Shown here: positions 1-64,000 of the stretch, piece after piece
Numbering within the stretch: the first letter of the stretch is position 1
How the letters are laid out: every line of letters begins with the position of its first letter
NCBI RefSeq assembly: GCF_037975445.1
Contig: NZ_CP150254.1
Coordinates: 1,238,001 to 1,302,000, forward strand
DNA length: 64,000 nt
Direction: 5' to 3'
From: Peribacillus sp. FSL P2-0133
GTDB taxonomy: Bacteria; Bacillota; Bacilli; Bacillales; DSM-1321
Notes under the pieces: model-generated
Told to the model about the DNA's origin: nothing
The model's database searches: none
The model's input: the letters and a program-made list of their open reading frames with translations, nothing else
Translations under genes and position numbers: made by a program

Positions 1-104
1 TCCTTTTTATAGCGGATTTCCTCTTCGGCAGAGCCGGCGAAAAGTTCAGCATTCTCATGATTGTGGTACCAATTTTCAGTGGGGATATCGTAAAAAATGT
101 TCAT
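1..104 (-). CDS. 5' part of a gene leaving the window (possible fourth YheC/YheD-type protein)
   Basis: An ATG at 102-104 overlaps the TGA stop of the upstream gene in an ATGA arrangement. It opens a frame of 34 codons that runs off the left edge without a stop. The peptide begins MNIFYDIPTENWYHNHEN. The four-base overlap shows it is the next gene of the same leftward operon as the three ATP-grasp genes. I do not recognise the family from 34 residues. An N-terminal YheC/YheD-type domain is possible from the context, but this is a guess. Confidence 0.5.
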   Translation of the reverse strand, partial: MNIFYDIPTENWYHNHENAELFAGSAEEEIRYKK

Positions 105-1468
105 CGCGGCACACTGATTGATTTCGTAATCGTTTGTTCCGTAAGATAAATGGCATAATCAAGGCTTAGCTTTCTGGTCAGCAATTCGAAATCCTTGAGT
201 TTTGGATGGGCGAATATGGAACGTCCAGGTTTGGAATTGGCTTCAAACATCCAAACCTGCCCTTTTTTATCCAATCCAAAATCAAATCCTATTTCTGCAA
301 TGATGCCGTCCAAGTTCTTTTCTATACTGTCACTTAAAATCAGCGCGGCTTCCGATAGCTTTCGTTCGACTTCTTTCGCCTCATCGTCATCTCCAAACAG
401 TTCGGCAACCGTTTTGATGACACCCCCGCTTTTAATATGGGTCGTGACGCTGCCGGCGCCGGCGATTTTTGCGGCGATCGCGGTTACCTGCCATTTTCCA
501 TTACTGTCCTTGTTCGTATGGACCCGGAAATCCACTGGACGTTTTTCAAATCGAATTAATGGGATGCCCTGCTGCACGATAAGATTCTCAAGCGGTCGGT
601 CGTGAAAAATATGTTTAACGATGGATTCCAATGTGGGGAATTTTTGCAGTTTATTTTCTTTTGCTTCATTTGTATAGCGACAATAGTAAACATCCTCATG
701 CTTATCATAAAGAATTTGGTGAATCCCTAGACCGAGGCTGCCGTGAATGGGCTTTATATAAACTTGCCGGTAATGGGAAAGAAGGGTTTCCACCACGGAC
801 ATGGATTGAAATGGATACGTTTCCGGCAAATAAGGCAGTGCCTGCTCATCTGCGCATAGCCTTTCATTTACATCCCATTTATTGAAAAATCCAGGATTAT
901 ACCATGGTATGGTATATTTTTTTTGGAATTTTTGTTTCACTTCTTTAGGTCCATCGCGGTTTTCCGTCAACCGATTTGGGAGACGGTCATAGATGACATT
1001 AGGAAAAGGAAATTCATCAATATGCCAGTAATCGTTATCAAACACATAGCCTTTGATTGTCTCCTCATCCCAATTGATTACATTCTCTCCGAAAACAAAG
1101 GGGATACAGCCTGTTGTCCTGCTAAGCGAAAGTAGCTTTGCGAAAAATTCCGATCTCTCCCCTAATGGTTTGTTTGAAAGGCCAGTGAAGCCTGAGGAAA
1201 ATATTCCGACAAGCGGTCCGATATGGATGCTCTTGCCGTAAATGAATAAATGAAGGGGAATATCGGTATGATCGAATATTAGGGATTCCGCAAGACTTTC
1301 CGATAGGACGATTGACTGATTGACGGCTGGGTTTTGTTTGACGATGGCAGGACATGAATGCCGTCCGAAATAAATTAATTCAATCTCTGCCAAATCTCCA
1401 AGCTCTGAAGGGTAGTAGAGAACATTGCCAGGGATAGCGGCAATTTCGGCAGGATAAGTCTTTCTCAC
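101..1468 (-). CDS. YheC/YheD family ATP-grasp, endospore coat-associated protein
   Basis: The 455-residue protein has a variable N-terminal half and a C-terminal ATP-grasp-like domain. Visible signatures are the glycine-rich nucleotide loop KPIHGSLGLGI (about residue 240) and the metal-binding FEANSKPG near residue 415. In Bacillus, YheC and YheD are associated with the forespore or spore coat, and no reaction is established. The start is a GTG. Its Shine-Dalgarno site (CAGGTGA) overlaps the end of the upstream gene, which stops 4 bp before, so translational coupling is likely. It is the third gene of a leftward operon of paralogues. I cannot say which paralogue is the true yheD. Confidence 0.8.
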   Translation of the reverse strand: MRKTYPAEIAAIPGNVLYYPSELGDLAEIELIYFGRHSCPAIVKQNPAVNQSIVLSESLAESLIFDHTDIPLHLFIYGKSIHIGPLVGIFSSGFTGLSNKPLGERSEFFAKLLSLSRTTGCIPFVFGENVINWDEETIKGYVFDNDYWHIDEFPFPNVIYDRLPNRLTENRDGPKEVKQKFQKKYTIPWYNPGFFNKWDVNERLCADEQALPYLPETYPFQSMSVVETLLSHYRQVYIKPIHGSLGLGIHQILYDKHEDVYYCRYTNEAKENKLQKFPTLESIVKHIFHDRPLENLIVQQGIPLIRFEKRPVDFRVHTNKDSNGKWQVTAIAAKIAGAGSVTTHIKSGGVIKTVAELFGDDDEAKEVERKLSEAALILSDSIEKNLDGIIAEIGFDFGLDKKGQVWMFEANSKPGRSIFAHPKLKDFELLTRKLSLDYAIYLTEQTITKSISVPR

Positions 1469-1471
1469 TTT

Positions 1472-2542
1472 CTATTCACCTGCTTTCTGAAGATGTTCGG
1501 ATAAATACTGGCTATATTGAAACGGTGCGCGATGAATATCTTTCATGGTCTCCGGCTGTAGTGCCTGAATGATTTTCCTTCCAGGCTTCGAGTTAATGTC
1601 CATGATCCATAATTGGCCTTTTTTATCGATGCCTAGATCAATCCCCAATTCGAATAATCTTTCAAAGACAGCTTCGGTTTCTACGGGCAGGGTGCGAAGG
1701 ATATGCTGAATCTTTTGTTCGACAGCAATCGAAATCGTTTCCGGGTTTCTTTTGTTGAAAGTCTCTAATGGAATGGCTTCTCCGCCTGTGGCAAGATTTG
1801 AAGTAATTCCGTCTTTTTGTCCTGTACGAATTCCGCGGCCCCGTTCCATCCATTGATTCTTCTCGTTTTTTTGAAGGAAAATCCGTAAATCGAATGGCTC
1901 GTTATTTTGGTTGCAAAGTTCCAAATATGGCTGGCAAAGGTAACGGTATCGATTTAATAAATGCTGCAGCCATTTGTTAAGCTGAGATTTGGAGGAGAAT
2001 GGGCGGTCATATTTGGTGCCCTTTTTCGTCATGGATACCAAAGTGCCGTCTTCGGTTTTTGAAAGGAGATAGATTCCTGTACCGCCTGCACCGAATTCAG
2101 GTTTGATGATGATTTTATCCAGGCGTTCCAAATGACCGGTAATATCTTCAGGTGTCGTCACTTGTACGGTCTCTGGAAAAAATGCCTGCAGGTGTGGATG
2201 GTTTTTTAGGATTTGGTACACTTCCCACTTACCAGGAAGGCCCAGTCCTAAGAAATTCGAGTTATCCTTTAACCAATCGATTTTGTGTCGCGTTTCCGTT
2301 GATTCACGAACTAATCCGTGAAAACAGCGATCATATACAAAATCAGGTAAATCAAAAGATGTGGCAATCCAAGTTTCATTCTCGGCATCAAAACGCTCGC
2401 CACGCACTTTTTTCAGATTCATATCAATATTTTCAGGTGAGAATTTACAAACTTTCATATTAAATGATTTCGCGGTTTTGGCTATTTCGGTGAAGTAGTT
2501 GTTTTCATGTGTATCCGACGCGGCCATTAATCCTATTAACAC
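1472..2542 (-). CDS. YheC/YheD family ATP-grasp, endospore coat-associated protein (short form)
   Basis: The 356-residue protein is about 100 residues shorter than its two neighbours because it lacks most of their N-terminal segment. The ATP-grasp core is intact: KPEFGAGGTGIYLL around residue 150 and MDINSKPGRK around residue 320. The first codon is GTG, with AAAGGAG about 10 bp upstream. An internal ATG five codons later is an alternative start. It lies 17 bp downstream of the first paralogue and 3 bp upstream of the next, so the genes are surely co-transcribed. The length is close to that of B. subtilis YheC, but I do not assign the symbol. Confidence 0.8.
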   Translation of the reverse strand: MLIGLMAASDTHENNYFTEIAKTAKSFNMKVCKFSPENIDMNLKKVRGERFDAENETWIATSFDLPDFVYDRCFHGLVRESTETRHKIDWLKDNSNFLGLGLPGKWEVYQILKNHPHLQAFFPETVQVTTPEDITGHLERLDKIIIKPEFGAGGTGIYLLSKTEDGTLVSMTKKGTKYDRPFSSKSQLNKWLQHLLNRYRYLCQPYLELCNQNNEPFDLRIFLQKNEKNQWMERGRGIRTGQKDGITSNLATGGEAIPLETFNKRNPETISIAVEQKIQHILRTLPVETEAVFERLFELGIDLGIDKKGQLWIMDINSKPGRKIIQALQPETMKDIHRAPFQYSQYLSEHLQKAGE

Positions 2543-2559
2543 GAGCTAGCAACTCCTTT

Positions 2560-3921
2560 TTATGGATGGTTTTCGCGGTTAAGGGCAAGCATGAAATCTA
2601 TGATGGATTTTACTGATGGACGAAAGGTTTCATAGTTGCCTTGAAATTTTTTCGAAGGTTTTGAATTCACTTCGATGATCCATGGATGTGTATCGGTATC
2701 CAGTGCTAAATCGATCCCTAGCTCACCGAATGAATCGTCATGGTTTTCGTCCAAGGCCTGGGCAGTATTTTTAGACAGCCGTACGAGCTTTTGATATATG
2801 CGGCTGGCGCCCTGAAGGTCAAATGCCTCCTTTAGAAAATCCGGCCCATTTTTCATCAATCCGCCTTGTGCAAGATTGGAAACGATTGTACCAGGGTCCC
2901 CAATCCGGGCAACCATTGATGAAACTTTCCATTCAAGCTGATCGTTCCGGTGAAGAAGTATGCGGAAATCAACTTTTCTCTGATCGATTTCGAATAGGGA
3001 AATCCCTTTTTGAAGAATGAAGGATCGTTTTCTGGACAATCTTTTTAACGTTTCATACAACTTTTCATCCGTATCAGCAAAATGTACATTCTGGAGATGT
3101 CCAGATTGCTCGATTTTCCATTTTCCAGCTACTTGCGTTAATCTGCAAATATTCCTGCCTTGGCTGCCTGCTGAAGGTTTAAAGTAGATTACCGAATGCC
3201 TATCTATAAAAGTCAAGAAAGATTCCTTTTCGTTAAAAAGGATCGTCTCTGGCAAATTTGGCAACAGCTCATCTTCTAAGATTAGCAGCTCATGTACATG
3301 ATGTTTGGAGAGGAACCTTCCATTGAACATCGGTATCGACCGTTCCCCCAGTTCAGTTTTAAACAGGTTGAAAGAATGCGATTCCTCAAGTTTGCGCGAA
3401 TGTATCCGGTTATAAATTACATCAGGAATGGGGAGGGGAAAGGTTTGCCAGCCATTTTGTCCAGGCAGATAGCCTTCCACAACCCCATCTTGAAGAGACT
3501 GCAGTTTTACTAAATAGAAGGGGATGCCCTGCTGATTACAATATGATTTCATTTCCTGATAAAATTTTTCCATCTCGCCGAATGTCCCGTCTTGCAACGG
3601 GGTCTGGTTCATGAGTGAAGCGAAGAATGGGCCTATTTTAATTGACCTTCCTTCCGCATGGTATGAGACGGAGATTGGATTGGAAAAAACGGGTAAGGAT
3701 AAAATTTGGTTCATATCATATGAAAGTTTCAATGTAGGCTGGGATGACGGGAATGGCTGGACAAGTACCGGGACGGAACGGCATCCAGCAATGATCGTTA
3801 AGGGTTCTCCAAATTGAAGGCCCCATTCCTCAAATAGGTTTTCTTCGATAAACAGTAGCGACTTCTTTCTAGTCTCTACGGAATTTACCGTAATGAAAAC
3901 TTTCTGATGGTTAAGGTTCAT
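2560..3921 (-). CDS. YheC/YheD family ATP-grasp, endospore coat-associated protein (operon leader)
   Basis: The 453-residue protein is first in the leftward spore-coat operon. It starts at ATG with CGGGGAA upstream. The C-terminal ATP-grasp-like core shows FKPSAGSQGRNI (about residue 245) and IEVNSKPSKKF (about residue 415). Its nucleotide loop is less glycine-rich than in the two paralogues, and the last motif has lost the final glycine of NSKPG, so this copy may be catalytically altered. Three successive paralogues in one operon suggest local duplication. The usual neighbour yheB, upstream of this operon, is destroyed. Confidence 0.8.
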   Translation of the reverse strand: MNLNHQKVFITVNSVETRKKSLLFIEENLFEEWGLQFGEPLTIIAGCRSVPVLVQPFPSSQPTLKLSYDMNQILSLPVFSNPISVSYHAEGRSIKIGPFFASLMNQTPLQDGTFGEMEKFYQEMKSYCNQQGIPFYLVKLQSLQDGVVEGYLPGQNGWQTFPLPIPDVIYNRIHSRKLEESHSFNLFKTELGERSIPMFNGRFLSKHHVHELLILEDELLPNLPETILFNEKESFLTFIDRHSVIYFKPSAGSQGRNICRLTQVAGKWKIEQSGHLQNVHFADTDEKLYETLKRLSRKRSFILQKGISLFEIDQRKVDFRILLHRNDQLEWKVSSMVARIGDPGTIVSNLAQGGLMKNGPDFLKEAFDLQGASRIYQKLVRLSKNTAQALDENHDDSFGELGIDLALDTDTHPWIIEVNSKPSKKFQGNYETFRPSVKSIIDFMLALNRENHP

Positions 3922-4059
3922 AATAATTCCCCGTTTGCACTAAGTTTGATATCCTTTTATAAGTAAATGATGGGCAAATGTGGATAACACATTCTATGTT
4001 TTTTTTATTAGAAGGTGTCATCAAGCCTTTATTTCAAGCAATAAAAGAAATTCAAGGGT

Positions 4060-4578
4060 GAGTTTTGGGTGAAGATACTGTTTATGGTGTCTTTGTAGGT
4101 ACTGTAATAAGTGCTTCACTAATTAATTAGCTATCAGAATGCTGTTCAGACCTTATAAACCAATCTATTCTTTCGGGGAACAGCTGCCGTTGACACCAGG
4201 GTTGATTCCGAAGCGGCTGGATGAGTTAGCCAAACAATTAGGCAAATTGCTAATGATGCCTCTATACAGAATATGAAAATTTTCGTGAAGGCAGAAGTAA
4301 AGAAAGCATTGTACATGGAAAAAAGTACTGCACAATTGCTTGATCAATTGGGAATGAAGAGAGCCGGTTCGAGAATTGATGCCAATTTCCCGGACACCAT
4401 TGTCCAAAAGGGCGTCTCGTCCTTCGTGGAAAAAGGTGCCGAGTACTTAATTTTTCACACAAAGTATTTGGAGATATCGTGGAAGAACAGGTTTCGTCAT
4501 TTACGGTGTCCCGACTTGAGGAAAGGGGGTAGAATCCTCGGTTTATTTCAAGGTTTCGTAACTGTTTTAATAGGATGA
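4060..4578 (+). pseudogene. yheB: Remnant of yheB (DUF445 membrane protein family)
   Basis: Pieces of a DUF445 protein lie in order but in different frames. A glycine/valine stretch at about 4083-4115 is followed by TN[16 protein letters not shown] at about 4121-4160, where the family has TNYLAI, and then [20 protein letters not shown] to about 4250. The frame then changes to IFVKAEVKKALYMEKSTAQL (from about 4274). Near 4455 it changes again to FGDIVEEQVSSFTVSRLEE. The C-terminal family ending GLFQGFVTVLIG (to 4578) follows immediately, so the central roughly 200 residues are missing. At least three frameshifts, one nonsense codon and one internal deletion are therefore visible. Family recognition is from memory of DUF445 signatures. 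Confidence 0.75.
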
Positions 4579-4651
4579 CGTGTAATTCTCAATCGGATTT
4601 GTTATAGTGGAAAAGGTGTATGAATACAATGATTACCGGGAGGGGAAATAA

Positions 4652-5008
4652 ATGAGTAACGTATATGATGCAGCGTATGAAATGGAAAAGGCGATTAGGG
4701 CAAGTAATGAATATGCCGATTTGCAACGCTTATATGATCTTGTCAATTCTGATGAAGCAACAAAAGGAATGTTTGAAAACTTCCGTAATCTGCAAATGTC
4801 ATTGCAGCAAAAGCAAATGATGGGACAGGAGATTTCACCGGAAGAAGTTGAGCAAGCACAAAAGACGGTACAGCTTGTCCAACAAAACCCAACCATTTCA
4901 CAATTGATGGAAGCTGAACAACGGATGAGCATGGTCATTGCAGACCTCAATAAAATTATCATGAAGCCGCTTGAAGATTTATATGGCTTGCCTGAACAAC
5001 AGCAATAA
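4652..5008 (+). CDS. yheA: YheA, YlbF/YmcA-like (UPF0342) protein
   Basis: The 118-residue, glutamine- and glutamate-rich, all-helical protein has the signatures MFENFRNLQ, LQQKQMMGQEIS and the very conserved LMEAEQRMSMVIADLNKIIMK end. These match B. subtilis YheA almost position by position. YlbF-family relatives (YlbF, YmcA) act with YaaT as accessory factors for RNase Y, but YheA itself has no proven role. GGGAGGGGAA precedes the ATG. A weak hairpin with T-tract follows at 5025-5047. The gene keeps the yheA-yheB neighbour relation, although yheB is dead here. Confidence 0.9.
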   Translation: MSNVYDAAYEMEKAIRASNEYADLQRLYDLVNSDEATKGMFENFRNLQMSLQQKQMMGQEISPEEVEQAQKTVQLVQQNPTISQLMEAEQRMSMVIADLNKIIMKPLEDLYGLPEQQQ

Positions 5009-5024
5009 GCAGTTGGAGACTCCC

Positions 5025-5048
5025 TTCTATAATGGTTGGGGGTTTTTT
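5025..5048 (+). terminator. Weak intrinsic terminator after yheA
   Basis: ACTCCC pairs with GGGGGT across a loop of about 13 bases. It is followed by seven T residues. It lies 16 bp after the yheA stop. Confidence 0.4.
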
Positions 5049-5154
5049 TGTTCCCTGAATGCACCAGTGCAAGGGTCGTGAACCACTATTTGTTCTATTC
5101 CCGAAATTTTAGTCATAAATTTGAAAGAGGATATTACAGATGGGGGAGATCAGC

Positions 5155-6021
5155 ATGGTATATCGACTACTTGCGGTCAATATCGACGGGACATTGCTCC
5201 AGTCGAATGGCCGTTTAAATAAATCGACTAAAGAAGCAATAGATTATGTTCACCAAAAAGGTGTCCATGTTGCACTTGTGACGTCAAGAAACTATCACTC
5301 AGCAAAAAAAGTGGCCAAAGCCCTAAAAATAAATCCAATGATCGTTGCTCAGCAAGGAGCCTTTGTCGGAGCTTCAATAGAAAAGCCGATAATGGTAAAA
5401 AGAATATCGGAAGAACTGACTGTAGAGCTCGTGCAAATGCTTGAAAAGACCACGTGCCAAATATTGCTCATTCATGAAAAGTACTCGCTGGGCAATCGGG
5501 TGAACCTTCCGGAGAATTTGCTAGGTAAATCGGTTATGTATTTGAATGATCAAAATATTTATGCTCAAAATTATGTCGACGATATCAGTGAAGAGCTTAT
5601 TGACCAGCCGATGGCCCCGACGAAGATGGATGTAATATTTTCAGAAAAAATTGATCGAAATGATATGTTGAAATTGATAAAAAAAATGTTCCCTGAAGTG
5701 GATGTAATATTACATCCGGGACATAAAATGACAATCGTTCCGAAGGGGGTTTCTAAATGGAGTGGTGTATTGTATTTAGCTGACCATTTAGAGGTGAGAA
5801 GAACGGAAATCGTCTCGATTGGTGATGGATTGGATGATATGGAGATGATTGCCGGTTCTGGTCTGGGAGTTGCCATGGGCAATGCGGATGAGGAAGTAAG
5901 GAAAGTGGCAAAATGGGTGACGCGCTCCAATGATCAAGATGGTGTTGCCTATATGCTGAGGGAATTTTTCCGGAAACAGCATCCAATCGAATTTTTACAA
6001 AAGATGAATATGCTTAAGTGA
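5155..6021 (+). CDS. yhaX: HAD-superfamily phosphatase YhaX
   Basis: This is a 288-residue Cof-type HAD hydrolase. Motif I is degenerate: LLAVNIDGTLL has N-I-D where the catalytic pair is normally D-x-D, so the nucleophile position is asparagine. The B. subtilis YhaX sequence I recall has the same LNIDGTLL. Motif IV is intact (IGDGLDDMEMI) and PKGVSK supplies motif III. YhaX is known as a SigE-dependent, stress-related protein of unknown substrate. I chose ATG 5155 because GGGGGAG lies 6 bp upstream and the protein then begins VYRLLAVN as in the homologue. ATG 5140 with AAAGAGG is a possible alternative. Confidence 0.85.
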   Translation: MVYRLLAVNIDGTLLQSNGRLNKSTKEAIDYVHQKGVHVALVTSRNYHSAKKVAKALKINPMIVAQQGAFVGASIEKPIMVKRISEELTVELVQMLEKTTCQILLIHEKYSLGNRVNLPENLLGKSVMYLNDQNIYAQNYVDDISEELIDQPMAPTKMDVIFSEKIDRNDMLKLIKKMFPEVDVILHPGHKMTIVPKGVSKWSGVLYLADHLEVRRTEIVSIGDGLDDMEMIAGSGLGVAMGNADEEVRKVAKWVTRSNDQDGVAYMLREFFRKQHPIEFLQKMNMLK

Positions 6022-6027
6022 ATGGCG

Positions 6028-6053
6028 GGGCTCCTTCATATAGAAGGGGCCCC
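6028..6053. terminator. Hairpin after yhaX without a T-tract
   Basis: GGGGCTCCTTC pairs with GAAGGGGCCCC over 11 bp (one G-U) with a four-base loop. No run of T follows on either strand. It may stabilise the 3' end or act as a weak terminator. Confidence 0.4.
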
Positions 6054-6154
6054 AATCAGATAATGCTGCTTGAGAGGCCTGTTTTATTTCATAAATAATT
6101 ATAAGCTTCTTTCCATAAACTATAGGAAAATCAGTAATGGAAAGGAAGAATCCA

Positions 6155-6409
6155 ATGGGTGTAATTAATGCAAAAGAAGTGCAAGTCGGTGATGAGGTGT
6201 TTGTGATTTATAATAATCCCCATGTTCCCACCGTTTCGAATATAAGGGCAGCGGAAATTGTTCCGCATCCCAAAGACCCCAATGCAGTTGCCTTGTTCCT
6301 GAACGATACATTTCATACGATTGAGGATGATGATGCTTTGTTCACTTCGGAAGCCGCAGCGGAAAAAGCATACAGTGATTATATGTATAACCAGGACCAG
6401 ATGACATGA
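6155..6409 (+). CDS. SplA-like transcriptional regulator domain protein
   Basis: This is an 84-residue acidic protein. Its core VGDEVFVIYNNPHVPTVSNI, followed by AEIVPHPKDPNAVALFLNDTFH and a final EAAAEKAY segment, resembles the SplA domain family as I remember it. SplA in B. subtilis is the negative regulator of the spore photoproduct lyase operon. No splB follows here, so a role in DNA photorepair is unproven. ATG 6155 is preferred because AAAGGAAG lies just upstream; ATG 6137 has no good ribosome site. The domain assignment is moderate and a profile search would settle it. Confidence 0.5.
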   Translation: MGVINAKEVQVGDEVFVIYNNPHVPTVSNIRAAEIVPHPKDPNAVALFLNDTFHTIEDDDALFTSEAAAEKAYSDYMYNQDQMT

Positions 6410-6454
6410 AGAGGCGTTTACTTCGCTTTTACGGAAAGAGAATGAACAGATGAA

Positions 6455-6486
6455 AGCCCTCGCTTAAAAAGCGGGGGCTCCTTTTG
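6455..6486 (+). terminator. Intrinsic terminator
   Basis: AGCCCTCGCT pairs with AGCGGGGGCT over 10 bp (one G-U) with an AAAAA loop, then CCTTTTG. It terminates the SplA-like gene at 46 bp distance. Confidence 0.6.
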
Positions 6487-6493
6487 ATTATAT

Positions 6494-6719
6494 TTACGAG
6501 TAAAAGCTCGGAATTCACGAGTATTTGGTCGAAACTCACGAGTATTTGGTCGAAACTCACGAGTAAAAGCTCGAAACTCAAGAGTAACGCTCGAATTCAC
6601 GAGTATTTGCTCGAAATTCACGAGTAAAAGCGCGAAATTCACGAGTAACGCTCGAAATTCACGAGTAACCGCTCGAAACTCAAGAGTAAAAGCTCGAAAC
6701 TCACGTGTAAACGCGCCCA
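6494..6719. repeat. Tandem array of about eleven 20-21 bp units
   Basis: The 410-bp gap between the SplA-like and DinB-like genes holds about 11 head-to-tail copies of a unit close to AAATTCACGAGTAAAAGCTCG. Variants are ACGAGTATTTGGTCG, ACGAGTAACGCTCG and AAGAGTAAAAGCTCG. Most units carry CGAG and CTCG separated by six bases, so each can form a short hairpin. Units of 21 bp alternate with two of 20 bp. The leftward reading frame through the array gives repeats of TREFRAF but has no ribosome site and is not taken as a gene. No function is known to me. The unit differs from CRISPR in having no spacers. Confidence 0.85.
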
Positions 6720-6825
6720 TACTTACATATCAGAAGCCATTAGTGTTAAAACAGGATATTTGACTGGTAAATTAAAAAACTGCCACACATTTTTTCAAGA
6801 AAACAGAGTGACAGTTATGGCTTAA

Positions 6826-7275
6826 TCAGTTATTGGATTGTATAAAGAGTTTCATTGCGTGAATTTGTCCAATATGATTGGTTTCGTGGAGCACTACAAA
6901 ATTAATGAATTCCCCCACTGTTTCCATTCCGTTGAAAGGCTGTGCTGTCTTTTCTGTCAATCGTTCTTCCGGAATTTCAAGAAGTCGATCAAGTTGCTCA
7001 TGCAGCTGTTGCTTTAATAATTCAACGGTAGGTACGTCCCCGTTCCAGTCCGCTGGTTTTGAACCATATCCGAATAGTTGGCTGTAATTCGCTGGCAATT
7101 CACTGTTGGATTTCAATAAAAAATTTTCGGCTGCAGTAAGGACATGTCCAAGGTGCCAATGGATTGTATTATTAAAACCTTCAGGCTGTACATCCATAAA
7201 CTCTGGATTGATTCCCTCGATTTCTTTTAAAAGATTACTGCGCATGACCGTTAGCTGATTTTTTACATAATTCAT
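6826..7275 (-). CDS. DinB/YfiT-like putative metal-binding hydrolase
   Basis: This is a 149-residue four-helix protein. A histidine lies in HWHLGHVL near residue 40, and a second pair is in HETNHIGQIH near residue 135. This is the usual three-histidine arrangement of the DinB superfamily, whose members include bacillithiol- or mycothiol-dependent enzymes and many of unknown function. Start ATG 7275 has AAAGGGGA 9 bp upstream; the frame's upstream TTG lies inside that site and is rejected. The gene stands alone between the repeat array and a 374-bp gap. No specific substrate can be inferred. Confidence 0.75.
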   Translation of the reverse strand: MNYVKNQLTVMRSNLLKEIEGINPEFMDVQPEGFNNTIHWHLGHVLTAAENFLLKSNSELPANYSQLFGYGSKPADWNGDVPTVELLKQQLHEQLDRLLEIPEERLTEKTAQPFNGMETVGEFINFVVLHETNHIGQIHAMKLFIQSNN

Positions 7276-7649
7276 TTTACATTCCCCTTTCAATCTTGTT
7301 TTTCTAAACGCTATCTCATGAAATTATAGCAAGGATAATTCAATATTATCAAATTTTAGGTAGGTCTTTTCACAAAGGAAAGGATTATCAATTATTAATT
7401 TCTTTTTAAGGGCTTTAATTGTCAGATGATAATCGGAATAAATGCAATTGAAGCGAGTAGCTCTGTTTGGTTTGGTTGAATGCCGGACATATGCCTAAGA
7501 GATACAGGGTTCATGAACTCTTAAGCTAAAAGCTTGAGGGGTTTTTTGCTGTTAATTAATTGACAAACATTCCTATTACTCTTTTGTGTGGACTAGTATA
7601 ATGAAAATATATTGGATAATTAATCCATTATGGTATGAGGAGATGACAT
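7276..7649. other. Intergenic region with an orphan terminator and a candidate -10
   Basis: No coding frame with a ribosome site was found. A rightward hairpin with T-tract sits at 7518-7547 although no gene lies upstream on that strand. A perfect TATAAT is at 7597-7602 but has no well-placed -35. The start of the region is the promoter side of the DinB-like gene. Confidence 0.4.
7518..7547 (+). terminator. Orphan intrinsic terminator
   Basis: CTCTTAAGC pairs with GCTTGAGGG (several G-U pairs) across TAAAA and is followed by six T. No gene precedes it on this strand, so it may end a small RNA or be left over from a lost gene. Confidence 0.5.
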
Positions 7650-8048
7650 ATGATGAAAAGGAAACAGCTGCTAGTTGCACTTGGCCTATTATCAATAACG
7701 TTAGCTTCAGGTTGTACAACAAAGCAAGAACATATTTCCGTCCAAAAATATGAAGGTAAAAACTACAAATTCGAAGCATATAAAGAAAAGATAGAAATGG
7801 GGAAAACAGAAAAAACAAAAGAAATAGTAAAGAATGCTGATTGGGAACAATTCGCATTGGAGAAGGATCATCCTAAGGCGGACTTCATCTTTTATTTTAA
7901 TGATGAAAAAAGCGAAGGTAAAATAGCTGTATATTATGTTTGGGTTAATACTGATGAAAATATTGTAGAATTGACGAAGGATGAACATAGCCAGTATGCA
8001 CAGTTAAATAAAAAGGATTCTGAAACTATATTAAGACTTCTGCATTAA
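7650..8048 (+). CDS. Small lipoprotein of unknown function
   Basis: The 132-residue protein has a typical type II signal peptide. MMKRKQ is followed by a hydrophobic core and the lipobox LASGC, placing the acylated cysteine at residue 22. The mature part is rich in lysine and glutamate, with YYVWVNTDENIVELTKDEHS near the end. GAGGAGA lies 8 bp before the first ATG; the second ATG, one codon on, is equally possible. I do not recognise the family. It is expected on the outer face of the membrane. It may be its own transcription unit, since the next gene is 127 bp away. Confidence 0.75.
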   Translation: MMKRKQLLVALGLLSITLASGCTTKQEHISVQKYEGKNYKFEAYKEKIEMGKTEKTKEIVKNADWEQFALEKDHPKADFIFYFNDEKSEGKIAVYYVWVNTDENIVELTKDEHSQYAQLNKKDSETILRLLH

Positions 8049-8175
8049 TGAAAAGGAGGAGAAAGGCAAGACCTGTACTTTCAAAAACCTCCAGAAAAGC
8101 ATTTTTTTATTGCATTTAGAATTCACATGTGACCGAGTAGCCAGCTTTTTATGGGGTAATCTTTTGGAGGGGCTT

Positions 8176-8661
8176 ATGAGGGAAATTACTTTATTTAATG
8201 GAAAAATGGTGGAAGTTGAATGTTTAAGCTGTGCTTTGACAAGTGGGGAAGTAGAAGCAGAGGGTGGTGTAATAGTCGAATCTGAATATTTTCATGCTCA
8301 CCAAGACGTTGCATACCCCATTGAAGGTTTAGTGATATTAGCATCTAAACGCCATATTATGTGCTTTGATGAATTAAATGAACGAGAAAAGGTTGATTAC
8401 ATAAACTTATTAACCAGGATTAGAAAAGCTCAAAGGGAAGTATTGGGGGTAAAACACGTTTATTATTTTTACAATGAGGATACTTCCCACCATTTTCATA
8501 CTTGGATGGTCCCTCGATATGGATGGATGTACGAGTTTGGACGTTCGGTGGAATCAGTTAGACCGGTTTTGCTGCATGCAAGAAACAGCTTGAATGATGT
8601 TGAAAATTTAAAAACTGTAATGGATGGAATCGAGGCATTAAAAAAAGAATTAAACCGATAA
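8176..8661 (+). CDS. HIT-like nucleotide-binding protein
   Basis: This 161-residue protein starts at ATG 8176 with GGAGGGG just upstream. It has the layout of a HIT-superfamily hydrolase: an early ECLSCALTSGEV segment (the usual zinc-like C-x2-C), GGVIVESEYFHAH, then the active-site-like HHFHTWMVPRYGW near residue 120. The third histidine of H-x-H-x-H is replaced by tryptophan. The enzyme may therefore differ from Ap4A hydrolases, or resemble GalT/Ap4A phosphorylase branches. A canonical HIT protein (hit) lies separately at 29247-29669. Confidence 0.65.
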   Translation: MREITLFNGKMVEVECLSCALTSGEVEAEGGVIVESEYFHAHQDVAYPIEGLVILASKRHIMCFDELNEREKVDYINLLTRIRKAQREVLGVKHVYYFYNEDTSHHFHTWMVPRYGWMYEFGRSVESVRPVLLHARNSLNDVENLKTVMDGIEALKKELNR

Positions 8662-8690
8662 TCCTTCCTGTTCAATGTTTAAAAAAGGAG

Positions 8691-8726
8691 AAAGAAACCG
8701 GACTTCCATACAAGTCCGGTTTCTTT
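8691..8726. terminator. Strong bidirectional terminator
   Basis: A perfect 15-bp stem (AAAGAAACCGGACTT with its complement) has a six-base loop. It serves the HIT-like gene from the left and the DDAH-type gene from the right. Confidence 0.85.
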
Positions 8727-8733
8727 CATCTGC

Positions 8734-9612
8734 TCAGGCTGAATCAGTCTTCTTATTCGTTGTCCTCAATAGCGGCATGGTGCAACAGCGGAAAGAGCCA
8801 CCGGACTTGATGATTTCGCTTATATCGACTTCAATGACTTCGTATCCACGTTCACGAAGCTGACGATTTACCTGTTTATTACATGGTAGACTGAATAATT
8901 TTTTATTCCCAATTGAAAGCACGTTGGTTCCTAATGTGAATTGTTCTTCTTTAGTCACTTCAATCATGTCATAACGTGAAGCTAATATATCCATCTCTTT
9001 TTTTGTAAAGGACTCCGGAAAAATAAGCGCCTCTGTCGGTGATATGATATTGAAAACACAATCTAAATGAAGGAATGTTTCAATGAAAGGAATCGCGATG
9101 ACATCGTATTCCGGTAATAGGGTTTGAAGATGCTTGACGGATGTTTCATCCGTTCTTTCACTGATTCCAATATAGATGGTCTTTCCGTCAATAAGGACAT
9201 CCCCGCCCTCAATATGATTTTTGAGGAGGTTGAAATATGAAATACCATTCGTTTCGAGCCAGGATTTCAATATTTGTTCTTCACCCTGCCTGATACCTGT
9301 TGCCAATTCAGCAACGTATACGATATTGCCAAGAGTAAAACCGATATCCCTCGTGAAAACTTGTTCTGGATATGTAAATTGTGGCGGAAGTTTTATGACT
9401 TCAATCCCTTCATGTTCAAGAGCCTTTATAAATTGGGCATGCTGCTTAAAGGCAAGTGCCTGATCGATATTTTCTTCTTGAAACTCTTTTTGTGTTTCGT
9501 TAATGATCTCCCGGATTTCCATATAACGTGGTTCACAGACGATCACCCGTGATAGCTTTGAGTATTCACTCGCGCAATAAGCTTCCAGTTCTTCGTTTAT
9601 TTTGTTTACCAT
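8734..9612 (-). CDS. Dimethylargininase/arginine deiminase-like amidinohydrolase (YkgA type)
   Basis: The 292-residue guanidino-modifying enzyme belongs to the DDAH branch. Visible residues are the substrate-binding FTRDIGF near residue 88, EGGDVLIDG near 140, the catalytic histidine in FLHLDCVFNI near 184 and the nucleophilic cysteine in GGSFRCCTMPL near 275. Such enzymes hydrolyse methylated arginine or related guanidino compounds to citrulline and amines. Whether this one uses arginine or dimethylarginine cannot be seen. Start ATG 9612 is preceded by AGAGGGAGC; the longer frame upstream has none. The gene stands alone with a shared terminator. Confidence 0.8.
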   Translation of the reverse strand: MVNKINEELEAYCASEYSKLSRVIVCEPRYMEIREIINETQKEFQEENIDQALAFKQHAQFIKALEHEGIEVIKLPPQFTYPEQVFTRDIGFTLGNIVYVAELATGIRQGEEQILKSWLETNGISYFNLLKNHIEGGDVLIDGKTIYIGISERTDETSVKHLQTLLPEYDVIAIPFIETFLHLDCVFNIISPTEALIFPESFTKKEMDILASRYDMIEVTKEEQFTLGTNVLSIGNKKLFSLPCNKQVNRQLRERGYEVIEVDISEIIKSGGSFRCCTMPLLRTTNKKTDSA

Positions 9613-10013
9613 AAATGAGCTCCCTCTAAATATAATTGTATCTTTACTATTTCCTCTTTTTTCTAGAAAGAAACATAAAAAATATACCATCGAACTGCAC
9701 CGCTAAATTTGAATGGTTTAAAAATAACTTCTCAGATTACGCTCCTAAGAAATGATTCCGTTATATACCGGTTTGATCCTTTCAAATCGAAGAAAGCGAG
9801 ATTGCCTACAGTTTTTTATTTAAAAAACGTTCCAGTCGTTTCAGAAATCCGCTCCCTTTCCGAATCCCCTCTTTGTCGTCAAACTGATTTAAAAATTTCA
9901 TCTAGATAAAGCCTGATTCAAAATAATCGTAAATGGCATCTAGGGAAAAAGGATTATTTTTTTTCTGGTCGAATATATAATGAGGATGCTTTTAATATAA
10001 GGGGGAGATTGTA
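9613..10013. other. Intergenic region containing half of an inverted dispersed repeat
   Basis: This gap lies between two divergent genes. It contains the repeat copy at 9806-9862 (listed separately). A ribosome site AAGGGGGAG and the presumed promoter of the acyl-CoA synthetase are at its right end. No coding frame with a ribosome site was seen. Confidence 0.5.
9806..9862 (+). repeat. Dispersed repeat, copy 1 (partial)
   Basis: CTACAG-T6-ATTTAAAAAACGTT, a short insertion, then TTTCAGAAATCCGCTCCC is found again in inverted orientation at 12784-12836. It looks like the end of a common Bacillaceae intergenic repeat. Confidence 0.75.
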
Positions 10014-11630
10014 ATGATGGATACTCCATTGATCATGACTCAAATCATTGAGAGAGCTGAAAAATATTTTCCGAAGAAAGAGGTAGTTTCGCGTACGGAT
10101 GGTGGAATTCACACATTTACATATGCTGAGATTGCTGAGCGTACAAGAAGGCTGACCAGTAATCTTGAAAAATTCGGTATTCAAACAGGTGACCGTATTG
10201 GAACACTTGCCTGGAACCATCATCGGCATTTAGAAGCTTATTTTGCGATTCCTTGTCATGGTGCTGTCCTACATACAATCAATATGCGTCTGTCTCCTCA
10301 ACATGTTTCTTATATCGTCAATAGTGCGGAGGATCGATTATTATTGATAGACCCGGATGTCATCCCCCTTTTGGAAGCAATTAAAGATGAGTTAACGACA
10401 GTGGAAGGTTATATCATAATGACGGATAAAGATGAGCTGCCTGAAACGACCCTTTCACCTATTTATCATTATGAAAAATTATTAGCCGAAGGGAATCCGA
10501 AACAGCCATTCATTCAAACCTTGGATGAAAATGCACCTGCCGGCATATGTTATACTTCGGCCACGACCGGGAATCCAAAAGGTGTGGTTTATTCACATCG
10601 CGGAATTTTGTTGCATGCGATTGCACTGGGGCTTGCCGATTCTACAGCATTAAGCGAACGTGATGTGGCACTTCCTGTCGTGCCCATGTTTCATGTGAAT
10701 GCCTGGGGCATGCCTTTTGCCAGTGTTTGGTTTGGAACGAAGATGGTTTTGCCGGGACCTTATTTCACACCAAAGATTTTGGCTGAGCTTATAGAAACGG
10801 AGAAGGTTACAATCGCAGCAGGGGTTCCGACGATATGGCTGGGCTTATTGAAGGAGCTAGAAGAAGGCAGCCATGATACGAGCAGCATTCGTGCTGTTTT
10901 ATGCGGAGGGTCGGCTGCTCCGAAAAGCATGATTAAAACCTTTGAACAAAAGTATGGGATACCATTCCTGCATGCCTATGGAATGACTGAAACAAGCCCG
11001 CTCGTATTTGTATCCAAACCAAAAAGCTATCAGGAAGATCTCCCTGAAGAAGAACTTTATGAGTTGAAGGCCAAGCAGGGCCTTGTTTCACCAATGATAG
11101 AAATTAAAGTGATCGGTCAGGATGGCGAAGTGAAACCTGATGGAAAAGAAATGGGCGAATTGCTGATCAGGGGTCCTTGGATAGCGAATGAGTATTTTAA
11201 GGATGAGCGGTCAGAGGATACGTTTAAAGATGGCTGGCTGTATACGGGGGATGTTGTCACGATTGATGAAGAAGGATTCGTGAAAATCGTCGACCGGACC
11301 AAGGACTTGATAAAAAGCGGCGGTGAGTGGATTTCTTCCGTAGATATAGAGAATGCATTAATGGCCTATGAAGCAATCTTTGAGGCGGCGGTAATTGCAG
11401 TGCCTCACGAAAAATGGCAAGAACGGCCGATTGCCTGTGTTGTTTTGAAGGACGCATACAAGGGTCAAGTGTCCCAGGAGGACATCATAGAATTTTTAAA
11501 GCCGCAGTTTGCAAAATGGTGGCTGCCCGATGAAGTGGTCTTTTTGGATGAAATCCCTAAAACGGGTGTTGGGAAGTTCTTGAAAAGGGCATTGCGTGAT
11601 CAGCTTCAGGATAAATATATCAATAAATAA
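10014..11630 (+). CDS. Medium/long-chain fatty acyl-CoA synthetase (ANL superfamily)
   Basis: The 538-residue AMP-forming ligase activates a carboxylic acid to its CoA ester. The P-loop-like A3 motif is YTSATTGNPKG (about residue 180), where an alanine replaces the usual glycine of TSGTTG. Further motifs are A5 AYGMTETSP (322), A7 YTGDVVTID (410), A8 DRTKDLIKSGGEW (430) and the catalytic lysine in PKTGVGKFLKR near 525. The layout and WWLPD segment resemble AlkK-like medium-chain ligases. AAGGGGGAG lies before the first ATG. It is followed by yhaR 93 bp downstream, which suggests a fatty-acid oxidation unit. Confidence 0.85.
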   Translation: MMDTPLIMTQIIERAEKYFPKKEVVSRTDGGIHTFTYAEIAERTRRLTSNLEKFGIQTGDRIGTLAWNHHRHLEAYFAIPCHGAVLHTINMRLSPQHVSYIVNSAEDRLLLIDPDVIPLLEAIKDELTTVEGYIIMTDKDELPETTLSPIYHYEKLLAEGNPKQPFIQTLDENAPAGICYTSATTGNPKGVVYSHRGILLHAIALGLADSTALSERDVALPVVPMFHVNAWGMPFASVWFGTKMVLPGPYFTPKILAELIETEKVTIAAGVPTIWLGLLKELEEGSHDTSSIRAVLCGGSAAPKSMIKTFEQKYGIPFLHAYGMTETSPLVFVSKPKSYQEDLPEEELYELKAKQGLVSPMIEIKVIGQDGEVKPDGKEMGELLIRGPWIANEYFKDERSEDTFKDGWLYTGDVVTIDEEGFVKIVDRTKDLIKSGGEWISSVDIENALMAYEAIFEAAVIAVPHEKWQERPIACVVLKDAYKGQVSQEDIIEFLKPQFAKWWLPDEVVFLDEIPKTGVGKFLKRALRDQLQDKYINK

Positions 11631-11723
11631 TGCTATATTTGTTTAATTGTAACTTTTCTACCTATTCCGTTAATGGAAGAAAAATATATAATAGAGTAAT
11701 AGAACGAAAGAGGAGGAAATAAA

Positions 11724-12521
11724 TTGAGTATTGAATCGACATCACCTTCTGGCACTGTTTTAATCACATATTCGGACAGGACGGCTACTGTTGCAATGAA
11801 CCGTCCAGAGGCCATGAATGCCTTAAATCCGAAAATGCTGTATGATTTCATTAATGCCCTTAAGGAAGTAAGTGAGAATGATGAAGTGGACGTCGTCATT
11901 ATAAAAGGGAATGGGAAAGCATTTTCCGCAGGTGGTGACATTAAGATGATGCTCTCGCCTGGAAAAGAAAACGCTTTCGATGAACTGATGGATGGAATCA
12001 GTGAATTGGTGACCACTCTATACTTCATGCCTAAATTGACCATCAGTGCCATTCATGGTGCAGCTGCAGGGCTTGGGTTGAGTATAGCTCTTGCAACCGA
12101 TCACCTTATTGCCGATTCGGAAAGTAAGGTTGCGATGAATTTTATCGGGATTGGATTAATCCCTGATGGCGGCGGACACTTTTTCCTTGAACGCCGTCTT
12201 GGTGAAGTGGGTGCGAAAGAATTGATCTGGGAGGGTAAAGTGCTTACAGCGCTTGAAGCAAAAGAAAAGGGCCTCATTCATGAAGTGGCAGAAGGAACGT
12301 TGGAACATGCGGTAGAGAAGAAAGTGCAATCATGGCTGCAAAGCCCGGTTCAGGCCATGATTAAAACGAAAAAGATCCTTAGTGAAAAAAATCGCCCACT
12401 ATTAATTAAGATCCTTGAGATTGAAAAAGCTGCTCAGATGAAAATGCGCCAAACAGCGGACCACCAAGAGGGAATAAAAGCTTTCGTGGAAAAAAGAAAA
12501 CCGAACTTCATCGGAAAATGA
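11724..12521 (+). CDS. yhaR: Enoyl-CoA hydratase/isomerase family protein YhaR
   Basis: The 265-residue crotonase-fold protein catalyses, by family, hydration of enoyl-CoA or a related reaction. Visible are PEAMNALNPKM near 24, the oxyanion segment GKAFSAGGDIKMM near 70, HGAAAGLGLSIALATD near 110 and NFIGIGLIPDGGGHFFLE near 140, which closely resemble YhaR as I remember it. The start is TTG with GAGGAGGAAAT 5 bp before. It follows an acyl-CoA synthetase, consistent with a beta-oxidation-type role. The catalytic second glutamate of true hydratases is not at the usual place (PDGGG), so an isomerase or other activity is possible. Confidence 0.8.
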   Translation: MSIESTSPSGTVLITYSDRTATVAMNRPEAMNALNPKMLYDFINALKEVSENDEVDVVIIKGNGKAFSAGGDIKMMLSPGKENAFDELMDGISELVTTLYFMPKLTISAIHGAAAGLGLSIALATDHLIADSESKVAMNFIGIGLIPDGGGHFFLERRLGEVGAKELIWEGKVLTALEAKEKGLIHEVAEGTLEHAVEKKVQSWLQSPVQAMIKTKKILSEKNRPLLIKILEIEKAAQMKMRQTADHQEGIKAFVEKRKPNFIGK

Positions 12522-12529
12522 ATGAAAAC

Positions 12530-12560
12530 GGCCGTCATTTTTTTGTGACGGCCTTTGTTT
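12530..12560 (+). terminator. Intrinsic terminator after yhaR
   Basis: GGCCGTCA and TGACGGCC form an 8-bp stem with a T-rich loop, then TTTGTTTT. A diverged copy of this terminator occurs at 12870-12903. Confidence 0.8.
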
Positions 12561-12836
12561 TAGACAAAAGGGGCTCGAAGTCCGAAATAGTGAGGTGAAG
12601 GTCGTAAAAAATTCATGAACGGTCGAATTAAGTGCGGTGTAGGTCGAATAAAGTGCTCCGGTCTTTATGGTTTTTTTACTGTAATCCTCATTGGATTGAA
12701 GAAATTTGCGACACTCCTGGCGAATAACTGGCTAGACGAGACCCCGGAGACATTTACTTTGATGAGGCTTGGCAGACAGTCGGCGGAAAGGGAGCGGAAT
12801 TCTGAAATCAACGTTTTTTAAATAAAAAAACTGCAG
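12561..12836 (-). repeat. Degenerate Bacillaceae intergenic repeat element with GGTCGAA-type direct repeats
   Basis: At 12570-12660 the motif GGTCGAATTAAGTGC and relatives recur about four times at roughly 25-bp intervals. From about 12700 to 12836 follows a worn version of a widespread Bacillus repeat, recognisable from GCGACACTCCTGGCG, GACGAGACCCCGGAGA, GATGAGGCTTGGCAGACAG and GCGGAAAGGGAGCGGAA. Its right end (12784-12836) is an inverted copy of 9806-9862. No protein is encoded. The recognition is from memory of such repeats and the degeneracy is visible. Confidence 0.65.
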
Positions 12837-12869
12837 GGAAACTGAGTTTTCATCGAGTTTGTCTACACG

Positions 12870-12903
12870 AGGCCATCACGTTATTGTGACGGCCTTTCTA
12901 TTT
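12870..12903 (+). terminator. Second copy of the yhaR terminator
   Basis: AGGCCATCAC and GTGACGGCCT pair with one A-C mismatch. The stem is followed by TTCTATTTAGAGTAAAAGG, clearly related to the sequence after the terminator at 12530. The two copies bracket the dispersed repeat. Confidence 0.55.
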
Positions 12904-12965
12904 AGAGTAAAAGGAAGATGCGGGAAACTTGATCATATTTTTAGCGATTGCGCTTCTACTTTCAA

Positions 12966-13154
12966 TCAGCGATGAAAAAGCAATAATGCGCCTGAAGGTG
13001 ATGTACAGCGATGTGTTTGATCTTGATAGTTTTTTTCCTTTAATAGATTTTGTCCCAATTCTTTTGCTTTTTCATCATTCTCGGCTGTAAATGATTCATC
13101 CAATAGTTTTTCCCCTGACGGTTCAAAAACGGTTAATTTGTATATTTTGCTCAT
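12966..13154 (-). CDS. yhzD: YhzD-like small protein
   Basis: The 62-residue protein begins MSKIYKLTVFEPSGEKLLDE and ends THRCTSPSGALLLFHR. It resembles the Bacillus YhzD family as I recall it. Function unknown; it is probably a small soluble protein with two beta hairpins and one helix. ATG 13154 has GGGAG 9 bp upstream; the longer frame's TTG lies in front of that site and is rejected. It faces the yhaR-side repeat and is transcribed toward it. Confidence 0.6.
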   Translation of the reverse strand: MSKIYKLTVFEPSGEKLLDESFTAENDEKAKELGQNLLKEKNYQDQTHRCTSPSGALLLFHR

Positions 13155-13487
13155 TTTCAAAAACTCCCTTGTCAATAATAATGCTGTCTTTTATCTAAAG
13201 ATAGGTACTGTTATAAAAATTTTATCATTATCTGTCAATTTTGACTATTGTTATGTGGGGGAATGTATTAAGACAGGGAATATTGATAAGTAGCTGAATA
13301 TCTTGAAAAATGATGGAAAATAACAAAATCGAACTAATTTCATGGTTTCTTCCTTTAAGTTTGGAAAGAATGAAAACAAAACCTATTTATTCTAGAGGAA
13401 TTCTCTCTTTAAAATGAAAAATCATAAATGATATAATAAACCTGAGTAAAAGGTAGGAAGTGTATGGATCGAAGGGGGATTTTTTGA
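13155..13487. other. Divergent promoter region before the cysteine synthase gene
   Basis: The 333-bp, AT-rich region between yhzD and the cysteine synthase contains TATAAT at 13432-13437 with TTAAAA 17 bp upstream as a possible weak -35. No riboswitch-like fold (T-box, S-box) was recognised by eye. A CymR-type site was not identified. Confidence 0.4.
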
Positions 13488-14411
13488 ATGACGGTAAAAA
13501 TCGTTAATAATATCACTGAATTGATAGGAGATACACCTGTTGTAAGGATTAATCATTTAACAGCGGAGGGTGACGCTGAAGTATTTGTGAAACTTGAATA
13601 TTTCAATCCGAGCCGCAGCGTAAAAGATCGGGCTGCCTTCAACTTAATTAGGCAGGCTGAATTGGATGGTATCATTCAATCCGGGGCCACGATCATAGAG
13701 CCAACATCAGGGAATACAGGAATTGGGCTTGCTATGAATGCCGCGGCAAAGGGGTATCGTGCCATTATGGTCATGCCAGATAATATGTCGAAAGAAAGAA
13801 TCAATATCTTAAAGGCATACGGAGCGGAAGTTGTCCTCACCCCTGCATCAGAGCGGATGCCTGGAGCCATTCGTAAAGCTGAGGAACTTGCTGCAGAGAT
13901 TCCGAATAGTTTTATTCCGCAGCAATTTGAAAACCAAGCCAATCCTGATATTCACAGAGTGACGACAGCAGTCGAGATTCTGGATCAGATGGATGGAAAC
14001 CTGGATGTGTTTGTCGCTACTGCTGGAACGGGAGGAACGATAACCGGTACAGGTGAAGCCTTAAAAGAACATCTGCCGGAGTTAAAGGTTGTCGTTGTCG
14101 AGCCTAAGGGTTCCCCAGTTCTTTCCGGCGGAAAGCCTGGTCCTCATAAGTTAGTGGGTACGAGCCCTGGTTTTATCCCCAACATTTTAAATACAGAGGT
14201 ATTTGATGAAATCGTTCAAGCGGCAGATGAAGATGCGATTTCCACCATGAAGGATTTGGCTTCGAAGGAAGGTATATTGATTGGACCTTCAGGAGGTGCC
14301 TCTGTCTGGACTGCCCTGCAGGAAGCCCGTCGTCTTGGAAGTGGCAAACGAGTATTATGCATTGCACCGGATAATGGTGAACGATATTTAAGTATGGATA
14401 TTTTTAAATGA
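13488..14411 (+). CDS. cysK: Cysteine synthase (O-acetylserine sulfhydrylase), PLP-dependent
   Basis: The 307-residue fold-type II PLP enzyme makes cysteine from O-acetylserine and sulfide. The Schiff-base lysine is in SRSVKDRAA (residue 44). The substrate loop is TSGNTGIG (70-77) and the phosphate-binding loop GTGGTITG (about 178). The C-terminal PSGGAS supplies the ring-nitrogen serine. Length fits CysK (about 308) rather than cystathionine synthases. The symbol is by family; the genome may have other cysK/ytkP paralogues, and this may be the YtkP-like one. GAAGGGGGAT precedes the ATG. It is probably monocistronic, with a strong terminator 3 bp after the stop. Confidence 0.8.
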   Translation: MTVKIVNNITELIGDTPVVRINHLTAEGDAEVFVKLEYFNPSRSVKDRAAFNLIRQAELDGIIQSGATIIEPTSGNTGIGLAMNAAAKGYRAIMVMPDNMSKERINILKAYGAEVVLTPASERMPGAIRKAEELAAEIPNSFIPQQFENQANPDIHRVTTAVEILDQMDGNLDVFVATAGTGGTITGTGEALKEHLPELKVVVVEPKGSPVLSGGKPGPHKLVGTSPGFIPNILNTEVFDEIVQAADEDAISTMKDLASKEGILIGPSGGASVWTALQEARRLGSGKRVLCIAPDNGERYLSMDIFK

Positions 14412-14413
14412 AG

Positions 14414-14465
14414 AAAAGACCGAATGCCGTGCATGAAACATTGTTCACGCCATTCGGTCTTTTTC
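14414..14465. terminator. Long-stem terminator after cysteine synthase
   Basis: AAAAGACCGAATG pairs with CATTCGGTCTTTT, with a further CGTG/CACG inner stem. It ends in a T-tract on the plus strand and an A-tract at the other side. Confidence 0.8.
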
Positions 14466-14592
14466 CTATTGAATTTGCCCATACTGGAATAACTAGGTAC
14501 CAAATGCGATTAAAATAATAATATATGGGAAAGTATGTTCTGGGCGTGTTAAAATTAAATGTGAAATGTTGAAAGAAATCGAGGTGATAACT

Positions 14593-15804
14593 TTGAGCGG
14601 TGTGAAGTTCATTCATGCGGCGGATCTCCATTTGGATAGTCCCTTTTCAGGGTTGAAGGATATGCCGTTATCTATATTAAAGGAATTAAGGGACAGTCCG
14701 TTTAAAGCTTTTAAAACTATCATTAATGAAGCAATTTCCCATCAGGTTGACTTTATCGTGTTATCGGGGGATCTATTTGATGGGGAAAATCGGAGTCTCC
14801 GGACACAGGTCCGCTTTCGAGCTGAAATGGAAAAACTCCAGCAGCATCAGATTCCTGCTTATATCATTCATGGTAACCATGATCATCTCAGCGGCTCATG
14901 GATTACTGTGGAGCTGCCGAATAATGTCCACGTATTTTCAGGGAAAACCGAAGTGAAACGGTTTGAAAAAATCGATGGGACGACTGTCCACCTTTATGGA
15001 TTCAGTTATCCACGCCGTCACGTAAGGGAGAGAATGATTGAAACCTACATAAAAGCTGAAGGGGCCGATTATCATATAGGTCTGCTTCATGGGAATTTGG
15101 AAGGCAATTCCGAACATAGCCCATACGCCCCTTTTTCATTGAAGGAACTAGCTGCTAAAGATTTCGATTACTGGGCATTAGGCCATATTCATAAACATCA
15201 GGTTGTATCAGAAGATCCGCTAGTGATATACCCAGGAAATATTCAAGGCAGGAACAGAAAGGAGTCCGGCATTAAAGGGTGCTTGCTTGTCGAATTCGAT
15301 GGGGACGTGAAGCGTCATTCTTTTATTGAAACCTCTGAGGTGATATGGGAAAGCGAAACAATTGGAATATCCGCGGAAGGTGGTTTTGATGCCCTGTTCA
15401 AGCAATGCAAGGAAGTAATTGAACAGAAGGGTTTCGATGGGAGAAGCTTTCTTTTGGAATTGAAGCTGGATGCTGGTGACGCAGCAGGCCCTTCCGGGGA
15501 TTATCTTGAAGAATTGACCCGGATCTTGCAGGAAGAGGACCAAGGGGAACCATTTATCTGGGTGTATAAAATCAAAGTCATCCAGTCCATGCCGATGATT
15601 AGGTCAAATGAAAGAATATCGCCCTTTATGGCTGAGGTATCGATGCTTGCATCTGAATTTGATGATACGGATGCTGCTCTGGCCCCGCTTTATATTCATC
15701 CGGGTGCAAGAAGGTTTCTTGATTCAATAGAGCCGGAAGAGAAGAGGGAACTTTTGGATGAAGCGGAAAGATGGCTTTTGCAAGTTTTTGAAGCGAATAA
15801 ATGA
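14593..15804 (+). CDS. yhaO: DNA repair exonuclease YhaO (Mre11/SbcD-like)
   Basis: The 403-residue calcineurin-like phosphoesterase carries all the metal motifs: HAADLHLDSPF (D-x-H), LSGDLFDG (GD), HGNHDHLSG (GNH[DE]), then LLHGN and WALGHIHKH (GHxH). Mre11/SbcD proteins pair with Rad50/SbcC ATPases and trim DNA ends. I chose TTG 14593 because GAGGTGAT lies 4 bp upstream and the protein then begins directly with the metallophosphatase strand; ATG 14566 lacks a site. It lies 21 bp before yhaN, as in B. subtilis, so the two form one complex and one operon. Confidence 0.85.
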   Translation: MSGVKFIHAADLHLDSPFSGLKDMPLSILKELRDSPFKAFKTIINEAISHQVDFIVLSGDLFDGENRSLRTQVRFRAEMEKLQQHQIPAYIIHGNHDHLSGSWITVELPNNVHVFSGKTEVKRFEKIDGTTVHLYGFSYPRRHVRERMIETYIKAEGADYHIGLLHGNLEGNSEHSPYAPFSLKELAAKDFDYWALGHIHKHQVVSEDPLVIYPGNIQGRNRKESGIKGCLLVEFDGDVKRHSFIETSEVIWESETIGISAEGGFDALFKQCKEVIEQKGFDGRSFLLELKLDAGDAAGPSGDYLEELTRILQEEDQGEPFIWVYKIKVIQSMPMIRSNERISPFMAEVSMLASEFDDTDAALAPLYIHPGARRFLDSIEPEEKRELLDEAERWLLQVFEANK

Positions 15805-15825
15805 CTGTAGGGAGGAGGAACGGAT

Positions 15826-18800
15826 TTGATTATTAAAGACCTCCATGTTTATGGATACGGCAAACTGGAAAATCAGCGTTTTCCTGAATTGGGACAGCTG
15901 CAGGTTTTCTTTGGGGAAAATGAATCGGGCAAGTCAACCATCATGTCCTTCATTCATAGTATGCTGTTTGGTTTTCCGACAAAGGTTCAAAACGAACCGC
16001 GTTATGAGCCCAAAATGCATGCCAAATATGGGGGAAGGCTCAGTATCATAACAAAAAATGACGGGGAAATCGTCATTGAGCGTGTGAAGGGAAAGGCTAC
16101 TGGTGATGTAAAATTGACCTTCGAGGATGGAAGGGTCGGCGGCGAGGAAGAATTGAATGAGATTCTCCATGGCGTTGATAAAAACTATTACCAAGCCATT
16201 TTTTCTTTCGACCTTCAGGGCCTGCAGGGATTACATACACTAAGTGAAGGGACCATGAGTAAATATCTGCTTTCAGCTGGTCTGATTGGGAATGATAAAC
16301 TTCTTGAAGCCGAAACGAAATTGCAAAAGGAGCTCGATTTAAGGTTCAAGCCATCTGGCCAAAAACCTTTACTGAATGTGAGATTGAAAGAACTTAAGGA
16401 ATTGCAGAAAAAGGTGAAAGCATCTGAAGAAGAACAGCAGTCATATACGGCATTGCTTCAGGAAGAAGCAAAACTTAAGGAGGAGCTCTCTAAAGTCACG
16501 ATAGATATTCAGGAGATTGAAGAAAACCTCGTTAACGTGAGCACTTTTTTGCGGATTAAACCCTTGGTTGAAGAACAGCGGGAACTTGAAACAGAAATAA
16601 GTGAAATTCCGGATGTAAGTTTTCCTGTTGATGGCTTAAAAAGACTTGAACAGCTTCAGGCAGTTGGAATGCCCATGAAAGCCCAACTTGCGGCATTGAC
16701 TGAGAAAATGGACAAACTTGAGGTAAAACTCACGGAAATCGAAATCAATCCGTTCATCAAGGAGCATAAAGAGCAGATTGAACATGCGATAGATCAAGGA
16801 ACATTGCTGGAGAAGCTCGAGCTGGATATAAGAAAAGCGGAACACGAAAGGCTGTTGGAAGAAAAGAATATTGAAAAGGTGAAGCAGGAATTATTCTTGG
16901 ATGTTTCTGATGATGAAATAAGAAAACTGGATATCAGTACATTCATGAAGGAAAAGGTGAAAAGGGCCGAGAGGGAAAAGCATCAACTCCAAAATGATAA
17001 AAAACAGCTTGATGAGAAATATGGACTGCAAAAGGATAGTCTGGAAACTACAGAATCCCGATTGAAGGAGATAAAGACCCAGTTACTTCCAGATAAAAAA
17101 AGAATCGAGCTGGAGACCTTATACAACAAGCAGAATAACATCGAATTTGAAGCGGCACAATCCCTTATTCTTGATGAACAAATACTTGAGCTTGAAAAGC
17201 AATTGGCTTTACAGAGGAAGAAGGAAGCGCATAATCGTAAACGTTCACTTATCATGAATGGCAGTTTAATAGTACTTCTTTGTTTAGGTGCGATTGGAAG
17301 TTATTTCAGTGAACAGATTTTGTTGGGGATTATACTTCTATCCATGGCTGTTCTGTTTGTAGTTTCCAGGCATCTCTTTAAAGGTGATCATATATTGTCC
17401 GGATATATCAGGCAATTGGATGAGATGAAAAGGAAAAGGGCTGCAATTGGCAGTGAAACCAATCGAGTGAGTGAAGGAGAGTCGATGGGTCGGTTGCTTG
17501 AAATGGACCAACGTCTTCAAAGGCGGTTTGAAAGTGAAATGTTTAAATATGAAGAAAGGGAGGAAGCGTTTGAATCGACCATTCAGGAATATGCTACTTG
17601 GGAAGCTAGCAGGGACCGATTGGATAAAGAAGTGAGGAGCATCTTAAGCGGTTGGGGTCTGTCTTATCCCGGAATGGAAATCAATCTTGAATCTGTATTT
17701 GAACTTCTTGAGAAATGGAAGGAAGCCGTAGATAGGAAATATGAAGCAATCAAGATGCACAATTTTCTGCATGCAGAATTTGAGGGTAAATCGAAGGCTT
17801 TATTTCATTTTGCACACAGCCTTGATTTTGAACCATCCACATGGCGGGAAGCGATTGGTCTATTGAAACGGGAAATGAATAAAGCGGTTGAATACTCCGT
17901 TCAACTAATACAATGGATGCAGGAACGGAGTCATTTGACGAACGAAATCGAGCAGTTGACGATGGAAAAAGGCTATCTTGATGCAGAAATGGAAATGCTT
18001 TTTAAGTTAGCGAAGGTTAAGGACGAGGAAGAGTTCAGGCAAGACGCTGCATTGTCAGAAAAGAAAATTGCTTTACAAAAACAGCTTGATTTGATCACCA
18101 TTCAAATTGGGCAATCCAGAATGCTGCCTGAACAAATCCAAACTTACCTAAAACAGGGGATCAACACGTATACATTTGAAAATTTAGAACGGAAACGTAA
18201 GGATTCTGTAAAGGTGAAATCACTTTTATTAGAGAAACAGGCGGATACGAAGCATAAGATAAAACAGCTTGAAGTGTCAGGGATTTATGATGACTTACTT
18301 CATCGTTTTTATGAAGAAAAAGCTGCTTTTAACGAAGAGGCGAAGGAATGGGCGAAATTGGCAATAGCCAAAAGCTTATTGAATAAAACCTTGGATCGAT
18401 ATAAAAGGGAACGCCTACCGAAGGTCATCGCTGATGCAGAGCGGCATTTTTCCTTTTTAACGAATGGAAGCTATAATAAAATCATCCTTGATCAGTCGGG
18501 AGAAGGCATTTGGGTACAGCGCAGTGATGGTTTGAGTTTCAGGGTTGAAGAGGTCAGCCGCGGGACAGCAGAGCAAATTTATGTTTCCCTAAGGCTCGCA
18601 CTTGCTGATCATACTTTTGAAAATGATTCATTCCCTCTCATCATTGATGATAGTTTCGTCAATTTTGATGCGGAAAGGACAAAACGGATGCTCAAGTTAT
18701 TGGAAATGGTTTCGGAAAAACGGCAAATTTTATTTTTTACTTGTCACCGATATATAATGGAGTACTTTAGCGAAAACCAAGTGATTCGTCTATCCAGCCC

Positions 18801-18855
18801 CGTATTGCGCCAGGATATGAATGATTTGATCATCCCGAAATATAATGGGTTATAA
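15826..18855 (+). CDS. yhaN: YhaN, Rad50/SbcC-like ATPase partner of YhaO
   Basis: This is a 1009-residue SMC-like protein. Walker A is FGENESGKST (residues about 28-37), a long coiled coil spans roughly 170-900, and Walker B is PLIIDDSFVNFD near 945, preceded by an ABC-signature-like EVSRGTAEQIYVSLRLA. Unlike Rad50 there is a hydrophobic pair (ILLGIILLSMAVLFVVS and the SLIMNGSLIVLLCLGAI stretch, about 470-525) in the middle of the coil, as in B. subtilis YhaN, where membrane association would be possible. No zinc hook CxxC was seen. Start TTG with GGGAGGAGGAA. Confidence 0.85.
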   Translation: MIIKDLHVYGYGKLENQRFPELGQLQVFFGENESGKSTIMSFIHSMLFGFPTKVQNEPRYEPKMHAKYGGRLSIITKNDGEIVIERVKGKATGDVKLTFEDGRVGGEEELNEILHGVDKNYYQAIFSFDLQGLQGLHTLSEGTMSKYLLSAGLIGNDKLLEAETKLQKELDLRFKPSGQKPLLNVRLKELKELQKKVKASEEEQQSYTALLQEEAKLKEELSKVTIDIQEIEENLVNVSTFLRIKPLVEEQRELETEISEIPDVSFPVDGLKRLEQLQAVGMPMKAQLAALTEKMDKLEVKLTEIEINPFIKEHKEQIEHAIDQGTLLEKLELDIRKAEHERLLEEKNIEKVKQELFLDVSDDEIRKLDISTFMKEKVKRAEREKHQLQNDKKQLDEKYGLQKDSLETTESRLKEIKTQLLPDKKRIELETLYNKQNNIEFEAAQSLILDEQILELEKQLALQRKKEAHNRKRSLIMNGSLIVLLCLGAIGSYFSEQILLGIILLSMAVLFVVSRHLFKGDHILSGYIRQLDEMKRKRAAIGSETNRVSEGESMGRLLEMDQRLQRRFESEMFKYEEREEAFESTIQEYATWEASRDRLDKEVRSILSGWGLSYPGMEINLESVFELLEKWKEAVDRKYEAIKMHNFLHAEFEGKSKALFHFAHSLDFEPSTWREAIGLLKREMNKAVEYSVQLIQWMQERSHLTNEIEQLTMEKGYLDAEMEMLFKLAKVKDEEEFRQDAALSEKKIALQKQLDLITIQIGQSRMLPEQIQTYLKQGINTYTFENLERKRKDSVKVKSLLLEKQADTKHKIKQLEVSGIYDDLLHRFYEEKAAFNEEAKEWAKLAIAKSLLNKTLDRYKRERLPKVIADAERHFSFLTNGSYNKIILDQSGEGIWVQRSDGLSFRVEEVSRGTAEQIYVSLRLALADHTFENDSFPLIIDDSFVNFDAERTKRMLKLLEMVSEKRQILFFTCHRYIMEYFSENQVIRLSSPVLRQDMNDLIIPKYNGL

Positions 18856-18880
18856 ACTATAAATAAAGAGAGTGAAGTCA

Positions 18881-19294
18881 TTGAAAATGAATGAGTTTGT
18901 AAGCCACCATGATTCTTCTTTGGAGCTAATAATCGAAAAGGAGTTTCCTGGTGAACGATGTGTTGGGGGAAAATATTCTGCCAAAGGACATAGCATCACT
19001 TTATATGAGAGAGATATCGAAATTCAGTGTGAACGCTCCCAAGGATCGCTTGCAAGGCTTGAGGAATATTCATGGGTGATCCTCACACATGAATTGGGCC
19101 ACGCATTGGATCCCGACCTTGCTGTGCTTAGTGAGGAGCTATACAATACAGGAAAATCAGAAATCCTTTATCAAATAGAGGTCAATGCATGGAATATTGC
19201 AGAAGGATTAATTCCTTTCATCTTTCAGGATTTATTTACCTTCATTAGGGATGAATCCCTGGAACATTGTACAAATCGCCTGATGGTCGGTTAA
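18881..19294 (+). CDS. Small HExxH putative metallopeptidase, linked to yhaON
   Basis: This protein of about 137 residues contains WVILTHELGHALDPDL, a zincin H-E-x-x-H motif followed by aspartate, and a later EVNAWNIAEGLIPF segment that may supply the third ligand glutamate. No signal peptide or membrane segment was seen, so it should be cytoplasmic. It lies 25 bp after yhaN with no terminator between, so it is part of the yhaON transcript. The start is uncertain: GTG 18872, TTG 18881 or ATG 18887; TTG best fits the GAGAGTGA site. Family not recognised; resembles small ImmA/IrrE- or M78-like zincins only in the motif. Confidence 0.65.
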   Translation: MKMNEFVSHHDSSLELIIEKEFPGERCVGGKYSAKGHSITLYERDIEIQCERSQGSLARLEEYSWVILTHELGHALDPDLAVLSEELYNTGKSEILYQIEVNAWNIAEGLIPFIFQDLFTFIRDESLEHCTNRLMVG

Positions 19295-19324
19295 AAGGCT
19301 CTCCATATGGAGGGCTTTTTTATT
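19293..19324 (+). terminator. Terminator of the yhaO-yhaN-zincin operon
   Basis: AAAGGCTCTCC pairs with GGAGGGCTTTT around ATAT, and further T residues follow. Confidence 0.75.
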
Positions 19325-19554
19325 TTCCGCTAAATGGAAATTCTGATAGGGTTTGCGCCGAGGGGGAGAATGGATTATTGAATCGTTCTGAAGCTACAGG
19401 AAGTGGTAAATGATATGGCAAGTTAATATGATGTGCTAATTTTTTTACATTAATGTTTCCAATGGAAGCTTCATATCTTTAAAGGAGTATTCACTGTAAT
19501 GAATCGTTTAAGAGGAATGGGACACGGATTTTTTGGTTTATATTTTTTAAAGGA
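19325..19554. other. Intergenic region upstream of the Fur promoter
   Basis: Nothing strong was seen except a 19-codon frame at 19499-19558 (MNRLRGMGHGFF...) preceded by AAAGGAG. Its end overlaps the -35 of the next promoter. It is too short to call a gene. Confidence 0.3.
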
Positions 19555-19591
19555 TTGACAGTGAGAATCATTTTCATTAAACTAGTATTAT
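19555..19591 (+). promoter_or_regulatory. Promoter with Fur box
   Basis: TTGACA at 19555-19560 is followed immediately by TGAGAATCATTTTCA (19562-19576). That is a 7-1-7 inverted repeat with two mismatches to the Bacillus Fur consensus TGATAATNATTATCA. The -10 is TAAACT (19578) or TATTAT (19586). Fur-iron would block this promoter, giving iron-starvation induction of the two genes downstream. Confidence 0.8.
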
Positions 19592-19614
19592 TAGACTAAA
19601 AGGGGAGTATTTTT

Positions 19615-20439
19615 ATGCGACCAGCTATTAACACACAGTCTTTATCGCTCGGTTATGGTGATAAATTAATTATAAATGATATGAATATAGAAATACCCAA
19701 AGGGGAGATCACCGTATTCATCGGTGCTAATGGATGTGGAAAATCAACACTGCTAAGGTCGGTTGCACGATTGTTAAAACCTCAATCCGGCTCAGTTTTG
19801 CTCGAAGGCAAAGCGATTTCGACCATGTCATCGAAGGATGTAGCAAGAAAGATGGCGATTCTCCCACAATCCCCGGTTGCTCCTGAAGGACTTACAGTCT
19901 ATCAACTTGTTAAACAAGGAAGATATCCTTATCAAAGTTGGTTGAAACAGTGGAGTTCCGTGGATGAAGAAAAAGTTCAAAAGGCAATTGAAGCGACGAA
20001 CCTGACCGATTTAAAGGATCAGGCAGTCGATGAATTATCGGGAGGCCAGAAGCAACGGGCATGGATAGCAATGACGCTGGCTCAGGATACGGACGTCATA
20101 TTATTGGATGAACCGACTACATATCTTGATATGACCCATCAAATCGAGATTTTGGACTTATTGTTCGACTTGAATGAGTTTGAGAACCGAACGATCGTGA
20201 TGGTGCTTCATGATTTGAATTTAGCTTGCCGTTATGCGGATAATCTGGTGGCACTTAAAGATGGGGCGATACATGCTCAAGGCCGGCCAGAGGATATCAT
20301 CACGCCTGAATTGGTACAGCATGTATTCAGCATGGAATGTCAAATTTCTTTTGATCCAATTTTCGGCAGTCCCATGTGTGTCCCGTTTGGTAAAGGCCGC
20401 TACGCCCAAAGTCAGGTAAAAGCGCTGGCCAATGCATAA
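19615..20439 (+). CDS. yusV: Siderophore ABC transporter ATP-binding protein (YusV type)
   Basis: The 274-residue ATPase shows Walker A GANGCGKST (about 37-45), Q-loop PQSPVAPEGLT, signature LSGGQKQR (about 142) and Walker B LLDEPTTYLD. It closely resembles YusV, which serves as the shared ATPase for several iron-siderophore permeases in B. subtilis. No permease or binding protein lies here, in line with a stand-alone shared ATPase. It overlaps the next gene by 8 bp. AAAGGGGAG precedes the ATG. The Fur box upstream supports an iron role. The genomic position, between yhaN and yhaM, differs from B. subtilis. Confidence 0.8.
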   Translation: MRPAINTQSLSLGYGDKLIINDMNIEIPKGEITVFIGANGCGKSTLLRSVARLLKPQSGSVLLEGKAISTMSSKDVARKMAILPQSPVAPEGLTVYQLVKQGRYPYQSWLKQWSSVDEEKVQKAIEATNLTDLKDQAVDELSGGQKQRAWIAMTLAQDTDVILLDEPTTYLDMTHQIEILDLLFDLNEFENRTIVMVLHDLNLACRYADNLVALKDGAIHAQGRPEDIITPELVQHVFSMECQISFDPIFGSPMCVPFGKGRYAQSQVKALANA

Positions 20440-21130
20440 CTTAACACCAGCTATTGAAAAAGAGCTGCAGGGATATCGCATTTCCTTTCGAGATGAAGCC
20501 AAAGTTTCCAAGACCTTCAATCATGCTGATGAGCTTATTCAGTATGCACAAGCCCGGACTGGAGCTGAAACGTCAAGGATAGCAATTTCAATGTGGTTCA
20601 GACGCTATGCTTTTTTTGTCACGGCACAATTTTACATGTTCAGCAAACATCGGCTTATTTGGGAAGGCACACTTCAGGAAATTGGCGTTTTGGATGATCC
20701 AGAAGATAAACATTGGCTCCCGAATTTTTTACTAAAAACTAACAGGTGGAGCAATGTCACGGAAAAGGAAAGCGCATCTGCCCTACATTCCATATTAAGC
20801 AGTTTTGGTTCTGATGCCATGAGCTTCTTTTCCGGAACTGCTAAAATATCTAAACTAGTGCTCTGGGAAAATATTTGGAGTTATACGGTATGGATGTATA
20901 GTGAGTTATTGAAGCAGGCAGATATAAAGACGCGAGTTGAAAAGGACATTGAAATGCTGCTTGAAGATGAAGTATGGCTGAATATTGAAACGCGTTCGCC
21001 TTTTAAACGATTCATTGGGGAAAAAAGTGTTCCGGCGTCCATGAATCCTTATAAGCGGGTGACATGCTGTTTATATTACCGAATTGAGGGTCAGGAAAAA
21101 TGCGCGTATTGTCCGAACAATAACTGTTGA
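20432..21130 (+). CDS. FhuF-like ferric siderophore reductase (2Fe-2S)
   Basis: The 232-residue protein ends in RVTCCLYYRIEGQEKCAYCP: C-C-x10-C-x2-C, the [2Fe-2S] ligand pattern of the FhuF family, which reduces ferric siderophores in the cytoplasm to release iron. The N-terminal part resembles the IucA/IucC-FhuF middle region (SMWFRRYAFFVTAQFYMFSK). It overlaps the ATPase gene by 8 bp, so the two are translationally coupled and under the same Fur control. The pairing of an orphan siderophore ATPase and a reductase makes a compact uptake-and-release module. A last cysteine at the very C-terminus is also present. Confidence 0.75.
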   Translation: MHNLTPAIEKELQGYRISFRDEAKVSKTFNHADELIQYAQARTGAETSRIAISMWFRRYAFFVTAQFYMFSKHRLIWEGTLQEIGVLDDPEDKHWLPNFLLKTNRWSNVTEKESASALHSILSSFGSDAMSFFSGTAKISKLVLWENIWSYTVWMYSELLKQADIKTRVEKDIEMLLEDEVWLNIETRSPFKRFIGEKSVPASMNPYKRVTCCLYYRIEGQEKCAYCPNNNC

Positions 21131-21149
21131 AATAGATTTGATTGAAGAG

Positions 21150-21178
21150 CCAGGCTTGGGGTCAAGCCTGGTTTTCTT
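21150..21178 (+). terminator. Terminator after the iron module
   Basis: CCAGGCTTG and CAAGCCTGG form a perfect 9-bp stem with a GGGT loop, followed by TTTTCTT. Confidence 0.85.
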
Positions 21179-21308
21179 GTGGAGTGATAACAGACGGTCA
21201 GCTTAGGCTTTTTCTTGTCCATTGTCTATCACTTATTAACGAAAACTAAACGCACTAACGAGATTGGTATGTTATAATGTTGATATTTAATTGAACGGAG
21301 GCAGTCGC

Positions 21309-22247
21309 ATGGGAAATGGGATCATACACTACGGAATTGGTGAAGTAGTAGATATATATATGTACATTAAAACGAGTACAAAAGCGGTGGCAAGTAATGG
21401 AAAGCCGTTTTTAACATTGATTTTGTGCGATAAAACCGGGGAGATCGAGGCAAAGCTATGGGATGTTTCCGAGGCTGATGAGAAAACATACAGTGCGGAA
21501 GCTACGGTGAAAGTTCAAGGGGAAGTCCAGAATTATCGAGGACGCAGCCAATTGAAAATCCGTAATATCAGAATTACTTCAGATATTGATGGGGTAACGA
21601 AAGCCGATTTAATACAAACGGCCCCTATAAGTCAGGAAGAAATGATGGAAACCATCACTCAATTCATTTTTGAAATGAGGAATCCGAATATCCAAAGGGT
21701 GACTAGGCATCTCATAAAAAAATATCAAAATGAATTCCTGACGTTTCCTGCTGCAACCAAGAACCATCATGAGTATATGTCGGGTCTGGCCTATCACGTT
21801 GTATCGATGCTAGGGCTGGCTAAGGCCATTTCAACACTATATCCTTCCCTCAATAAGGATCTATTGTATGCAGGAGTCATTCTCCATGACCTTGGAAAGG
21901 TACATGAGCTATCTGGACCTGTTTCGACTGTTTATACAGTGGAAGGGAACTTGTTGGGGCATATCACCATCATGGTAAATGAAGTCGGCAAAGCTGCAGA
22001 GGAATTGGGCATTGAAGCGGAAGAAGTCATGATTCTCAAGCACTTGATATTAAGCCACCATGGTAAAGCTGAGTGGGGCAGTCCAAAACCGCCAATGGTT
22101 AGGGAAGCGGAAGTGCTGCATTATATTGATAATATGGATGCCAAGATAAATATGATGGACCGGGCATTAGAAAAAGTGAAACCGGGTGAATTTACGGAAA
22201 GAGTCTTCGCACTCGATAATCGTTCATTCTATAAACCAACATTTTAA
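21309..22247 (+). CDS. yhaM: 3'-5' exoribonuclease YhaM
   Basis: The 312-residue protein has an N-terminal OB fold (about 15-95, with [12 protein letters not shown]) and a C-terminal HD phosphohydrolase domain with H in [17 protein letters not shown] in [10 protein letters not shown] and later HHGKAEWG and [11 protein letters not shown]. YhaM degrades RNA 3'-5' and has roles in mRNA turnover and possibly DNA. B. subtilis YhaM has nearly the same length. ATG 21309 follows GGAGG by 8 bp; the frame's TTG at 21291 precedes the site. A T-tract hairpin ends it. In B. subtilis yhaM follows yhaN directly; here the iron module lies between. Confidence 0.9.
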
Positions 22248-22253
22248 TGAAAT

Positions 22254-22293
22254 ATGTTTCTTTCTCGATGGAGAAAGAAGCATATTTTTTTTG
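22254..22293 (+). terminator. Terminator after yhaM
   Basis: ATGTTTCTTTCTC and GAGAAAGAAGCAT form a 13-bp stem around GATG, and at least eight T follow. Confidence 0.85.
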
Positions 22294-22346
22294 TTCGCGC
22301 ATATTCTCTAGTAAATGAATAGTAGATTTTTTGGGAGGGAATGGAC

Positions 22347-22529
22347 ATGCCAATTTGGATATGGTTCGTGTTTATTGGGATAATTGTCAGTGCAGTCATG
22401 TCAATTTGGACAGCTAGGCAGGAACGCCTCATAGATGATGCTTGGATTGAGAAGGAAGGTCAAAAGTACATTGAACGCATGGAAGAAGAGCGCGAGAGGC
22501 GTAAAAAGGATATAAATCAGGGGGCATAG
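22347..22529 (+). CDS. yhaL: Sporulation protein YhaL
   Basis: The 60-residue protein has one N-terminal membrane helix (IWIWFVFIGIIVSAVMSI) followed by a charged tail with DDAWIEKEGQKYIERMEEER, which matches the B. subtilis YhaL tail. YhaL contributes to sporulation. ATG 22347 is chosen because GGGAGG lies 8 bp upstream; ATG 22341 is too close. Synteny with yhaM before it and prsA after it supports the call. Confidence 0.8.
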   Translation: MPIWIWFVFIGIIVSAVMSIWTARQERLIDDAWIEKEGQKYIERMEEERERRKKDINQGA

Positions 22530-22541
22530 CTGAATGATGAT

Positions 22542-22574
22542 AAAAAGCGACAGGACAAAGTCCTGTCGCTTTTT
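22542..22574. terminator. Bidirectional terminator between yhaL and prsA
   Basis: A perfect 15-bp stem (AAAAAGCGACAGGAC and its complement) has a three-base loop. It ends yhaL rightward and prsA leftward. Confidence 0.9.
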
Positions 22575-22583
22575 ACTATCGAA

Positions 22584-23450
22584 TTATTTTTCTGCTTTAG
22601 TTGCATCACCAGAAGTAATGGCATCTTTTAGATCTTTATCTTTAATCTTCACGTCCGCTTTTTTAACTTCTGCATTCAAAATATCTTGAACTTTAGTTTG
22701 GTCAATTTGAGCGACTTTCAAATCATATTCAAGATCTTTTTTCATATCTTTGTATGATTTCTTTTCTTTTATATCTTCAAGTTGGATGATGTGGTAGCCA
22801 TAATCGGATTTAACCGGTTTGCTGATTTCATCTTTCTTCATTTTGTAAGCTTGTTCTTCAAATGCAGGAACCATTTCACCTTGTCCGAACCAGCCTAGCT
22901 CGCCGCCTTTTTCAGCTGTGCCTGTGTCTGTTGAATATTCTTTTGCAAGTTTAGCGAAATCTTCGCCTTTGTCCAATTTAGCTTTAACTTCGTTGGCTGT
23001 TTTTTGGTCTTTCACTAGAATATGTCTCGCTTTGATTTGTGGTTTATAGTCTTCATAAGCTTTTTTCACATCAGCTTCTTTAACTTTTATATCGGCTACG
23101 GCTGCTTTTTCTTGAAGCATGCCGATTTTAAGTGCACGTTTAAGATCATCTTCGCTCTTATATCCGGAAGAGGCCAGGGCCGTTTCGAAATTTTCACCCA
23201 TTTGCTCTTTAAGTTCGTCCGTTTTAGCTTTAACTTCTTTATCAGTTACTGTATATTTTTCAGAAAGAACTTTTTCATAAACAAGTTCCTGAAGAACGGT
23301 TTCACCATAACGGTCTTTCATTACATTGTAAAATTCCTCTTTAGTTATATCCCCCGCTTTAGTTTCCACGACTGCTTCCTTGTCGCTGTTGCATGCTGTA
23401 AGTCCAATCAGCCCTGCAGTAACAGCAATCGATAATGCCCACTTCTTCAT
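22584..23450 (-). CDS. prsA: Foldase lipoprotein PrsA (parvulin-type peptidyl-prolyl isomerase)
   Basis: The 288-residue protein begins with a type II signal peptide whose lipobox LTAC places the lipidated cysteine at residue 20. The parvulin domain starts at [18 protein letters not shown] (about 135) and runs through [19 protein letters not shown] and [11 protein letters not shown] (about 225). The C-terminus is lysine-rich. PrsA sits on the outer face of the membrane and folds secreted proteins and lateral-wall penicillin-binding proteins. AGGAGTT lies before the ATG. It is convergent with yhaL and divergent from the micropeptide genes, as in B. subtilis. Confidence 0.93.
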
Positions 23451-23649
23451 AAAAACAACTCCTAGTTTTAAGTTTCTGGTTTGCTATTTTTCGTATTTCC
23501 ACAAAATTAACTATAACATATTCTGGTTGCTTTACAAAAAATAATATATTGGCGTATGACTAAGATTTTTTTGAAAAATGGGTGTACGCCTACCCAGATA
23601 ATAAATCATTACATATGATAAATCGAGGACAACAAAAGGGGGGAGTAAA

Positions 23650-23733
23650 ATGAGTAATGGATTTAACGGAGGTTTCGCTTTGTTAGTGGTGTTATTCATA
23701 TTATTAATAATTATAGGATCAGCCTGTTTCTAA
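23650..23733 (+). CDS. YjcZ/SscA-type sporulation micropeptide 1
   Basis: The 27-residue peptide starts MSNGFNGGFALLVVLFILLI and ends GSACF. It is a glycine-rich start followed by one membrane-spanning stretch, the pattern of the YjcZ family and of SscA (YhzE), a small spore-assembly peptide of B. subtilis. GGGGGGAGT lies 7 bp before the ATG. A similar gene follows 180 bp downstream. Its position beside prsA agrees with yhzE in B. subtilis. It is likely sporulation specific, but no sigma-factor site was assigned. Confidence 0.8.
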   Translation: MSNGFNGGFALLVVLFILLIIIGSACF

Positions 23734-23916
23734 TCGGCTGCAAAATTAATAATGGAAAGAGCCCACTCCTTTTGTGATGGAGTTGAATAGGATAGGGTAG
23801 CCGCTCAACAAAAAGACGAAGTGAATATCAAGCTTAGAAAGGAATGGATTCCTTTTGGCGGATTTAAGGGTGTGCATGAAATTACAATTACTTAAGAATG
23901 GAAAGGAGGAAGATCA

Positions 23917-24000
23917 ATGTCTGGAGGAATAGGTGGAGGCTTTGCTCTAATTGTCGTTCTTTTCATCCTGTTAATCATCATTGGAGCTTCTTGGTTATAA
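23917..24000 (+). CDS. YjcZ/SscA-type sporulation micropeptide 2
   Basis: The 27-residue peptide begins MSGGIGGGFALIVVLFILLI and ends GASWL. It is a close paralogue of the peptide at 23650. AAAGGAGGAAG lies 6 bp before the ATG, a very strong site. A terminator follows within 15 bp. The 183-bp spacer between the two copies has no gene but contains a hairpin-like stretch near 23760-23790. Confidence 0.8.
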   Translation: MSGGIGGGFALIVVLFILLIIIGASWL

Positions 24001-24012
24001 ACTCATAAATAA

Positions 24013-24041
24013 AAGGCGAAGCTGTTGCTTCGCCCTTTTTC
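24013..24041 (+). terminator. Terminator after the micropeptide genes
   Basis: GGCGAAGC and GCTTCGCC form an 8-bp stem around TGTT, followed by CTTTTTC. Confidence 0.85.
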
Positions 24042-24079
24042 TTTATGTGGATAATGCCCCGGGTATCACCAATGTATGT

Positions 24080-24103
24080 AACAAATGATGGCCATCATTT
24101 GTT
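24080..24103. repeat. 24-bp perfect palindrome
   Basis: A loopless perfect palindrome centred on GGCC (AACAAATGATGG and its complement) lies between two convergent genes. There is no T-tract, so it is not a standard terminator. It looks like a dyad protein-binding site. Confidence 0.7.
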
Positions 24104-24111
24104 GCTCATCT

Positions 24112-24294
24112 CTACGTATACAAAATTTCAATATAGGAGGATAATAACATAATTGTAATTAATACATTAATGGTCCTGAATACTTTAGGCTGCCGGTCTT
24201 CAGCAATTTCCTTTTGAATGCATAAAGAGTTTGTCATTCTATTAATATTATAAAGGATCAAAATAGCAAAAATAATAAACCAGAACGAGATCAA
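24112..24294 (-). CDS. Small membrane protein of unknown function
   Basis: The 60-residue protein has two hydrophobic segments (SFWFIIFAILILY and INVLITIMLLSSYIEIL) separated by a charged loop, giving a likely hairpin in the membrane. The start is TTG with GGAGGG 9 bp upstream. It may correspond to an unnamed small yha-region protein. No family was recognised. Confidence 0.5.
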   Translation of the reverse strand: MISFWFIIFAILILYNINRMTNSLCIQKEIAEDRQPKVFRTINVLITIMLLSSYIEILYT

Positions 24295-24402
24295 AACCTA
24301 AAATCCCTCCTTGCAAAACATCATGTATAAATACGATACCAAATTATAATGAAAAAAGATACTTAAAAATCTTATTGGACATCTTTATGAATGAATAAGA
24401 AA

Positions 24403-24942
24403 TCACTTTTGAATAAGTATATCGTATCCTTCGAGATGTTCCTCGATAAAAGAATGCCTTGGGGAACCAATCAGGTTTTTTATATAAATAAAATCCGATA
24501 CGCATAATCCGGTGTGCATGGATAATAAAATAGTGAAATAATGAATGTAATGTGGAAAACTAAGGGCACAACCAATCAATATGATAGACATAATGACGAA
24601 AGGCAGTACAAGGGTCAAAAGATAAAGATGCTTTCGAATCGGAACATGTACATTGACTTTGCATGTAAGCACAAGGTTCCACTTCAAGGACCAAGAAGTT
24701 TTTACTTTTTTACATAATAATCGTAAAGGTAAATAGTGTAATAGTTTGTGAACAGGATATAATAAGAGCAATAGGCTAAAAAATACCATTGTTTGATCGC
24801 CATACAAAATAACATGAGTTAAAAAGACACTTAATAATGTATAGATCAGAACAAAAGACAACAATATAGTAAAAACTGCAAAAAAGATCAGACGGCAACT
24901 GCCATATTGTTTTGCCACGTCAATTGTTTTCCACGAATTCAT
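24403..24942 (-). CDS. DUF3267-like membrane protein (possible zincin relative)
   Basis: The 179-residue membrane protein has about four hydrophobic segments. Between the second and third lies YPVHKLLHYLPL, an H-x3-H motif where the DUF3267 family usually has HELLH. The catalytic glutamate is therefore lysine here, so peptidase activity is doubtful. B. subtilis YhaJ occupies this place and is of the same general type, but I cannot confirm orthology by eye. The start is ATG 24942 with GGAGG 11 bp upstream; the longer frame lacks a site. Confidence 0.55.
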   Translation of the reverse strand: MNSWKTIDVAKQYGSCRLIFFAVFTILLSFVLIYTLLSVFLTHVILYGDQTMVFFSLLLLLYPVHKLLHYLPLRLLCKKVKTSWSLKWNLVLTCKVNVHVPIRKHLYLLTLVLPFVIMSIILIGCALSFPHYIHYFTILLSMHTGLCVSDFIYIKNLIGSPRHSFIEEHLEGYDILIQK

Positions 24943-25185
24943 TTCGAAATCAGCCCTCCAAAGCTGTTTTAATATACTTACATACATTACGATGAATGGG
25001 TGGAAAAAGCAATGAAATTCTTGGATTAACTTTAAGATAAAATCAATATAGTGTGTAGGCAAGCTAAGGGCGTTTAAGGCCAGGTTTTGAACCAGGGATC
25101 TGACAGATTACTGAGCGTGAAAAATCAAAAAATGGTTATATGCCTTTTAGGATAAATTGAATGATCGATTGGGGATAAGTGATGT

Positions 25186-25512
25186 ATGAAAAATATAAAT
25201 GAAGAAATAGAAATACTCCGTTTTCATCAACGGCTTTTATTAAACCTGATACGCAATCCGGAGGCCAAGTTGGATTATCTATTTGTGGAAAAAAATTTCA
25301 CGAAGAAGGAAGCGAAAGAATTATTGGAAACATGTGATATCTTGAGCAAACGCTATGAAATAGAAAAAGCGGAAGGGTATATGAACTTTCGACCGCTTTT
25401 TAATCAATTTGAAAGAAATGTTAATCCAAAAATAACCATAAAGGAATGCATTGATGCATGCCTCTCACAAGGTTTATATGTATCATTCATGAAGGAAATG
25501 GATAGAGTATGA
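25186..25512 (+). CDS. yhaI: YhaI, DUF1878 family protein
   Basis: The 108-residue cytoplasmic helical protein (INEEIEILRFHQRLLLNLI at the start, later TIKECIDACLSQGLYVSFMKEM) matches B. subtilis YhaI in size, features and position next to hpr. Function unknown. The ribosome site is weak (GGGGATAAG). It is convergent with hpr; the two stop codons are only 2 bp apart and no separate terminator was visible. Confidence 0.75.
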   Translation: MKNINEEIEILRFHQRLLLNLIRNPEAKLDYLFVEKNFTKKEAKELLETCDILSKRYEIEKAEGYMNFRPLFNQFERNVNPKITIKECIDACLSQGLYVSFMKEMDRV

Positions 25513-25514
25513 GA

Positions 25515-26093
25515 TTAAACTGGCTCAGTTTCTTTCTCTATCTTTTTTTTTGTGATTTTACCCTCCACGTCAGTAAACTCCTGATCAATGTTATCAAAGG
25601 ATCGTTCAAAGATTTGCATGAAATCCTCACCGTAGATATTACGGATGATGGCCATCATTTCAATCATATCCGGAAACTTGCCATAAAGCTCACGCAGTGG
25701 AAGTGCACCTGAGAAAGCAGAGTTCTTGCTTGGGTCGTATGTCTCCATTAAATCAAGAAGAATTTTTTCACCTTCCGCTGTGATCTCTATATACGTATTC
25801 CTTTTGTCATTTTCTTTTTTGGAAAATGTTAAGTATCCGCGTTCCTCTAATTTTTTTGAAAAGTTAAATGCCGTAGAAACATGCATGACCCCAAATTTTG
25901 CAACATCAGAAATGGAAGAGCCATTAAGATGATAGGCAATCCAAAGAATATGATGCTCATTGATATTTAAATCATAGGGCTTGATCCATTGCTGCCAATC
26001 TTTTTCAATCGATTTCCATAATGCTTTGCTTAATTGTGCAATTCGTTGACTAAAAATCATTGCTTCTTTCATAGAATAATTTTTATTCTGCAT
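25515..26093 (-). CDS. hpr: Transition-state regulator Hpr (ScoC), MarR family
   Basis: The 192-residue winged-helix repressor has recognition region [43 protein letters not shown] split over about 60-105, the classic MarR helix-turn-helix plus wing. The C-terminal part holds [18 protein letters not shown]. Hpr represses protease and peptide-transport genes and sinI during the transition from growth to stationary phase. TAGGTGAG precedes the ATG. Synteny with yhaI and yhaH supports orthology. Its target comK-region and secretion genes (prsA, sipV) lie in the same window. Confidence 0.9.
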
Positions 26094-26204
26094 ATTATGG
26101 GCTCACCTACTTATAAGATTCTATATATTTATTATGACAATAAAATAAAAATTAATAAAGAAAAATATTTGCAAAATTTTTAGAAAATTTTAGTTTTTTA
26201 ATGA

Positions 26205-26257
26205 ATTCTCCATTCTTCTCCAATAAACCATGTAATTTATTGGGAAAAATGGAGAAT
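26205..26257. terminator. Long imperfect hairpin between yhaH and hpr
   Basis: ATTCTCCATTCTTCTCCAAT pairs almost fully with ATTGGGAAAAATGGAGAAT; the stem is about 22 bp with an eight-base loop. It lies after the yhaH stop and before the hpr start and may attenuate read-through into hpr. Confidence 0.55.
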
Positions 26258-26275
26258 CAAGTTTGTGTGACGATG

Positions 26276-26647
26276 TCAGCTATTAATCTTTTTAGAAGAA
26301 GGGGAGGCCGCTTCCAATTCTTTCAATGAATTTTCAATTTCTTGAACGTTCTTCAATAATTCATTTTTATTGGGTTCGATTTCCCGCTTCCAGTTCTCGA
26401 TGACGACCTGAACATCCGAAATGAACGTTTTTACCGTTTCTTTGCTGATTTGTGAAGCCTCCATCGTGTCATCTTTAATATTTAGCATTTTTACCTTTAA
26501 CTCATCAATTGTATTCTTAATTTCTTCGGTATTCGTTTTGATGCGGGTCCGTAGGTCTTTACCTGAACTTGGTGTTGAAAGTAAGGTTGCCGCACCAGCT
26601 ACTACTGTTCCAGTCAAAAAGCCAATTATTAATGATTTTGCTTTCAT
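26276..26647 (-). CDS. yhaH: YhaH, YtxH-domain protein
   Basis: The 123-residue protein starts with a single glycine/alanine-rich membrane helix (IIGFLTGTVVAGAATLLSTP) followed by SSGKDLRTRIKTN and a long amphipathic, probably coiled-coil tail. This is the YtxH pattern seen in general-stress proteins. ATG 26647 has GAGGTGATC just upstream; the ORF start three codons earlier has none. Likely membrane anchored with a cytoplasmic tail. Reads toward hpr. Confidence 0.8.
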   Translation of the reverse strand: MKAKSLIIGFLTGTVVAGAATLLSTPSSGKDLRTRIKTNTEEIKNTIDELKVKMLNIKDDTMEASQISKETVKTFISDVQVVIENWKREIEPNKNELLKNVQEIENSLKELEAASPSSKKINS

Positions 26648-26964
26648 TAGGATCACCTCATTTTATATTATGTTTTCGCTTTCCATGGTCTGAATCCCTG
26701 CTGAAAAAAGCATCAATTGGAAATTATGATAAATAGGGAGAGAAATACTATTGATATCAAAATACCATAATTTTCATCCTTATGGAAGAGTATCGACCAT
26801 TTTATCTTTATATCACAAAAATATTTTTTTAAACTTAGAGAGTAAATATATAATATTTAAAAATAACTTGAAGCTTTATTAATAATGCTTCATATAAAAG
26901 GAAGATCAGCATATAGATAATAAAAACAAGCTGTCGGAACATGGATGGCACTGGTGGGTAAAGA
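26648..26964. other. AT-rich intergenic region
   Basis: The 317-bp gap between two divergent genes is very AT-rich. No hairpin with a T-tract, coding frame or known operator was recognised. It holds the yhaH promoter. Confidence 0.4.
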
Positions 26965-27144
26965 ATGAAAATCATTTTTTTAATAGGTCTGGTATGCGTG
27001 TGCGGAATGGGGTATTTTCTAAGGCGAGCTAAAACTCCTGGCATCTATCCGCCTAAGAGGGTACTCCAGGCTAGAGCCTTCGCTATGGGCCTCCCCGGGG
27101 TTTTACTGCTTTTCATTTGGTTTATGTGGATATTGATTCAATGA
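26965..27144 (+). CDS. Two-helix membrane protein of 59 residues
   Basis: The frame runs from ATG 26965 to TGA 27144. The protein starts MKIIFLIGLVCVCGMGYFLR, has a basic loop (RRAKTPGIYPPKRVLQAR) and a second helix ending LFIWFMWILIQ. GGTGG lies about 7 bp before the ATG. The regular helix-loop-helix pattern and the bidirectional terminator 43 bp downstream support a real gene. It may be the ortholog of an unnamed small yha-region gene (yhzF is a guess). Confidence 0.6.
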   Translation: MKIIFLIGLVCVCGMGYFLRRAKTPGIYPPKRVLQARAFAMGLPGVLLLFIWFMWILIQ

Positions 27145-27186
27145 TGAAGGATGATTCTGACTAGAATTCCAGATTCATAAGATTGG

Positions 27187-27220
27187 AAAAAAAGCACCGG
27201 ATATTCCGGTGCTTTTTTAG
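27187..27220. terminator. Bidirectional terminator
   Basis: AAAAAAGCACCGG and CCGGTGCTTTTTT pair around ATATT. It ends the small membrane protein gene and trpP. Confidence 0.9.
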
Positions 27221-27238
27221 GTATGATGATCCTGCTGC

Positions 27239-27757
27239 TTAAGCATTAATGGGTATATTTGATTTTCTTACGATGCCGTTCACAATTGGATAAATGATGA
27301 CCATCGCAACTGTATTTAACAGTACGGCAGGAAGTACAACAGCGCCGAAAAGTGCAACGAAAGGCCCTGGAAGGGAAACGATATAATAAGCCGAACCAAG
27401 GAAGACAGCGCCGGAAATCATTGTTCCTACGGCAGTCAAGATACTAACGGTGACAACGGATGTTGAAAACTTCTTAAGACTGATGAATAAAAGGTAAAAC
27501 AGAAAGGCTGTTGCCAATTTGTCTATGATATTTGGAATCTGTCCACCAGGAAATGTAGTTGTCATGGCAGAGATGGCTCCAGCAGCCAGGGCGACAATGA
27601 AAACATTCTTCTTCGCGGGAAACAGGGTAATCGCCAAAAACATCATCAACAGCATCATATCCGGTTTCATTCCAAGGAAGAATCCAGGTACGATAAAATG
27701 CAGGGCAGCCCCAATCCCGATTAATAGGGACAGTGACACAAGGGTTTTCGTTTTCAT
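27239..27757 (-). CDS. trpP: Tryptophan transporter TrpP
   Basis: The 172-residue membrane protein has about five hydrophobic segments, with GFFLGMKPDMMLLMMFLAI near 25-43 and TTTFPGGQIPNIIDK near 65-80, matching B. subtilis TrpP (YhaG). It imports tryptophan. The start ATG 27757 is directly preceded by a row of GAG/TAG triplets that overlap the ribosome site (listed separately), so translation should be blocked by the TRAP protein when tryptophan is plentiful. It is next to serC, as in B. subtilis. Confidence 0.9.
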   Translation of the reverse strand: MKTKTLVSLSLLIGIGAALHFIVPGFFLGMKPDMMLLMMFLAITLFPAKKNVFIVALAAGAISAMTTTFPGGQIPNIIDKLATAFLFYLLFISLKKFSTSVVTVSILTAVGTMISGAVFLGSAYYIVSLPGPFVALFGAVVLPAVLLNTVAMVIIYPIVNGIVRKSNIPINA

Positions 27758-27760
27758 TTA

Positions 27761-27788
27761 CTCATCTCTCCTATTCTCATCTCAACTA
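27761..27788 (-). promoter_or_regulatory. TRAP binding site over the trpP ribosome site
   Basis: On the minus strand, reading toward the trpP start, six triplets TAG, GAG, GAG, TAG, GAG, GAG occur with exactly two bases between each (period 5). The last triplet is 3 bp before the ATG. This is the (G/U)AG-N2 pattern of the trp RNA-binding attenuation protein. The B. subtilis trpP site works by blocking ribosome binding. Confidence 0.85.
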
Positions 27789-27883
27789 ACATCTTTTCTT
27801 CAACAATGCACTATTGCCTGTTGCAAGAAGTTTAAAATAGTATATCATAAGACCTATTTTTTTAGAAGTTATATTTGTTTTAA

Positions 27884-28987
27884 TTAAAGGATTTGAGCTT
27901 CCTTCGCTTTATACGATTCCTGGAATTTCTTCATGAAATCCGCAAGGTCCTGGCAATGGGATATAGGGACAGCATTATAGATGGATGCTCTGCAGCCACC
28001 AATGGAACGGTGACCGTTCAGTCCTACGAATCCGGCTTGCTTTGCCTCTTTAAGGAATTGTACTTCAGCTTCTTCTGACGGAAGCGTGAACGTCACATTC
28101 ATTAATGAACGGCTGTCCGGTAGGGCATGGCCTTTATAAAAACCATCGCTGCCGTCGATGGCATCATAAATGACTTTTGCTTTTTCTTCATTGACTTCAG
28201 CAATCTTTTCAACGCCGCCCTGTTCTTTTGCCCAATCCAACACAAGGGACAATAAGTAAATGGCCAATGTCGGGGGAGTGTTGTATAAAGAATTATTTTT
28301 CGAATAGATAGAATAGTTCATCATGGATGGAACTTTGTCATTATCTGTAATTAAATCTTTACGGATGATAACGACCGTGATTCCCGATGGACCCAGATTC
28401 TTTTGTGCACCTGCATAGATGATGCCGAATTTACTAACATCAATTTTTTTGCTGAGAATATCACTTGACATATCAGCTACTAAAGGAATGCCCCCTGTTT
28501 CCGGGAAGTCCTTCCATTGCGTACCGTAAATCGTATTATTGCTTGTGATATGAAGATATGCAGCATCATCATTCAATTGGATGTCTTCGACTTTAGGGAT
28601 GAACGTATATTTTTCATCTTTTGATGAAGCGACAACAGCCGTTTCACCAACCTTTTTGGCCTCTTTTAATGCCTTTTCCGACCAAGAACCAGTTAGGACA
28701 TAATCTGCCCTTTTCCCATCATTCAAAATGTTCATGGGAATCATGGAAAATTGTAGGCTTGCTCCTCCTTGAAGCAGGAGAACTTCATAATTTTCAGGAA
28801 TTTCCATGAGGTCTTTTAATGATTGAATGGCATGGTTATGAATTTTTTCGAATTCCGAACTTCTATGGCTTAATTCCATGACCGACATACCGGAATCCTC
28901 AATATTCAACCATTCGTTTTGGGCTCTTTGTAAAACTTCTAAGGGAAGGGCGGCTGGCCCAGCGTTAAAATTACGTGCACGTTTCAA
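27884..28987 (-). CDS. serC: Phosphoserine aminotransferase
   Basis: The 367-residue fold-type I PLP enzyme converts phosphohydroxypyruvate to phosphoserine in serine synthesis. Typical parts are NFNAGPAALP at the start, ELSHRSSEFEKIH, the PLP lysine in YAGAQKNLGPSGI (about residue 198) and the C-terminal GHRSIGGCRASIYNA. The start codon is TTG with AGGAGGAAA 6 bp upstream. A 126-bp gap separates it from trpP, whose TRAP site lies within. Confidence 0.93.
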   Translation of the reverse strand: MKRARNFNAGPAALPLEVLQRAQNEWLNIEDSGMSVMELSHRSSEFEKIHNHAIQSLKDLMEIPENYEVLLLQGGASLQFSMIPMNILNDGKRADYVLTGSWSEKALKEAKKVGETAVVASSKDEKYTFIPKVEDIQLNDDAAYLHITSNNTIYGTQWKDFPETGGIPLVADMSSDILSKKIDVSKFGIIYAGAQKNLGPSGITVVIIRKDLITDNDKVPSMMNYSIYSKNNSLYNTPPTLAIYLLSLVLDWAKEQGGVEKIAEVNEEKAKVIYDAIDGSDGFYKGHALPDSRSLMNVTFTLPSEEAEVQFLKEAKQAGFVGLNGHRSIGGCRASIYNAVPISHCQDLADFMKKFQESYKAKEAQIL

Positions 28988-29120
28988 TTTTTTTCCTCCT
29001 ATGCGACTATGTGATAAAGTATTTGAGACTATTCATATATCCTACCAGAAAACTAAATTCAATAGGAGGAAAATTTAGAATTTTAGGTGACATTTTGTTT
29101 TAATGATGGGCCAATGCAAA

Positions 29121-29149
29121 AAGGTCCTCCATTTTGAGTGAGGACCAAA
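29121..29149 (-). terminator. Terminator after hit
   Basis: On the minus strand TTGGTCCTC pairs with GAGGACC, followed by TTTTTGC. It lies about 100 bp beyond the hit stop. Confidence 0.7.
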
Positions 29150-29246
29150 TCGGGATCATTGTTTTTTCATGCAACCAGTGTTAGCTAACGTTCAATTAAA
29201 AAGGTATAACGAAAGGAAAAAGAAATTTGCACACGCCATCACGGTC

Positions 29247-29669
29247 TCATTTTAAATGCTGTGCAATGGAGTCAGCGATTTGTTTCAGGTCATCTGGTGT
29301 ATAGTCGCTGGTATTCGTTTTCCAAACAGCCCCAAAGCCGTCTCCTTCACCATGCCGAGGAATTAAATGCATATGAAAATGGAAAACGGACTGTCCAGCG
29401 GCTTCACCGTTATTATTTAAAAGGTTCAGGCCTACAGGTTGGAATTCCTGCTTCATGGCGCGGGCAATTTCCGGCACCACTTCAAAAAGGTTCTTGGCAA
29501 TCTCGGGTGTCAACTCATAAAGATTTTCCTTATGTACTTTAGGTATTACCAGCGTATGGCCTTTAGTTACTTGACTGATATCGAGAAAGGCCAATACATG
29601 TTCATTTTCGAAAACTTTGGAACTTGGGATTTCCCCATTGATTATTTTGCAAAAAATGCAATCACTCAT
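29247..29669 (-). CDS. hit: HIT family nucleotide hydrolase
   Basis: This is a 140-residue canonical histidine-triad protein. CIFCKIINGEIPSSKVFE at the start carries the zinc-type C-x2-C, GHTLVIPKVHKE is the central strand, and FHFHMHLIPRHGEGDGFG gives the H-x-H-x-H-x-x active site near residue 100. Such proteins cleave adenosine phosphoramidates or dinucleoside polyphosphates. AAAGGGGC lies 7 bp before ATG 29669. It is next to the divergent ecsABC operon, the B. subtilis arrangement. Confidence 0.92.
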   Translation of the reverse strand: MSDCIFCKIINGEIPSSKVFENEHVLAFLDISQVTKGHTLVIPKVHKENLYELTPEIAKNLFEVVPEIARAMKQEFQPVGLNLLNNNGEAAGQSVFHFHMHLIPRHGEGDGFGAVWKTNTSDYTPDDLKQIADSIAQHLK

Positions 29670-30329
29670 TAAAAACGCCCCTTTAGAAGTTAATGTATTT
29701 GGTTAATCGTACCATAGCTTGAATCCTTGAGAAAAGGAAAAATCATAAAAACAGGATGCAACATAAGTTGCACCCTGCCTGTTGAAAAAGGGGGTTTTGC
29801 TTCAAAATTCGCATTAGCATAAATTCTCTGCGACAAACACCTCATCTACATTTTAGTAAAATATGGTTATTATCTGATTAGAGATTTTCCATTCAAAGCA
29901 ACCATCTCCTATATTTTTAAAAGTTTCATCAACTTTCAAAGCATAATTGATAATTATTGAATGATTTTTCTGCTTTTACGTGCAAGAGAACCATCTCCTT
30001 GCTCGAAACGATTTTTTTTAATGAAGCTTCTGGTTTAATTCAGTTATACGTCTTTAACTGACACCTCATTTACAATATGATGTGAATCATTTGTAATAAA
30101 ACAGTTGGGTATTTCAGTGTAATACGTCTTTAACTGACACCTCATTTACAATATGATGTGAATCACACGTAATGACTAACCCCTTCTTCCTTATTTATGA
30201 TGACCACCAAGCAGGAAAAATATAATTGGTTATTTATGGAAATTTAGTTCCGGGGACACTCGACTATATAAAAGCAGGAGAATTTGATAAAATGGAAATA
30301 AGAACCTCTATATAGAAAGGATCGTTTAT
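29670..30329. other. Large divergent regulatory region between hit and ecsA
   Basis: This 660-bp region without a coding frame holds a hairpin at 29755-29785 (GGATGCAAC and GTTGCACCC around ATAA) and an AT-rich middle. It also holds two 44-bp direct repeats (30046-30089 and 30122-30165, listed separately) with a faint third relative near 29835. Its size for a housekeeping gene pair is unusual and suggests a complex promoter or a small RNA. Confidence 0.5.
30046..30165 (+). repeat. Pair of 44-bp direct repeats upstream of ecsA
   Basis: Copies at 30046-30089 and 30122-30165 are identical over 44 bp (ATACGTCTTTAACTG, ACACCTCATTTACAAT, ATGATGTGAATCA). They start 76 bp apart. The 3' part of the first copy plus its flank forms a dyad (TTACAATATGAT - GTGA - ATCATTTGTAA). 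Either a duplicated operator or promoter, or remnants of a small mobile repeat. Confidence 0.8.
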
Positions 30330-31073
30330 ATGTCCTTATTGGAAATAAAGCAATTAGTGGGCGGATATACAAAAACGCCCGTTTTAAAGGGAATAAGTTT
30401 TGACATTCAACCAAATGAGCTAGTGGGGTTAATTGGGCTAAATGGGGCTGGGAAAAGTACGACGATTAAACATATCATCGGACTCATGGAGCCGAAAGGC
30501 GGAAGTGTCTCGATTCATGGTAAAACTCTTGCCCAGGACCCGGATACATATCGGAAACAATTCACTTATGTTCCAGAAACGCCAATCTTGTATGATGAGC
30601 TTACACTTGAGGAGCATTTAAAGCTTACGGCCATGGCACATGGTTTGGCGGAAGCCACATATAAAGAAAGGATGGACGTTCTATTAAAGGAATTCCATAT
30701 GGAAAAAAGGCTTAAATGGTTTCCGGCCCATTTCTCAAAAGGAATGAAGCAAAAGGTCATGATAATGTGCGCCTTTTTAGTACAGCCGTCTTTATATATC
30801 GTCGACGAACCCTTCGTAGGTCTAGATCCATTAGGCATTCAATCCCTGCTCGATTTGATGAGGAAAATGAAAGAGAGCGGAGCGGGAATTTTAATGTCTA
30901 CACACATACTGGCAACAGCCGAGAGGTATTGTGATTCTTTCATAATACTGCATAATGGAGAGATCCGGGCAAAAGGCGATCTTGAGCAGCTTCGTGAACA
31001 ATTTTCCATGCCGGGGGCAACTCTTGACGATTTATATATTCAATTGACGAAAGAAGAAATCGGTCATGAATAG
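30330..31073 (+). CDS. ecsA: ABC transporter ATP-binding protein EcsA
   Basis: The 247-residue ATPase shows Walker A GLNGAGKST (about 38-46), signature HFSKGMKQK (about 137) and Walker B YIVDEPFVGLDP. EcsA with EcsB forms a transporter needed for protein secretion, processing and intramembrane proteolysis by RasP, and for competence and sporulation. GAAAGGAT lies before the ATG. It overlaps ecsB by 8 bp. Confidence 0.93.
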   Translation: MSLLEIKQLVGGYTKTPVLKGISFDIQPNELVGLIGLNGAGKSTTIKHIIGLMEPKGGSVSIHGKTLAQDPDTYRKQFTYVPETPILYDELTLEEHLKLTAMAHGLAEATYKERMDVLLKEFHMEKRLKWFPAHFSKGMKQKVMIMCAFLVQPSLYIVDEPFVGLDPLGIQSLLDLMRKMKESGAGILMSTHILATAERYCDSFIILHNGEIRAKGDLEQLREQFSMPGATLDDLYIQLTKEEIGHE

Positions 31074-32274
31074 TCAAAATCTCTGGAAGGAAAGATATTT
31101 AGGCTATATAAATGAAACGCAAAAATATCTGCGCTATATTTTTAATGGCCATCTTGTTTTTGTCATGGTATTGGTACTTGGTGGTTTGGCCTATTATTAC
31201 AGTGATTGGGTGAAGACGTTGGACAGTGATTTCCCTGCTGAATTGATCATGGCCTTTGTTTTATCGATCATTGTGACCAGAAGCCCGATTAATACTTTTT
31301 TGAAAGAACCTGATACGGTATTCCTGCTTCCGCTTGAAACGAAGTTGAGAAGCTATTTCAAAAATTCACTGATATTAAGTTGGGTCATGCAGGGGTTTAT
31401 TCTTCTGGTTGTCCTCATCGCATCTATACCGATGTATTCGAAGGTTACGGGTGCAGGAGGCACGGACCTTGGGATCATCCTGGTCGTTTTGCTTATTTTG
31501 AAGTTCTTGAATTTAACCATGCGCTGGCAGGTGTTGAAATATCAGGATACATCAGTGAGCCATTGGGACTCTCTCATCCGCTTTTTACTTAATGGAGTGA
31601 TTCTTTATTTCATCTGTTCAAGGGCAAATATACTGTTTGCACTTATAACATTTTTATTATTGTTAGGACTTTACATGTATTACCGAAGCGCAACTAAAGG
31701 GTTTGTGCTTAAGTGGGAACGGCTGGTGGAATTGGAAAACAAGAGGATGAATTCTTTTTATCGAATAGCGAACATGTTTACTGATGTTCCTCATTTGAAA
31801 GGAAAGGTAGCAAGAAGGAAATGGATGGACTGGCTATTATCATTCATTCCGTATGGTGAAAAATCAACGTATACCTACCTTTACGCCCGTACTCTGTTGC
31901 GATCGAATGATTATGTGGGACTTTGTTTTCGCTTGACTATCATTGGGTCAGTGATTTTAAGTGTATTCACTAACATATGGGCACATTTGATTGTAACCTT
32001 CATGTTCCTATTCATGACAGCCCTGCAATTGCTGCCGGTTTGGAAGGCTCATGAATGGAAGGTATGGGTCTCCTTGTATCCATTGCCAGCAAAAATGAGA
32101 GAATCTGCAGTGATAAAGCTTATTTCCTATTTCTTATTATTTGAGGACCTTGTCTTCGGTTTGGTCCTGCTAGTGAAAGGGGAATGGATGTCCGCTTTAG
32201 CCGCCTTGGCAATGGGGCTTGTTTTCTTGCTCGGTTTTAAAATTTATGCAGCAAAGAAAATTAAAAACTTTTAA
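31066..32274 (+). CDS. ecsB: ABC transporter permease EcsB
   Basis: The 402-residue membrane protein has about nine hydrophobic segments. FLLPLETKLRSYFKNSLI near 90 and the YPLPAKMRESAVIKL segment near 345 are typical of the EcsB family. It is the membrane part of the Ecs transporter; its substrate is unknown, though peptide export has been proposed. The start overlaps the ecsA end, and a hairpin terminator lies just after the stop, partly separating it from ecsC. Confidence 0.9.
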   Translation: MNSQNLWKERYLGYINETQKYLRYIFNGHLVFVMVLVLGGLAYYYSDWVKTLDSDFPAELIMAFVLSIIVTRSPINTFLKEPDTVFLLPLETKLRSYFKNSLILSWVMQGFILLVVLIASIPMYSKVTGAGGTDLGIILVVLLILKFLNLTMRWQVLKYQDTSVSHWDSLIRFLLNGVILYFICSRANILFALITFLLLLGLYMYYRSATKGFVLKWERLVELENKRMNSFYRIANMFTDVPHLKGKVARRKWMDWLLSFIPYGEKSTYTYLYARTLLRSNDYVGLCFRLTIIGSVILSVFTNIWAHLIVTFMFLFMTALQLLPVWKAHEWKVWVSLYPLPAKMRESAVIKLISYFLLFEDLVFGLVLLVKGEWMSALAALAMGLVFLLGFKIYAAKKIKNF

Positions 32275-32278
32275 TCAG

Positions 32279-32308
32279 AAGCTGATTTTTCATAAAATCA
32301 GCTTTTTC
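32279..32308 (+). terminator. Hairpin between ecsB and ecsC
   Basis: AAGCTGATTTT pairs with AAAATCAGCTT around TCAT, followed by TTTCTTTT. It could reduce transcription into ecsC. Confidence 0.75.
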
Positions 32309-32376
32309 TTTTAAGAAATGAAAATTGAAACTAAAAGCCTCATAGGTGGTATATACATATTTAACGGAGGTGTTAA

Positions 32377-33084
32377 ATGATGGATGAATATGGACAAAAG
32401 GCATTATCGGAACTAATATCATGGAAAAAGAAAGTAGCCAAGAAATCCGGCAAGCTTGAGCGGATATCCAAAAAGGCACAAATCAAAATGAATAGTTATA
32501 TTCCAGACCGAGTGCACAAAATGATTACTGATAGTATTAAAGGGATGATAGAGGCCGTATTATCAGGTTCGAAATATATGTCTAAAGAAAAAAATGTAGT
32601 GCTTCTATCCTTGCAGCAAAAAGAAGAATGGGTTGCGGAAACTGTAACGGCCTATCGGAAAACGGCCGTTATAGAAGGTGTTGGAACCGGAGCTGCAGGA
32701 CTTTTAATTGGATTGGCTGATTTCCCATTACTGCTTAGCATCAAGATGAAGTTATTATTCGAAATATCCCGTATATATGGTTTTGATCCAAATAAATATG
32801 AGGAACGCCTATTCATACTCCATATCTTTCAGATGGCATTTTCGAGCGAGGAAAAAAAACTGGAAACATTACGGGTAATAGAAGAATGGGATTCAGGGAA
32901 ATGGCCGGAAATAGACTGGCAAGAATTTCAGCAGGAATATCGCGATCACATCGATGTCATCAAAATGTTCCAGCTAGTCCCAGGGTTTGGGGCAGCTGTC
33001 GGTGCATATGCCAACCATCATTTGTTGGAACAACTTGGGGAGACGGCAGTCAATTGTTACAGAATCAGACTTCTAAAAGAGTAA
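32377..33084 (+). CDS. ecsC: EcsC family protein
   Basis: The 235-residue protein carries the central alanine/glycine-rich stretch TAVIEGVGTGAAGLLIGLAD (about 94-113), a probable peripheral or hairpin membrane segment, and a second one in FQLVPGFGAAVGAYANHH near 205. EcsC follows ecsB in Bacillus but is not required for transporter function. GGAGGTG precedes two adjacent ATGs (32377 and 32380); either may be used. Confidence 0.88.
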   Translation: MMDEYGQKALSELISWKKKVAKKSGKLERISKKAQIKMNSYIPDRVHKMITDSIKGMIEAVLSGSKYMSKEKNVVLLSLQQKEEWVAETVTAYRKTAVIEGVGTGAAGLLIGLADFPLLLSIKMKLLFEISRIYGFDPNKYEERLFILHIFQMAFSSEEKKLETLRVIEEWDSGKWPEIDWQEFQQEYRDHIDVIKMFQLVPGFGAAVGAYANHHLLEQLGETAVNCYRIRLLKE

Positions 33085-33110
33085 GGGACGGGGAGAACCC
33101 GTCCCTTTAT
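33083..33110. terminator. Terminator between ecsC and the M20 gene
   Basis: AAGGGACGGG pairs with CCCGTCCCTT around a GAGAA-type loop. T residues follow rightward and A residues lie before it for the convergent gene. Confidence 0.75.
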
Positions 33111-33112
33111 CA

Positions 33113-34324
33113 TTACCGTAATAAAGATTCATTCACCTTTTGCGATGATTGTTTCTTATTGTGATAGGTTACAGCTGCAGTGCCTAATATTTTGGCTGCA
33201 ATAAGCATCGCTTTTTCATCGATGTCAAACAAAGGATGATGGTGCGGATATGTATGTTCATTTTTTGGCTTGGCCCCCGTAAAGAAGAATGTACCTTTCA
33301 CATTTTGTAAATAATAAGAAAAATCTTCACCTGTCATATCCGGGTCAATTTCCTCTGTAATCAAAACTTCCTTGACGGATTCAGTGCTTTCGATGAGGAA
33401 TTTAGTTTCCTCAACATGTGGAATAACAGCTGGATAACCCTGAAAGTATTGATATTCATAAGTGCAGTCGGCAGCTAGGCAGGTTCCTTTAATAACCCGC
33501 TCCATTTCTTCGCTTATGAATGAACGGACATCTTCCTTGAAAGTGCGGACGGTCCCGATTATTCTAGCCTTATCTGCAATGACGTTAAAGGCATTATCCG
33601 CTACAAAGGAACCGACTGTAATGACTGCAGAATCTATTGGGTTAAGGCGGCGGCTTACGATTTGCTGTAGGGCCATGACTAGCTGGGAGCCGACTACGAT
33701 TGCATCACGGGTTTTATGCGGCTGGGCTCCATGTCCGCCCTGCCCTTGAATGGTGATTTCAAAACGGTCAGCAGCGGCCATAATGGGTCCATAAGCGTAT
33801 TGGACTGTTCCGGTAGGGACCGTAGCCCATAAATGGGTGCCGAAAATTACATCCACCCCATCAAGGCAGCCAGCCTCAATCATCGGTTTGGCACCTCCTG
33901 GAGCATATTCTTCAGCATGCTGATGGATAAATATATATTCACCTTCGAGCTCATCCTTCAGATCATTCAGATTTTTTGCAAGGACAAGGAGTGTCGCTGT
34001 ATGGCCATCGTGTCCACACGCATGCATTACCCCGGGTACGGAAGATTTATAGGGAACTTCTTTTTCATCCTGAATGGGTAAGGCGTCGAAATCAGCGCGC
34101 AAAGCTACGGTTTTACCAGGCTTATTGCCTGTGATTTTGGCAATAACACCATTACCGCCTACATTCGCCCGGTGTTCGATTCCAAGTTTTTCATAATATC
34201 CAGCGATGAAGGCAGCCGTTTGGGTTTCTTGAAAGGAAAGCTCGGGATGTTGATGAAGATAACGTCTGATGGAAACCATTTCTTCATATGAACCATCTAG
34301 AAGATCGTGTAATCGCTGTATCAT
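33113..34324 (-). CDS. yhaA: M20 family metal-dependent amidohydrolase (YhaA type)
   Basis: The 403-residue protein is of the aminoacylase/IAA-amino-acid hydrolase group. It shows HQHPELSFQE, the metal-binding MHACGHDGHTA (about 100), HQHAEEYAPGGAK (about 135), GGHGAQPHKTRDA (dimerisation insert, about 190) and DMTGEDFSYY (about 335). It probably removes acyl groups from amino acids or amides. ATG 34324 has AGGAGGCGC 3-10 bp upstream. The call as YhaA rests on position after ecsC and family; substrate unknown. Confidence 0.8.
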   Translation of the reverse strand: MIQRLHDLLDGSYEEMVSIRRYLHQHPELSFQETQTAAFIAGYYEKLGIEHRANVGGNGVIAKITGNKPGKTVALRADFDALPIQDEKEVPYKSSVPGVMHACGHDGHTATLLVLAKNLNDLKDELEGEYIFIHQHAEEYAPGGAKPMIEAGCLDGVDVIFGTHLWATVPTGTVQYAYGPIMAAADRFEITIQGQGGHGAQPHKTRDAIVVGSQLVMALQQIVSRRLNPIDSAVITVGSFVADNAFNVIADKARIIGTVRTFKEDVRSFISEEMERVIKGTCLAADCTYEYQYFQGYPAVIPHVEETKFLIESTESVKEVLITEEIDPDMTGEDFSYYLQNVKGTFFFTGAKPKNEHTYPHHHPLFDIDEKAMLIAAKILGTAAVTYHNKKQSSQKVNESLLR

Positions 34325-34416
34325 TTTGCGCCTCCTAATGATTGGATTAATTGTAAATAGTATATCATATTCTGAATGATCCAAAGTGAATTAAATACCT
34401 TGAGGAGATATATATC

Positions 34417-35040
34417 ATGATTAAATATTCCTGGTTTGCTATGGTTTTGATTTGCTTGCTGCTATTCTTTTTTTTGATGCAAGAAGTCGAGAGTGGAAAG
34501 CCTTTAGCGTTCGATACATATTTTACGAAACTTATTTCCGTAGGTGAGAATACTTTTTCGTTCACTTTCTTCAAGTCCATTACCTATCTTGGGAAATCCA
34601 AGTTCATTGGTTTTGGAAGCTTATTATGTGTTCTATATTTGTGGATAATAAAGAAGGATTATTGGACCATGGCCATCTTCTCTATCGGTATGGCCGGGGG
34701 TGATGTATTAAATGGGTGGATAAAAAATCATATTAAAAGAGTGCGCCCTGAAAATCATTTGATGGAGATCGCTGGCTTCAGTTTTCCCAGTGGACACGCA
34801 ATGGTGGGCCTTATTTTCTTCAGTATGGTTGCTTATTTAATCATGAAAGAAATTAAAGGAAACTCTTTGAAATGGGCAGTGGGAATCGGTTTCGTTTGTC
34901 TGGTTCTGCTAATCGGGGTCAGTAGGATCGCTATGAAAGTTCATTTTCCAACTGATATCTTGGCAGGTTTTGCATTAGGAGCGGCATATATTTTAACCTT
35001 GTTTAAATTGTATGAATTCCTCGGGCCTAAAGTACTTTGA
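34417..35040 (+). CDS. PAP2-family membrane phosphatase
   Basis: The 207-residue membrane protein has all three phosphatase motifs: K-x6-RP in KNHIKRVRPENH (about 106-115), PSGH in GFSFPSGHAMVG (about 127) and S-R-x5-H-x3-D in SRIAMKVHFPTD (about 168-180). Family members dephosphorylate phosphatidic acid, phosphatidylglycerol phosphate or undecaprenyl pyrophosphate. Which lipid is used here cannot be told. GAGGAGAT precedes the ATG. It is divergent from the M20 gene. Confidence 0.88.
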   Translation: MIKYSWFAMVLICLLLFFFLMQEVESGKPLAFDTYFTKLISVGENTFSFTFFKSITYLGKSKFIGFGSLLCVLYLWIIKKDYWTMAIFSIGMAGGDVLNGWIKNHIKRVRPENHLMEIAGFSFPSGHAMVGLIFFSMVAYLIMKEIKGNSLKWAVGIGFVCLVLLIGVSRIAMKVHFPTDILAGFALGAAYILTLFKLYEFLGPKVL

Positions 35041-35177
35041 AAAAAGGGTTCAGATAAAATAATTGTAAATACCCGTTGCATTTCCCCGGAAATAAAGTAG
35101 GAATTTGTCGGATTGTTATAGGTTCATATGATTTTTGGGCAGTCCCAAATAACGCTCTGTATTACTATATATTCAAA

Positions 35178-35205
35178 GAGGCCCATCCTTGAGGGATGGG
35201 CCTCC
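35178..35205. terminator. Bidirectional terminator
   Basis: GAGGCCCATCC and GGATGGGCCTC form an 11-bp stem around TTGAG. It lies between the convergent PAP2 gene and hmoB. Confidence 0.85.
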
Positions 35206-35222
35206 TATTGAGCAAGATTGGA

Positions 35223-35738
35223 TTATTCTTCTGAATCCTTCACCAAAGTATACTGCGTTACATAGGCTTCACCTGAAAACATCTTCTGGCTGGAATTCGT
35301 AACGGGAGCTTTGGAGTCGCTGTTATGCGCCTTCTGAAAGGAACTGGATTTCTTCCAGTTCAAAAAATCGGTTTGTTTCTCCCAAATCGTTAAGATTACA
35401 TAAGTTTCAGAGTTGATTGGCCGCAGTACACGAAGTGCGACGAAACCTGGTTCATTTTCAATGAATCCTGCCCTGTTTTTAAAACGATGTTCGAATACCG
35501 GCCTTCCTTCTTCACTGACAGGTATATTGTTCATGACTACATACCCATGATCCTGAAGGTTCCCTTTCCCATCAACTACTTCATACTTACGTGGAGAGCT
35601 GAAGAGCGTTTTACCTTCTGTTTCATGTAAAAGTACTGTAGTGTCAGGGTTTTGCATAAGTAATATATTTTCATTCGGATGCTTATCTTTTTTGCTTTTC
35701 AAAAAATTGAAACTGCCTGATGTGATGAATACATTCAT
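35223..35738 (-). CDS. hmoB: Heme-degrading monooxygenase HmoB
   Basis: The 171-residue protein has a C-terminal ABM (antibiotic-biosynthesis-monooxygenase) fold. NRAGFIENEPGFVALRVLRP (about 90) and WEKQTDFLNWKKSSSFQKAH (about 118-137) include the presumed heme-ligand histidine. The N-terminal extension of about 60 residues is the HmoB (YhgC) mark compared with HmoA. It opens heme to release iron. GGAGGGGA precedes the ATG. It sits beside hemE, divergently, so heme synthesis and breakdown genes face each other. Confidence 0.85.
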   Translation of the reverse strand: MNVFITSGSFNFLKSKKDKHPNENILLMQNPDTTVLLHETEGKTLFSSPRKYEVVDGKGNLQDHGYVVMNNIPVSEEGRPVFEHRFKNRAGFIENEPGFVALRVLRPINSETYVILTIWEKQTDFLNWKKSSSFQKAHNSDSKAPVTNSSQKMFSGEAYVTQYTLVKDSEE

Positions 35739-36007
35739 AAATTCCCCTCCAATATCTATATAGTACCTGTATACCCATTTTACCCAATGAATAGTGCTTT
35801 TACCATTTTCAATCTAACCAATAGTCTGATACCGGTAAGATACTTATAAAAAAGTCGATTTTCTGACAAATAAATAGGTTGGCTATACTTCTATTATAGA
35901 AAAAGCTATAGTTTAAGGAGATTCGATTTCAAATTCAACATCCTTCTGATATTCTATGTAGGTAATGAATAAAAATAGAAACGTGATTGCTTGAAAGGTG
36001 GATATTA

Positions 36008-37051
36008 ATGTCTAAGGAAATTACGAATGATACATTTTTAAAAGCTGCAAGAGGAGAGAAAACGGATCATGTGCCTGTTTGGTATATGCGTCAGGCTGGC
36101 CGTTCACAACCGGAATACCGTAAGTTGAAAGAGAAGTACTCCCTTTTTGAGATTACTCATCAGCCGGAATTATGCGCTTATGTGACTAGATTGCCAGTTG
36201 AGCAATATGACGTAGACGCTGCGATTTTATATAAAGATATAATGACACCGCTACCAGCCATTGGTGTGGATGTTGAGATTAAGTCCGGAATCGGTCCAGT
36301 CATAGCCAACCCGATCCAATCGGTGACAGATGTTGAAAAATTAGGCGAATTGAACCCAGAGAAAGATATCCCATATGTGTTGGACACGATTAAATTATTG
36401 ACCACGGAGCAATTGTCCGTTCCTTTGATCGGTTTCTCCGGGGCACCTTTCACCATTGCTTCATACATGATTGAAGGCGGCCCATCCAAAAACTACAATA
36501 AAACGAAAGCTTTCATGTATTCCGAGCCCAAGGCCTGGTTTGCATTAATGGATAAGCTAGCGGATATGATCATCGTATATGTCAAGTCACAAATTAAAGC
36601 CGGCGTTAGTGCCATCCAAATCTTTGATTCATGGGTAGGTGCTTTGAACGTTGAAGATTACCGCGTGTTCATCAAGCCGATCATGACACGTATCTTTACT
36701 TCATTGCGTGAAGAAAATGTACCGCTAATCATGTTCGGGGTCGGCGCAAGTCACTTGGCACTTGAGTGGAATGATCTTCCGATTGATGTAGTCGGGCTCG
36801 ATTGGAGACTGCCAATTACAGAAGCAAGACAAATGGGAATACAGAAAACGGTACAAGGTAATCTTGATCCTGCCCTTCTTTTATCATCATGGGATGTTAT
36901 AGAAGAACGGACGAAAAGGATCCTGGATCAGGGCATGGAACAGGACGGCTACATCTTTAATCTGGGACATGGGGTTTTCCCTTCCGTAAATCCGGAAACA
37001 CTGAAGAGGCTGACCGCTTTCATTCATGAATATTCATCAAAAATGAAGTAA
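36008..37051 (+). CDS. hemE: Uroporphyrinogen decarboxylase
   Basis: The 347-residue enzyme turns uroporphyrinogen III into coproporphyrinogen III. The signature [17 protein letters not shown] lies near residue 23, and [17 protein letters not shown] near 140 and FNLGHGVFP near 315 are typical. ATG 36008 is chosen because AAAGGTGG lies 9 bp upstream; the TTG at 35987 precedes that site. It is followed by hemH 78 bp later. A CTGACA/TATACT pair at 35863-35889 is a possible but short-spaced promoter. Confidence 0.95.
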
Positions 37052-37129
37052 GGTGAGCGAACCATTTGCTAAAAATCCTTAATTGGATGCACAATAAAAG
37101 AACGAAATCTTTAAATGAGGTGTAATTTC

Positions 37130-38065
37130 ATGTCAAGAAAAAAAATGGGCCTTTTAGTCATGGCTTATGGTACTCCATACACTGAAGAGGATATTGAAAG
37201 ATATTATACACATATTCGTCATGGGAGACGGCCAAGCGATGAATTGATTGCCGACCTAAAAGGCAGATATGAAGCGATTGGTGGATTATCCCCGCTTGCA
37301 AAAATAACGGAAGGACAAGCTGAAGCCCTTGAAAAGAAATTGAATTCCGTTCAGGAAGAAGTTGAATTCAAGGCATATCTTGGACTGAAACATATTGAAC
37401 CTTTTGTTGAAGACGCAGTGAAACAAATGCATGAAGATGGAATCAAAGAAGCGGTCAGTATAGTATTGGCACCGCATTTTTCAACATTCAGCGTGAAGTC
37501 TTATAATGGACGTGCCCAGGACGAAGCCGCTAAATGGGGGGACCTGACCATAACTTCCGTTGAAAGCTGGTATGATGAACCGAAATTCATTCAATATTGG
37601 GTAGACCAAATAAAAGAAGTAATCGGGAAAATGTCCTCGGAAGAACGCGATAACTTCGCTTTGATTGTGTCGGCACATAGCCTTCCTGAAAAAATCCTGC
37701 AATCAGGAGATCCGTATCCAAATCAACTGAAAGAAACGGCAGACATGATTGCTGAAGGCGCAGGGGTTACCAATTATGCAGTAGGCTGGCAAAGCGCTGG
37801 ACAAACACCTGAACCATGGTTGGGACCTGATGTACAGGATTTAACCAGAGATCTTCATCGAACAAAAGGTTATAAAGCTTTCATTTATATTCCTGTTGGC
37901 TTTGTTGCCGAGCACCTTGAAGTCCTTTATGATAATGATTATGAATGTAAGGTTGTGACAGAAGAGATTGGTGCAGGTTACTATAGGCCGGATATGCCCA
38001 ATGTTAAACCTGAATTCATCGATGCTTTGGCTACAATCATTTTAAACAAATTACAGGAAAAGTGA
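37130..38065 (+). CDS. hemH: Ferrochelatase (coproporphyrin ferrochelatase, HemH/CpfC)
   Basis: The 311-residue enzyme inserts iron into coproporphyrin III in Gram-positive bacteria. Visible are [35 protein letters not shown], the active-site histidine in [11 protein letters not shown] (about 183) and [15 protein letters not shown] with the catalytic glutamate (about 264). ATG 37130 follows GAGGTG by 7 bp. In B. subtilis hemY follows at once; here only 280 bp of non-coding sequence does. Confidence 0.95.
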
Positions 38066-38211
38066 TTAATCAATAGAGGAAACCAGTTTAACCATGCTTA
38101 CAATTCGCTCTACATATTTTCATATGAAGTTGATAGATGCCATGCACCTGGAAAAGCGACGCTTTTTTTACTTTACCTGAGTGATTTAAATAAATACCCC
38201 TTTTGAAAAAG

Positions 38212-38250
38212 TGGCTGTCCATTAATGAGGATGGCCATTGTTTCTCTAAA
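38212..38250 (+). terminator. Probable terminator of the hem operon
   Basis: TGGCTGTCC and GGATGGCCA pair around ATTAATGA, followed by TTGTTTCTCT. It lies between hemH and yhgD and just before the yhgD promoter. Confidence 0.55.
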
Positions 38251-38265
38251 AAATCGAAAATTTAA

Positions 38266-38331
38266 TTGAAAAGACTGAATATTTTTGGTATGATATCGTT
38301 GAACATAATGACTATTTTGTCCGTTTGGTCA
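38266..38331 (+). promoter_or_regulatory. yhgD promoter with probable TetR operator
   Basis: TTGAAA (38266-38271), a 17-bp spacer and TATGAT (38289-38294) make a good vegetative promoter. Just downstream, TGAC at 38309 and GTCA at 38328 frame an imperfect dyad of 23 bp centred near 38320, the right place for autorepression by the TetR-type product. Confidence 0.65.
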
Positions 38332-38346
38332 GGATCGAGGTGGGAA

Positions 38347-38922
38347 ATGTCTGTTGATCGTAAAAAATTAATTTTAGAAGCCGCGACCAAGTCGTTTTCA
38401 CTTTTTGGATATAAGGCAACGACGATGGATCAAGTCGCTAAAATTGCCAATGTGGGAAAAGGGACCATTTATACCTTTTATAAAAATAAAGAGGAGCTGT
38501 TTAAAGAAATCGTTCAGCGGATGATAGAGGAAATGAAATATGAAGCTGAACAATCTTTGGATGATCAATTCTCCTTTTTTGAAAATCTGCATCGGGCCGT
38601 TTATCGAATTCTGGAGTTCAGGCAGGAACATCAATTATCTTTAAAACTTCTTCAGGAAGAGCGGGAAATTGGTACGCCGGCCGTTCAGGAAATGGTTAAT
38701 GAAATGGAAGAAGCCATTGTATCCTACATTAAGGAAAAACTAAAAATAGCGATTGATAAGGGCTATATACAGCCTTGCGATCCAGAGATAACAGCTTTCC
38801 TGATGCTAAAGATGTACCTTGCCCTGATTTTTGATTGGGAAAGGAACCATGCCCCGTTAGAGAAAGAGGAAATTGCTGAACTATTTAAAATATATTTGTT
38901 CAAAGGATTATCCGTAAAGTGA
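38347..38922 (+). CDS. yhgD: TetR family transcriptional regulator YhgD
   Basis: The 191-residue protein has an N-terminal helix-turn-helix: ILEAATKSFSLFGYKATTMD, then VAKIANVGKGTIYTFYKNKEELF (to about residue 53). The C-terminal domain resembles TetR_C ligand-binding domains with LSLKLLQEEREIGTP. The length equals that of B. subtilis YhgD as I recall, where it stands with yhgE; here no yhgE follows. ATG 38347 has GAGG 6 bp upstream; the TTG at 38266 is the promoter -35 and cannot be the start. Ligand and targets unknown. Confidence 0.8.
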   Translation: MSVDRKKLILEAATKSFSLFGYKATTMDQVAKIANVGKGTIYTFYKNKEELFKEIVQRMIEEMKYEAEQSLDDQFSFFENLHRAVYRILEFRQEHQLSLKLLQEEREIGTPAVQEMVNEMEEAIVSYIKEKLKIAIDKGYIQPCDPEITAFLMLKMYLALIFDWERNHAPLEKEEIAELFKIYLFKGLSVK

Positions 38923-38959
38923 TAATTCTATTTTTTTGCTGAAAGTCAATGAATCCCAA

Positions 38960-39000
38960 TAAAAAGAAGAGATGCCGATGAGCGGTATCTCTTCTTTTTA
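38960..39000. terminator. Bidirectional terminator between yhgD and yhfH
   Basis: AAAAAGAAGAGAT and ATCTCTTCTTTTT form a 13-bp stem with an extended GCC/GCGGT inner part. Confidence 0.85.
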
Positions 39001-39084
39001 TTGGGGATGTTTTTCAGCTGCGAAACTGAACCTTATATGAATTCATCCTGCTATTTGGGAAGCGGATGGTGGAACACAAGAATA

Positions 39085-39213
39085 CTACTCTCCAGAAAGG
39101 CAATGATCACAGTGGTTTCCATAACATTCGTGCTGTTCTTCGATTTTTTTTCCGCATTCCGTGCATTGTTTCGGAGGCAGGTTTTTAAAGAACTCAACGC
39201 TACTTTGAATCAT
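39085..39213 (-). CDS. yhfH: YhfH family small zinc-ribbon-like protein
   Basis: The 42-residue peptide is MIQSSVEFFKNLPPKQC, then TECGKKIEEQHECYGNHC and DHCLSGE. Its cysteines form C-x2-C ... C-x5-C-x2-C, typical of the tiny Bacillus YhfH proteins, which probably bind zinc. AGGAGA lies 8 bp before ATG 39213. The overlapping rightward frame at 39001-39303 has no ribosome site and is a shadow. It is divergent from yhfI, the B. subtilis order yhfH-yhfI-lplJ. Function unknown. Confidence 0.85.
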   Translation of the reverse strand: MIQSSVEFFKNLPPKQCTECGKKIEEQHECYGNHCDHCLSGE

Positions 39214-39386
39214 GAACATCATCTCCTGAATTATTTTATTATTCGCTTTTCTATAGTTATATTGTATTATAACAGATTTACAATGTCAATGAATGTTTTA
39301 TAACATAAGTAAAAAAGGTGAAATAAGGGCAAGAATAGTTTATATTAATGGGGAAGTCATTGAGAGAAAAAAAGGAGTGCCTAAGC

Positions 39387-40121
39387 ATGAAAATCACCGT
39401 AATTGGCTGCTGGGGCGGTTATCCAGCTAAAAATGAGGCAAGTTCCGGCTATTTGCTTGAATATGAAGATTTTCGCATTCTGCTTGATTGTGGCAGCGGT
39501 GTTCTATCACAGCTGCAAAACCATATGAAGCCGGAGGATCTTGGTGCAGTTGTATTATCCCACTATCATCCGGATCATGTAGCGGATATTGGTGTCCTGC
39601 AGCACGCTGCGTTCATACAGCAGATATTGGGCAGCGAAAAAAGGACGATTCCTATTTATGGTCATGATTTGGACGAAGTCGAGTTTGGTAAGTTAACTTA
39701 TAAAGACGTGACAAAGGGGATAGCCTACACTGCTGATCAACCCTTAACCATTGGACCGTGTAAATTTACGTTCATGAAAACAAATCATCCAGTCCCTTGT
39801 TTTGCAATGAGGATTGAAGCAGAAAATCATTCGATAGTTTACACAGGGGATAGTTCATATATGGATGAGCTTGCAGATTTCGCTAAAGACGCAAATGTTT
39901 TACTATGTGAAAGTAACTTTTACAGTGATATGGATGGTTCAAAGGCGGGGCATATGACGGCAAGAGAAGCGGGCATGCTAGCGGAAAAGGCTGACGTCCA
40001 GCTTTTGCTGTTAACTCATCTCCCTCATTATGGGAATCTTGATCAACTGAAAAAAGAAGCATCCGAGGTATTCAAAAGGGAAATAGCTGTAGCTAAAACC
40101 AATCTCGAATTCCAACTATAA
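39387..40121 (+). CDS. yhfI: MBL-fold metallo-hydrolase YhfI
   Basis: The 244-residue beta-lactamase-fold protein is of the RNase Z-like/AMP-phosphodiesterase group. The metal motif is SHYHPDHVADI (about 58-68), later NHPVPCFAMRI, YTGDSSYMDELADFA (about 152) and LLLTHLPHYGN (about 212). ATG 39387 follows AGGAGTG; the longer frame starting at 39348 is rejected. The gene is 41 bp before lplJ and probably co-transcribed. Substrate not known. Confidence 0.85.
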   Translation: MKITVIGCWGGYPAKNEASSGYLLEYEDFRILLDCGSGVLSQLQNHMKPEDLGAVVLSHYHPDHVADIGVLQHAAFIQQILGSEKRTIPIYGHDLDEVEFGKLTYKDVTKGIAYTADQPLTIGPCKFTFMKTNHPVPCFAMRIEAENHSIVYTGDSSYMDELADFAKDANVLLCESNFYSDMDGSKAGHMTAREAGMLAEKADVQLLLLTHLPHYGNLDQLKKEASEVFKREIAVAKTNLEFQL

Positions 40122-40162
40122 ATGAAACATCAGTGATATGAAGTCTACAAGGAGGAACAACT

Positions 40163-41152
40163 GTGCTTTTTATTGATAATAAGGGAATTACAGATCCAAG
40201 AATTAACCTTGCCATTGAAGAATATGCACTTAAACATTTAAATATAGATGAAACCTATCTTTTATTTTACATTAATCGTCCTTCAATCATCATAGGAAGA
40301 AATCAAAATACGATTGAAGAAATCAATGCCGATTATGTAGAAGGAAATGGCATTACAGTTGTTCGCCGCCTTTCCGGGGGGGGAGCGGTTTATCATGACC
40401 TAGGGAATCTAAATTTCAGTTTCATTACGAGGGACGATGGGGATAGTTTCCATAATTTCAAGAAATTCACCCAACCTGTCGTGGAAACGCTTGAGAAACT
40501 TGGAATACATGCTGAATTGAGCGGTCGTAACGATATTCTGGCTGAAGGAAAGAAAATTTCGGGAAACGCGATGTTTTCAACGAAGGGCAGAATGTTCAGT
40601 CATGGGACATTGCTGTTTAAATCAGAAATGGATCATATTGTATCCGCTTTAAAAGTGAAAAAAGATAAAATAGAGTCAAAAGGGATAAAATCAATAAGAA
40701 GCCGTGTCGGTAATATTGCTGATTTCTTAAAAGAACCGATGTCTGTTGAAGAGTTCCGTTCGTTCCTTCTGCAAAATATTTTCAAAGATAGCGGTAAGGT
40801 TACAGAGTATATTTTAACGGAGACGGATTGGGAGAAAATTCACATAATCTCTGAAGAAAGGTATCAAAACTGGGAGTGGAATTACGGAAAATCGCCTAAA
40901 TTCAACTTGCAAAACTCACATAGATTCCCTGTGGGGTCTGTTGACATCCGCCTTGAAGTGAACAGGGGAATTATTGAAAATTGTAAAATCTACGGCGATT
41001 TCTTCGGGGTCGGAGAGGTTGCGGATATTGAACAAAAGCTTACTGGAACACGTTATGAAAAGGAAGCAATCAGCAGGGTACTAGATGAGATCGATGTTCG
41101 TCATTATTTTGGCAATGTAACGAAAGAAGAAATATTGGCACTAATATATTAA
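40163..41152 (+). CDS. lplJ: Lipoate-protein ligase LplJ
   Basis: The 329-residue enzyme activates lipoate (or octanoate) and attaches it to E2 and GcvH proteins. Signatures are FYINRPSIIIGRNQNTIEE (about 35-53), VVRRLSGGGAVYHDLGNLNF (about 70-89) and the lysine motif GRNDILAEGKKISGNAM (about 120-136), with an accessory C-terminal domain. The start is GTG, with GGAGGAAC 4 bp upstream. It is almost colinear with B. subtilis LplJ (YhfJ). A strong terminator lies 2 bp after the stop. Confidence 0.93.
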   Translation: MLFIDNKGITDPRINLAIEEYALKHLNIDETYLLFYINRPSIIIGRNQNTIEEINADYVEGNGITVVRRLSGGGAVYHDLGNLNFSFITRDDGDSFHNFKKFTQPVVETLEKLGIHAELSGRNDILAEGKKISGNAMFSTKGRMFSHGTLLFKSEMDHIVSALKVKKDKIESKGIKSIRSRVGNIADFLKEPMSVEEFRSFLLQNIFKDSGKVTEYILTETDWEKIHIISEERYQNWEWNYGKSPKFNLQNSHRFPVGSVDIRLEVNRGIIENCKIYGDFFGVGEVADIEQKLTGTRYEKEAISRVLDEIDVRHYFGNVTKEEILALIY

Positions 41153-41154
41153 GC

Positions 41155-41192
41155 CACAAAAGCCGTCCCGACTTAATAGGACGGCTTTTGTG
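41155..41192. terminator. Terminator after lplJ
   Basis: A 14-bp perfect stem, CACAAAAGCCGTCC with its complement, has a ten-base loop. Confidence 0.85.
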
Positions 41193-41287
41193 CCTAATAA
41201 TGACAGTAATTGCTTGAATATGGATAAAATTGTTGCTGTAATAGCTTTCTTTTAATATAATAAAAATGTATTTAGTTCACCATAAAA

Positions 41288-41307
41288 ATGAATGACTATT
41301 CATTCAT
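41288..41307 (+). promoter_or_regulatory. FadR-type operator upstream of lcfB
   Basis: ATGAATGACTATTCATTCAT is an almost perfect palindrome of TGAATGA half-sites, the signature of the Bacillus FadR (YsiA) repressor that controls fatty-acid degradation genes and is released by long-chain acyl-CoA. It ends 25 bp before the lcfB start. Confidence 0.75.
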
Positions 41308-41331
41308 GCTATTTGCAGGGGAGGGAGAAAG

Positions 41332-42876
41332 ATGAATTTATCTGAACAGCTTCATCAAATGGCTTTAAAAAAGGCGGATAAGCCAGCATATTACTTTATG
41401 GATCAATCCACTTCATATGGGGAATTGGATAAAGCCGTTACGAAGTTCGCAGACGAATTACATAGGCTGGGTGTTTCCAAAGGTGATAACATTGCGCTGT
41501 TATTAGGCAACTCTCCACATTTCATCATTTCGTTGTATGGGGCTATGCGAGCAGGGGCGACCGTAATTCCCGTCAATCCAATTTACACACCTGACGAGAT
41601 TGGTTATATCCTTAATAATGGCGATGTAAAGGTTGTTGTGGCATTAGATAAGCTTTTACCCTTACTAGAGAAAATGAACCCGATCCTCTCAAGCGTAGAA
41701 CAATATGTTATTTGCGAAACGCAGCAGGATAATGGGGATATTAGCGAATTTAACATCTACCCAAAAATGAAATCGTTTACAAAAATGATCGAAACGGGGG
41801 ATGACGGTTTTAAAGGGCCAGAACTGGATCCTGAAGATACGGCAATCATACTCTATACTTCCGGAACAACGGGGAAACCAAAGGGGGCCATGCTCACACA
41901 TACCAATATCTACTCCAATGCACATGATATTGGTGAATATTTAAAAATCTCGGAAAGTGACCGTGTCATTACGACATTGCCAATGTTCCATGTTTTCAGT
42001 TTAACGGTAGTTGTGAATGCCCCATTGATAAGCGGAGGTACGCTTTTAATTGTCCCGCAATTCAGTCCAAAGGAAATATTCAGGCAAATCAAAAAATATG
42101 ATGCAACCGTTTTTGCTGGAGTGCCTACGATGTATAACTTTCTTTTCCAATATCCAGATGCGAATGAAGATGCTTTGAAGTCGTTACGAATATGCATATC
42201 GGGAGGATCCGCAATGCCTGTGTCCCTTCTTGAATCATTCGAGCGAAAATTTAATGTCAGGGTTTCAGAAGGATATGGCTTATCCGAAGCTTCCCCAGTT
42301 ACCTGCTTCAATCCTTTGGATCGTCCAAGGAAGTCGGGATCCATCGGAACCTCCATCCTTAGGGTGGAAAACAAAGTGGTCAATGAGCTTGGAGAAGAAG
42401 TGCAAATCAATGAGGTAGGAGAATTGGTTGTCAGAGGTCCGAATGTAATGAAGGGCTATTATAAAATGCCTGAAGAATCAGCCGCTGTCTTGAAAAATGG
42501 TTGGTTATATACAGGCGATTTAGCCAGGATGGATGATGAAGGCTATTTTTTCATTGTAGATCGTAAAAAGGAGCTTATCATCGTCGGTGGTTATAATGTC
42601 TATCCACGTGAAGTGGAGGAGGTTCTGTATGCCCATCCTGAAGTAGTTGAGGCAGCAGCCCTAGGCGTTCCCGATCCCAATCAAGGGGAAGTGGTTAAGT
42701 GCTATGTGGTAAAGAAAAACAATGCATTGACAGAGGAAGAACTGCTTGCCTATTGCATGGAACATTTGGCCAAATATAAAGTACCGGCAAAAATTGAGTT
42801 TTTGGCTGAACTTCCAAAAAACGCGACTGGTAAAATTTTACGTCGCTCTTTGAAAAACCATGTACTGCAAAACTGA
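41332..42876 (+). CDS. lcfB: Long-chain fatty acid-CoA ligase LcfB
   Basis: The 514-residue ANL ligase has A3 YTSGTTGKPKGAML (about 165-178), A5 EGYGLSEASPV (about 312), A7 LYTGDLARMDDEGYFFIVDRKKE split over about 390-412, A8 GGYNVYPREVEEVL and the catalytic lysine in PKNATGKILRRSL near 505. It activates long-chain fatty acids for beta-oxidation. GGGGAGGGAG lies before the ATG. The FadR-like operator just upstream fits regulation of B. subtilis lcfB (yhfL). Confidence 0.88.
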   Translation: MNLSEQLHQMALKKADKPAYYFMDQSTSYGELDKAVTKFADELHRLGVSKGDNIALLLGNSPHFIISLYGAMRAGATVIPVNPIYTPDEIGYILNNGDVKVVVALDKLLPLLEKMNPILSSVEQYVICETQQDNGDISEFNIYPKMKSFTKMIETGDDGFKGPELDPEDTAIILYTSGTTGKPKGAMLTHTNIYSNAHDIGEYLKISESDRVITTLPMFHVFSLTVVVNAPLISGGTLLIVPQFSPKEIFRQIKKYDATVFAGVPTMYNFLFQYPDANEDALKSLRICISGGSAMPVSLLESFERKFNVRVSEGYGLSEASPVTCFNPLDRPRKSGSIGTSILRVENKVVNELGEEVQINEVGELVVRGPNVMKGYYKMPEESAAVLKNGWLYTGDLARMDDEGYFFIVDRKKELIIVGGYNVYPREVEEVLYAHPEVVEAAALGVPDPNQGEVVKCYVVKKNNALTEEELLAYCMEHLAKYKVPAKIEFLAELPKNATGKILRRSLKNHVLQN

Positions 42877-42889
42877 ATTTCATTGATCA

Positions 42890-42931
42890 TAAGGAGATCA
42901 TTGCCTATATCCGGCAATGGTCCTTTTTTTG
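42890..42931 (+). terminator. Terminator after lcfB
   Basis: AAGGAGATCATTGCC and GGCAATGGTCCTT pair with small mismatches and are followed by seven T. Confidence 0.75.
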
Positions 42932-43052
42932 TACAACCAAAGTGTATCATGCTGCATAAAATATATTGGAGAATCTTAAAACCTTGATTCTTGTTTCGAA
43001 AAGAGTTATGATTGTCATTAAAAATTTCCACATAATTGTAAGGAGGGGTTAG

Positions 43053-43580
43053 ATGAGAGATGTAAAGCTTTTGGATATTTTTACACATCCCATTGCTCAA
43101 AAATACTTGAACCGTTCAGGTCTGGCACATGCGATTGCGGTAGCATACCATGCGTTTCACTTAGCAAACGAGTATAATGTCGACCCTGATATTGCTGCTA
43201 AAGCTGGACTTTTGCATGATATGGGTCATTTCACCTGGTATCGCAATGGTAAATGGGATTATGATTTGTATAAACAAAATGATATTCACCCCATCAAAGG
43301 TGCAGAACGAGCACATAAACTTTTAATCCGCTTGGGGGAAAACCCGATAAAGGCAAAGACCATTTCCCTCGCCATTTTATTTCACACCGATTCGTTCTTA
43401 CCTTCAAATGATATTATTCGTACACCGCTTCAGCAAGTCGTCAAATGGGCCGACGAAAAAGATGAAGAAGAAGGTGGAAAACACCATTATCGCAAAATTG
43501 ATTTTCCCCGGGCACAGGAGAGCATCATGAAACTTGATACGCTCATAGATGAGGAACAAAGAAGAAGGCTATCATCCTGA
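43053..43580 (+). CDS. HD-domain phosphohydrolase of unknown substrate
   Basis: The 175-residue protein has metal-ligand histidines in SGLAHAIAVAYHAFHLANEY, the HD pair in AGLLHDMGHFTWY (about 57-63), a later histidine in ILFHTDSF (about 116) and the closing aspartate in VVKWADEKDEEEGG. These are the marks of a full HD metal site, as in nucleotide or RNA phosphohydrolases. GGAGGGGTT precedes the ATG. Its terminator overlaps the last codons. Not recognised in the B. subtilis order of this region. Confidence 0.7.
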   Translation: MRDVKLLDIFTHPIAQKYLNRSGLAHAIAVAYHAFHLANEYNVDPDIAAKAGLLHDMGHFTWYRNGKWDYDLYKQNDIHPIKGAERAHKLLIRLGENPIKAKTISLAILFHTDSFLPSNDIIRTPLQQVVKWADEKDEEEGGKHHYRKIDFPRAQESIMKLDTLIDEEQRRRLSS

Positions 43581-43605
43581 AGACAAACGGGTGATAGCCT
43601 TTTTA
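43562..43605 (+). terminator. Terminator overlapping the end of the HD gene
   Basis: AAGGCTATCATCC (still inside the coding sequence) pairs with GGGTGATAGCCTT, followed by TTTAC. Confidence 0.75.
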
Positions 43606-43757
43606 CTGTCAGGAGGTACACTTTTTAAGCATTTTACAGTTTAAATTTGTTATCAGGTGAATTAATGATGTAAAGTATAGACCAATAGAACTATTAGCGC
43701 GGGCAATTATAAAAAATTATCGGATTAATAACAATAATGAAAGTAACAGGTGATGTT

Positions 43758-44426
43758 ATGAAGTCGATTAAGCTATTGATATATGGTGGTCAGGGAAGAT
43801 TTGAGGAATTCATCGAAAAAGAAGAAGACATTAAGGCCATAGGGGTGACTGGAAGTGAAATGGACCTTCTTGATTTTAATCACACATCATCAGTCATGCC
43901 AGATGTCATTCTTATTGATGCCCGGTCATCTGGGAAGTATGGACAGGAAGTCATGCCGATCCTAAAGGTAAAACATCCATCCACTCCTTTCCTCATTTTT
44001 ACTGACTATTCAGAAGATCATTATCTTATCGAAGCGATATGCCATGGTGCAGCAGGTTATGTGTTACAGGATGGCGGAATGAAACAAGTGCTGTCGGCAA
44101 TCCGTCAATGTGCCAACGGTCAGATAGTTTATCCCGCCTCATTTAAATCAATTTTAATGAAGAAGCTGCAGCAGGATGTTGAAAGATCACCAGTAACTTT
44201 GGATAAGGCAATCGAAAAATTGGGGGCCTTTTCTAAACGCGAGTATGAACTGCTTATCCTGCTGACCCAAGGTGAAACAAATCAGCAAATCTCAAAAAAA
44301 CTTTTTCTATCCATCGGCACGGTAAAAAACTATATAAGCCGTATTTACAAAAAACTGAATGTTAATAATCGACCGGAGCTTATGGCACTTTTGTATAGTT
44401 TTCAAAAAAGCGGGATGAAGGGATGA
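43758..44426 (+). CDS. Atypical LuxR-type response regulator
   Basis: The 222-residue protein has a receiver-like domain (about 1-115) and a C-terminal LuxR helix-turn-helix (FSKREYELLILLTQGETNQQ, then KLFLSIGTVKNYISRIYKKL, about 150-205). The receiver keeps a phosphoacceptor-like aspartate in VILIDARSSG. It has lost the N-terminal acidic pair (the strand reads LLIYGGQGRFEEF) and the conserved lysine (GYVLQDGG instead of K). Phosphorylation is therefore doubtful. No sensor kinase is adjacent. ATG 43758 follows AGGTGAT; ATG 43737 lacks a site. Confidence 0.8.
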   Translation: MKSIKLLIYGGQGRFEEFIEKEEDIKAIGVTGSEMDLLDFNHTSSVMPDVILIDARSSGKYGQEVMPILKVKHPSTPFLIFTDYSEDHYLIEAICHGAAGYVLQDGGMKQVLSAIRQCANGQIVYPASFKSILMKKLQQDVERSPVTLDKAIEKLGAFSKREYELLILLTQGETNQQISKKLFLSIGTVKNYISRIYKKLNVNNRPELMALLYSFQKSGMKG

Positions 44427-44806
44427 CTACTCATGCCCGCTGTTCCGTTAGTCGGCTTCATTATCGATTTCGCATTCCAAAAAATTTGATGAAACGATTT
44501 ACATCAAGGTAATTAGGTGCCGGCAAAGGGATAAAGTCGTCGTTACCTTAAACCTCCAAAGCCCTCCGTTTTTTTAAAAATATCTCTGCATATTCATCAT
44601 TTCATCTCCTCGATGTCAATATTATCCCGGAAGTACATTTTTGACTGAAGGTGTATTCTGTGAAATCTTAAGGTTGATAATAAAGAAGAAAAAATAAAAA
44701 AATGATGGAGATTGAAAGGAATAAATAATATAGAAGGGAAATGCGGTTCTAACCTGTCCATTTTGGATTAAACTATTAAGAGGAGATTCGTTTAAGGAGG
44801 GGCATC
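44427..44806. other. Intergenic region holding a broken small gene
   Basis: The 380-bp gap contains, on the minus strand at 44461-44600, remains of a small protein gene (listed separately). The rest, 44601-44806, is AT-rich with AAGGAGGGG before yhfN and no other recognised element. Confidence 0.5.
44461..44600 (-). pseudogene. Frameshifted small gene of about 45 codons
   Basis: GAGGAG lies 5 bp before ATG 44600. Reading gives MMNMQRYF and then a stop within a T5-A7 run. Dropping one base restores KKTEGFGGLR, and dropping one more near AGGT restores NDDFIPLPAPNYLDVNRFIKF, ending FGMRNR and a stop at 44461. The peptide after the second shift is well formed with a sensible end. The gene is therefore broken, contains two sequence errors, or uses slippage at the A-run. 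Family not recognised. Confidence 0.5.
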
Positions 44807-46072
44807 ATGGTTAGAAAATGGGCTGGAAGAGCGATTCTGTTATATATCCTTTATGCAGCGGCGATGTATTGGTATATTTTTTATGGAGCTGATACCTCGA
44901 TTCCCGAAGCTTTGCGTGGAACTGCAGCAGATCCTGCAACATTTCTGAATGCAAGGGAACTAAAGCTTAGCGAAGAGTATTCAGGACTGCGGAATTTTAT
45001 TTTTTTCGTATCCAGGCCATATGAATGGCTGCTGTATTTCTTCATTTTATTATTTGGTTTTTCAAAAGCATTTGAAAAGTCGTCAATGGCAGTCTCGAAA
45101 TGGAAAGCGGTCAGAACGGGCATCTACTTATTCTGGCTTTCCGTTATTTCTTACCTGGCACTGTTTCCAATCAGTTTCATCGGATATCGGATGAGCAGGA
45201 GTTACCATATAAGCACACAAAGTTTCACCTCGTGGATGAAGGATGGAGTCATCGAATTCTGGGTGAATTTCGGGATGATGTTCATCATCGTGTCCGTTTT
45301 GTATTGGTTAATGAAGAAAAGTGTGAAGAAGTGGTGGCTCTATGCTTGGATGTTGTCCATTCCATTTACCTTGTTTCTGATGTTTGTACAGCCTGTATTG
45401 ATTGATCCGCTATATAATGAATTCTATCCGCTCAAAAATAAAGAGCTGGAAACGGAAATATTGGCACTTGCCTCACAGGCTGAAATTCCTGCTGAACACG
45501 TGTATGAAGTAAATATGGCGGAAAAGACAAATGCCTTGAATGCATACGTGACCGGCATAGGTTCCAACTCAAGAATAGTCCTTTGGGATACGACCCTGCA
45601 CAAACTGAAGGAAGATGAAATCCTTTTTATCATGGCACATGAAATGGCTCATTATGTGGAAAAGCATATTTATATAGGGATTGCAGGTTATTTAGGACTG
45701 ACTTTAATCGGTTTGTGGATGACATCGAAAATCATGAACTTTATCATTAAACGCTGGGGCCATCTGTTAAAGGTTCGTTCTATTGACAGCATTTCTTCTC
45801 TTCCTTTATTTCTCTTAATAACGTCTGTGCTGCTCTTTGCTTCGAGTCCGCTGTCCAATTATGTTTCCAGATATCAAGAAACAAGGGCTGACCGTTATGC
45901 CATTGAAATGACCGGGGATAAAGAATCAGCAATCACGACGTTCCAGGAACTCACGAGGTCGGGTTTGAGTCAAGTCAACCCACCATTCCTGGTTAAATGG
46001 CTGCGGTATTCCCATCCAACCATGCTCGAGCGGATTTCAACGGTTGAAAATACAGATACAAAGGGTGATTGA
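44807..46072 (+). CDS. yhfN: M48-family membrane zinc metalloprotease YhfN
   Basis: The 421-residue protein has about six membrane segments, with the zincin motif IMAHEMAHYVEKH near residue 285 and the downstream glutamate in YQETRADRYAIEMTGD near 365. It resembles CAAX-type (Ste24) peptidases, as does B. subtilis YhfN. It is probably a membrane protein quality or processing protease. AAGGAGGGGC precedes the ATG. A strong terminator follows within 10 bp. Confidence 0.85.
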   Translation: MVRKWAGRAILLYILYAAAMYWYIFYGADTSIPEALRGTAADPATFLNARELKLSEEYSGLRNFIFFVSRPYEWLLYFFILLFGFSKAFEKSSMAVSKWKAVRTGIYLFWLSVISYLALFPISFIGYRMSRSYHISTQSFTSWMKDGVIEFWVNFGMMFIIVSVLYWLMKKSVKKWWLYAWMLSIPFTLFLMFVQPVLIDPLYNEFYPLKNKELETEILALASQAEIPAEHVYEVNMAEKTNALNAYVTGIGSNSRIVLWDTTLHKLKEDEILFIMAHEMAHYVEKHIYIGIAGYLGLTLIGLWMTSKIMNFIIKRWGHLLKVRSIDSISSLPLFLLITSVLLFASSPLSNYVSRYQETRADRYAIEMTGDKESAITTFQELTRSGLSQVNPPFLVKWLRYSHPTMLERISTVENTDTKGD

Positions 46073-46073
46073 A

Positions 46074-46106
46074 AGCCAGCTGAAAACCAGCTGGCTTTTT
46101 TCTTCT
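46074..46106. terminator. Terminator after yhfN
   Basis: AAGCCAGCTG and CAGCTGGCTT form a 10-bp stem around AAAAC, with TTTT after. Confidence 0.85.
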
Positions 46107-46221
46107 ATATCGGAAAAATGTAAGTTTGTAAGTTGTTTTCAGAAAAAACTATTATTTTTAAAAACCTAAGGTTCTCTACTATAATAAATTAAATTCCCAG
46201 TTCGTTTTAAGGAGATCGGAT

Positions 46222-47031
46222 ATGTATAATGTACTTTTGATCACTATGGGCTCAGTGCTTGTTGCAGTAGCCTATAACTTATTTTTGATACCTCATTTAA
46301 TTTTAAGCAGCGGACTTAGTGGACTTGCGATTATGTTCGGAATCATCACTCCGGTCAACACAGGGATATTGAATTTTCTGTTGAACCTGCCATTGCTGAT
46401 TCTTGGATACTTGAAATTAGGGAGACGCTTTATCACCTATACGATATTATCAGTTGTCGTGATATCCGTCAGTTTATACCTCATTCCAGTTCACGGAATA
46501 TCCACTGATCCGATTTTGTCTTCTTTATTTGGCGGAATCATATCGGGATTCGGTATAGGCATCATCTTTCGTGCTTCAGGTTCTTCAGGCGGTTTTGATA
46601 TCATTGCCATGCTTTTGGCTAAGAAGAGCGACTTTCCACTTGGTACATTGCTTTCGGTGATGAATGCAGTTGTGGTGGTTATCTCAGGCTTCATCTTTGG
46701 TTGGGATGCCGCATTATATACGCTGATTTCCATTTATGCAGCAGGAAAGGTGATCGATACGATCCATTCCAATCACATTAAATTAACATTGATGATCGTT
46801 ACCAAAAAGAGTGACGAAATGAAAACCAAGCTCTTGACCAACCTTTATCGTGGAATTACAGTCATGGATGGTGAAGGTGCATATTCAGGAGAAAAGAGTA
46901 AAGTAATGATGACAGTCATTACACGTTATCAGTTAACCGATGTAAAAACGATGATAAAAGAAGTGGATCCGAATGCTTTTGTCAATATAACCGAAACAGC
47001 CGAGGTCATGGGGATGTTTCATAAAGAGTGA
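46222..47031 (+). CDS. YitT family membrane protein
   Basis: The 269-residue protein has five or six N-terminal membrane helices with LIPHLILSSGLSGLAIM and RASGSSGGFDIIAMLLAKK (about 112-130), then a soluble C-terminal DUF2179 domain with YRGITVMDGEGAYSGEKSKV. This architecture defines the YitT family, whose transport substrate is unknown. AAGGAGATC precedes the ATG. It is monocistronic with a terminator. Confidence 0.85.
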   Translation: MYNVLLITMGSVLVAVAYNLFLIPHLILSSGLSGLAIMFGIITPVNTGILNFLLNLPLLILGYLKLGRRFITYTILSVVVISVSLYLIPVHGISTDPILSSLFGGIISGFGIGIIFRASGSSGGFDIIAMLLAKKSDFPLGTLLSVMNAVVVVISGFIFGWDAALYTLISIYAAGKVIDTIHSNHIKLTLMIVTKKSDEMKTKLLTNLYRGITVMDGEGAYSGEKSKVMMTVITRYQLTDVKTMIKEVDPNAFVNITETAEVMGMFHKE

Positions 47032-47040
47032 TGATAATTA

Positions 47041-47073
47041 GAAAAGCCTCCCAATATTATGGGAGGCTTTTCT
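47041..47073. terminator. Bidirectional terminator
   Basis: AGAAAAGCCTCCCA and TGGGAGGCTTTTCT form a 14-bp perfect stem around ATATTA. It separates the YitT gene from yhzC. Confidence 0.9.
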
Positions 47074-47101
47074 GATCATTAGGCTTTTTTATTCATGCAT
47101 T

Positions 47102-47338
47102 TTAATTGCCGAACTGTTTTAGTAAAACGTTCATTTCAGAACTTAGTTTTAAGAATAAAGGTTTGTTTTTCATATCCAAGGCTTCATCGATCTGTTTTGC
47201 AAGGATATTCTTTTTGGTAGTAAGGACGGCTTCCTGAATAATCATATCAATTAACATTTCCTGAACCACGGCATCGTTTTTCATTTCGCTCATTGATAAG
47301 GACTTCACTGACTCTGAATAAGATTTTTCATTTTTCAA
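47102..47338 (-). CDS. yhzC: IDEAL-domain protein YhzC
   Basis: The 78-residue helical protein ends in the IDEAL motif KQIDEALDMKNKPLFLKLSS (about 48-67). B. subtilis yhzC, also coding for an IDEAL-domain protein, lies just before comK. IDEAL segments occur in small proteins that bind partner proteins (for example ComK or MecA-related), but no role is proven here. TTG 47338 with AGGGGTGG upstream is the likely start; GTG 47347 lies within that site. Confidence 0.7.
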   Translation of the reverse strand: MKNEKSYSESVKSLSMSEMKNDAVVQEMLIDMIIQEAVLTTKKNILAKQIDEALDMKNKPLFLKLSSEMNVLLKQFGN

Positions 47339-47658
47339 AGTTACCACCCCTGACCCTTTTTATTATTATATGGATTTGAGCGGATAAAATCAACTGAAAA
47401 TTTAAAAAATTTAAACATTAATAGAGAATGTGTCATTTAGATGACGAAAAAGCCACTAAATAAAAGAATTCTTAATTTTTCGTGAACTCCCTTTTTATGT
47501 TTTAGGGTTGTGCTATTATAGTGAGTAATTTAACATACATTTACTATTCCCCTTCACTCTTCTTAGACAATGGGGAATGGAGGGGTACAAGCAATCAAGA
47601 GTATAAGCTTCGGTAAAGTAAAAGCGGTGTTTAGTAATGAGGAAGAGGTGGATTAAAA
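47339..47658. promoter_or_regulatory. comK upstream region with A/T tracts
   Basis: The 320 bp between yhzC and comK holds several A-runs and T-runs (AAAATTTAAAAAATTT near 47397, AAAAG-N-TTTTT near 47463-47480) that could be ComK-type AT boxes. A TATTAT/TATAGT candidate -10 is at 47514-47522. In B. subtilis this region integrates ComK, AbrB, CodY, Rok and DegU. The exact AAAA-N5-TTTT pairs could not be assigned with certainty. Confidence 0.4.
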
Positions 47659-48222
47659 ATGAAGGAAAACAATCAGGGAATCATCGAGGAATATGAAATC
47701 ACGCCACATACACTAATGGTTTCGCCAATCAATTATGGCAGTAAAATATATTCCCGTATCGTTGAAATGGAGGACGAGTTCATCTCCCCGTTTAAACCCA
47801 TGGAAATAATAAAGAAAAGCTGTGAGTTCTTCGGATCAAGTTATGAAGGACGCAAGCAAGGCACGAAACAGCTCATAAACATCACACATAAAGCACCGAT
47901 CGCGATTGATCCGACCAGTTCGATTTTCTTCTTTCCGACTACATCTCCGTTGCGTCCTCAATGCATCTGGCTATCACATGAGCATGTGGCATCCTATGAT
48001 CGCCTGGATTCCAAACATACAACCATCACATTCAGGAATAGACAAACTATCGATATAGCAGTATCATGCAGTTCTTTCGAAAACCAGCTGCACCGGACAT
48101 CTTTTTTAAAAACGAAATTGATCCAGAGAATTGAGGAGACAAAGAGGAAATCCTTCTATCTGTTTTCCGATGCAAATGGGGCAAAGGCTTCAGAGGTAAT
48201 GTCAAAGTATATACCGCGTTAG
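47659..48222 (+). CDS. comK: Competence transcription factor ComK
   Basis: The 187-residue protein has EEYEITPHTLMVSPINYGSK (about 10-29), KAPIAIDPTSSIFFFPTTSP (about 79-98), CIWLSHEHVASYDRL and the region ETKRKSFYLFSDANGAK. These match the ComK family. ComK activates DNA-uptake genes, including addAB and comE/G operons in B. subtilis; addBA lies in this window. AAGAGGTGG lies before the ATG. It has the full length of a functional ComK and no visible defect. Confidence 0.93.
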   Translation: MKENNQGIIEEYEITPHTLMVSPINYGSKIYSRIVEMEDEFISPFKPMEIIKKSCEFFGSSYEGRKQGTKQLINITHKAPIAIDPTSSIFFFPTTSPLRPQCIWLSHEHVASYDRLDSKHTTITFRNRQTIDIAVSCSSFENQLHRTSFLKTKLIQRIEETKRKSFYLFSDANGAKASEVMSKYIPR

Positions 48223-48280
48223 TGGGGTTTCAGGGATAATCATAAAAGAATGCAAACGGGATTCATTCAAAATTAAAGCA

Positions 48281-48304
48281 AGCCCTTCTTATTAAAGAAG
48301 GGCC
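48281..48304. terminator. Bidirectional terminator between comK and the DUF3006 gene
   Basis: GCCCTTCTT and AAGAAGGGC pair perfectly around ATTA; A-rich flanks are present. Confidence 0.75.
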
Positions 48305-48310
48305 CCGGAA

Positions 48311-48529
48311 TTAATCCTCAAATAATTCATCCATTAAATCGTCAATCTCTTTTCTTAACTGCTTAGTGCCTTCTTTGGAAATGGTGATCGTATTACCATC
48401 GATAATCAGCATATCTCCTACTTTTGCTCCCTTGGGAAGAGCGCTTTTAGGAAAATCCTTCATGTCGCCACCTTCGATTTCAACGACAGCGATCTTTCCC
48501 TCGAAGCGATCGATAATTCCTTGTACCAT
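48311..48529 (-). CDS. DUF3006 domain protein
   Basis: The 72-residue protein starts MVQGIIDRFEGKIAVVEIEG and contains FPKSALPKGAKVGDMLIIDG, the DUF3006 barrel pattern, with an acidic helical tail. It starts directly after the stop of the ComEC-like gene (0 bp gap) and is coupled to it. DUF3006 proteins often accompany extracellular MBL hydrolases, so the pair probably works together. Confidence 0.8.
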   Translation of the reverse strand: MVQGIIDRFEGKIAVVEIEGGDMKDFPKSALPKGAKVGDMLIIDGNTITISKEGTKQLRKEIDDLMDELFED

Positions 48530-49369
48530 TTATTTCACCGTCTTTACAGTAATTTTCTGACCTGTAGAAGTAAAAATAATGTTACCTGATTTATCTGTGC
48601 GATAAGTTTTGGCTTTCACTGAATTCAACCGTTTTACAACAGTAGAAGTAGGGTGCCCATATCCATTTTTCCCTACACTGATTACAGCGTATTTCGGTTT
48701 TGCTTTGTTAATGAAAGCTGAACTTGTTGATGTTTTTGCACCATGATGGCCGACTTTAAGTACATCCACACTTGGTACCAGTTTTTTAGCCAGCATATCT
48801 GACTCTGCTTTTACTTCAGCATCACCTGTAAACAAGAATGTTTTTTTGCCGTGTTTAAGTAAAAGGACTGCACTCCAATTATTTAAGTCAGACTTAGCAT
48901 ATTCTTTAACAGGTGCAATGAATTTAAGGGAATTATCCTTAGCTTTAGTGTTGATTTCCACGCCAGTCTGCGCCTTTTTTATTGTAAGCTTCTTCTGCTT
49001 AACAGCCGTTAAAAAGTCTTTGTATGCTTGGGTAGTATGAGAAATTTTAGGGGCATACACAGATTTCACATTAAGCGATTTTATCACATAAGCCAGACCG
49101 CCCACATGATCCGCATCTGGGTGAGTTGATACTAATGCATTAAGTGTTTTTACCTTTTGTTTTTTTAGGTAGGCTACAACTTCGTCGCCCTTTCCTTTAC
49201 CGCCGCCATCGATTAAAACGTTTTCGTTACCTGTTTGAATAAGGATTGAATCTCCTTGTCCTACGTTGATGAAATGTACCTTCACATTTGAGGCTGCCTC
49301 GGTTGTTTTAAGTCCTGTGAATAAAGACAAAACAAGAACAGCGACCAGTAGAATATTTATTTTCTTCAT
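48530..49369 (-). CDS. Secreted ComEC/Rec2-like metallo-beta-lactamase fold hydrolase
   Basis: The 279-residue protein has an N-terminal signal peptide (KKINILLVAVLVLSLFTGLK) and then an MBL domain: VGQGDSILIQTGNENVLIDG, the metal motif STHPDADHVGGLAYV (about 85), FLFTGDAEVKAE (about 180) and KVGHHGAKTSTSSAF (about 205). It resembles the isolated C-terminal domain of ComEC, a nuclease domain in DNA uptake. GGGAAAAAAATG gives a weak site. Its place next to comK is suggestive, but the protein is not ComEC itself, which is much larger. Confidence 0.8.
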   Translation of the reverse strand: MKKINILLVAVLVLSLFTGLKTTEAASNVKVHFINVGQGDSILIQTGNENVLIDGGGKGKGDEVVAYLKKQKVKTLNALVSTHPDADHVGGLAYVIKSLNVKSVYAPKISHTTQAYKDFLTAVKQKKLTIKKAQTGVEINTKAKDNSLKFIAPVKEYAKSDLNNWSAVLLLKHGKKTFLFTGDAEVKAESDMLAKKLVPSVDVLKVGHHGAKTSTSSAFINKAKPKYAVISVGKNGYGHPTSTVVKRLNSVKAKTYRTDKSGNIIFTSTGQKITVKTVK

Positions 49370-49840
49370 TTTTTTCCCTCCAATAATAATTTACCATGTG
49401 TAACAGGGAAAATGGGGATTTGGACATAATTTTCCTTGTGATAAAAAAAGGAAGATGGGCGTCTGAATCGTGGTTAGGTAAAATAGACCTAGGTATTTAT
49501 GTTTAATTAACAAAGCTATTAAATTACAGGTGAAAAGACAATAGAAAATCTATTTCTCTCAGAATATTATAAGAAGAATGTTATAAGAGTTTACATGCTT
49601 GGTATTGAAGGAGCAGGCTACGTATCTGAAGTTGAAAGTACAGAGCGTTATAGAGAATGTTGATGAGTTTGTTTACTGCTTAAGAATAATAGATGAATAT
49701 TATGGAGTTCGACCGGATGATATAAGCAGAATTGAATAGATATAAAACTTGTAATGAATATATACAAGATAGCTTTCAAGAGGCAATTGAGAACTAGGAT
49801 TGATACCATATCGGAAATGTCTTGCACTTTCAAATTAATT

Positions 49841-49892
49841 ATTTCTTATAAAAACCATACAAATAAAACATTGCATGGTTTTTATAAGAAAT
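49841..49892. repeat. 18-bp perfect inverted repeat
   Basis: ATTTCTTATAAAAACCAT and its exact complement are separated by 16 bases. No T-tract follows on either strand. Possibly an end of a lost element, or the terminator of a vanished gene. Confidence 0.7.
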
Positions 49893-50355
49893 AAGGGATT
49901 GAGGAAATTTTTTACAATCAAGCAATGGGGTATGAATTTGTTAATGGTTCACTTCATAATGCATAATATAATAGACACCACATGATGTATCAATAATTTT
50001 GTTCAGTATTTCACAAGCGTTTTCGCGAAAGGTTCTTATTTTTTTGGCAGGTAAATTAATACTTTACATATCAATTGATGGTTACAAATAGATGATAGTA
50101 AGTATGGATATGCAATTAACAATCTTTTGCAAAAACATTATACGGACTCTAAAATGATAGTGTTGGATAATGGTTATTATACGAGCCCGACCTAATATCG
50201 TTAAGGACTGTGTCCTTGAATCGTTCAGTTCAAATCATGAGTGATGTGTTACATTCTTCGGCGGGTAATGACATTAGTTACTTTACCATTGATTTGTCGA
50301 AGCGCCTCTTTCAAGAAAGCTGTTTTCCTAACTTTCTCATCAATATGATGAGTGC

Positions 50356-50475
50356 TTTGGTTTGATGAGGGTGGAAACGATCATAACGGGGGTCACTCCA
50401 ACCTTTGCCAAGGAATATGTAAATAACTTTGATTTAAAGAATCTTAAAACTAAAATGGTTCACTTGATTACATAG
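50356..50475 (+). pseudogene. STAS-domain (RsbR-like) C-terminal fragment
   Basis: In one frame the sequence reads FGLMRVETIITGVTPTFAKE, then YVNNFDLKNLKTKM and a stop. This resembles the end of a STAS domain in RsbR paralogues (…GA-x3-L-x-GIRPEIAQTIV…). No start or N-terminal domain remains. The assignment is based on one motif. Confidence 0.4.
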
Positions 50476-50740
50476 GTTATGCCTTGATCGAAAATTGAAA
50501 ATCCATGTTTGAACAAGCCAATTATTATATGATTATGGAACATTCATACAGGTGAATGGAGGTAAGTAAGTCCTATAGATCTTGATTATCAAAAATTGGC
50601 CTCCCGTAACTTTATGAAGCAGGAAAGGTGGGATGCGTTGTTAATGGCATACATACTTACAACGAAGGTCATCTGTACCCTTCCCGAAAGGCTCCAAACA
50701 CCCATAGTTCACAAACATATAGTGGTGATGCTGTAACCCG

Positions 50741-51112
50741 CTAATTCCTTGAACGGTGTCTTTTTTCGAAAAAGTAATAACATAACAAGTCTTCGGTTTT
50801 GTTGCGAAGGCGGGGATTGAAATAATTATGATGTTCCTCGTATCCTTTATATAAAAAACAATACATCGTGAAGGATTCATCGCGTTTGATTTCACTAACC
50901 TTAATATTCTCCTTGCGCAAATATCGCCTTACCTCGGCAAGTTCGTCTTGAACCACTTTTAAAATATGTTCGACTAGCTCCGAATAGGGCCTTTTTAATT
51001 TAAACGGACTAATTTCGATGACCTTGAGATCCCGGTTTAAGACTGTTATAACCATAGGGAGGTAGATGGCTTTTTCAATCATATTTCGGTCATCTTCTGG
51101 AATGCGGGTCAT
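50741..51112 (-). CDS. yhjD: YhjD family protein
   Basis: The 123-residue cytoplasmic protein begins MTRIPEDDRNMIEKAIYLPM and has PFKLKRPYSELVEHILKVVQ and the closing PRLRNKTEDLLCYYF, matching B. subtilis YhjD in order and length as far as I recall. Function unknown; reported as SigE/sporulation-linked only by memory. AAAGGAGCGG lies before the ATG. It is divergent from yhjE. Confidence 0.75.
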   Translation of the reverse strand: MTRIPEDDRNMIEKAIYLPMVITVLNRDLKVIEISPFKLKRPYSELVEHILKVVQDELAEVRRYLRKENIKVSEIKRDESFTMYCFLYKGYEEHHNYFNPRLRNKTEDLLCYYFFEKRHRSRN

Positions 51113-51404
51113 CTTGACCGCTCCTTTCTAAAGTAGCACGGTTTTTAATATTAGTATGTATACTATGTAAAAAAAAGAACGTTTGTTCTGTTTTTTTATC
51201 CTAATGTATTTTCAGTGTATATGCAAGCGGTTTTGATAAATCTAGAAATATTCGTTAACAAGATTATGTTTTCCGGAGTTAGGGAAAGTATGAAGGTATA
51301 TGGATAATAATTCTTGCAATTTCAGGGGAAAGTGATATATCTAAAATAAACAGTTTTTAATAAGTTTATGCTGCTTGGATAGCAGCATGTCGAGGGAGAT
51401 AATT

Positions 51405-52019
51405 ATGGATTTGGATACTATACGTGAGTGGTTTACACTTGATCATATATCTGCACTTATTCAGCAATATCGCTCATTCGGTCCAATTCCCGGGATCTTA
51501 CTGCCGATGCTGGAAGCTTTTTTGCCCTTTTTGCCTTTAGTGGTGTTCGTGCTTGCTAATGCAACGGCTTTTGGCCTATGGTGGGGATTTTTATTTTCTT
51601 GGATTGGTGCGGTAGCGGGTTCTTTTTTGATCTTTTGGATTATTAGAAGATATGGACAAACGAGGTTTTTCCGATTTTTGCAAAAGCATAAACAGGTGCA
51701 GAGGTTGATGGTTTGGGTGGAAAGCCATGGATTCGGTCCTTTGTTCATATTGCTCTGCTTCCCTTTTACACCTTCGGCCATCGTTAATATCGTGGCAGGA
51801 CTTTCAAAAGTCAGTCCCTTGCAATATGGACTTGCAGTAGTGGGAGGGAAAGCGGTGATGATTTTTACGATCAGCTTCGTAGGTTACGATTTAGTATCCT
51901 TAATTCATAAACCTGTGCGTACGATCATTATCGGGATCGTCATCTTTATCCTATGGTATGTGGGGAAAAGACTTGAAGTCCGGTTAAATAAAAGCATGAA
52001 GAGGGAAGAAGGGCAATAA
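51405..52019 (+). CDS. yhjE: YhjE, TVP38/TMEM64 (DedA-like VTT) membrane protein
   Basis: The 204-residue protein has about five hydrophobic segments and the VTT signature LPLVVFVLANATAFGLWWGF plus the conserved FPFTPSAIVNIVAGLSKVS (about 122-140). VTT proteins move lipids, or carry undecaprenyl phosphate, across membranes. ATG 51405 follows GAGGGAG by 7 bp; the frame's earlier ATG at 51375 has none. The gene is followed by sipV after 33 bp, likely in one transcript. Confidence 0.82.
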   Translation: MDLDTIREWFTLDHISALIQQYRSFGPIPGILLPMLEAFLPFLPLVVFVLANATAFGLWWGFLFSWIGAVAGSFLIFWIIRRYGQTRFFRFLQKHKQVQRLMVWVESHGFGPLFILLCFPFTPSAIVNIVAGLSKVSPLQYGLAVVGGKAVMIFTISFVGYDLVSLIHKPVRTIIIGIVIFILWYVGKRLEVRLNKSMKREEGQ

Positions 52020-52052
52020 ATTAGTATATAAATGCAGTAGGGGTTGAACTAG

Positions 52053-52616
52053 ATGGAAAAAACAAATAAGAATTCTTTATCCGATTGGATAAAACCAGCG
52101 ATGATAGCTTTTGTTATTTACATCTTAATCCGTACATTTTTCTTTTCAAGCTATGATGTTGAAGGGAAGTCGATGCAGCCGACCCTAGAAGATGGAAATA
52201 AACTTGTCGTGAATAAAATCAATTACCAGATTCATGATATCAACCGCTTTGACATTATTGTTTTTCATGCGAATTCACAAGAAGATTATGTTAAGCGAGT
52301 TATAGGGATTGCAGGTGACCAAATTCGTTATAAAGATGATTGGCTTTACGTAAATGGTAAGAAAGTGGATGAGCCTTATCTTGAGAAATTCAAGGAAGGT
52401 TTCCCGGAACAGGACTTTACGGGTGATTTTACATTAAAAGAATTGACGGATGTAACCAAAGTTCCGGAGGGCAAACTTTTTGTCATGGGTGATAATCGTC
52501 TTGAAAGTGCTGACAGCCGTCACTTTGGTTATATACCGGTTGAAAATGTTGTTGGTAAAGTGGATGTTCGATATTGGCCGGTCAAAGATTTCAATTATAA
52601 ATTTACAGGTGAATGA
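52053..52616 (+). CDS. sipV: Signal peptidase I (SipV-like)
   Basis: The 187-residue type I signal peptidase has a single N-terminal anchor (MIAFVIYILIRTFFFSSY). The nucleophile serine is in EGKSMQPTLEDG (about residue 44), the lysine in DYVKRVIGIAGDQI (about 84), and the GDNRLESADSRHFG box is near 148. It cleaves signal peptides of secreted proteins at the membrane surface. It follows yhjE, as in B. subtilis. The ribosome site AGGGGTTG is modest. A terminator follows. Confidence 0.9.
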   Translation: MEKTNKNSLSDWIKPAMIAFVIYILIRTFFFSSYDVEGKSMQPTLEDGNKLVVNKINYQIHDINRFDIIVFHANSQEDYVKRVIGIAGDQIRYKDDWLYVNGKKVDEPYLEKFKEGFPEQDFTGDFTLKELTDVTKVPEGKLFVMGDNRLESADSRHFGYIPVENVVGKVDVRYWPVKDFNYKFTGE

Positions 52617-52621
52617 TCGTG

Positions 52622-52656
52622 GAAGCCCAAAATTATGTGGGCTTTTTCTTTTGGGG
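52622..52656 (+). terminator. Terminator after sipV
   Basis: AAGCCCA and TGGGCTT pair around AAATTATG; TTTCTTTTGG follows. Confidence 0.75.
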
Positions 52657-52805
52657 AAAAACGCGAACGTACGATTGGTGTTTTTTAAAGGGAAACGGTA
52701 AAATAATAGAAAGTAAATCTAATTGGAAACAGAAACCTAGTCATGGTGACTAAAGTATTTCTGGTATGATGGATCTAGATATTATGTTGTAAGGGGGAAA
52801 AAGAG

Positions 52806-55800
52806 ATGTCACTCCGTTTTTTACTGGGAAGATCGGGTGCAGGGAAAACTTCGAATATATTGGACGAAATTCGCTCCAAATTGGCAGAAGATCCCGAAGG
52901 AAATCCAATTATCTACCTCGTTCCTGATCAGATGACGTTTCTATCTGAATATAAATTAATTAAAACACCAGGCCTTGCCGGAATGATCCGGACACAGGTT
53001 TTTAGTTTTAGCAGGCTTGCTTGGCGCGTTCTTCAGGAGACCGGGGGGATGAGCCGGCTGCATTTGGACAGCGTAGGCGTTAATATGTTGATACGGAAGA
53101 TCATGGATGATAAAAAGGAAGAGTTAAAGATGTTTCGTCGTTCTGCTGATAAGCAGGGGTTCATTGCACAGATGGAGCTAATGCTGGCTGAGTTCAAGCA
53201 GTATTGCATCCAACCTGATGACATTCAAAACTATTTGGCCGAAACCTCGCAGGCTGGCAGCGGCATTCAGGATAAACTGCATGATCTTGAATTGGTCTAT
53301 CAGGCTTTTGAGGATGAAATGGTTAACAAATATTTAGATTCAGAAGACTACTTCACTTTGCTGATCGAGAAAATGGCAGGTTCTTCCTATATAAGGGATG
53401 CGGATATATATATTGATGGTTTTTATAGTTTGACTCCACAGGAATTATTGATTGTGGAAGAAATGATCAAGCTGTGCAGGAGTGTAACGATCTCGCTGAC
53501 GTTAGATCAGCCCTACAGACAATATGCTCCGGATGATTTACAGTTGTTCAGGCAAACGGGAAATCTATATCATCACCTTTATCAGGCTGGATTGAGGAAT
53601 GGCATACCGATTTCAGAAGATCGAATCTTAAAAGGAACGGAAAGGTTTGGAAAGAGCCCAGGACTGAATCATCTGGAAACTTATTTTGCCATTCGACCTG
53701 CACAAACTTTTGAGCAGTCGCCTGATGTAACGATCGCCGAGGCAGTTAACCGCAGAGCCGAGATCGAAGGAGTTGCCCGGGACATCTTGTCGCTGGTCAG
53801 ACAGAAGCAGCACCGTTTCAGTGATATTGCGATTTTAGTCCGGAATGGAGAAGCGTACGCAGATATTTTACAAACTGTTTTTCGGGATTATCAAATTCCC
53901 TTGTTCGTCGATTCCAAACGGACGATGCTGAATCATCCTCTGATTGAGCTGATTCGTTCCACTTTGGAGATCATCAATGGCTATTGGCGCTATGAGCCGG
54001 TATTTCGTGCCATCAAGACGGAGCTTCTATTTCCGCTGCAAAATAACCACGATAGAATGCGCGAACAGGTAGATAAGCTGGAAAACTATGTGCTGGCCCG
54101 TGGCATTAAAGGAAGCAGGTGGACGTCCAAAGATCGTTGGACCTACCGGCGCTTCCGCGGACTGGAACTCGAGGACCGGAATCAAACGGATAAGGAAATG
54201 CAGCTTGAGCAAGAGTTGAATGAGCTGAAGCAATTATTTACCGAGCCCATCTTGAAGCTCTCAAAACGTGTTAAAAAGGCTGTTAATGGCAGGGAATTGT
54301 GTGAAGCCCTTTATCTATATCTTGAAGAATTGCATGTATCGGAAAAATTGGAAAAGCTGAAACAAGAGGCAGAAGCAGCAGGTGATTTGGTATCGGCAAG
54401 AGAGCATGAGCAAACATGGAATGCAGTTGTCGACCTATTGGATCAATTCGTTGAACTGCTGAGCGGGGAAGAGCTTTCCATGAAACAGTTTGCAGTTATC
54501 ATTGAAGCTGGTCTGGAGTCGCTTGAATTTTCTTTGGTACCGCCGGCAATTGACCAAGTATTGGTCGCTAATCTAGATTTATCCCGTCTGGATGATGTGA
54601 AGACAGCTTTTGTCATCGGCCTGAACGAAGGGGTTTTGCCAGGAAAAGCTGTATCTGACGGGATATTTTCAGATAGTGATCGTGAGGCGCTGCTGGCTGG
54701 TGGACTTGATGTTGCCCCAAGTTCAAAAGTGCGCCTGCTGGATGAGGAGTTTACAGCGTACAAAGCCTTTACTACGCCTGCTGAGGCCCTTTATTTATCA
54801 TATCCGCTTGCCGATGAGGAAGGAAAGGCACTTTTACCCTCATCTTATTTGAAACGGGTAAGGGACGTATTGCCGAACGTGTCCGATGTGTATTATATGA
54901 ACGATCCGTCCGATCTGCCTGCTGAGGAACAGGTGAAATATGCTGCAAATCATGATGTTGCCCTATCGTACCTGGCTGCCCAATTGCAGCTGAAAAAAAG
55001 GAACTATCCAATCCATTCACTATGGTGGGATGTATATAATGCCATTATGGATGATGAAATGGCCGGTCCTTCAGCAACTAAGGTTTTATCGAGTCTTTTT
55101 TATCAAAATAGAACAAAGAAATTATCTGAGGAAACAAGTAAGCAATTATACGGTGAGAGCATTCTTACAAGTGTATCCCGGATGGAAATGTTCAATAGCT
55201 GCCCGTTTTCCCATTATGCCGCTCATGGCTTGAAATTGCGGGAACGGCAAATTTTCCGTTTGGATGCCCCGGATATAGGCGAGATGTTCCATGGAGCGTT
55301 GAAAATGATTTCCGATTATTTAAAGGAACATGATATTCCATGGTCTGCATTGACCCCGGAACAATGCTTGGAACTGGCCAGAATTGCTGTGGAGAGACTT
55401 GCTCCTAAACTCCAAAATCAGATTTTGTTAAGTACGAACCGCCATCACTATTTACGCCGGAAACTGGAACACGTGATTGGACGGGCCTCGATCGTATTAA
55501 GTGAACATGCAAAGGTGAGCGGTTTTGCCCCAGTCGGATTAGAACTTGGATTCGGAAAAAATGGCGAGCTTCCTCCACTTTCTTTCACATTGAAAAACGG
55601 TACGAAGATGGAACTGATCGGGCGGATCGATCGCGTGGATAAAGCGGAAGAAGATGAGGGTGTCTATTTGCGTGTGCTCGATTATAAGTCGAGTGAAAAG
55701 GAACTGAACATGAGTGAAGTGTATTATGGACTCGCGCTGCAAATGTTGACATACTTAGATATCGTCGTCACCCATTCCAAGTCGCTTATAGGAAAAGAAG

Positions 55801-56303
55801 CGATTCCAGCCGGCGTTTTGTATTTTCATGTGCATAATCCTGTTGTCAAATCAAAGGGAATGCTCAGTTTGGATAAAATTGAAGAAGAAATTTATAAAAG
55901 TTTTAAAATGAATGGACTTGTACTAGATCATTCAAATGTCATTCAGATGATGGATACCTCGCTTGATATTGAAAATTCGGGTAAGTCGGATATCATTCCA
56001 GCTGGATTTAAAAAGGACGGATCGCTCCTTGCGGCTTCCAAAGTTGCCAGCAGGGAAGAGTTCTCGCTTCTGAATCATCATGTGCGCCGTATTTATCAGG
56101 AGGCTGGTGATCGAATGGTCGATGGTGATGTGGATATAACGCCATATAAATTAAAGGAAAAAACGCCATGTACCTTCTGTTCCTTTAAATCTGTATGTCA
56201 ATTCGACCAGTCACTGGAGGAAAACCAATTCAGGAATTTGGCACAGAAGAAACAAAATGACGTTCTTGAGCTATTAAGGGGGGAGGGAGAGAACGATGAG
56301 TAA
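52806..56303 (+). CDS. addB: ATP-dependent helicase/nuclease subunit B (AddB)
   Basis: The 1165-residue subunit of the AddAB recombination enzyme scans for Chi and carries the second nuclease. N-terminal Walker A is GRSGAGKT (about 8-15). The C-terminal nuclease has the RVLDYKSSEKELN motif (about 959) and the four-cysteine iron-sulfur cluster, with the first cysteine in MFNSCPFSHYA (about 800) and three in CTFCSFKSVC (about 1121-1130). AAGGGGGAAA precedes the ATG. It overlaps addA by 8 bp. Complete and undamaged. Confidence 0.95.
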   Translation: MSLRFLLGRSGAGKTSNILDEIRSKLAEDPEGNPIIYLVPDQMTFLSEYKLIKTPGLAGMIRTQVFSFSRLAWRVLQETGGMSRLHLDSVGVNMLIRKIMDDKKEELKMFRRSADKQGFIAQMELMLAEFKQYCIQPDDIQNYLAETSQAGSGIQDKLHDLELVYQAFEDEMVNKYLDSEDYFTLLIEKMAGSSYIRDADIYIDGFYSLTPQELLIVEEMIKLCRSVTISLTLDQPYRQYAPDDLQLFRQTGNLYHHLYQAGLRNGIPISEDRILKGTERFGKSPGLNHLETYFAIRPAQTFEQSPDVTIAEAVNRRAEIEGVARDILSLVRQKQHRFSDIAILVRNGEAYADILQTVFRDYQIPLFVDSKRTMLNHPLIELIRSTLEIINGYWRYEPVFRAIKTELLFPLQNNHDRMREQVDKLENYVLARGIKGSRWTSKDRWTYRRFRGLELEDRNQTDKEMQLEQELNELKQLFTEPILKLSKRVKKAVNGRELCEALYLYLEELHVSEKLEKLKQEAEAAGDLVSAREHEQTWNAVVDLLDQFVELLSGEELSMKQFAVIIEAGLESLEFSLVPPAIDQVLVANLDLSRLDDVKTAFVIGLNEGVLPGKAVSDGIFSDSDREALLAGGLDVAPSSKVRLLDEEFTAYKAFTTPAEALYLSYPLADEEGKALLPSSYLKRVRDVLPNVSDVYYMNDPSDLPAEEQVKYAANHDVALSYLAAQLQLKKRNYPIHSLWWDVYNAIMDDEMAGPSATKVLSSLFYQNRTKKLSEETSKQLYGESILTSVSRMEMFNSCPFSHYAAHGLKLRERQIFRLDAPDIGEMFHGALKMISDYLKEHDIPWSALTPEQCLELARIAVERLAPKLQNQILLSTNRHHYLRRKLEHVIGRASIVLSEHAKVSGFAPVGLELGFGKNGELPPLSFTLKNGTKMELIGRIDRVDKAEEDEGVYLRVLDYKSSEKELNMSEVYYGLALQMLTYLDIVVTHSKSLIGKEAIPAGVLYFHVHNPVVKSKGMLSLDKIEEEIYKSFKMNGLVLDHSNVIQMMDTSLDIENSGKSDIIPAGFKKDGSLLAASKVASREEFSLLNHHVRRIYQEAGDRMVDGDVDITPYKLKEKTPCTFCSFKSVCQFDQSLEENQFRNLAQKKQNDVLELLRGEGENDE

Positions 56304-59300
56304 AACGAAAATTCCTGCTCTGCCAGGAGACGTGACTTGGACGGAAGATCAATGGAAGGCGATATGGGCTAAAGATCAGGACATTCTGGTTGCGGCCGCT
56401 GCAGGTTCAGGGAAAACAGCGGTGCTGGTCAATCGGATCATTCAAAAAGTCATTTCCGAAGAAGATCCAATCGATGTAGATGAACTGCTCGTCGTTACAT
56501 TCACCAATGCCTCGGCTGCCGAGATGCGCCATCGGGTAAGTGAGGCATTAGAAAAAGCGATCAATGATAATCCGCATTCACAGCATTTGCGTAAGCAGTT
56601 GAGCTTGATTAATCGTGCTTCGATTTCCACACTTCATTCCTTTTGTTTAGAGGTGATCAGGAAGTATTATTATCTGACGGATATTGACCCGGGCTTCCGG
56701 ATTGCAGATTCTACGGAGATCCAGCTGCTCCGTGATGAAGTGATGGAAGAGCTTTTCGAGGAGCAGTATGGCCAAAGTGATAATGAAGAGTTCTTTAATT
56801 TGGTTGATGCTTTCACAAGCGATCGAAACGATGATGCGCTTCAGAATATCGTTCGATCGCTTCATGATTTTTCGCAATCGAATCCTGATCCGGCCCGATG
56901 GCTCGATGGTGCTGCTAGCATGTATGAGTTGGCAGATGATGATGGGATTGATGATCTTTCGTTTATCGATTCATTGAAGTTTGATATTGGTTTACAAATG
57001 GACACTGCCAGGGACTTATTGGAACGCTCATTTGCGTTGACAAAAATCCCTGGGGGGCCGGCACCAAGGGCTGAGAACTATATAGCTGATCTTGCCCTGG
57101 TTGCTAAACTTTCGGAAGTGAAGGATCAATCCTGGAACGCTCTTTATGAAGAAATCCAAAATGTGAAATTTGGAACGGCAAAACGCCTTACTGGTGGAGA
57201 TTTTATCAAAGAAGTTACGGATGAGGCTACCAAGTATCGTGATAAGGCGAAGAAGATCATCAAATCGTTACAGGAAGAGTTATTTTCCCGTAAACCGGAA
57301 AGCTATCTGCGTGATATAAGGGAGCTCAAGGGCTATGTCGATACACTTGTAATGCTTGTTAAACAGTTTGACGATCGATTCTTCGCTGCAAAAGCAGAAA
57401 AGAACTTGGTGGATTTCGCCGATTTGGAACATTATTGTCTTCAAATTTTGACAGGGGAAACTGTGGATGGTGAACGAAAACCTTCAGCGGCAGCCGTAGA
57501 ATATAGGAGCCAGTTCAAAGAGGTACTCGTAGATGAGTATCAGGATACGAACCTGGTTCAGGAATCCATCTTAAAACTGGTGACGGCTGACGGCGAATAT
57601 AATGGGAATCTTTTCATGGTTGGCGATGTCAAGCAGTCCATTTACCGTTTCAGGCTTGCGGAACCGAATCTCTTCCTTGGAAAATACACACGTTTTACTC
57701 ATGATGGTGTTGATTCCGGACTGAAAATTGATTTAAACCGCAATTTCCGGAGCCGTAAGGAAGTTCTCGATGGGACCAATTTCTTGTTTCAACAGTTGAT
57801 GGGCATTACAGTCGGTGAGATTGATTATGATGAAGATGCCCAATTGAAAAAAGGTGCCCCATATCCCGAAGACGATCTAAATCCGATCGAACTCCATTTA
57901 ATTGATGGAACAGCCGATCCGGAAGCTCATTCGGAAACGGAAGGATCGGACGGCGGGTTTGAAGCCGAGGAGCTTGAAAAAGCACAGCTCGAAGCAAGGC
58001 AGATGGCCAAGCTCATTAAAAAGGCTATAAGCGAAAAGCATCGGATATATGATACGAAAACCAAAAAGTACCGATCTGCCACTTATCGAGACATGGTCAT
58101 TCTTCTTCGATCGATGCCATGGGCACCGCAAATCATGGAGGAATTTAAAAAGCAGGGGATTCCAGTATATGCCAATTTATCGACAGGGTATTTTGAAGCG
58201 ACCGAAGTGGCCATCATGATTTCCTTATTGAAGGTGATAGATAACCCGCAACAGGATATCCCATTGGCATCCGTTCTCCGTTCACCTATCGTCGGGCTGG
58301 ATGAAGAAGAGATGTCACAGGTGCGTTTATTCCATACAGGAAGCTATTACGAAGCGCTAGCTGATTTTTACAGAAAGAGTGACCCGGAAGAACATCCGGG
58401 GCTTTATGAAAAAGCCTCTGCGTTTTATAAAAAACTAGTGAAGTGGAGGAAGCTTGCCAGGCAGGAAGCATTATCAGATTTGATCTGGCTACTATACCGC
58501 GAAACGCAGTTTTATGATTTTGCAGGTGGGATGCCGGGTGGCAAACAGCGTCAGGCCAATTTAAGAGCGCTCTATGACAGGGCAAGGCAATATGAAGCAA
58601 GTTCTTTCCGCGGTCTGTTCCGTTTCTTGCGTTTTATAGAAAGGATGCAAGAACGTGGGGATGATTTAGGGGCAGCTCGGGCTTTAGGGGAACAGGAAGA
58701 TGTAGTCCGGCTGATGACGATTCACTCCTCAAAGGGGCTTGAGTTCCCGATCGTGTTCATTGCCGGCCTTTCCAAGCAATTCAATATGATGGATTTACGC
58801 AAGCCCTATTTACTGGACAAGGATTATGGCTTTGCGGCAAAGTATGTGAATTCCGAATTACGGATAACTTATCCATCCCTCCCTCAATTGGCTTTCAAGA
58901 AAAAAAAGCAACTTGAATTAATTGCCGAGGAGATGCGTGTCCTCTACGTGGCGCTTACAAGGGCTAAGGAGAAGCTTTATTTGATTGCCAGTATCAATGA
59001 TGCTGAAAAAACGCAGCAGAACTGGGAAAGTAATGCGGCACATGGAGAGTGGCTATTAAAGGACTATGTACGGGCAGGTGCAAAAAGTTATCTTGATTGG
59101 ATTGGTCCATCCCTTGCCCGACATCGGGATTCTCTTGGTGCTGCAGGTCTTGGCTTGGAAATGGAGTCGCATCCATCGAATTGGTCCATTTCCGTCATTC
59201 CAAGTGAAGAGCTTGCTGTTCTGGATGAGGAAGAGGCACTGGTTCAAGAGCAAATGCTTGATCATGTCCAGAAATCGGAGAAGGTCGGTATCGTTTCCGA

Positions 59301-60030
59301 GTTTTATGATGATATCAAGGAACAGCTGGAATGGGAGTACCCAGAGCATGATGCGACGGTGTATCGTTCCAAGCAATCCGTTTCTGAACTAAAACGTCAA
59401 TATGAACTCAAGGACGAGCAAAGCTCCACAGAGTTGTTGCGTAAATTTAAGCGGCCTATCACGAAGCGGCCGACTTTCATGCAAGAAAAGTCACTGACCC
59501 CCGCTGAAAGGGGTACGATTACACATTTAGTCATGCAGCATATCGATCTATCTAAAGAGATTACCATTCAATCGATTCAGGAACTGATCGTTGACTTGAT
59601 TCAACGTGAGTTGTTGACGGAGGAACAGAAAGAAGCTGTGGACCCTGAGACGATCGTCGATTTCTTTGACAGTGAAATCGGGCAAAGAATGCAGAGGGCC
59701 GGGAGCATTCGCCGTGAAGTGCCATTTACGATGTCGTTGCCTGCAAAGGAAGCTTATAGCGATTGGGCAGCTGGAGATGAAGAGATACTTATTCAAGGTG
59801 TGATCGATTGTATCTTTGAGGATGAACAAGGTCTTGTGCTCCTCGATTATAAAACGGATACCATCACCGGCCGTTTTGCTAGCGGGTATGAAGGGGCTAA
59901 AGAGATTCTTGCCGATAGATACCGGATGCAGCTTCAGCTTTATACGAGGGCTGTTGAAGGGATAATGAATAAGAAGGTAACCGGGCGTTACTTGTTTTTC
60001 TTTGATGGCTCGCATTTATTGGAAGTATAA
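56296..60030 (+). CDS. addA: ATP-dependent helicase/nuclease subunit A (AddA)
   Basis: This is a 1244-residue UvrD-type 3'-5' helicase with a C-terminal nuclease. Motif I is [11 protein letters not shown] (about 34-44), motif [10 protein letters not shown] (about 414-421), motif [14 protein letters not shown], motif [15 protein letters not shown] (about 815) and motif [14 protein letters not shown] (about 884). The RecB-type nuclease box is [11 protein letters not shown] (about 1180). With AddB it resects double-strand breaks to Chi. GGGGAGGGAG lies inside the end of addB. In B. subtilis sbcDC follow; here trpB does. Confidence 0.95.
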
Positions 60031-60031
60031 G

Positions 60032-60070
60032 AGAGAAGGAGTGTCCCATTGATGTGGGACCTTCTTTTTG
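60032..60070 (+). terminator. Terminator after addA
   Basis: AGAAGG plus GTCCCA pair with TGGGAC plus CTTCT with a small bulge; TTTTT follows. Confidence 0.7.
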
Positions 60071-60089
60071 GTTAAATAAACAGAATAGT

Positions 60090-60119
60090 TTGAAAAAGTA
60101 TAAATGCTTACTATATACT
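60090..60119 (+). promoter_or_regulatory. Probable sigma-A promoter of trpB
   Basis: TTGAAA (60090-60095), 18-bp spacer, TATACT (60114-60119). It lies 40 bp before the trpB start and just after the addA terminator, so trpB has its own transcript with a very short leader. Confidence 0.65.
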
Positions 60120-60144
60120 AGTGGAGAAAAATACCTTTTTAAAG

Positions 60145-60178
60145 GAGTAGAGAAGAGTATGACGAGTGAGATCAAGAG
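60145..60178 (+). promoter_or_regulatory. Candidate TRAP-binding site over the trpB ribosome site and start
   Basis: Six GAG triplets start at 60145, 60150, 60155, 60164, 60168 and 60176. The first three have exact two-base spacers and overlap the GGAG ribosome site; the rest straddle and follow the ATG at 60159. This pattern resembles TRAP targets such as trpP, which has a perfect site in this same window. The later spacings (6, 1 and 5) are less regular. Confidence 0.5.
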
Positions 60179-61322
60179 TAAGGGGTACTTTGGTGAGTTT
60201 GGTGGAAGCTTCGTACCAGGTGAACTTCAGGAAGTTATGGATATTTTGGAAACGGAATTCCTGAAATACAAGGATGACCCGGAATTCATTGAGGAGTTTC
60301 AATATTATTTGAAAGAATATGTCGGGCGCGAAAATCCGTTAACACTTGCGAAGAATTTAACGAAAAAGGTTGGCGGGGCAAAAATATACTTGAAGCGTGA
60401 GGATCTGAATCATACAGGTGCTCACAAAATTAATAATGCGATCGGACAAATCCTGCTCGCTAAACGGATGGGTGCTAAACGCATCATAGCAGAAACGGGC
60501 GCGGGGCAGCATGGTGTGGCGACTGCGACAGCATGTGCGATGTTTGGCATGGAGTGTGTGATCTATATGGGTAAGCTGGATACGGAGAGGCAGGCATTGA
60601 ATGTCTTTCGGATGGAATTGTTGGGGGCAAAGGTCGTAGCGGTCGAAAAGGGACAGGGTCGATTGAAGGATGCCGTTGATGAGGCATTGAATGATTTGGT
60701 GCAAAACTATGAAAATACTTTTTACTTGCTTGGTTCAGCAGTGGGACCACACCCATATCCAACGATCGTTAAGCATTTTCAATCAATCATAAGTGAAGAA
60801 TCAAAGCGCCAGATCCTTGAAAAGGAAGGAAAGCTGCCAACTGCCATCATTGCTTGTGCAGGAGGGGGAAGTAATGCAATTGGTGCTTTTGCTCATTATA
60901 TCGATGAAGAAAATGTCCGTTTAATTGGTGTAGAGCCAAGTGAAGCACCAAGTATTTCGCAAGGTGTCCCGGCAGTATTGCACGGATTCAAAAGTTTGAC
61001 GTTAGTGGACGAACAAGGGGAACCAAAACCGACATTTTCCATAGCAGCCGGATTGGATTACCCAAGCGTAGGACCCGAGCACAGTTTTTTGAAAGATAGC
61101 GGACGGGCGGAGTATGTAACGGTTAAAGGGGAAGAAGCTCTTGAGGCTTTTCAGGTATTATCCAAAACAGAGGGAATCATTCCAGCTCTCGAAAGCTCAC
61201 ATGCTCTAGCTCACGCCTTGGAGCTGGCGAAAGAGTTGACAAGAGAGGATATACTGATCGTCAATTTATCAGGCAGGGGAGACAAAGATGTCGAGCAAGT
61301 ATTTAACATGTTAGAAAAATAG
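60159..61322 (+). CDS. trpB: Tryptophan synthase beta chain
   Basis: The 387-residue PLP enzyme joins indole and serine into tryptophan. It is of the TrpB1 type: [19 protein letters not shown] at the start, the PLP lysine in [14 protein letters not shown] (about 82), [20 protein letters not shown] (about 104-123) and GGGSNAIG (about 228). ATG 60159 follows AAAGGAG by about 11 bp; the longer frame from 60054 has none. It stands alone: no trpA, trpF or trpC is adjacent, so it is an isolated trpB, either an extra copy or a displaced one. Confidence 0.92.
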
Positions 61323-61331
61323 GCCGAATTT

Positions 61332-61363
61332 AAAAGCCTCCCTGGAAAGGGGAGGCTTTTTCT
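61332..61363. terminator. Bidirectional terminator between trpB and gerPF
   Basis: AAAAGCCTCCC and GGGAGGCTTTT form an 11-bp stem around TGGAAAG; T-tracts on both sides. Confidence 0.85.
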
Positions 61364-61367
61364 TAGA

Positions 61368-61586
61368 CTAATTATTCCCTGTAATGGGCTGGTCGACCCC
61401 ATTGACATCAAGGACATTACTACCATTCAGGCCATTGGCCGTAAAAACGATTGCAGCTGTGTTAGCTGAACCAGATCCGGTGACAGTTTTGCTGGAAGAT
61501 TTCGGCGAAATGACGGCTGCATCCCCGAATAACAGGTTTCCTTCCGCGATATTGAATATTTGGACTGGACCGACAATAGCTGGCAT
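61368..61586 (-). CDS. gerPF: Spore germination protein GerPF
   Basis: The 72-residue protein starts MPAIVGPVQIFNIAEGNLLF and contains DAAVISPKSSSKTVTGSGSA and the end VLDVNGVDQPITGNN, the GerPA/GerPF family pattern. It is last in the gerPA-F operon, whose products make the spore coat permeable to germinants. It lies 21 bp after gerPE. AAAGGAGGAAT precedes the ATG. Confidence 0.9.
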   Translation of the reverse strand: MPAIVGPVQIFNIAEGNLLFGDAAVISPKSSSKTVTGSGSANTAAIVFTANGLNGSNVLDVNGVDQPITGNN

Positions 61587-61607
61587 ATGAATTCCTCCTT
61601 TTAAAAT

Positions 61608-62015
61608 TTAAGTGGTGTTGGTTGAACCCTCAATTGGTGTCTCTTCGGTTTTTTTAGGAATCTCCCGAATGTGTTTCACTCTTGATTCCATACGTGCATG
61701 GCCTACGTTCCCCACACCAACTACAGATGAGGTTGATATCCCGATTATATTGATATTGCCGACCCGTATGAAGGGATTCGGATTTGAAAAACTTGATATG
61801 ACTGGTTCATTCAATCTCGGAATATAAAATGGTCTCTTGGAAATTTCATAATCTTCGAAATGAATATCGACTGACTGGAAAGTTTCGCTTTTCTTCTGGA
61901 TTGCCAAGGCAAATGATTTTCCGTCAATATAAGAACAGTCTCCAATCTGCATGGTGGAGCTAAAAATGAGTGTCTTGGAAGATATAGACTTTACTTTTGA
62001 TATTCTTGAAAACAT
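61608..62015 (-). CDS. gerPE: Spore germination protein GerPE
   Basis: The 135-residue protein starts MFSRISKVKSISSKTLIFSS and contains GDCSYIDGKSFALAIQKKSE and FIRVGNINIIGISTSSVVGV, matching GerPE in length and place. It is separated from gerPD by 5 bp. It is expected in the spore coat; molecular activity unknown. Confidence 0.88.
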   Translation of the reverse strand: MFSRISKVKSISSKTLIFSSTMQIGDCSYIDGKSFALAIQKKSETFQSVDIHFEDYEISKRPFYIPRLNEPVISSFSNPNPFIRVGNINIIGISTSSVVGVGNVGHARMESRVKHIREIPKKTEETPIEGSTNTT

Positions 62016-62020
62016 CTCTT

Positions 62021-62200
62021 TTATCCTTTTGGAGCAAATGGGACGAATGGTCCGATGATAAGGGATTCCGGCGGGGTATCGAATGCGGAAGATAGTTGGA
62101 CCGTTTGTACATCCCCTATGAGAAATAAAGCAGAGCTTGCTACACCGGTAATTTTAATATCTCCTACGCAAAGCTGGTGATTGGTTACATTAAACTCCAT
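62021..62200 (-). CDS. gerPD: Spore germination protein GerPD
   Basis: The 59-residue protein starts MEFNVTNHQLCVGDIKITGV, with ASSALFLIGDVQTVQLSSAF in the middle and PFVPFAPKG at the end. It matches the size and flow of GerPD. The start overlaps the end of gerPC by 11 bp and its ribosome site GGAGGAAAT lies inside gerPC. It is too short for a length filter of 60 residues and easily missed. Confidence 0.88.
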   Translation of the reverse strand: MEFNVTNHQLCVGDIKITGVASSALFLIGDVQTVQLSSAFDTPPESLIIGPFVPFAPKG

Positions 62201-62801
62201 TTGGATTTCCTCCTGTCTCGGCTTGTGAATGGGTAATGAATTGAAATAATGCGGTTTGAATATCGGATTTCACCTTTTCCCTGATCTTTTCCTTGATATT
62301 ATCCCTTTGCTGCGGAGCACGTTCCGCGTACGAAAGATTATCGAAATACATATTGATTCGTTGATGCAGCTGGCGTTCGACGTCCTGCTTAATAAAATCA
62401 TGATAAGAGGGTTCCAATGATATTTTAAGCTGGTTTTCCGCATCGTGAATCATATTCTCCAAGTCTGAAAGTATATCGTTGTGAATTTCCTCGACGACGA
62501 TCTCCCTGCCTGGAAATAGGTTAGGGCTAGGTTGAACAGGTTGGTTGTTGACGGCAAATTCATCAATGTTGTTAAGATCAGTTGGATTTAAACCGATATT
62601 CAATGTTCCATCTAGAGATTCGACCTTTAACTGATCGAATTTATATTCAATTTTATCTACATGGATTGGCGGTTTATTTTTCAGCTCGGCTAGTTCATCT
62701 TTCAGGCGTTTGAGTTCGTGTTCAAGTTTCATGATCCGTTTATCCTGGGCTTCAAGAAAACGCTGCATTTGTATGGAATATGAATATAGATCCTGATTCA
62801 C
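62190..62801 (-). CDS. gerPC: Spore germination protein GerPC
   Basis: The 203-residue protein has an N-terminal coiled coil (QRFLEAQDKRIMKLEHELKR, about 13-32), a short beta segment with IEYKFDQLKVESLDGTLNIG and a helical C-terminus ending in a small tail. Length fits GerPC (205 in B. subtilis). GTG start with GGGGTG upstream. GerPC probably scaffolds the other GerP proteins in the coat. Confidence 0.88.
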   Translation of the reverse strand: MNQDLYSYSIQMQRFLEAQDKRIMKLEHELKRLKDELAELKNKPPIHVDKIEYKFDQLKVESLDGTLNIGLNPTDLNNIDEFAVNNQPVQPSPNLFPGREIVVEEIHNDILSDLENMIHDAENQLKISLEPSYHDFIKQDVERQLHQRINMYFDNLSYAERAPQQRDNIKEKIREKVKSDIQTALFQFITHSQAETGGNPNGV

Positions 62802-62883
62802 GATTCAACACCCCACCTTCACATAAGTTAATTTTATATAAGACAGTATATGAAAAAGTTGGAGGTAGGTGAATGCCTATGAA

Positions 62884-63090
62884 CTAGGAGCGGGTAAACG
62901 GGACGAAACTGGTTGATGGGACTACATCAGCTTCAATTTGTGGAGCAGGCTCAGTGAAGCCTCCGGTATTGGCTAAGGTGGAATATGGTTTAATAACCCC
63001 GGCGCTTCCTATTTGAAAAACGGATGAATTGGCGATGCTTTCAATTTTTATCATATTGATTTGTATGGTCTGGTGAATATTGAAGATCAT
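62884..63090 (-). CDS. gerPB: Spore germination protein GerPB
   Basis: The 68-residue protein starts MIFNIHQTIQINMIKIESIA and contains SSVFQIGSAGVIKPYS, the GerPB signature, followed by a variable proline-rich end. AAAGGAGTC lies before the ATG. It is 22 bp after gerPA and 82 bp before gerPC. Confidence 0.9.
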   Translation of the reverse strand: MIFNIHQTIQINMIKIESIANSSVFQIGSAGVIKPYSTLANTGGFTEPAPQIEADVVPSTSFVPFTRS

Positions 63091-63112
63091 GCTGACTCCT
63101 TTCTTAAAGCCA

Positions 63113-63334
63113 TTAGAGATTTAAGACCAGTGGCTGATCGACACCATCTGTATCATTTGTATTTGTGGTGCTGTAGGCATTATAGAGGGATATGGATTCA
63201 CCTGTATTAAAAGAGCCAGCACCTGCAAACGTTTTTGAGGTGGTATATGGACTAATCTTAAAGACGTCCCCAATATGGACAATTCCACTGCTACCGACGT
63301 TGATAACTTGAACGACTCCTACGATGGCTGGCAA
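63113..63334 (-). CDS. gerPA: Spore germination protein GerPA
   Basis: The 73-residue protein begins (TTG start) with PAIVGVVQVINVGSSGIVHI, then GDVFKISPYTTSKTFAGAGS and NTNDTDGVDQPLVLNL. It is a paralogue of GerPF. TTG 63334 follows AGGGTGAT by 4 bp; the longer frame to 63445 has no site. It is the first gene of the leftward gerP operon, with a SigK-like promoter 78 bp upstream. Confidence 0.88.
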   Translation of the reverse strand: MPAIVGVVQVINVGSSGIVHIGDVFKISPYTTSKTFAGAGSFNTGESISLYNAYSTTNTNDTDGVDQPLVLNL

Positions 63335-63411
63335 GAAAATCACCCTTTTTTTATTCTGGTTTTTCCCTTGAATCTCAGGCCATGAGCCTATCACTGAAGG
63401 GAGTTTCAATG

Positions 63412-63441
63412 TATTGTATGTTGACTCATGATTGATGTGAT
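63412..63441 (-). promoter_or_regulatory. Probable SigK promoter of the gerP operon
   Basis: On the minus strand ATCAC (ending at 63437) is followed after 16 bp by CATACAATA (63420-63412). This fits the SigK pattern AC - 16/17 - CATAnnnTA for mother-cell, late coat genes. The gerP operon of B. subtilis is SigK-transcribed and repressed by GerE. Confidence 0.65.
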
Positions 63442-63558
63442 TCATCTGCCTACCAATATATTGTTATATAACAATGGTAAATGTTATTGGAATTTTGATA
63501 ACAGATATGGTAATATAATACTAATTCAGAATCTTCAAATAAAATTAGAGGTGAGGAA

Positions 63559-64000
63559 ATGAATGTACCATTAGTATTATCGCATTTCTTGGATCGAGCA
63601 GCCTTACTATATGGCGATAAGAAAGCAATCATTGGAGATGACAAGGTTTTAACATACTTAGAGCTGAACGGCCGTGTCAACCAGCTTTCGAATGGTTTAA
63701 GGGACCTTGGAGTCAAAAAGGGTGACAAGGTGGCATATTTGGCACCTAACTCAATTGAAATGCTTGAAGGCTTTTATGGGGTCTTTCAGCTTGGGGCAGT
63801 AATCGTTCCATTGAATATCCGTTTGAAGCCTGCCGATTATGTATTCATTTTGAACCATAGCGAGTCAAAGGTCCTTTTCGTAGATCAGGAATTGTATCAT
63901 CTAATTTTCCCTGTCAAGGATGAACTTGAATCGGTGGAGCACATAATCGTTCATTATAAAAATGAAGAGATAAATGAAACCGATTACAACCATTGGCTGG
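63559..64000 (+). CDS. Acyl-CoA synthetase (AMP-forming), 5' part
   Basis: The open frame runs from ATG 63559 (GAGGTGAGG upstream) past the end of the window, 147 codons. The start MNVPLVLSHFLDRAALLYGD, LTYLELNGRVNQLSNGLRDL and GVKKGDKVAYLAPNSIEMLE correspond to the N-terminal domain of ANL ligases. It would be the third such ligase of the window. The catalytic motifs lie outside, so substrate and intactness cannot be judged. Confidence 0.8.
   Translation, partial: MNVPLVLSHFLDRAALLYGDKKAIIGDDKVLTYLELNGRVNQLSNGLRDLGVKKGDKVAYLAPNSIEMLEGFYGVFQLGAVIVPLNIRLKPADYVFILNHSESKVLFVDQELYHLIFPVKDELESVEHIIVHYKNEEINETDYNHWL

Follow-up and report, generated by a model that had tools for sequence, protein, structure and literature searches.

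Downstream of the yhaO-yhaN pair, the window (the whole 64,000-nt stretch of Peribacillus sp. FSL P2-0133 DNA that was analysed) encodes a small protein that is probably a cytoplasmic Glu-zincin of an unnamed family, linked to stress, making a cut of the IrrE/ImmA kind independently of YhaO and YhaN, and relocated behind yhaN in Peribacillus. This reading corrects the tempting inference, drawn from the operon, that the zincin is a general partner of Mre11/Rad50-like proteins. It also defines a single-copy zincin family across Bacillaceae and Paenibacillaceae, with a clear sequence signature and a candidate general-stress promoter. If the proposal is true, the substrate of the enzyme could reveal a stress-regulatory cleavage similar to that of the IrrE-DdrO system outside Deinococcus.

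The zincin gene is a 137-aa open reading frame on the forward strand (positions 18881–19294, stop codon ending at 19294). Its start codon is likely TTG at 18881; the ribosome-binding site AAAGAGAGTG (18865–18874) is conserved in Peribacillus orthologues, and the block from this site to the start codon is kept in orthologues from relatives. An intrinsic terminator with a 12-bp stem and a T run (19293–19320, -15.6 kcal/mol) lies directly 3' of the gene. Upstream on the same strand are yhaO (14566–15804), which encodes an Mre11/SbcD-like phosphoesterase (Metallophos, 8.2e-16) and whose true start may be TTG at 14593, and yhaN (15826–18855), which encodes an SbcE-like, Rad50/SMC-like ATPase of 1009 aa (AAA_27, 2.5e-22). 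The order proposed in the sequence-only reading, with an HExxH gene downstream of yhaO-yhaN, is thereby confirmed by the open reading frame, the HELGH motif and both domain matches. Only 25 nt separate the yhaN stop codon (18853–18855) from the zincin start, and co-transcription of the two genes, predicted from spacing only, is plausible. Further downstream, also on the forward strand, yhaM (21306–22247) encodes a 3'-5' exoribonuclease (NF010007, 559.7 bits, over the cut-off). Between the zincin gene and yhaM lie two iron genes named by eye, one fecE-like and one fhuF-like (19615–21130), an arrangement seen in the same clade; in sister species yhaM follows directly, or only fhuF intervenes.

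Of the 61 relatives, 32 carry an orthologue of the zincin gene, and tblastn confirmed 129 stretches in GTDB contigs. The family profile matches 90 of the 397 genomes of the order, a minority of these being weak matches to a second family (the HEIGYY paralogue discussed below); within the class, members also occur in Paenibacillus-type genomes, and there are hardly any outside it. Copies from Peribacillus show dN/dS values of about 0.17–0.25 at dS of 0.35–0.85, as expected for a sequence under purifying selection. Because of the orthologues, the tblastn-confirmed stretches and these substitution ratios, the open reading frame can be regarded as a real gene and not a product of chance. The family normally consists of single-copy genes that usually stand alone in the Bacillaceae and Paenibacillaceae. 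No Pfam, NCBIfam or PADLOC family matched the window's protein at the cut-off (PADLOC therefore assigns it to no defence family), and none of the 25 Pfam families listed for the 62 aligned members clearly claims them; the family thus appears to be unnamed in these three libraries. A search of PDB sequences returned chance matches only. An origin of the gene from phages or other mobile elements was considered and rejected, as no match was found in phages, plasmids or viral contigs.

Alignment of the 62 members reveals the signature GGKY...QC...HExGHxxD...IExNAW, with R26, G29, G30, K31, Q49, C50, H70, E71, G73, H74, D77, L80, E100, A103, W104 and S126 invariant. In the window, GGKY (residues 29–32) is encoded at 18965–18976, HELGH (residues 70–74) at 19088–19102 and IEVNAW (residues 99–104) at 19175–19192, all on the forward strand. 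The residues of the putative zinc site, H70, E71, H74 and E100, are invariant in sequences with identity down to 32–40%. His70 and His74 would be zinc ligands, Glu71 the catalytic general base and Glu100 the third ligand. The AlphaFold2 model (pLDDT 92, pTM 0.87) comprises a small three-stranded sheet, a helix bearing HExxH (residues 60–76) and a separate second helix (residues 93–110) that bears the invariant E100 and A103. The earlier description of a small cytoplasmic zincin-like protein is supported; inspection by eye showed no signal peptide or membrane segment.

In the VIA-align comparison the best match was IrrE/PprI (3dte; Z 8.2, 94 residues, 3.5 A), of borderline significance, as a Z of about 8 can reflect merely a common arrangement; ArdC came second (Z 8.0), and the lower ranks held further zincins and zinc hydrolases, among them BepA, YbeY, BlaR1 and the minigluzincins. 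Foldseek reported nothing at E<0.001 (best PDB E-value 0.04). The fold of the model is best described as Glu-zincin-like and nearest to IrrE, at borderline significance. IrrE/PprI and ImmA (MEROPS M78, PF06114) share with our protein the character of a small cytoplasmic zincin and the HExxH motif, and by eye the downstream Glu in an E-x-x-A helix, the putative third ligand, is similarly spaced. With IrrE first in the structural ranking, the comparison with ImmA/IrrE made from the sequence alone was apt, and the protein may work like these enzymes.

M78 peptidases cleave a repressor of the XRE family, which is usually encoded adjacent to them. One reading takes our protein for a true M78 peptidase whose substrate is an XRE-type repressor; IrrE at the head of the structural list and the putative third-ligand helix (E-x-x-A-x-x-x-A, with M78-like spacing by eye) lend it some weight. 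We nevertheless consider it unlikely. PF06114 did not match the window's protein at E<=10 and is absent from the 25 families listed for the 62 members, and no XRE or other repressor gene is found among the recurrent immediate neighbour families of the zincin loci. An hhalign comparison with local M78 proteins gave a weak match, with a probability of 70.8 over only 34 columns around HExxH. The protein cannot be filed as M78, from which it also differs in having neither a GAF nor an HTH domain and in possessing a signature of its own.

The minigluzincins (abylysin and selecase, MEROPS M95) are likewise minimal Glu-zincins of about 110–140 aa and provided the top Foldseek matches, albeit below significance (E-values 0.04–0.13), but they show no significant sequence match to the zincin protein. 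Zincin_1 (PF06262, the mini-Asp-zincins TTHA0227 and Acel_2062) resembles it in small size, and its HMM matches the HExxH region weakly (best E-value among members 2.5e-4; 14.3 bits for the window's protein vs a cut-off of 22.4). However, the motif HExxHxxGxxD of that family is absent, and our protein has HExxHxxDxxL (HELGHALDPDL), with invariant D77 and L80 in place of G and D. The likeness to SPRTN-type repair proteases, also put forward in the sequence-only reading, extends to the HExxH zincin fold class and to a structural match with the DPC-repair protease entry 6mdx (Z 6.3). Membership in that class was not borne out: no SprT-like Pfam family matched the window's protein at E<=10 or occurs among the 25 families listed for the 62 members, and, in contrast to SPRTN/SprT, the protein has no DNA-binding part and its gene no linkage to DNA-repair genes outside Peribacillus.

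The best functional lead comes from the upstream regions of the stand-alone genes. In Bacillaceae (L071–L110) these show a GTTTAA-N13/14-GGGTAA motif followed about 35 nt downstream by a TATAAT box. Of the 25 stand-alone Bacillaceae loci, 15 have the motif between -126 and -142, whereas 300 shuffles gave 0.35 on average and never more than 3. This count should be read with the facts that the motif had been spotted ahead of the test and that roughly ten of these 15 loci have a single Mesobacillus-type neighbourhood in common. Loci with different neighbours (L071, L075, L092, L097 and L110) also bear the motif. In sequence it comes close to the sigma-B binding motif given in the literature (PMC9847131), and, given this match and its fixed place, the general stress regulon is the best functional lead for the family. 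It suggests that the stand-alone members are general-stress genes under candidate sigma-B control, which in much of the Bacillaceae would be read from a sigma-B-type and a sigma-A-type promoter. No convincing sigma-B site was found upstream of the window's zincin gene or of yhaO, and control has therefore probably changed in the Peribacillus lineage. Sporulation promoters of the SigE, SigK or SigG type were also considered, as CATA-type boxes were seen by eye upstream of L042–L045; this pattern failed across loci.

IrrE reportedly becomes active when oxidative stress releases zinc (PMC8072749). We favour an analogous mechanism for the zincin, which under stress would most likely cut a specific cellular protein, perhaps a regulator, as IrrE and ImmA do, with the cut gated by zinc or by stress. 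In this mechanism the zincin would act without YhaO and YhaN.

A different role would follow if the zincin were a dedicated protease partner of YhaO/YhaN, expressed from the same operon and processing, in the course of repair, either the nuclease or a protein bound to DNA, as the sequence-only reading had proposed. The arrangement within the genus speaks for such a role: the gene lies adjacent to and 3' of yhaN in 26 of 36 Peribacillus genomes, which are all 26 with this subclade of the family, and in the P. simplex/frigoritolerans group the two are 17–28 nt apart with no terminator between them. Moreover, in Bacillus the yhaONM genes form a repair cluster induced by DNA damage, listed among SOS genes and peroxide-induced in B. 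pumilus (PMC3896406). Upstream of the window's yhaO, however, there is no LexA-type box within one mismatch. The distribution of the gene also argues against a partnership. How often the gene follows yhaN had been named as a check on the claim, and unrelated places in most genomes as evidence against it. In fact yhaO/yhaN lie beside the gene in only 17 of 80 fetched GTDB loci, all from the Peribacillus clade, which takes in Bacillus massiliglaciei and allies as well as Peribacillus; at the other 63 loci the gene occupies unrelated places with varied neighbours, and one of these loci (L090) has just a weak YhaO/SbcD-like match about 5.5 kb away. Outside the genus, no YhaN match was obtained for 24 of the 65 genomes that carry the gene, and species with yhaN and without the zincin gene are common. 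Strong terminators also part yhaN from the zincin gene in L042 and L043, which represent early-branching linked species. We thus regard the zincin gene, which is mostly found elsewhere and often without YhaN, as a lineage-specific neighbour and not a built-in partner of the nuclease; a dedicated partnership is very improbable. The yhaON operon may nevertheless have co-opted the gene secondarily, in Peribacillus alone.

In the gene tree the linked copies cluster with copies of Priestia and B. badius type that are sited elsewhere. The simplest history would be a single relocation behind yhaN that was later tightened. The gene would first have been a separate unit behind a terminator following yhaN, and would later have come to within 17–28 nt of yhaN in the P. 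simplex/frigoritolerans clade, which includes the window and where expression by read-through is likely. The yhaO-yhaN core with yhaM nearby is common to the window and to the YhaO/YhaN(SbcE)/YhaM cluster of B. subtilis, whereas the zincin gene behind yhaN is found solely in the Peribacillus lineage and the fecE-like and fhuF-like genes between yhaN and yhaM are a further difference of the window. In other Peribacillus genomes yhaN is followed directly by yhaM. One genome (G026) carries an insertion-sequence-like transposase fragment behind yhaN, at the position of the zincin gene (L191, 1051–1395, minus strand of the oriented locus). Outside Peribacillus no neighbour is conserved across genera. 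By eye, the Paenibacillus member adjoins a bacterial nitric oxide synthase gene in many genomes (L054–L109), while Mesobacillus members have a PatB-like lyase as neighbour, those around the B. badius group MntR, and those of Alkalihalobacillus NadE and SigK.

A second, related family of 138 aa is also encoded in genomes of the genus; it retains the IExNAW helix, but HEIGYY or YRMIGYY stands where the zincin has HExxH. The second His of the motif is lost, and in the copy from the window's own genome (L141, outside the window) the first His and the Glu are lost as well. A profile comparison links this family to the zincin (97%, E-value 3e-11), and it looks like a paralogue without a zinc site and a likely pseudoenzyme. 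A further reading is that the zincin itself is a non-peptidase or decaying scaffold whose activity is not needed. In addition to the paralogue, the loss or frameshift of the gene in some relatives (G005/L056, L019, G026) would fit such a view, but the zinc-site residues are invariant in the 62 sequences and dN/dS is about 0.2, and we give this explanation very little credence. An active zincin remains the preferred reading, of a gene that seems to be dispensable, given the frameshift in G005 (L026/L056) and the out-of-frame start region in G007 (L019/L040). A broader scheme, which we find quite improbable, would combine a new family of stress-induced, IrrE-like regulatory metalloproteases of Bacillales, each cutting a regulator, with a pseudoenzyme counterpart (HEIGYY or degenerate) and have them wired into the yhaO-yhaN repair operon of Peribacillus. 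The 138-aa relatives are found at G000:C1:1386029-1386442 and L141:6030-6443, and also in L142–L146.
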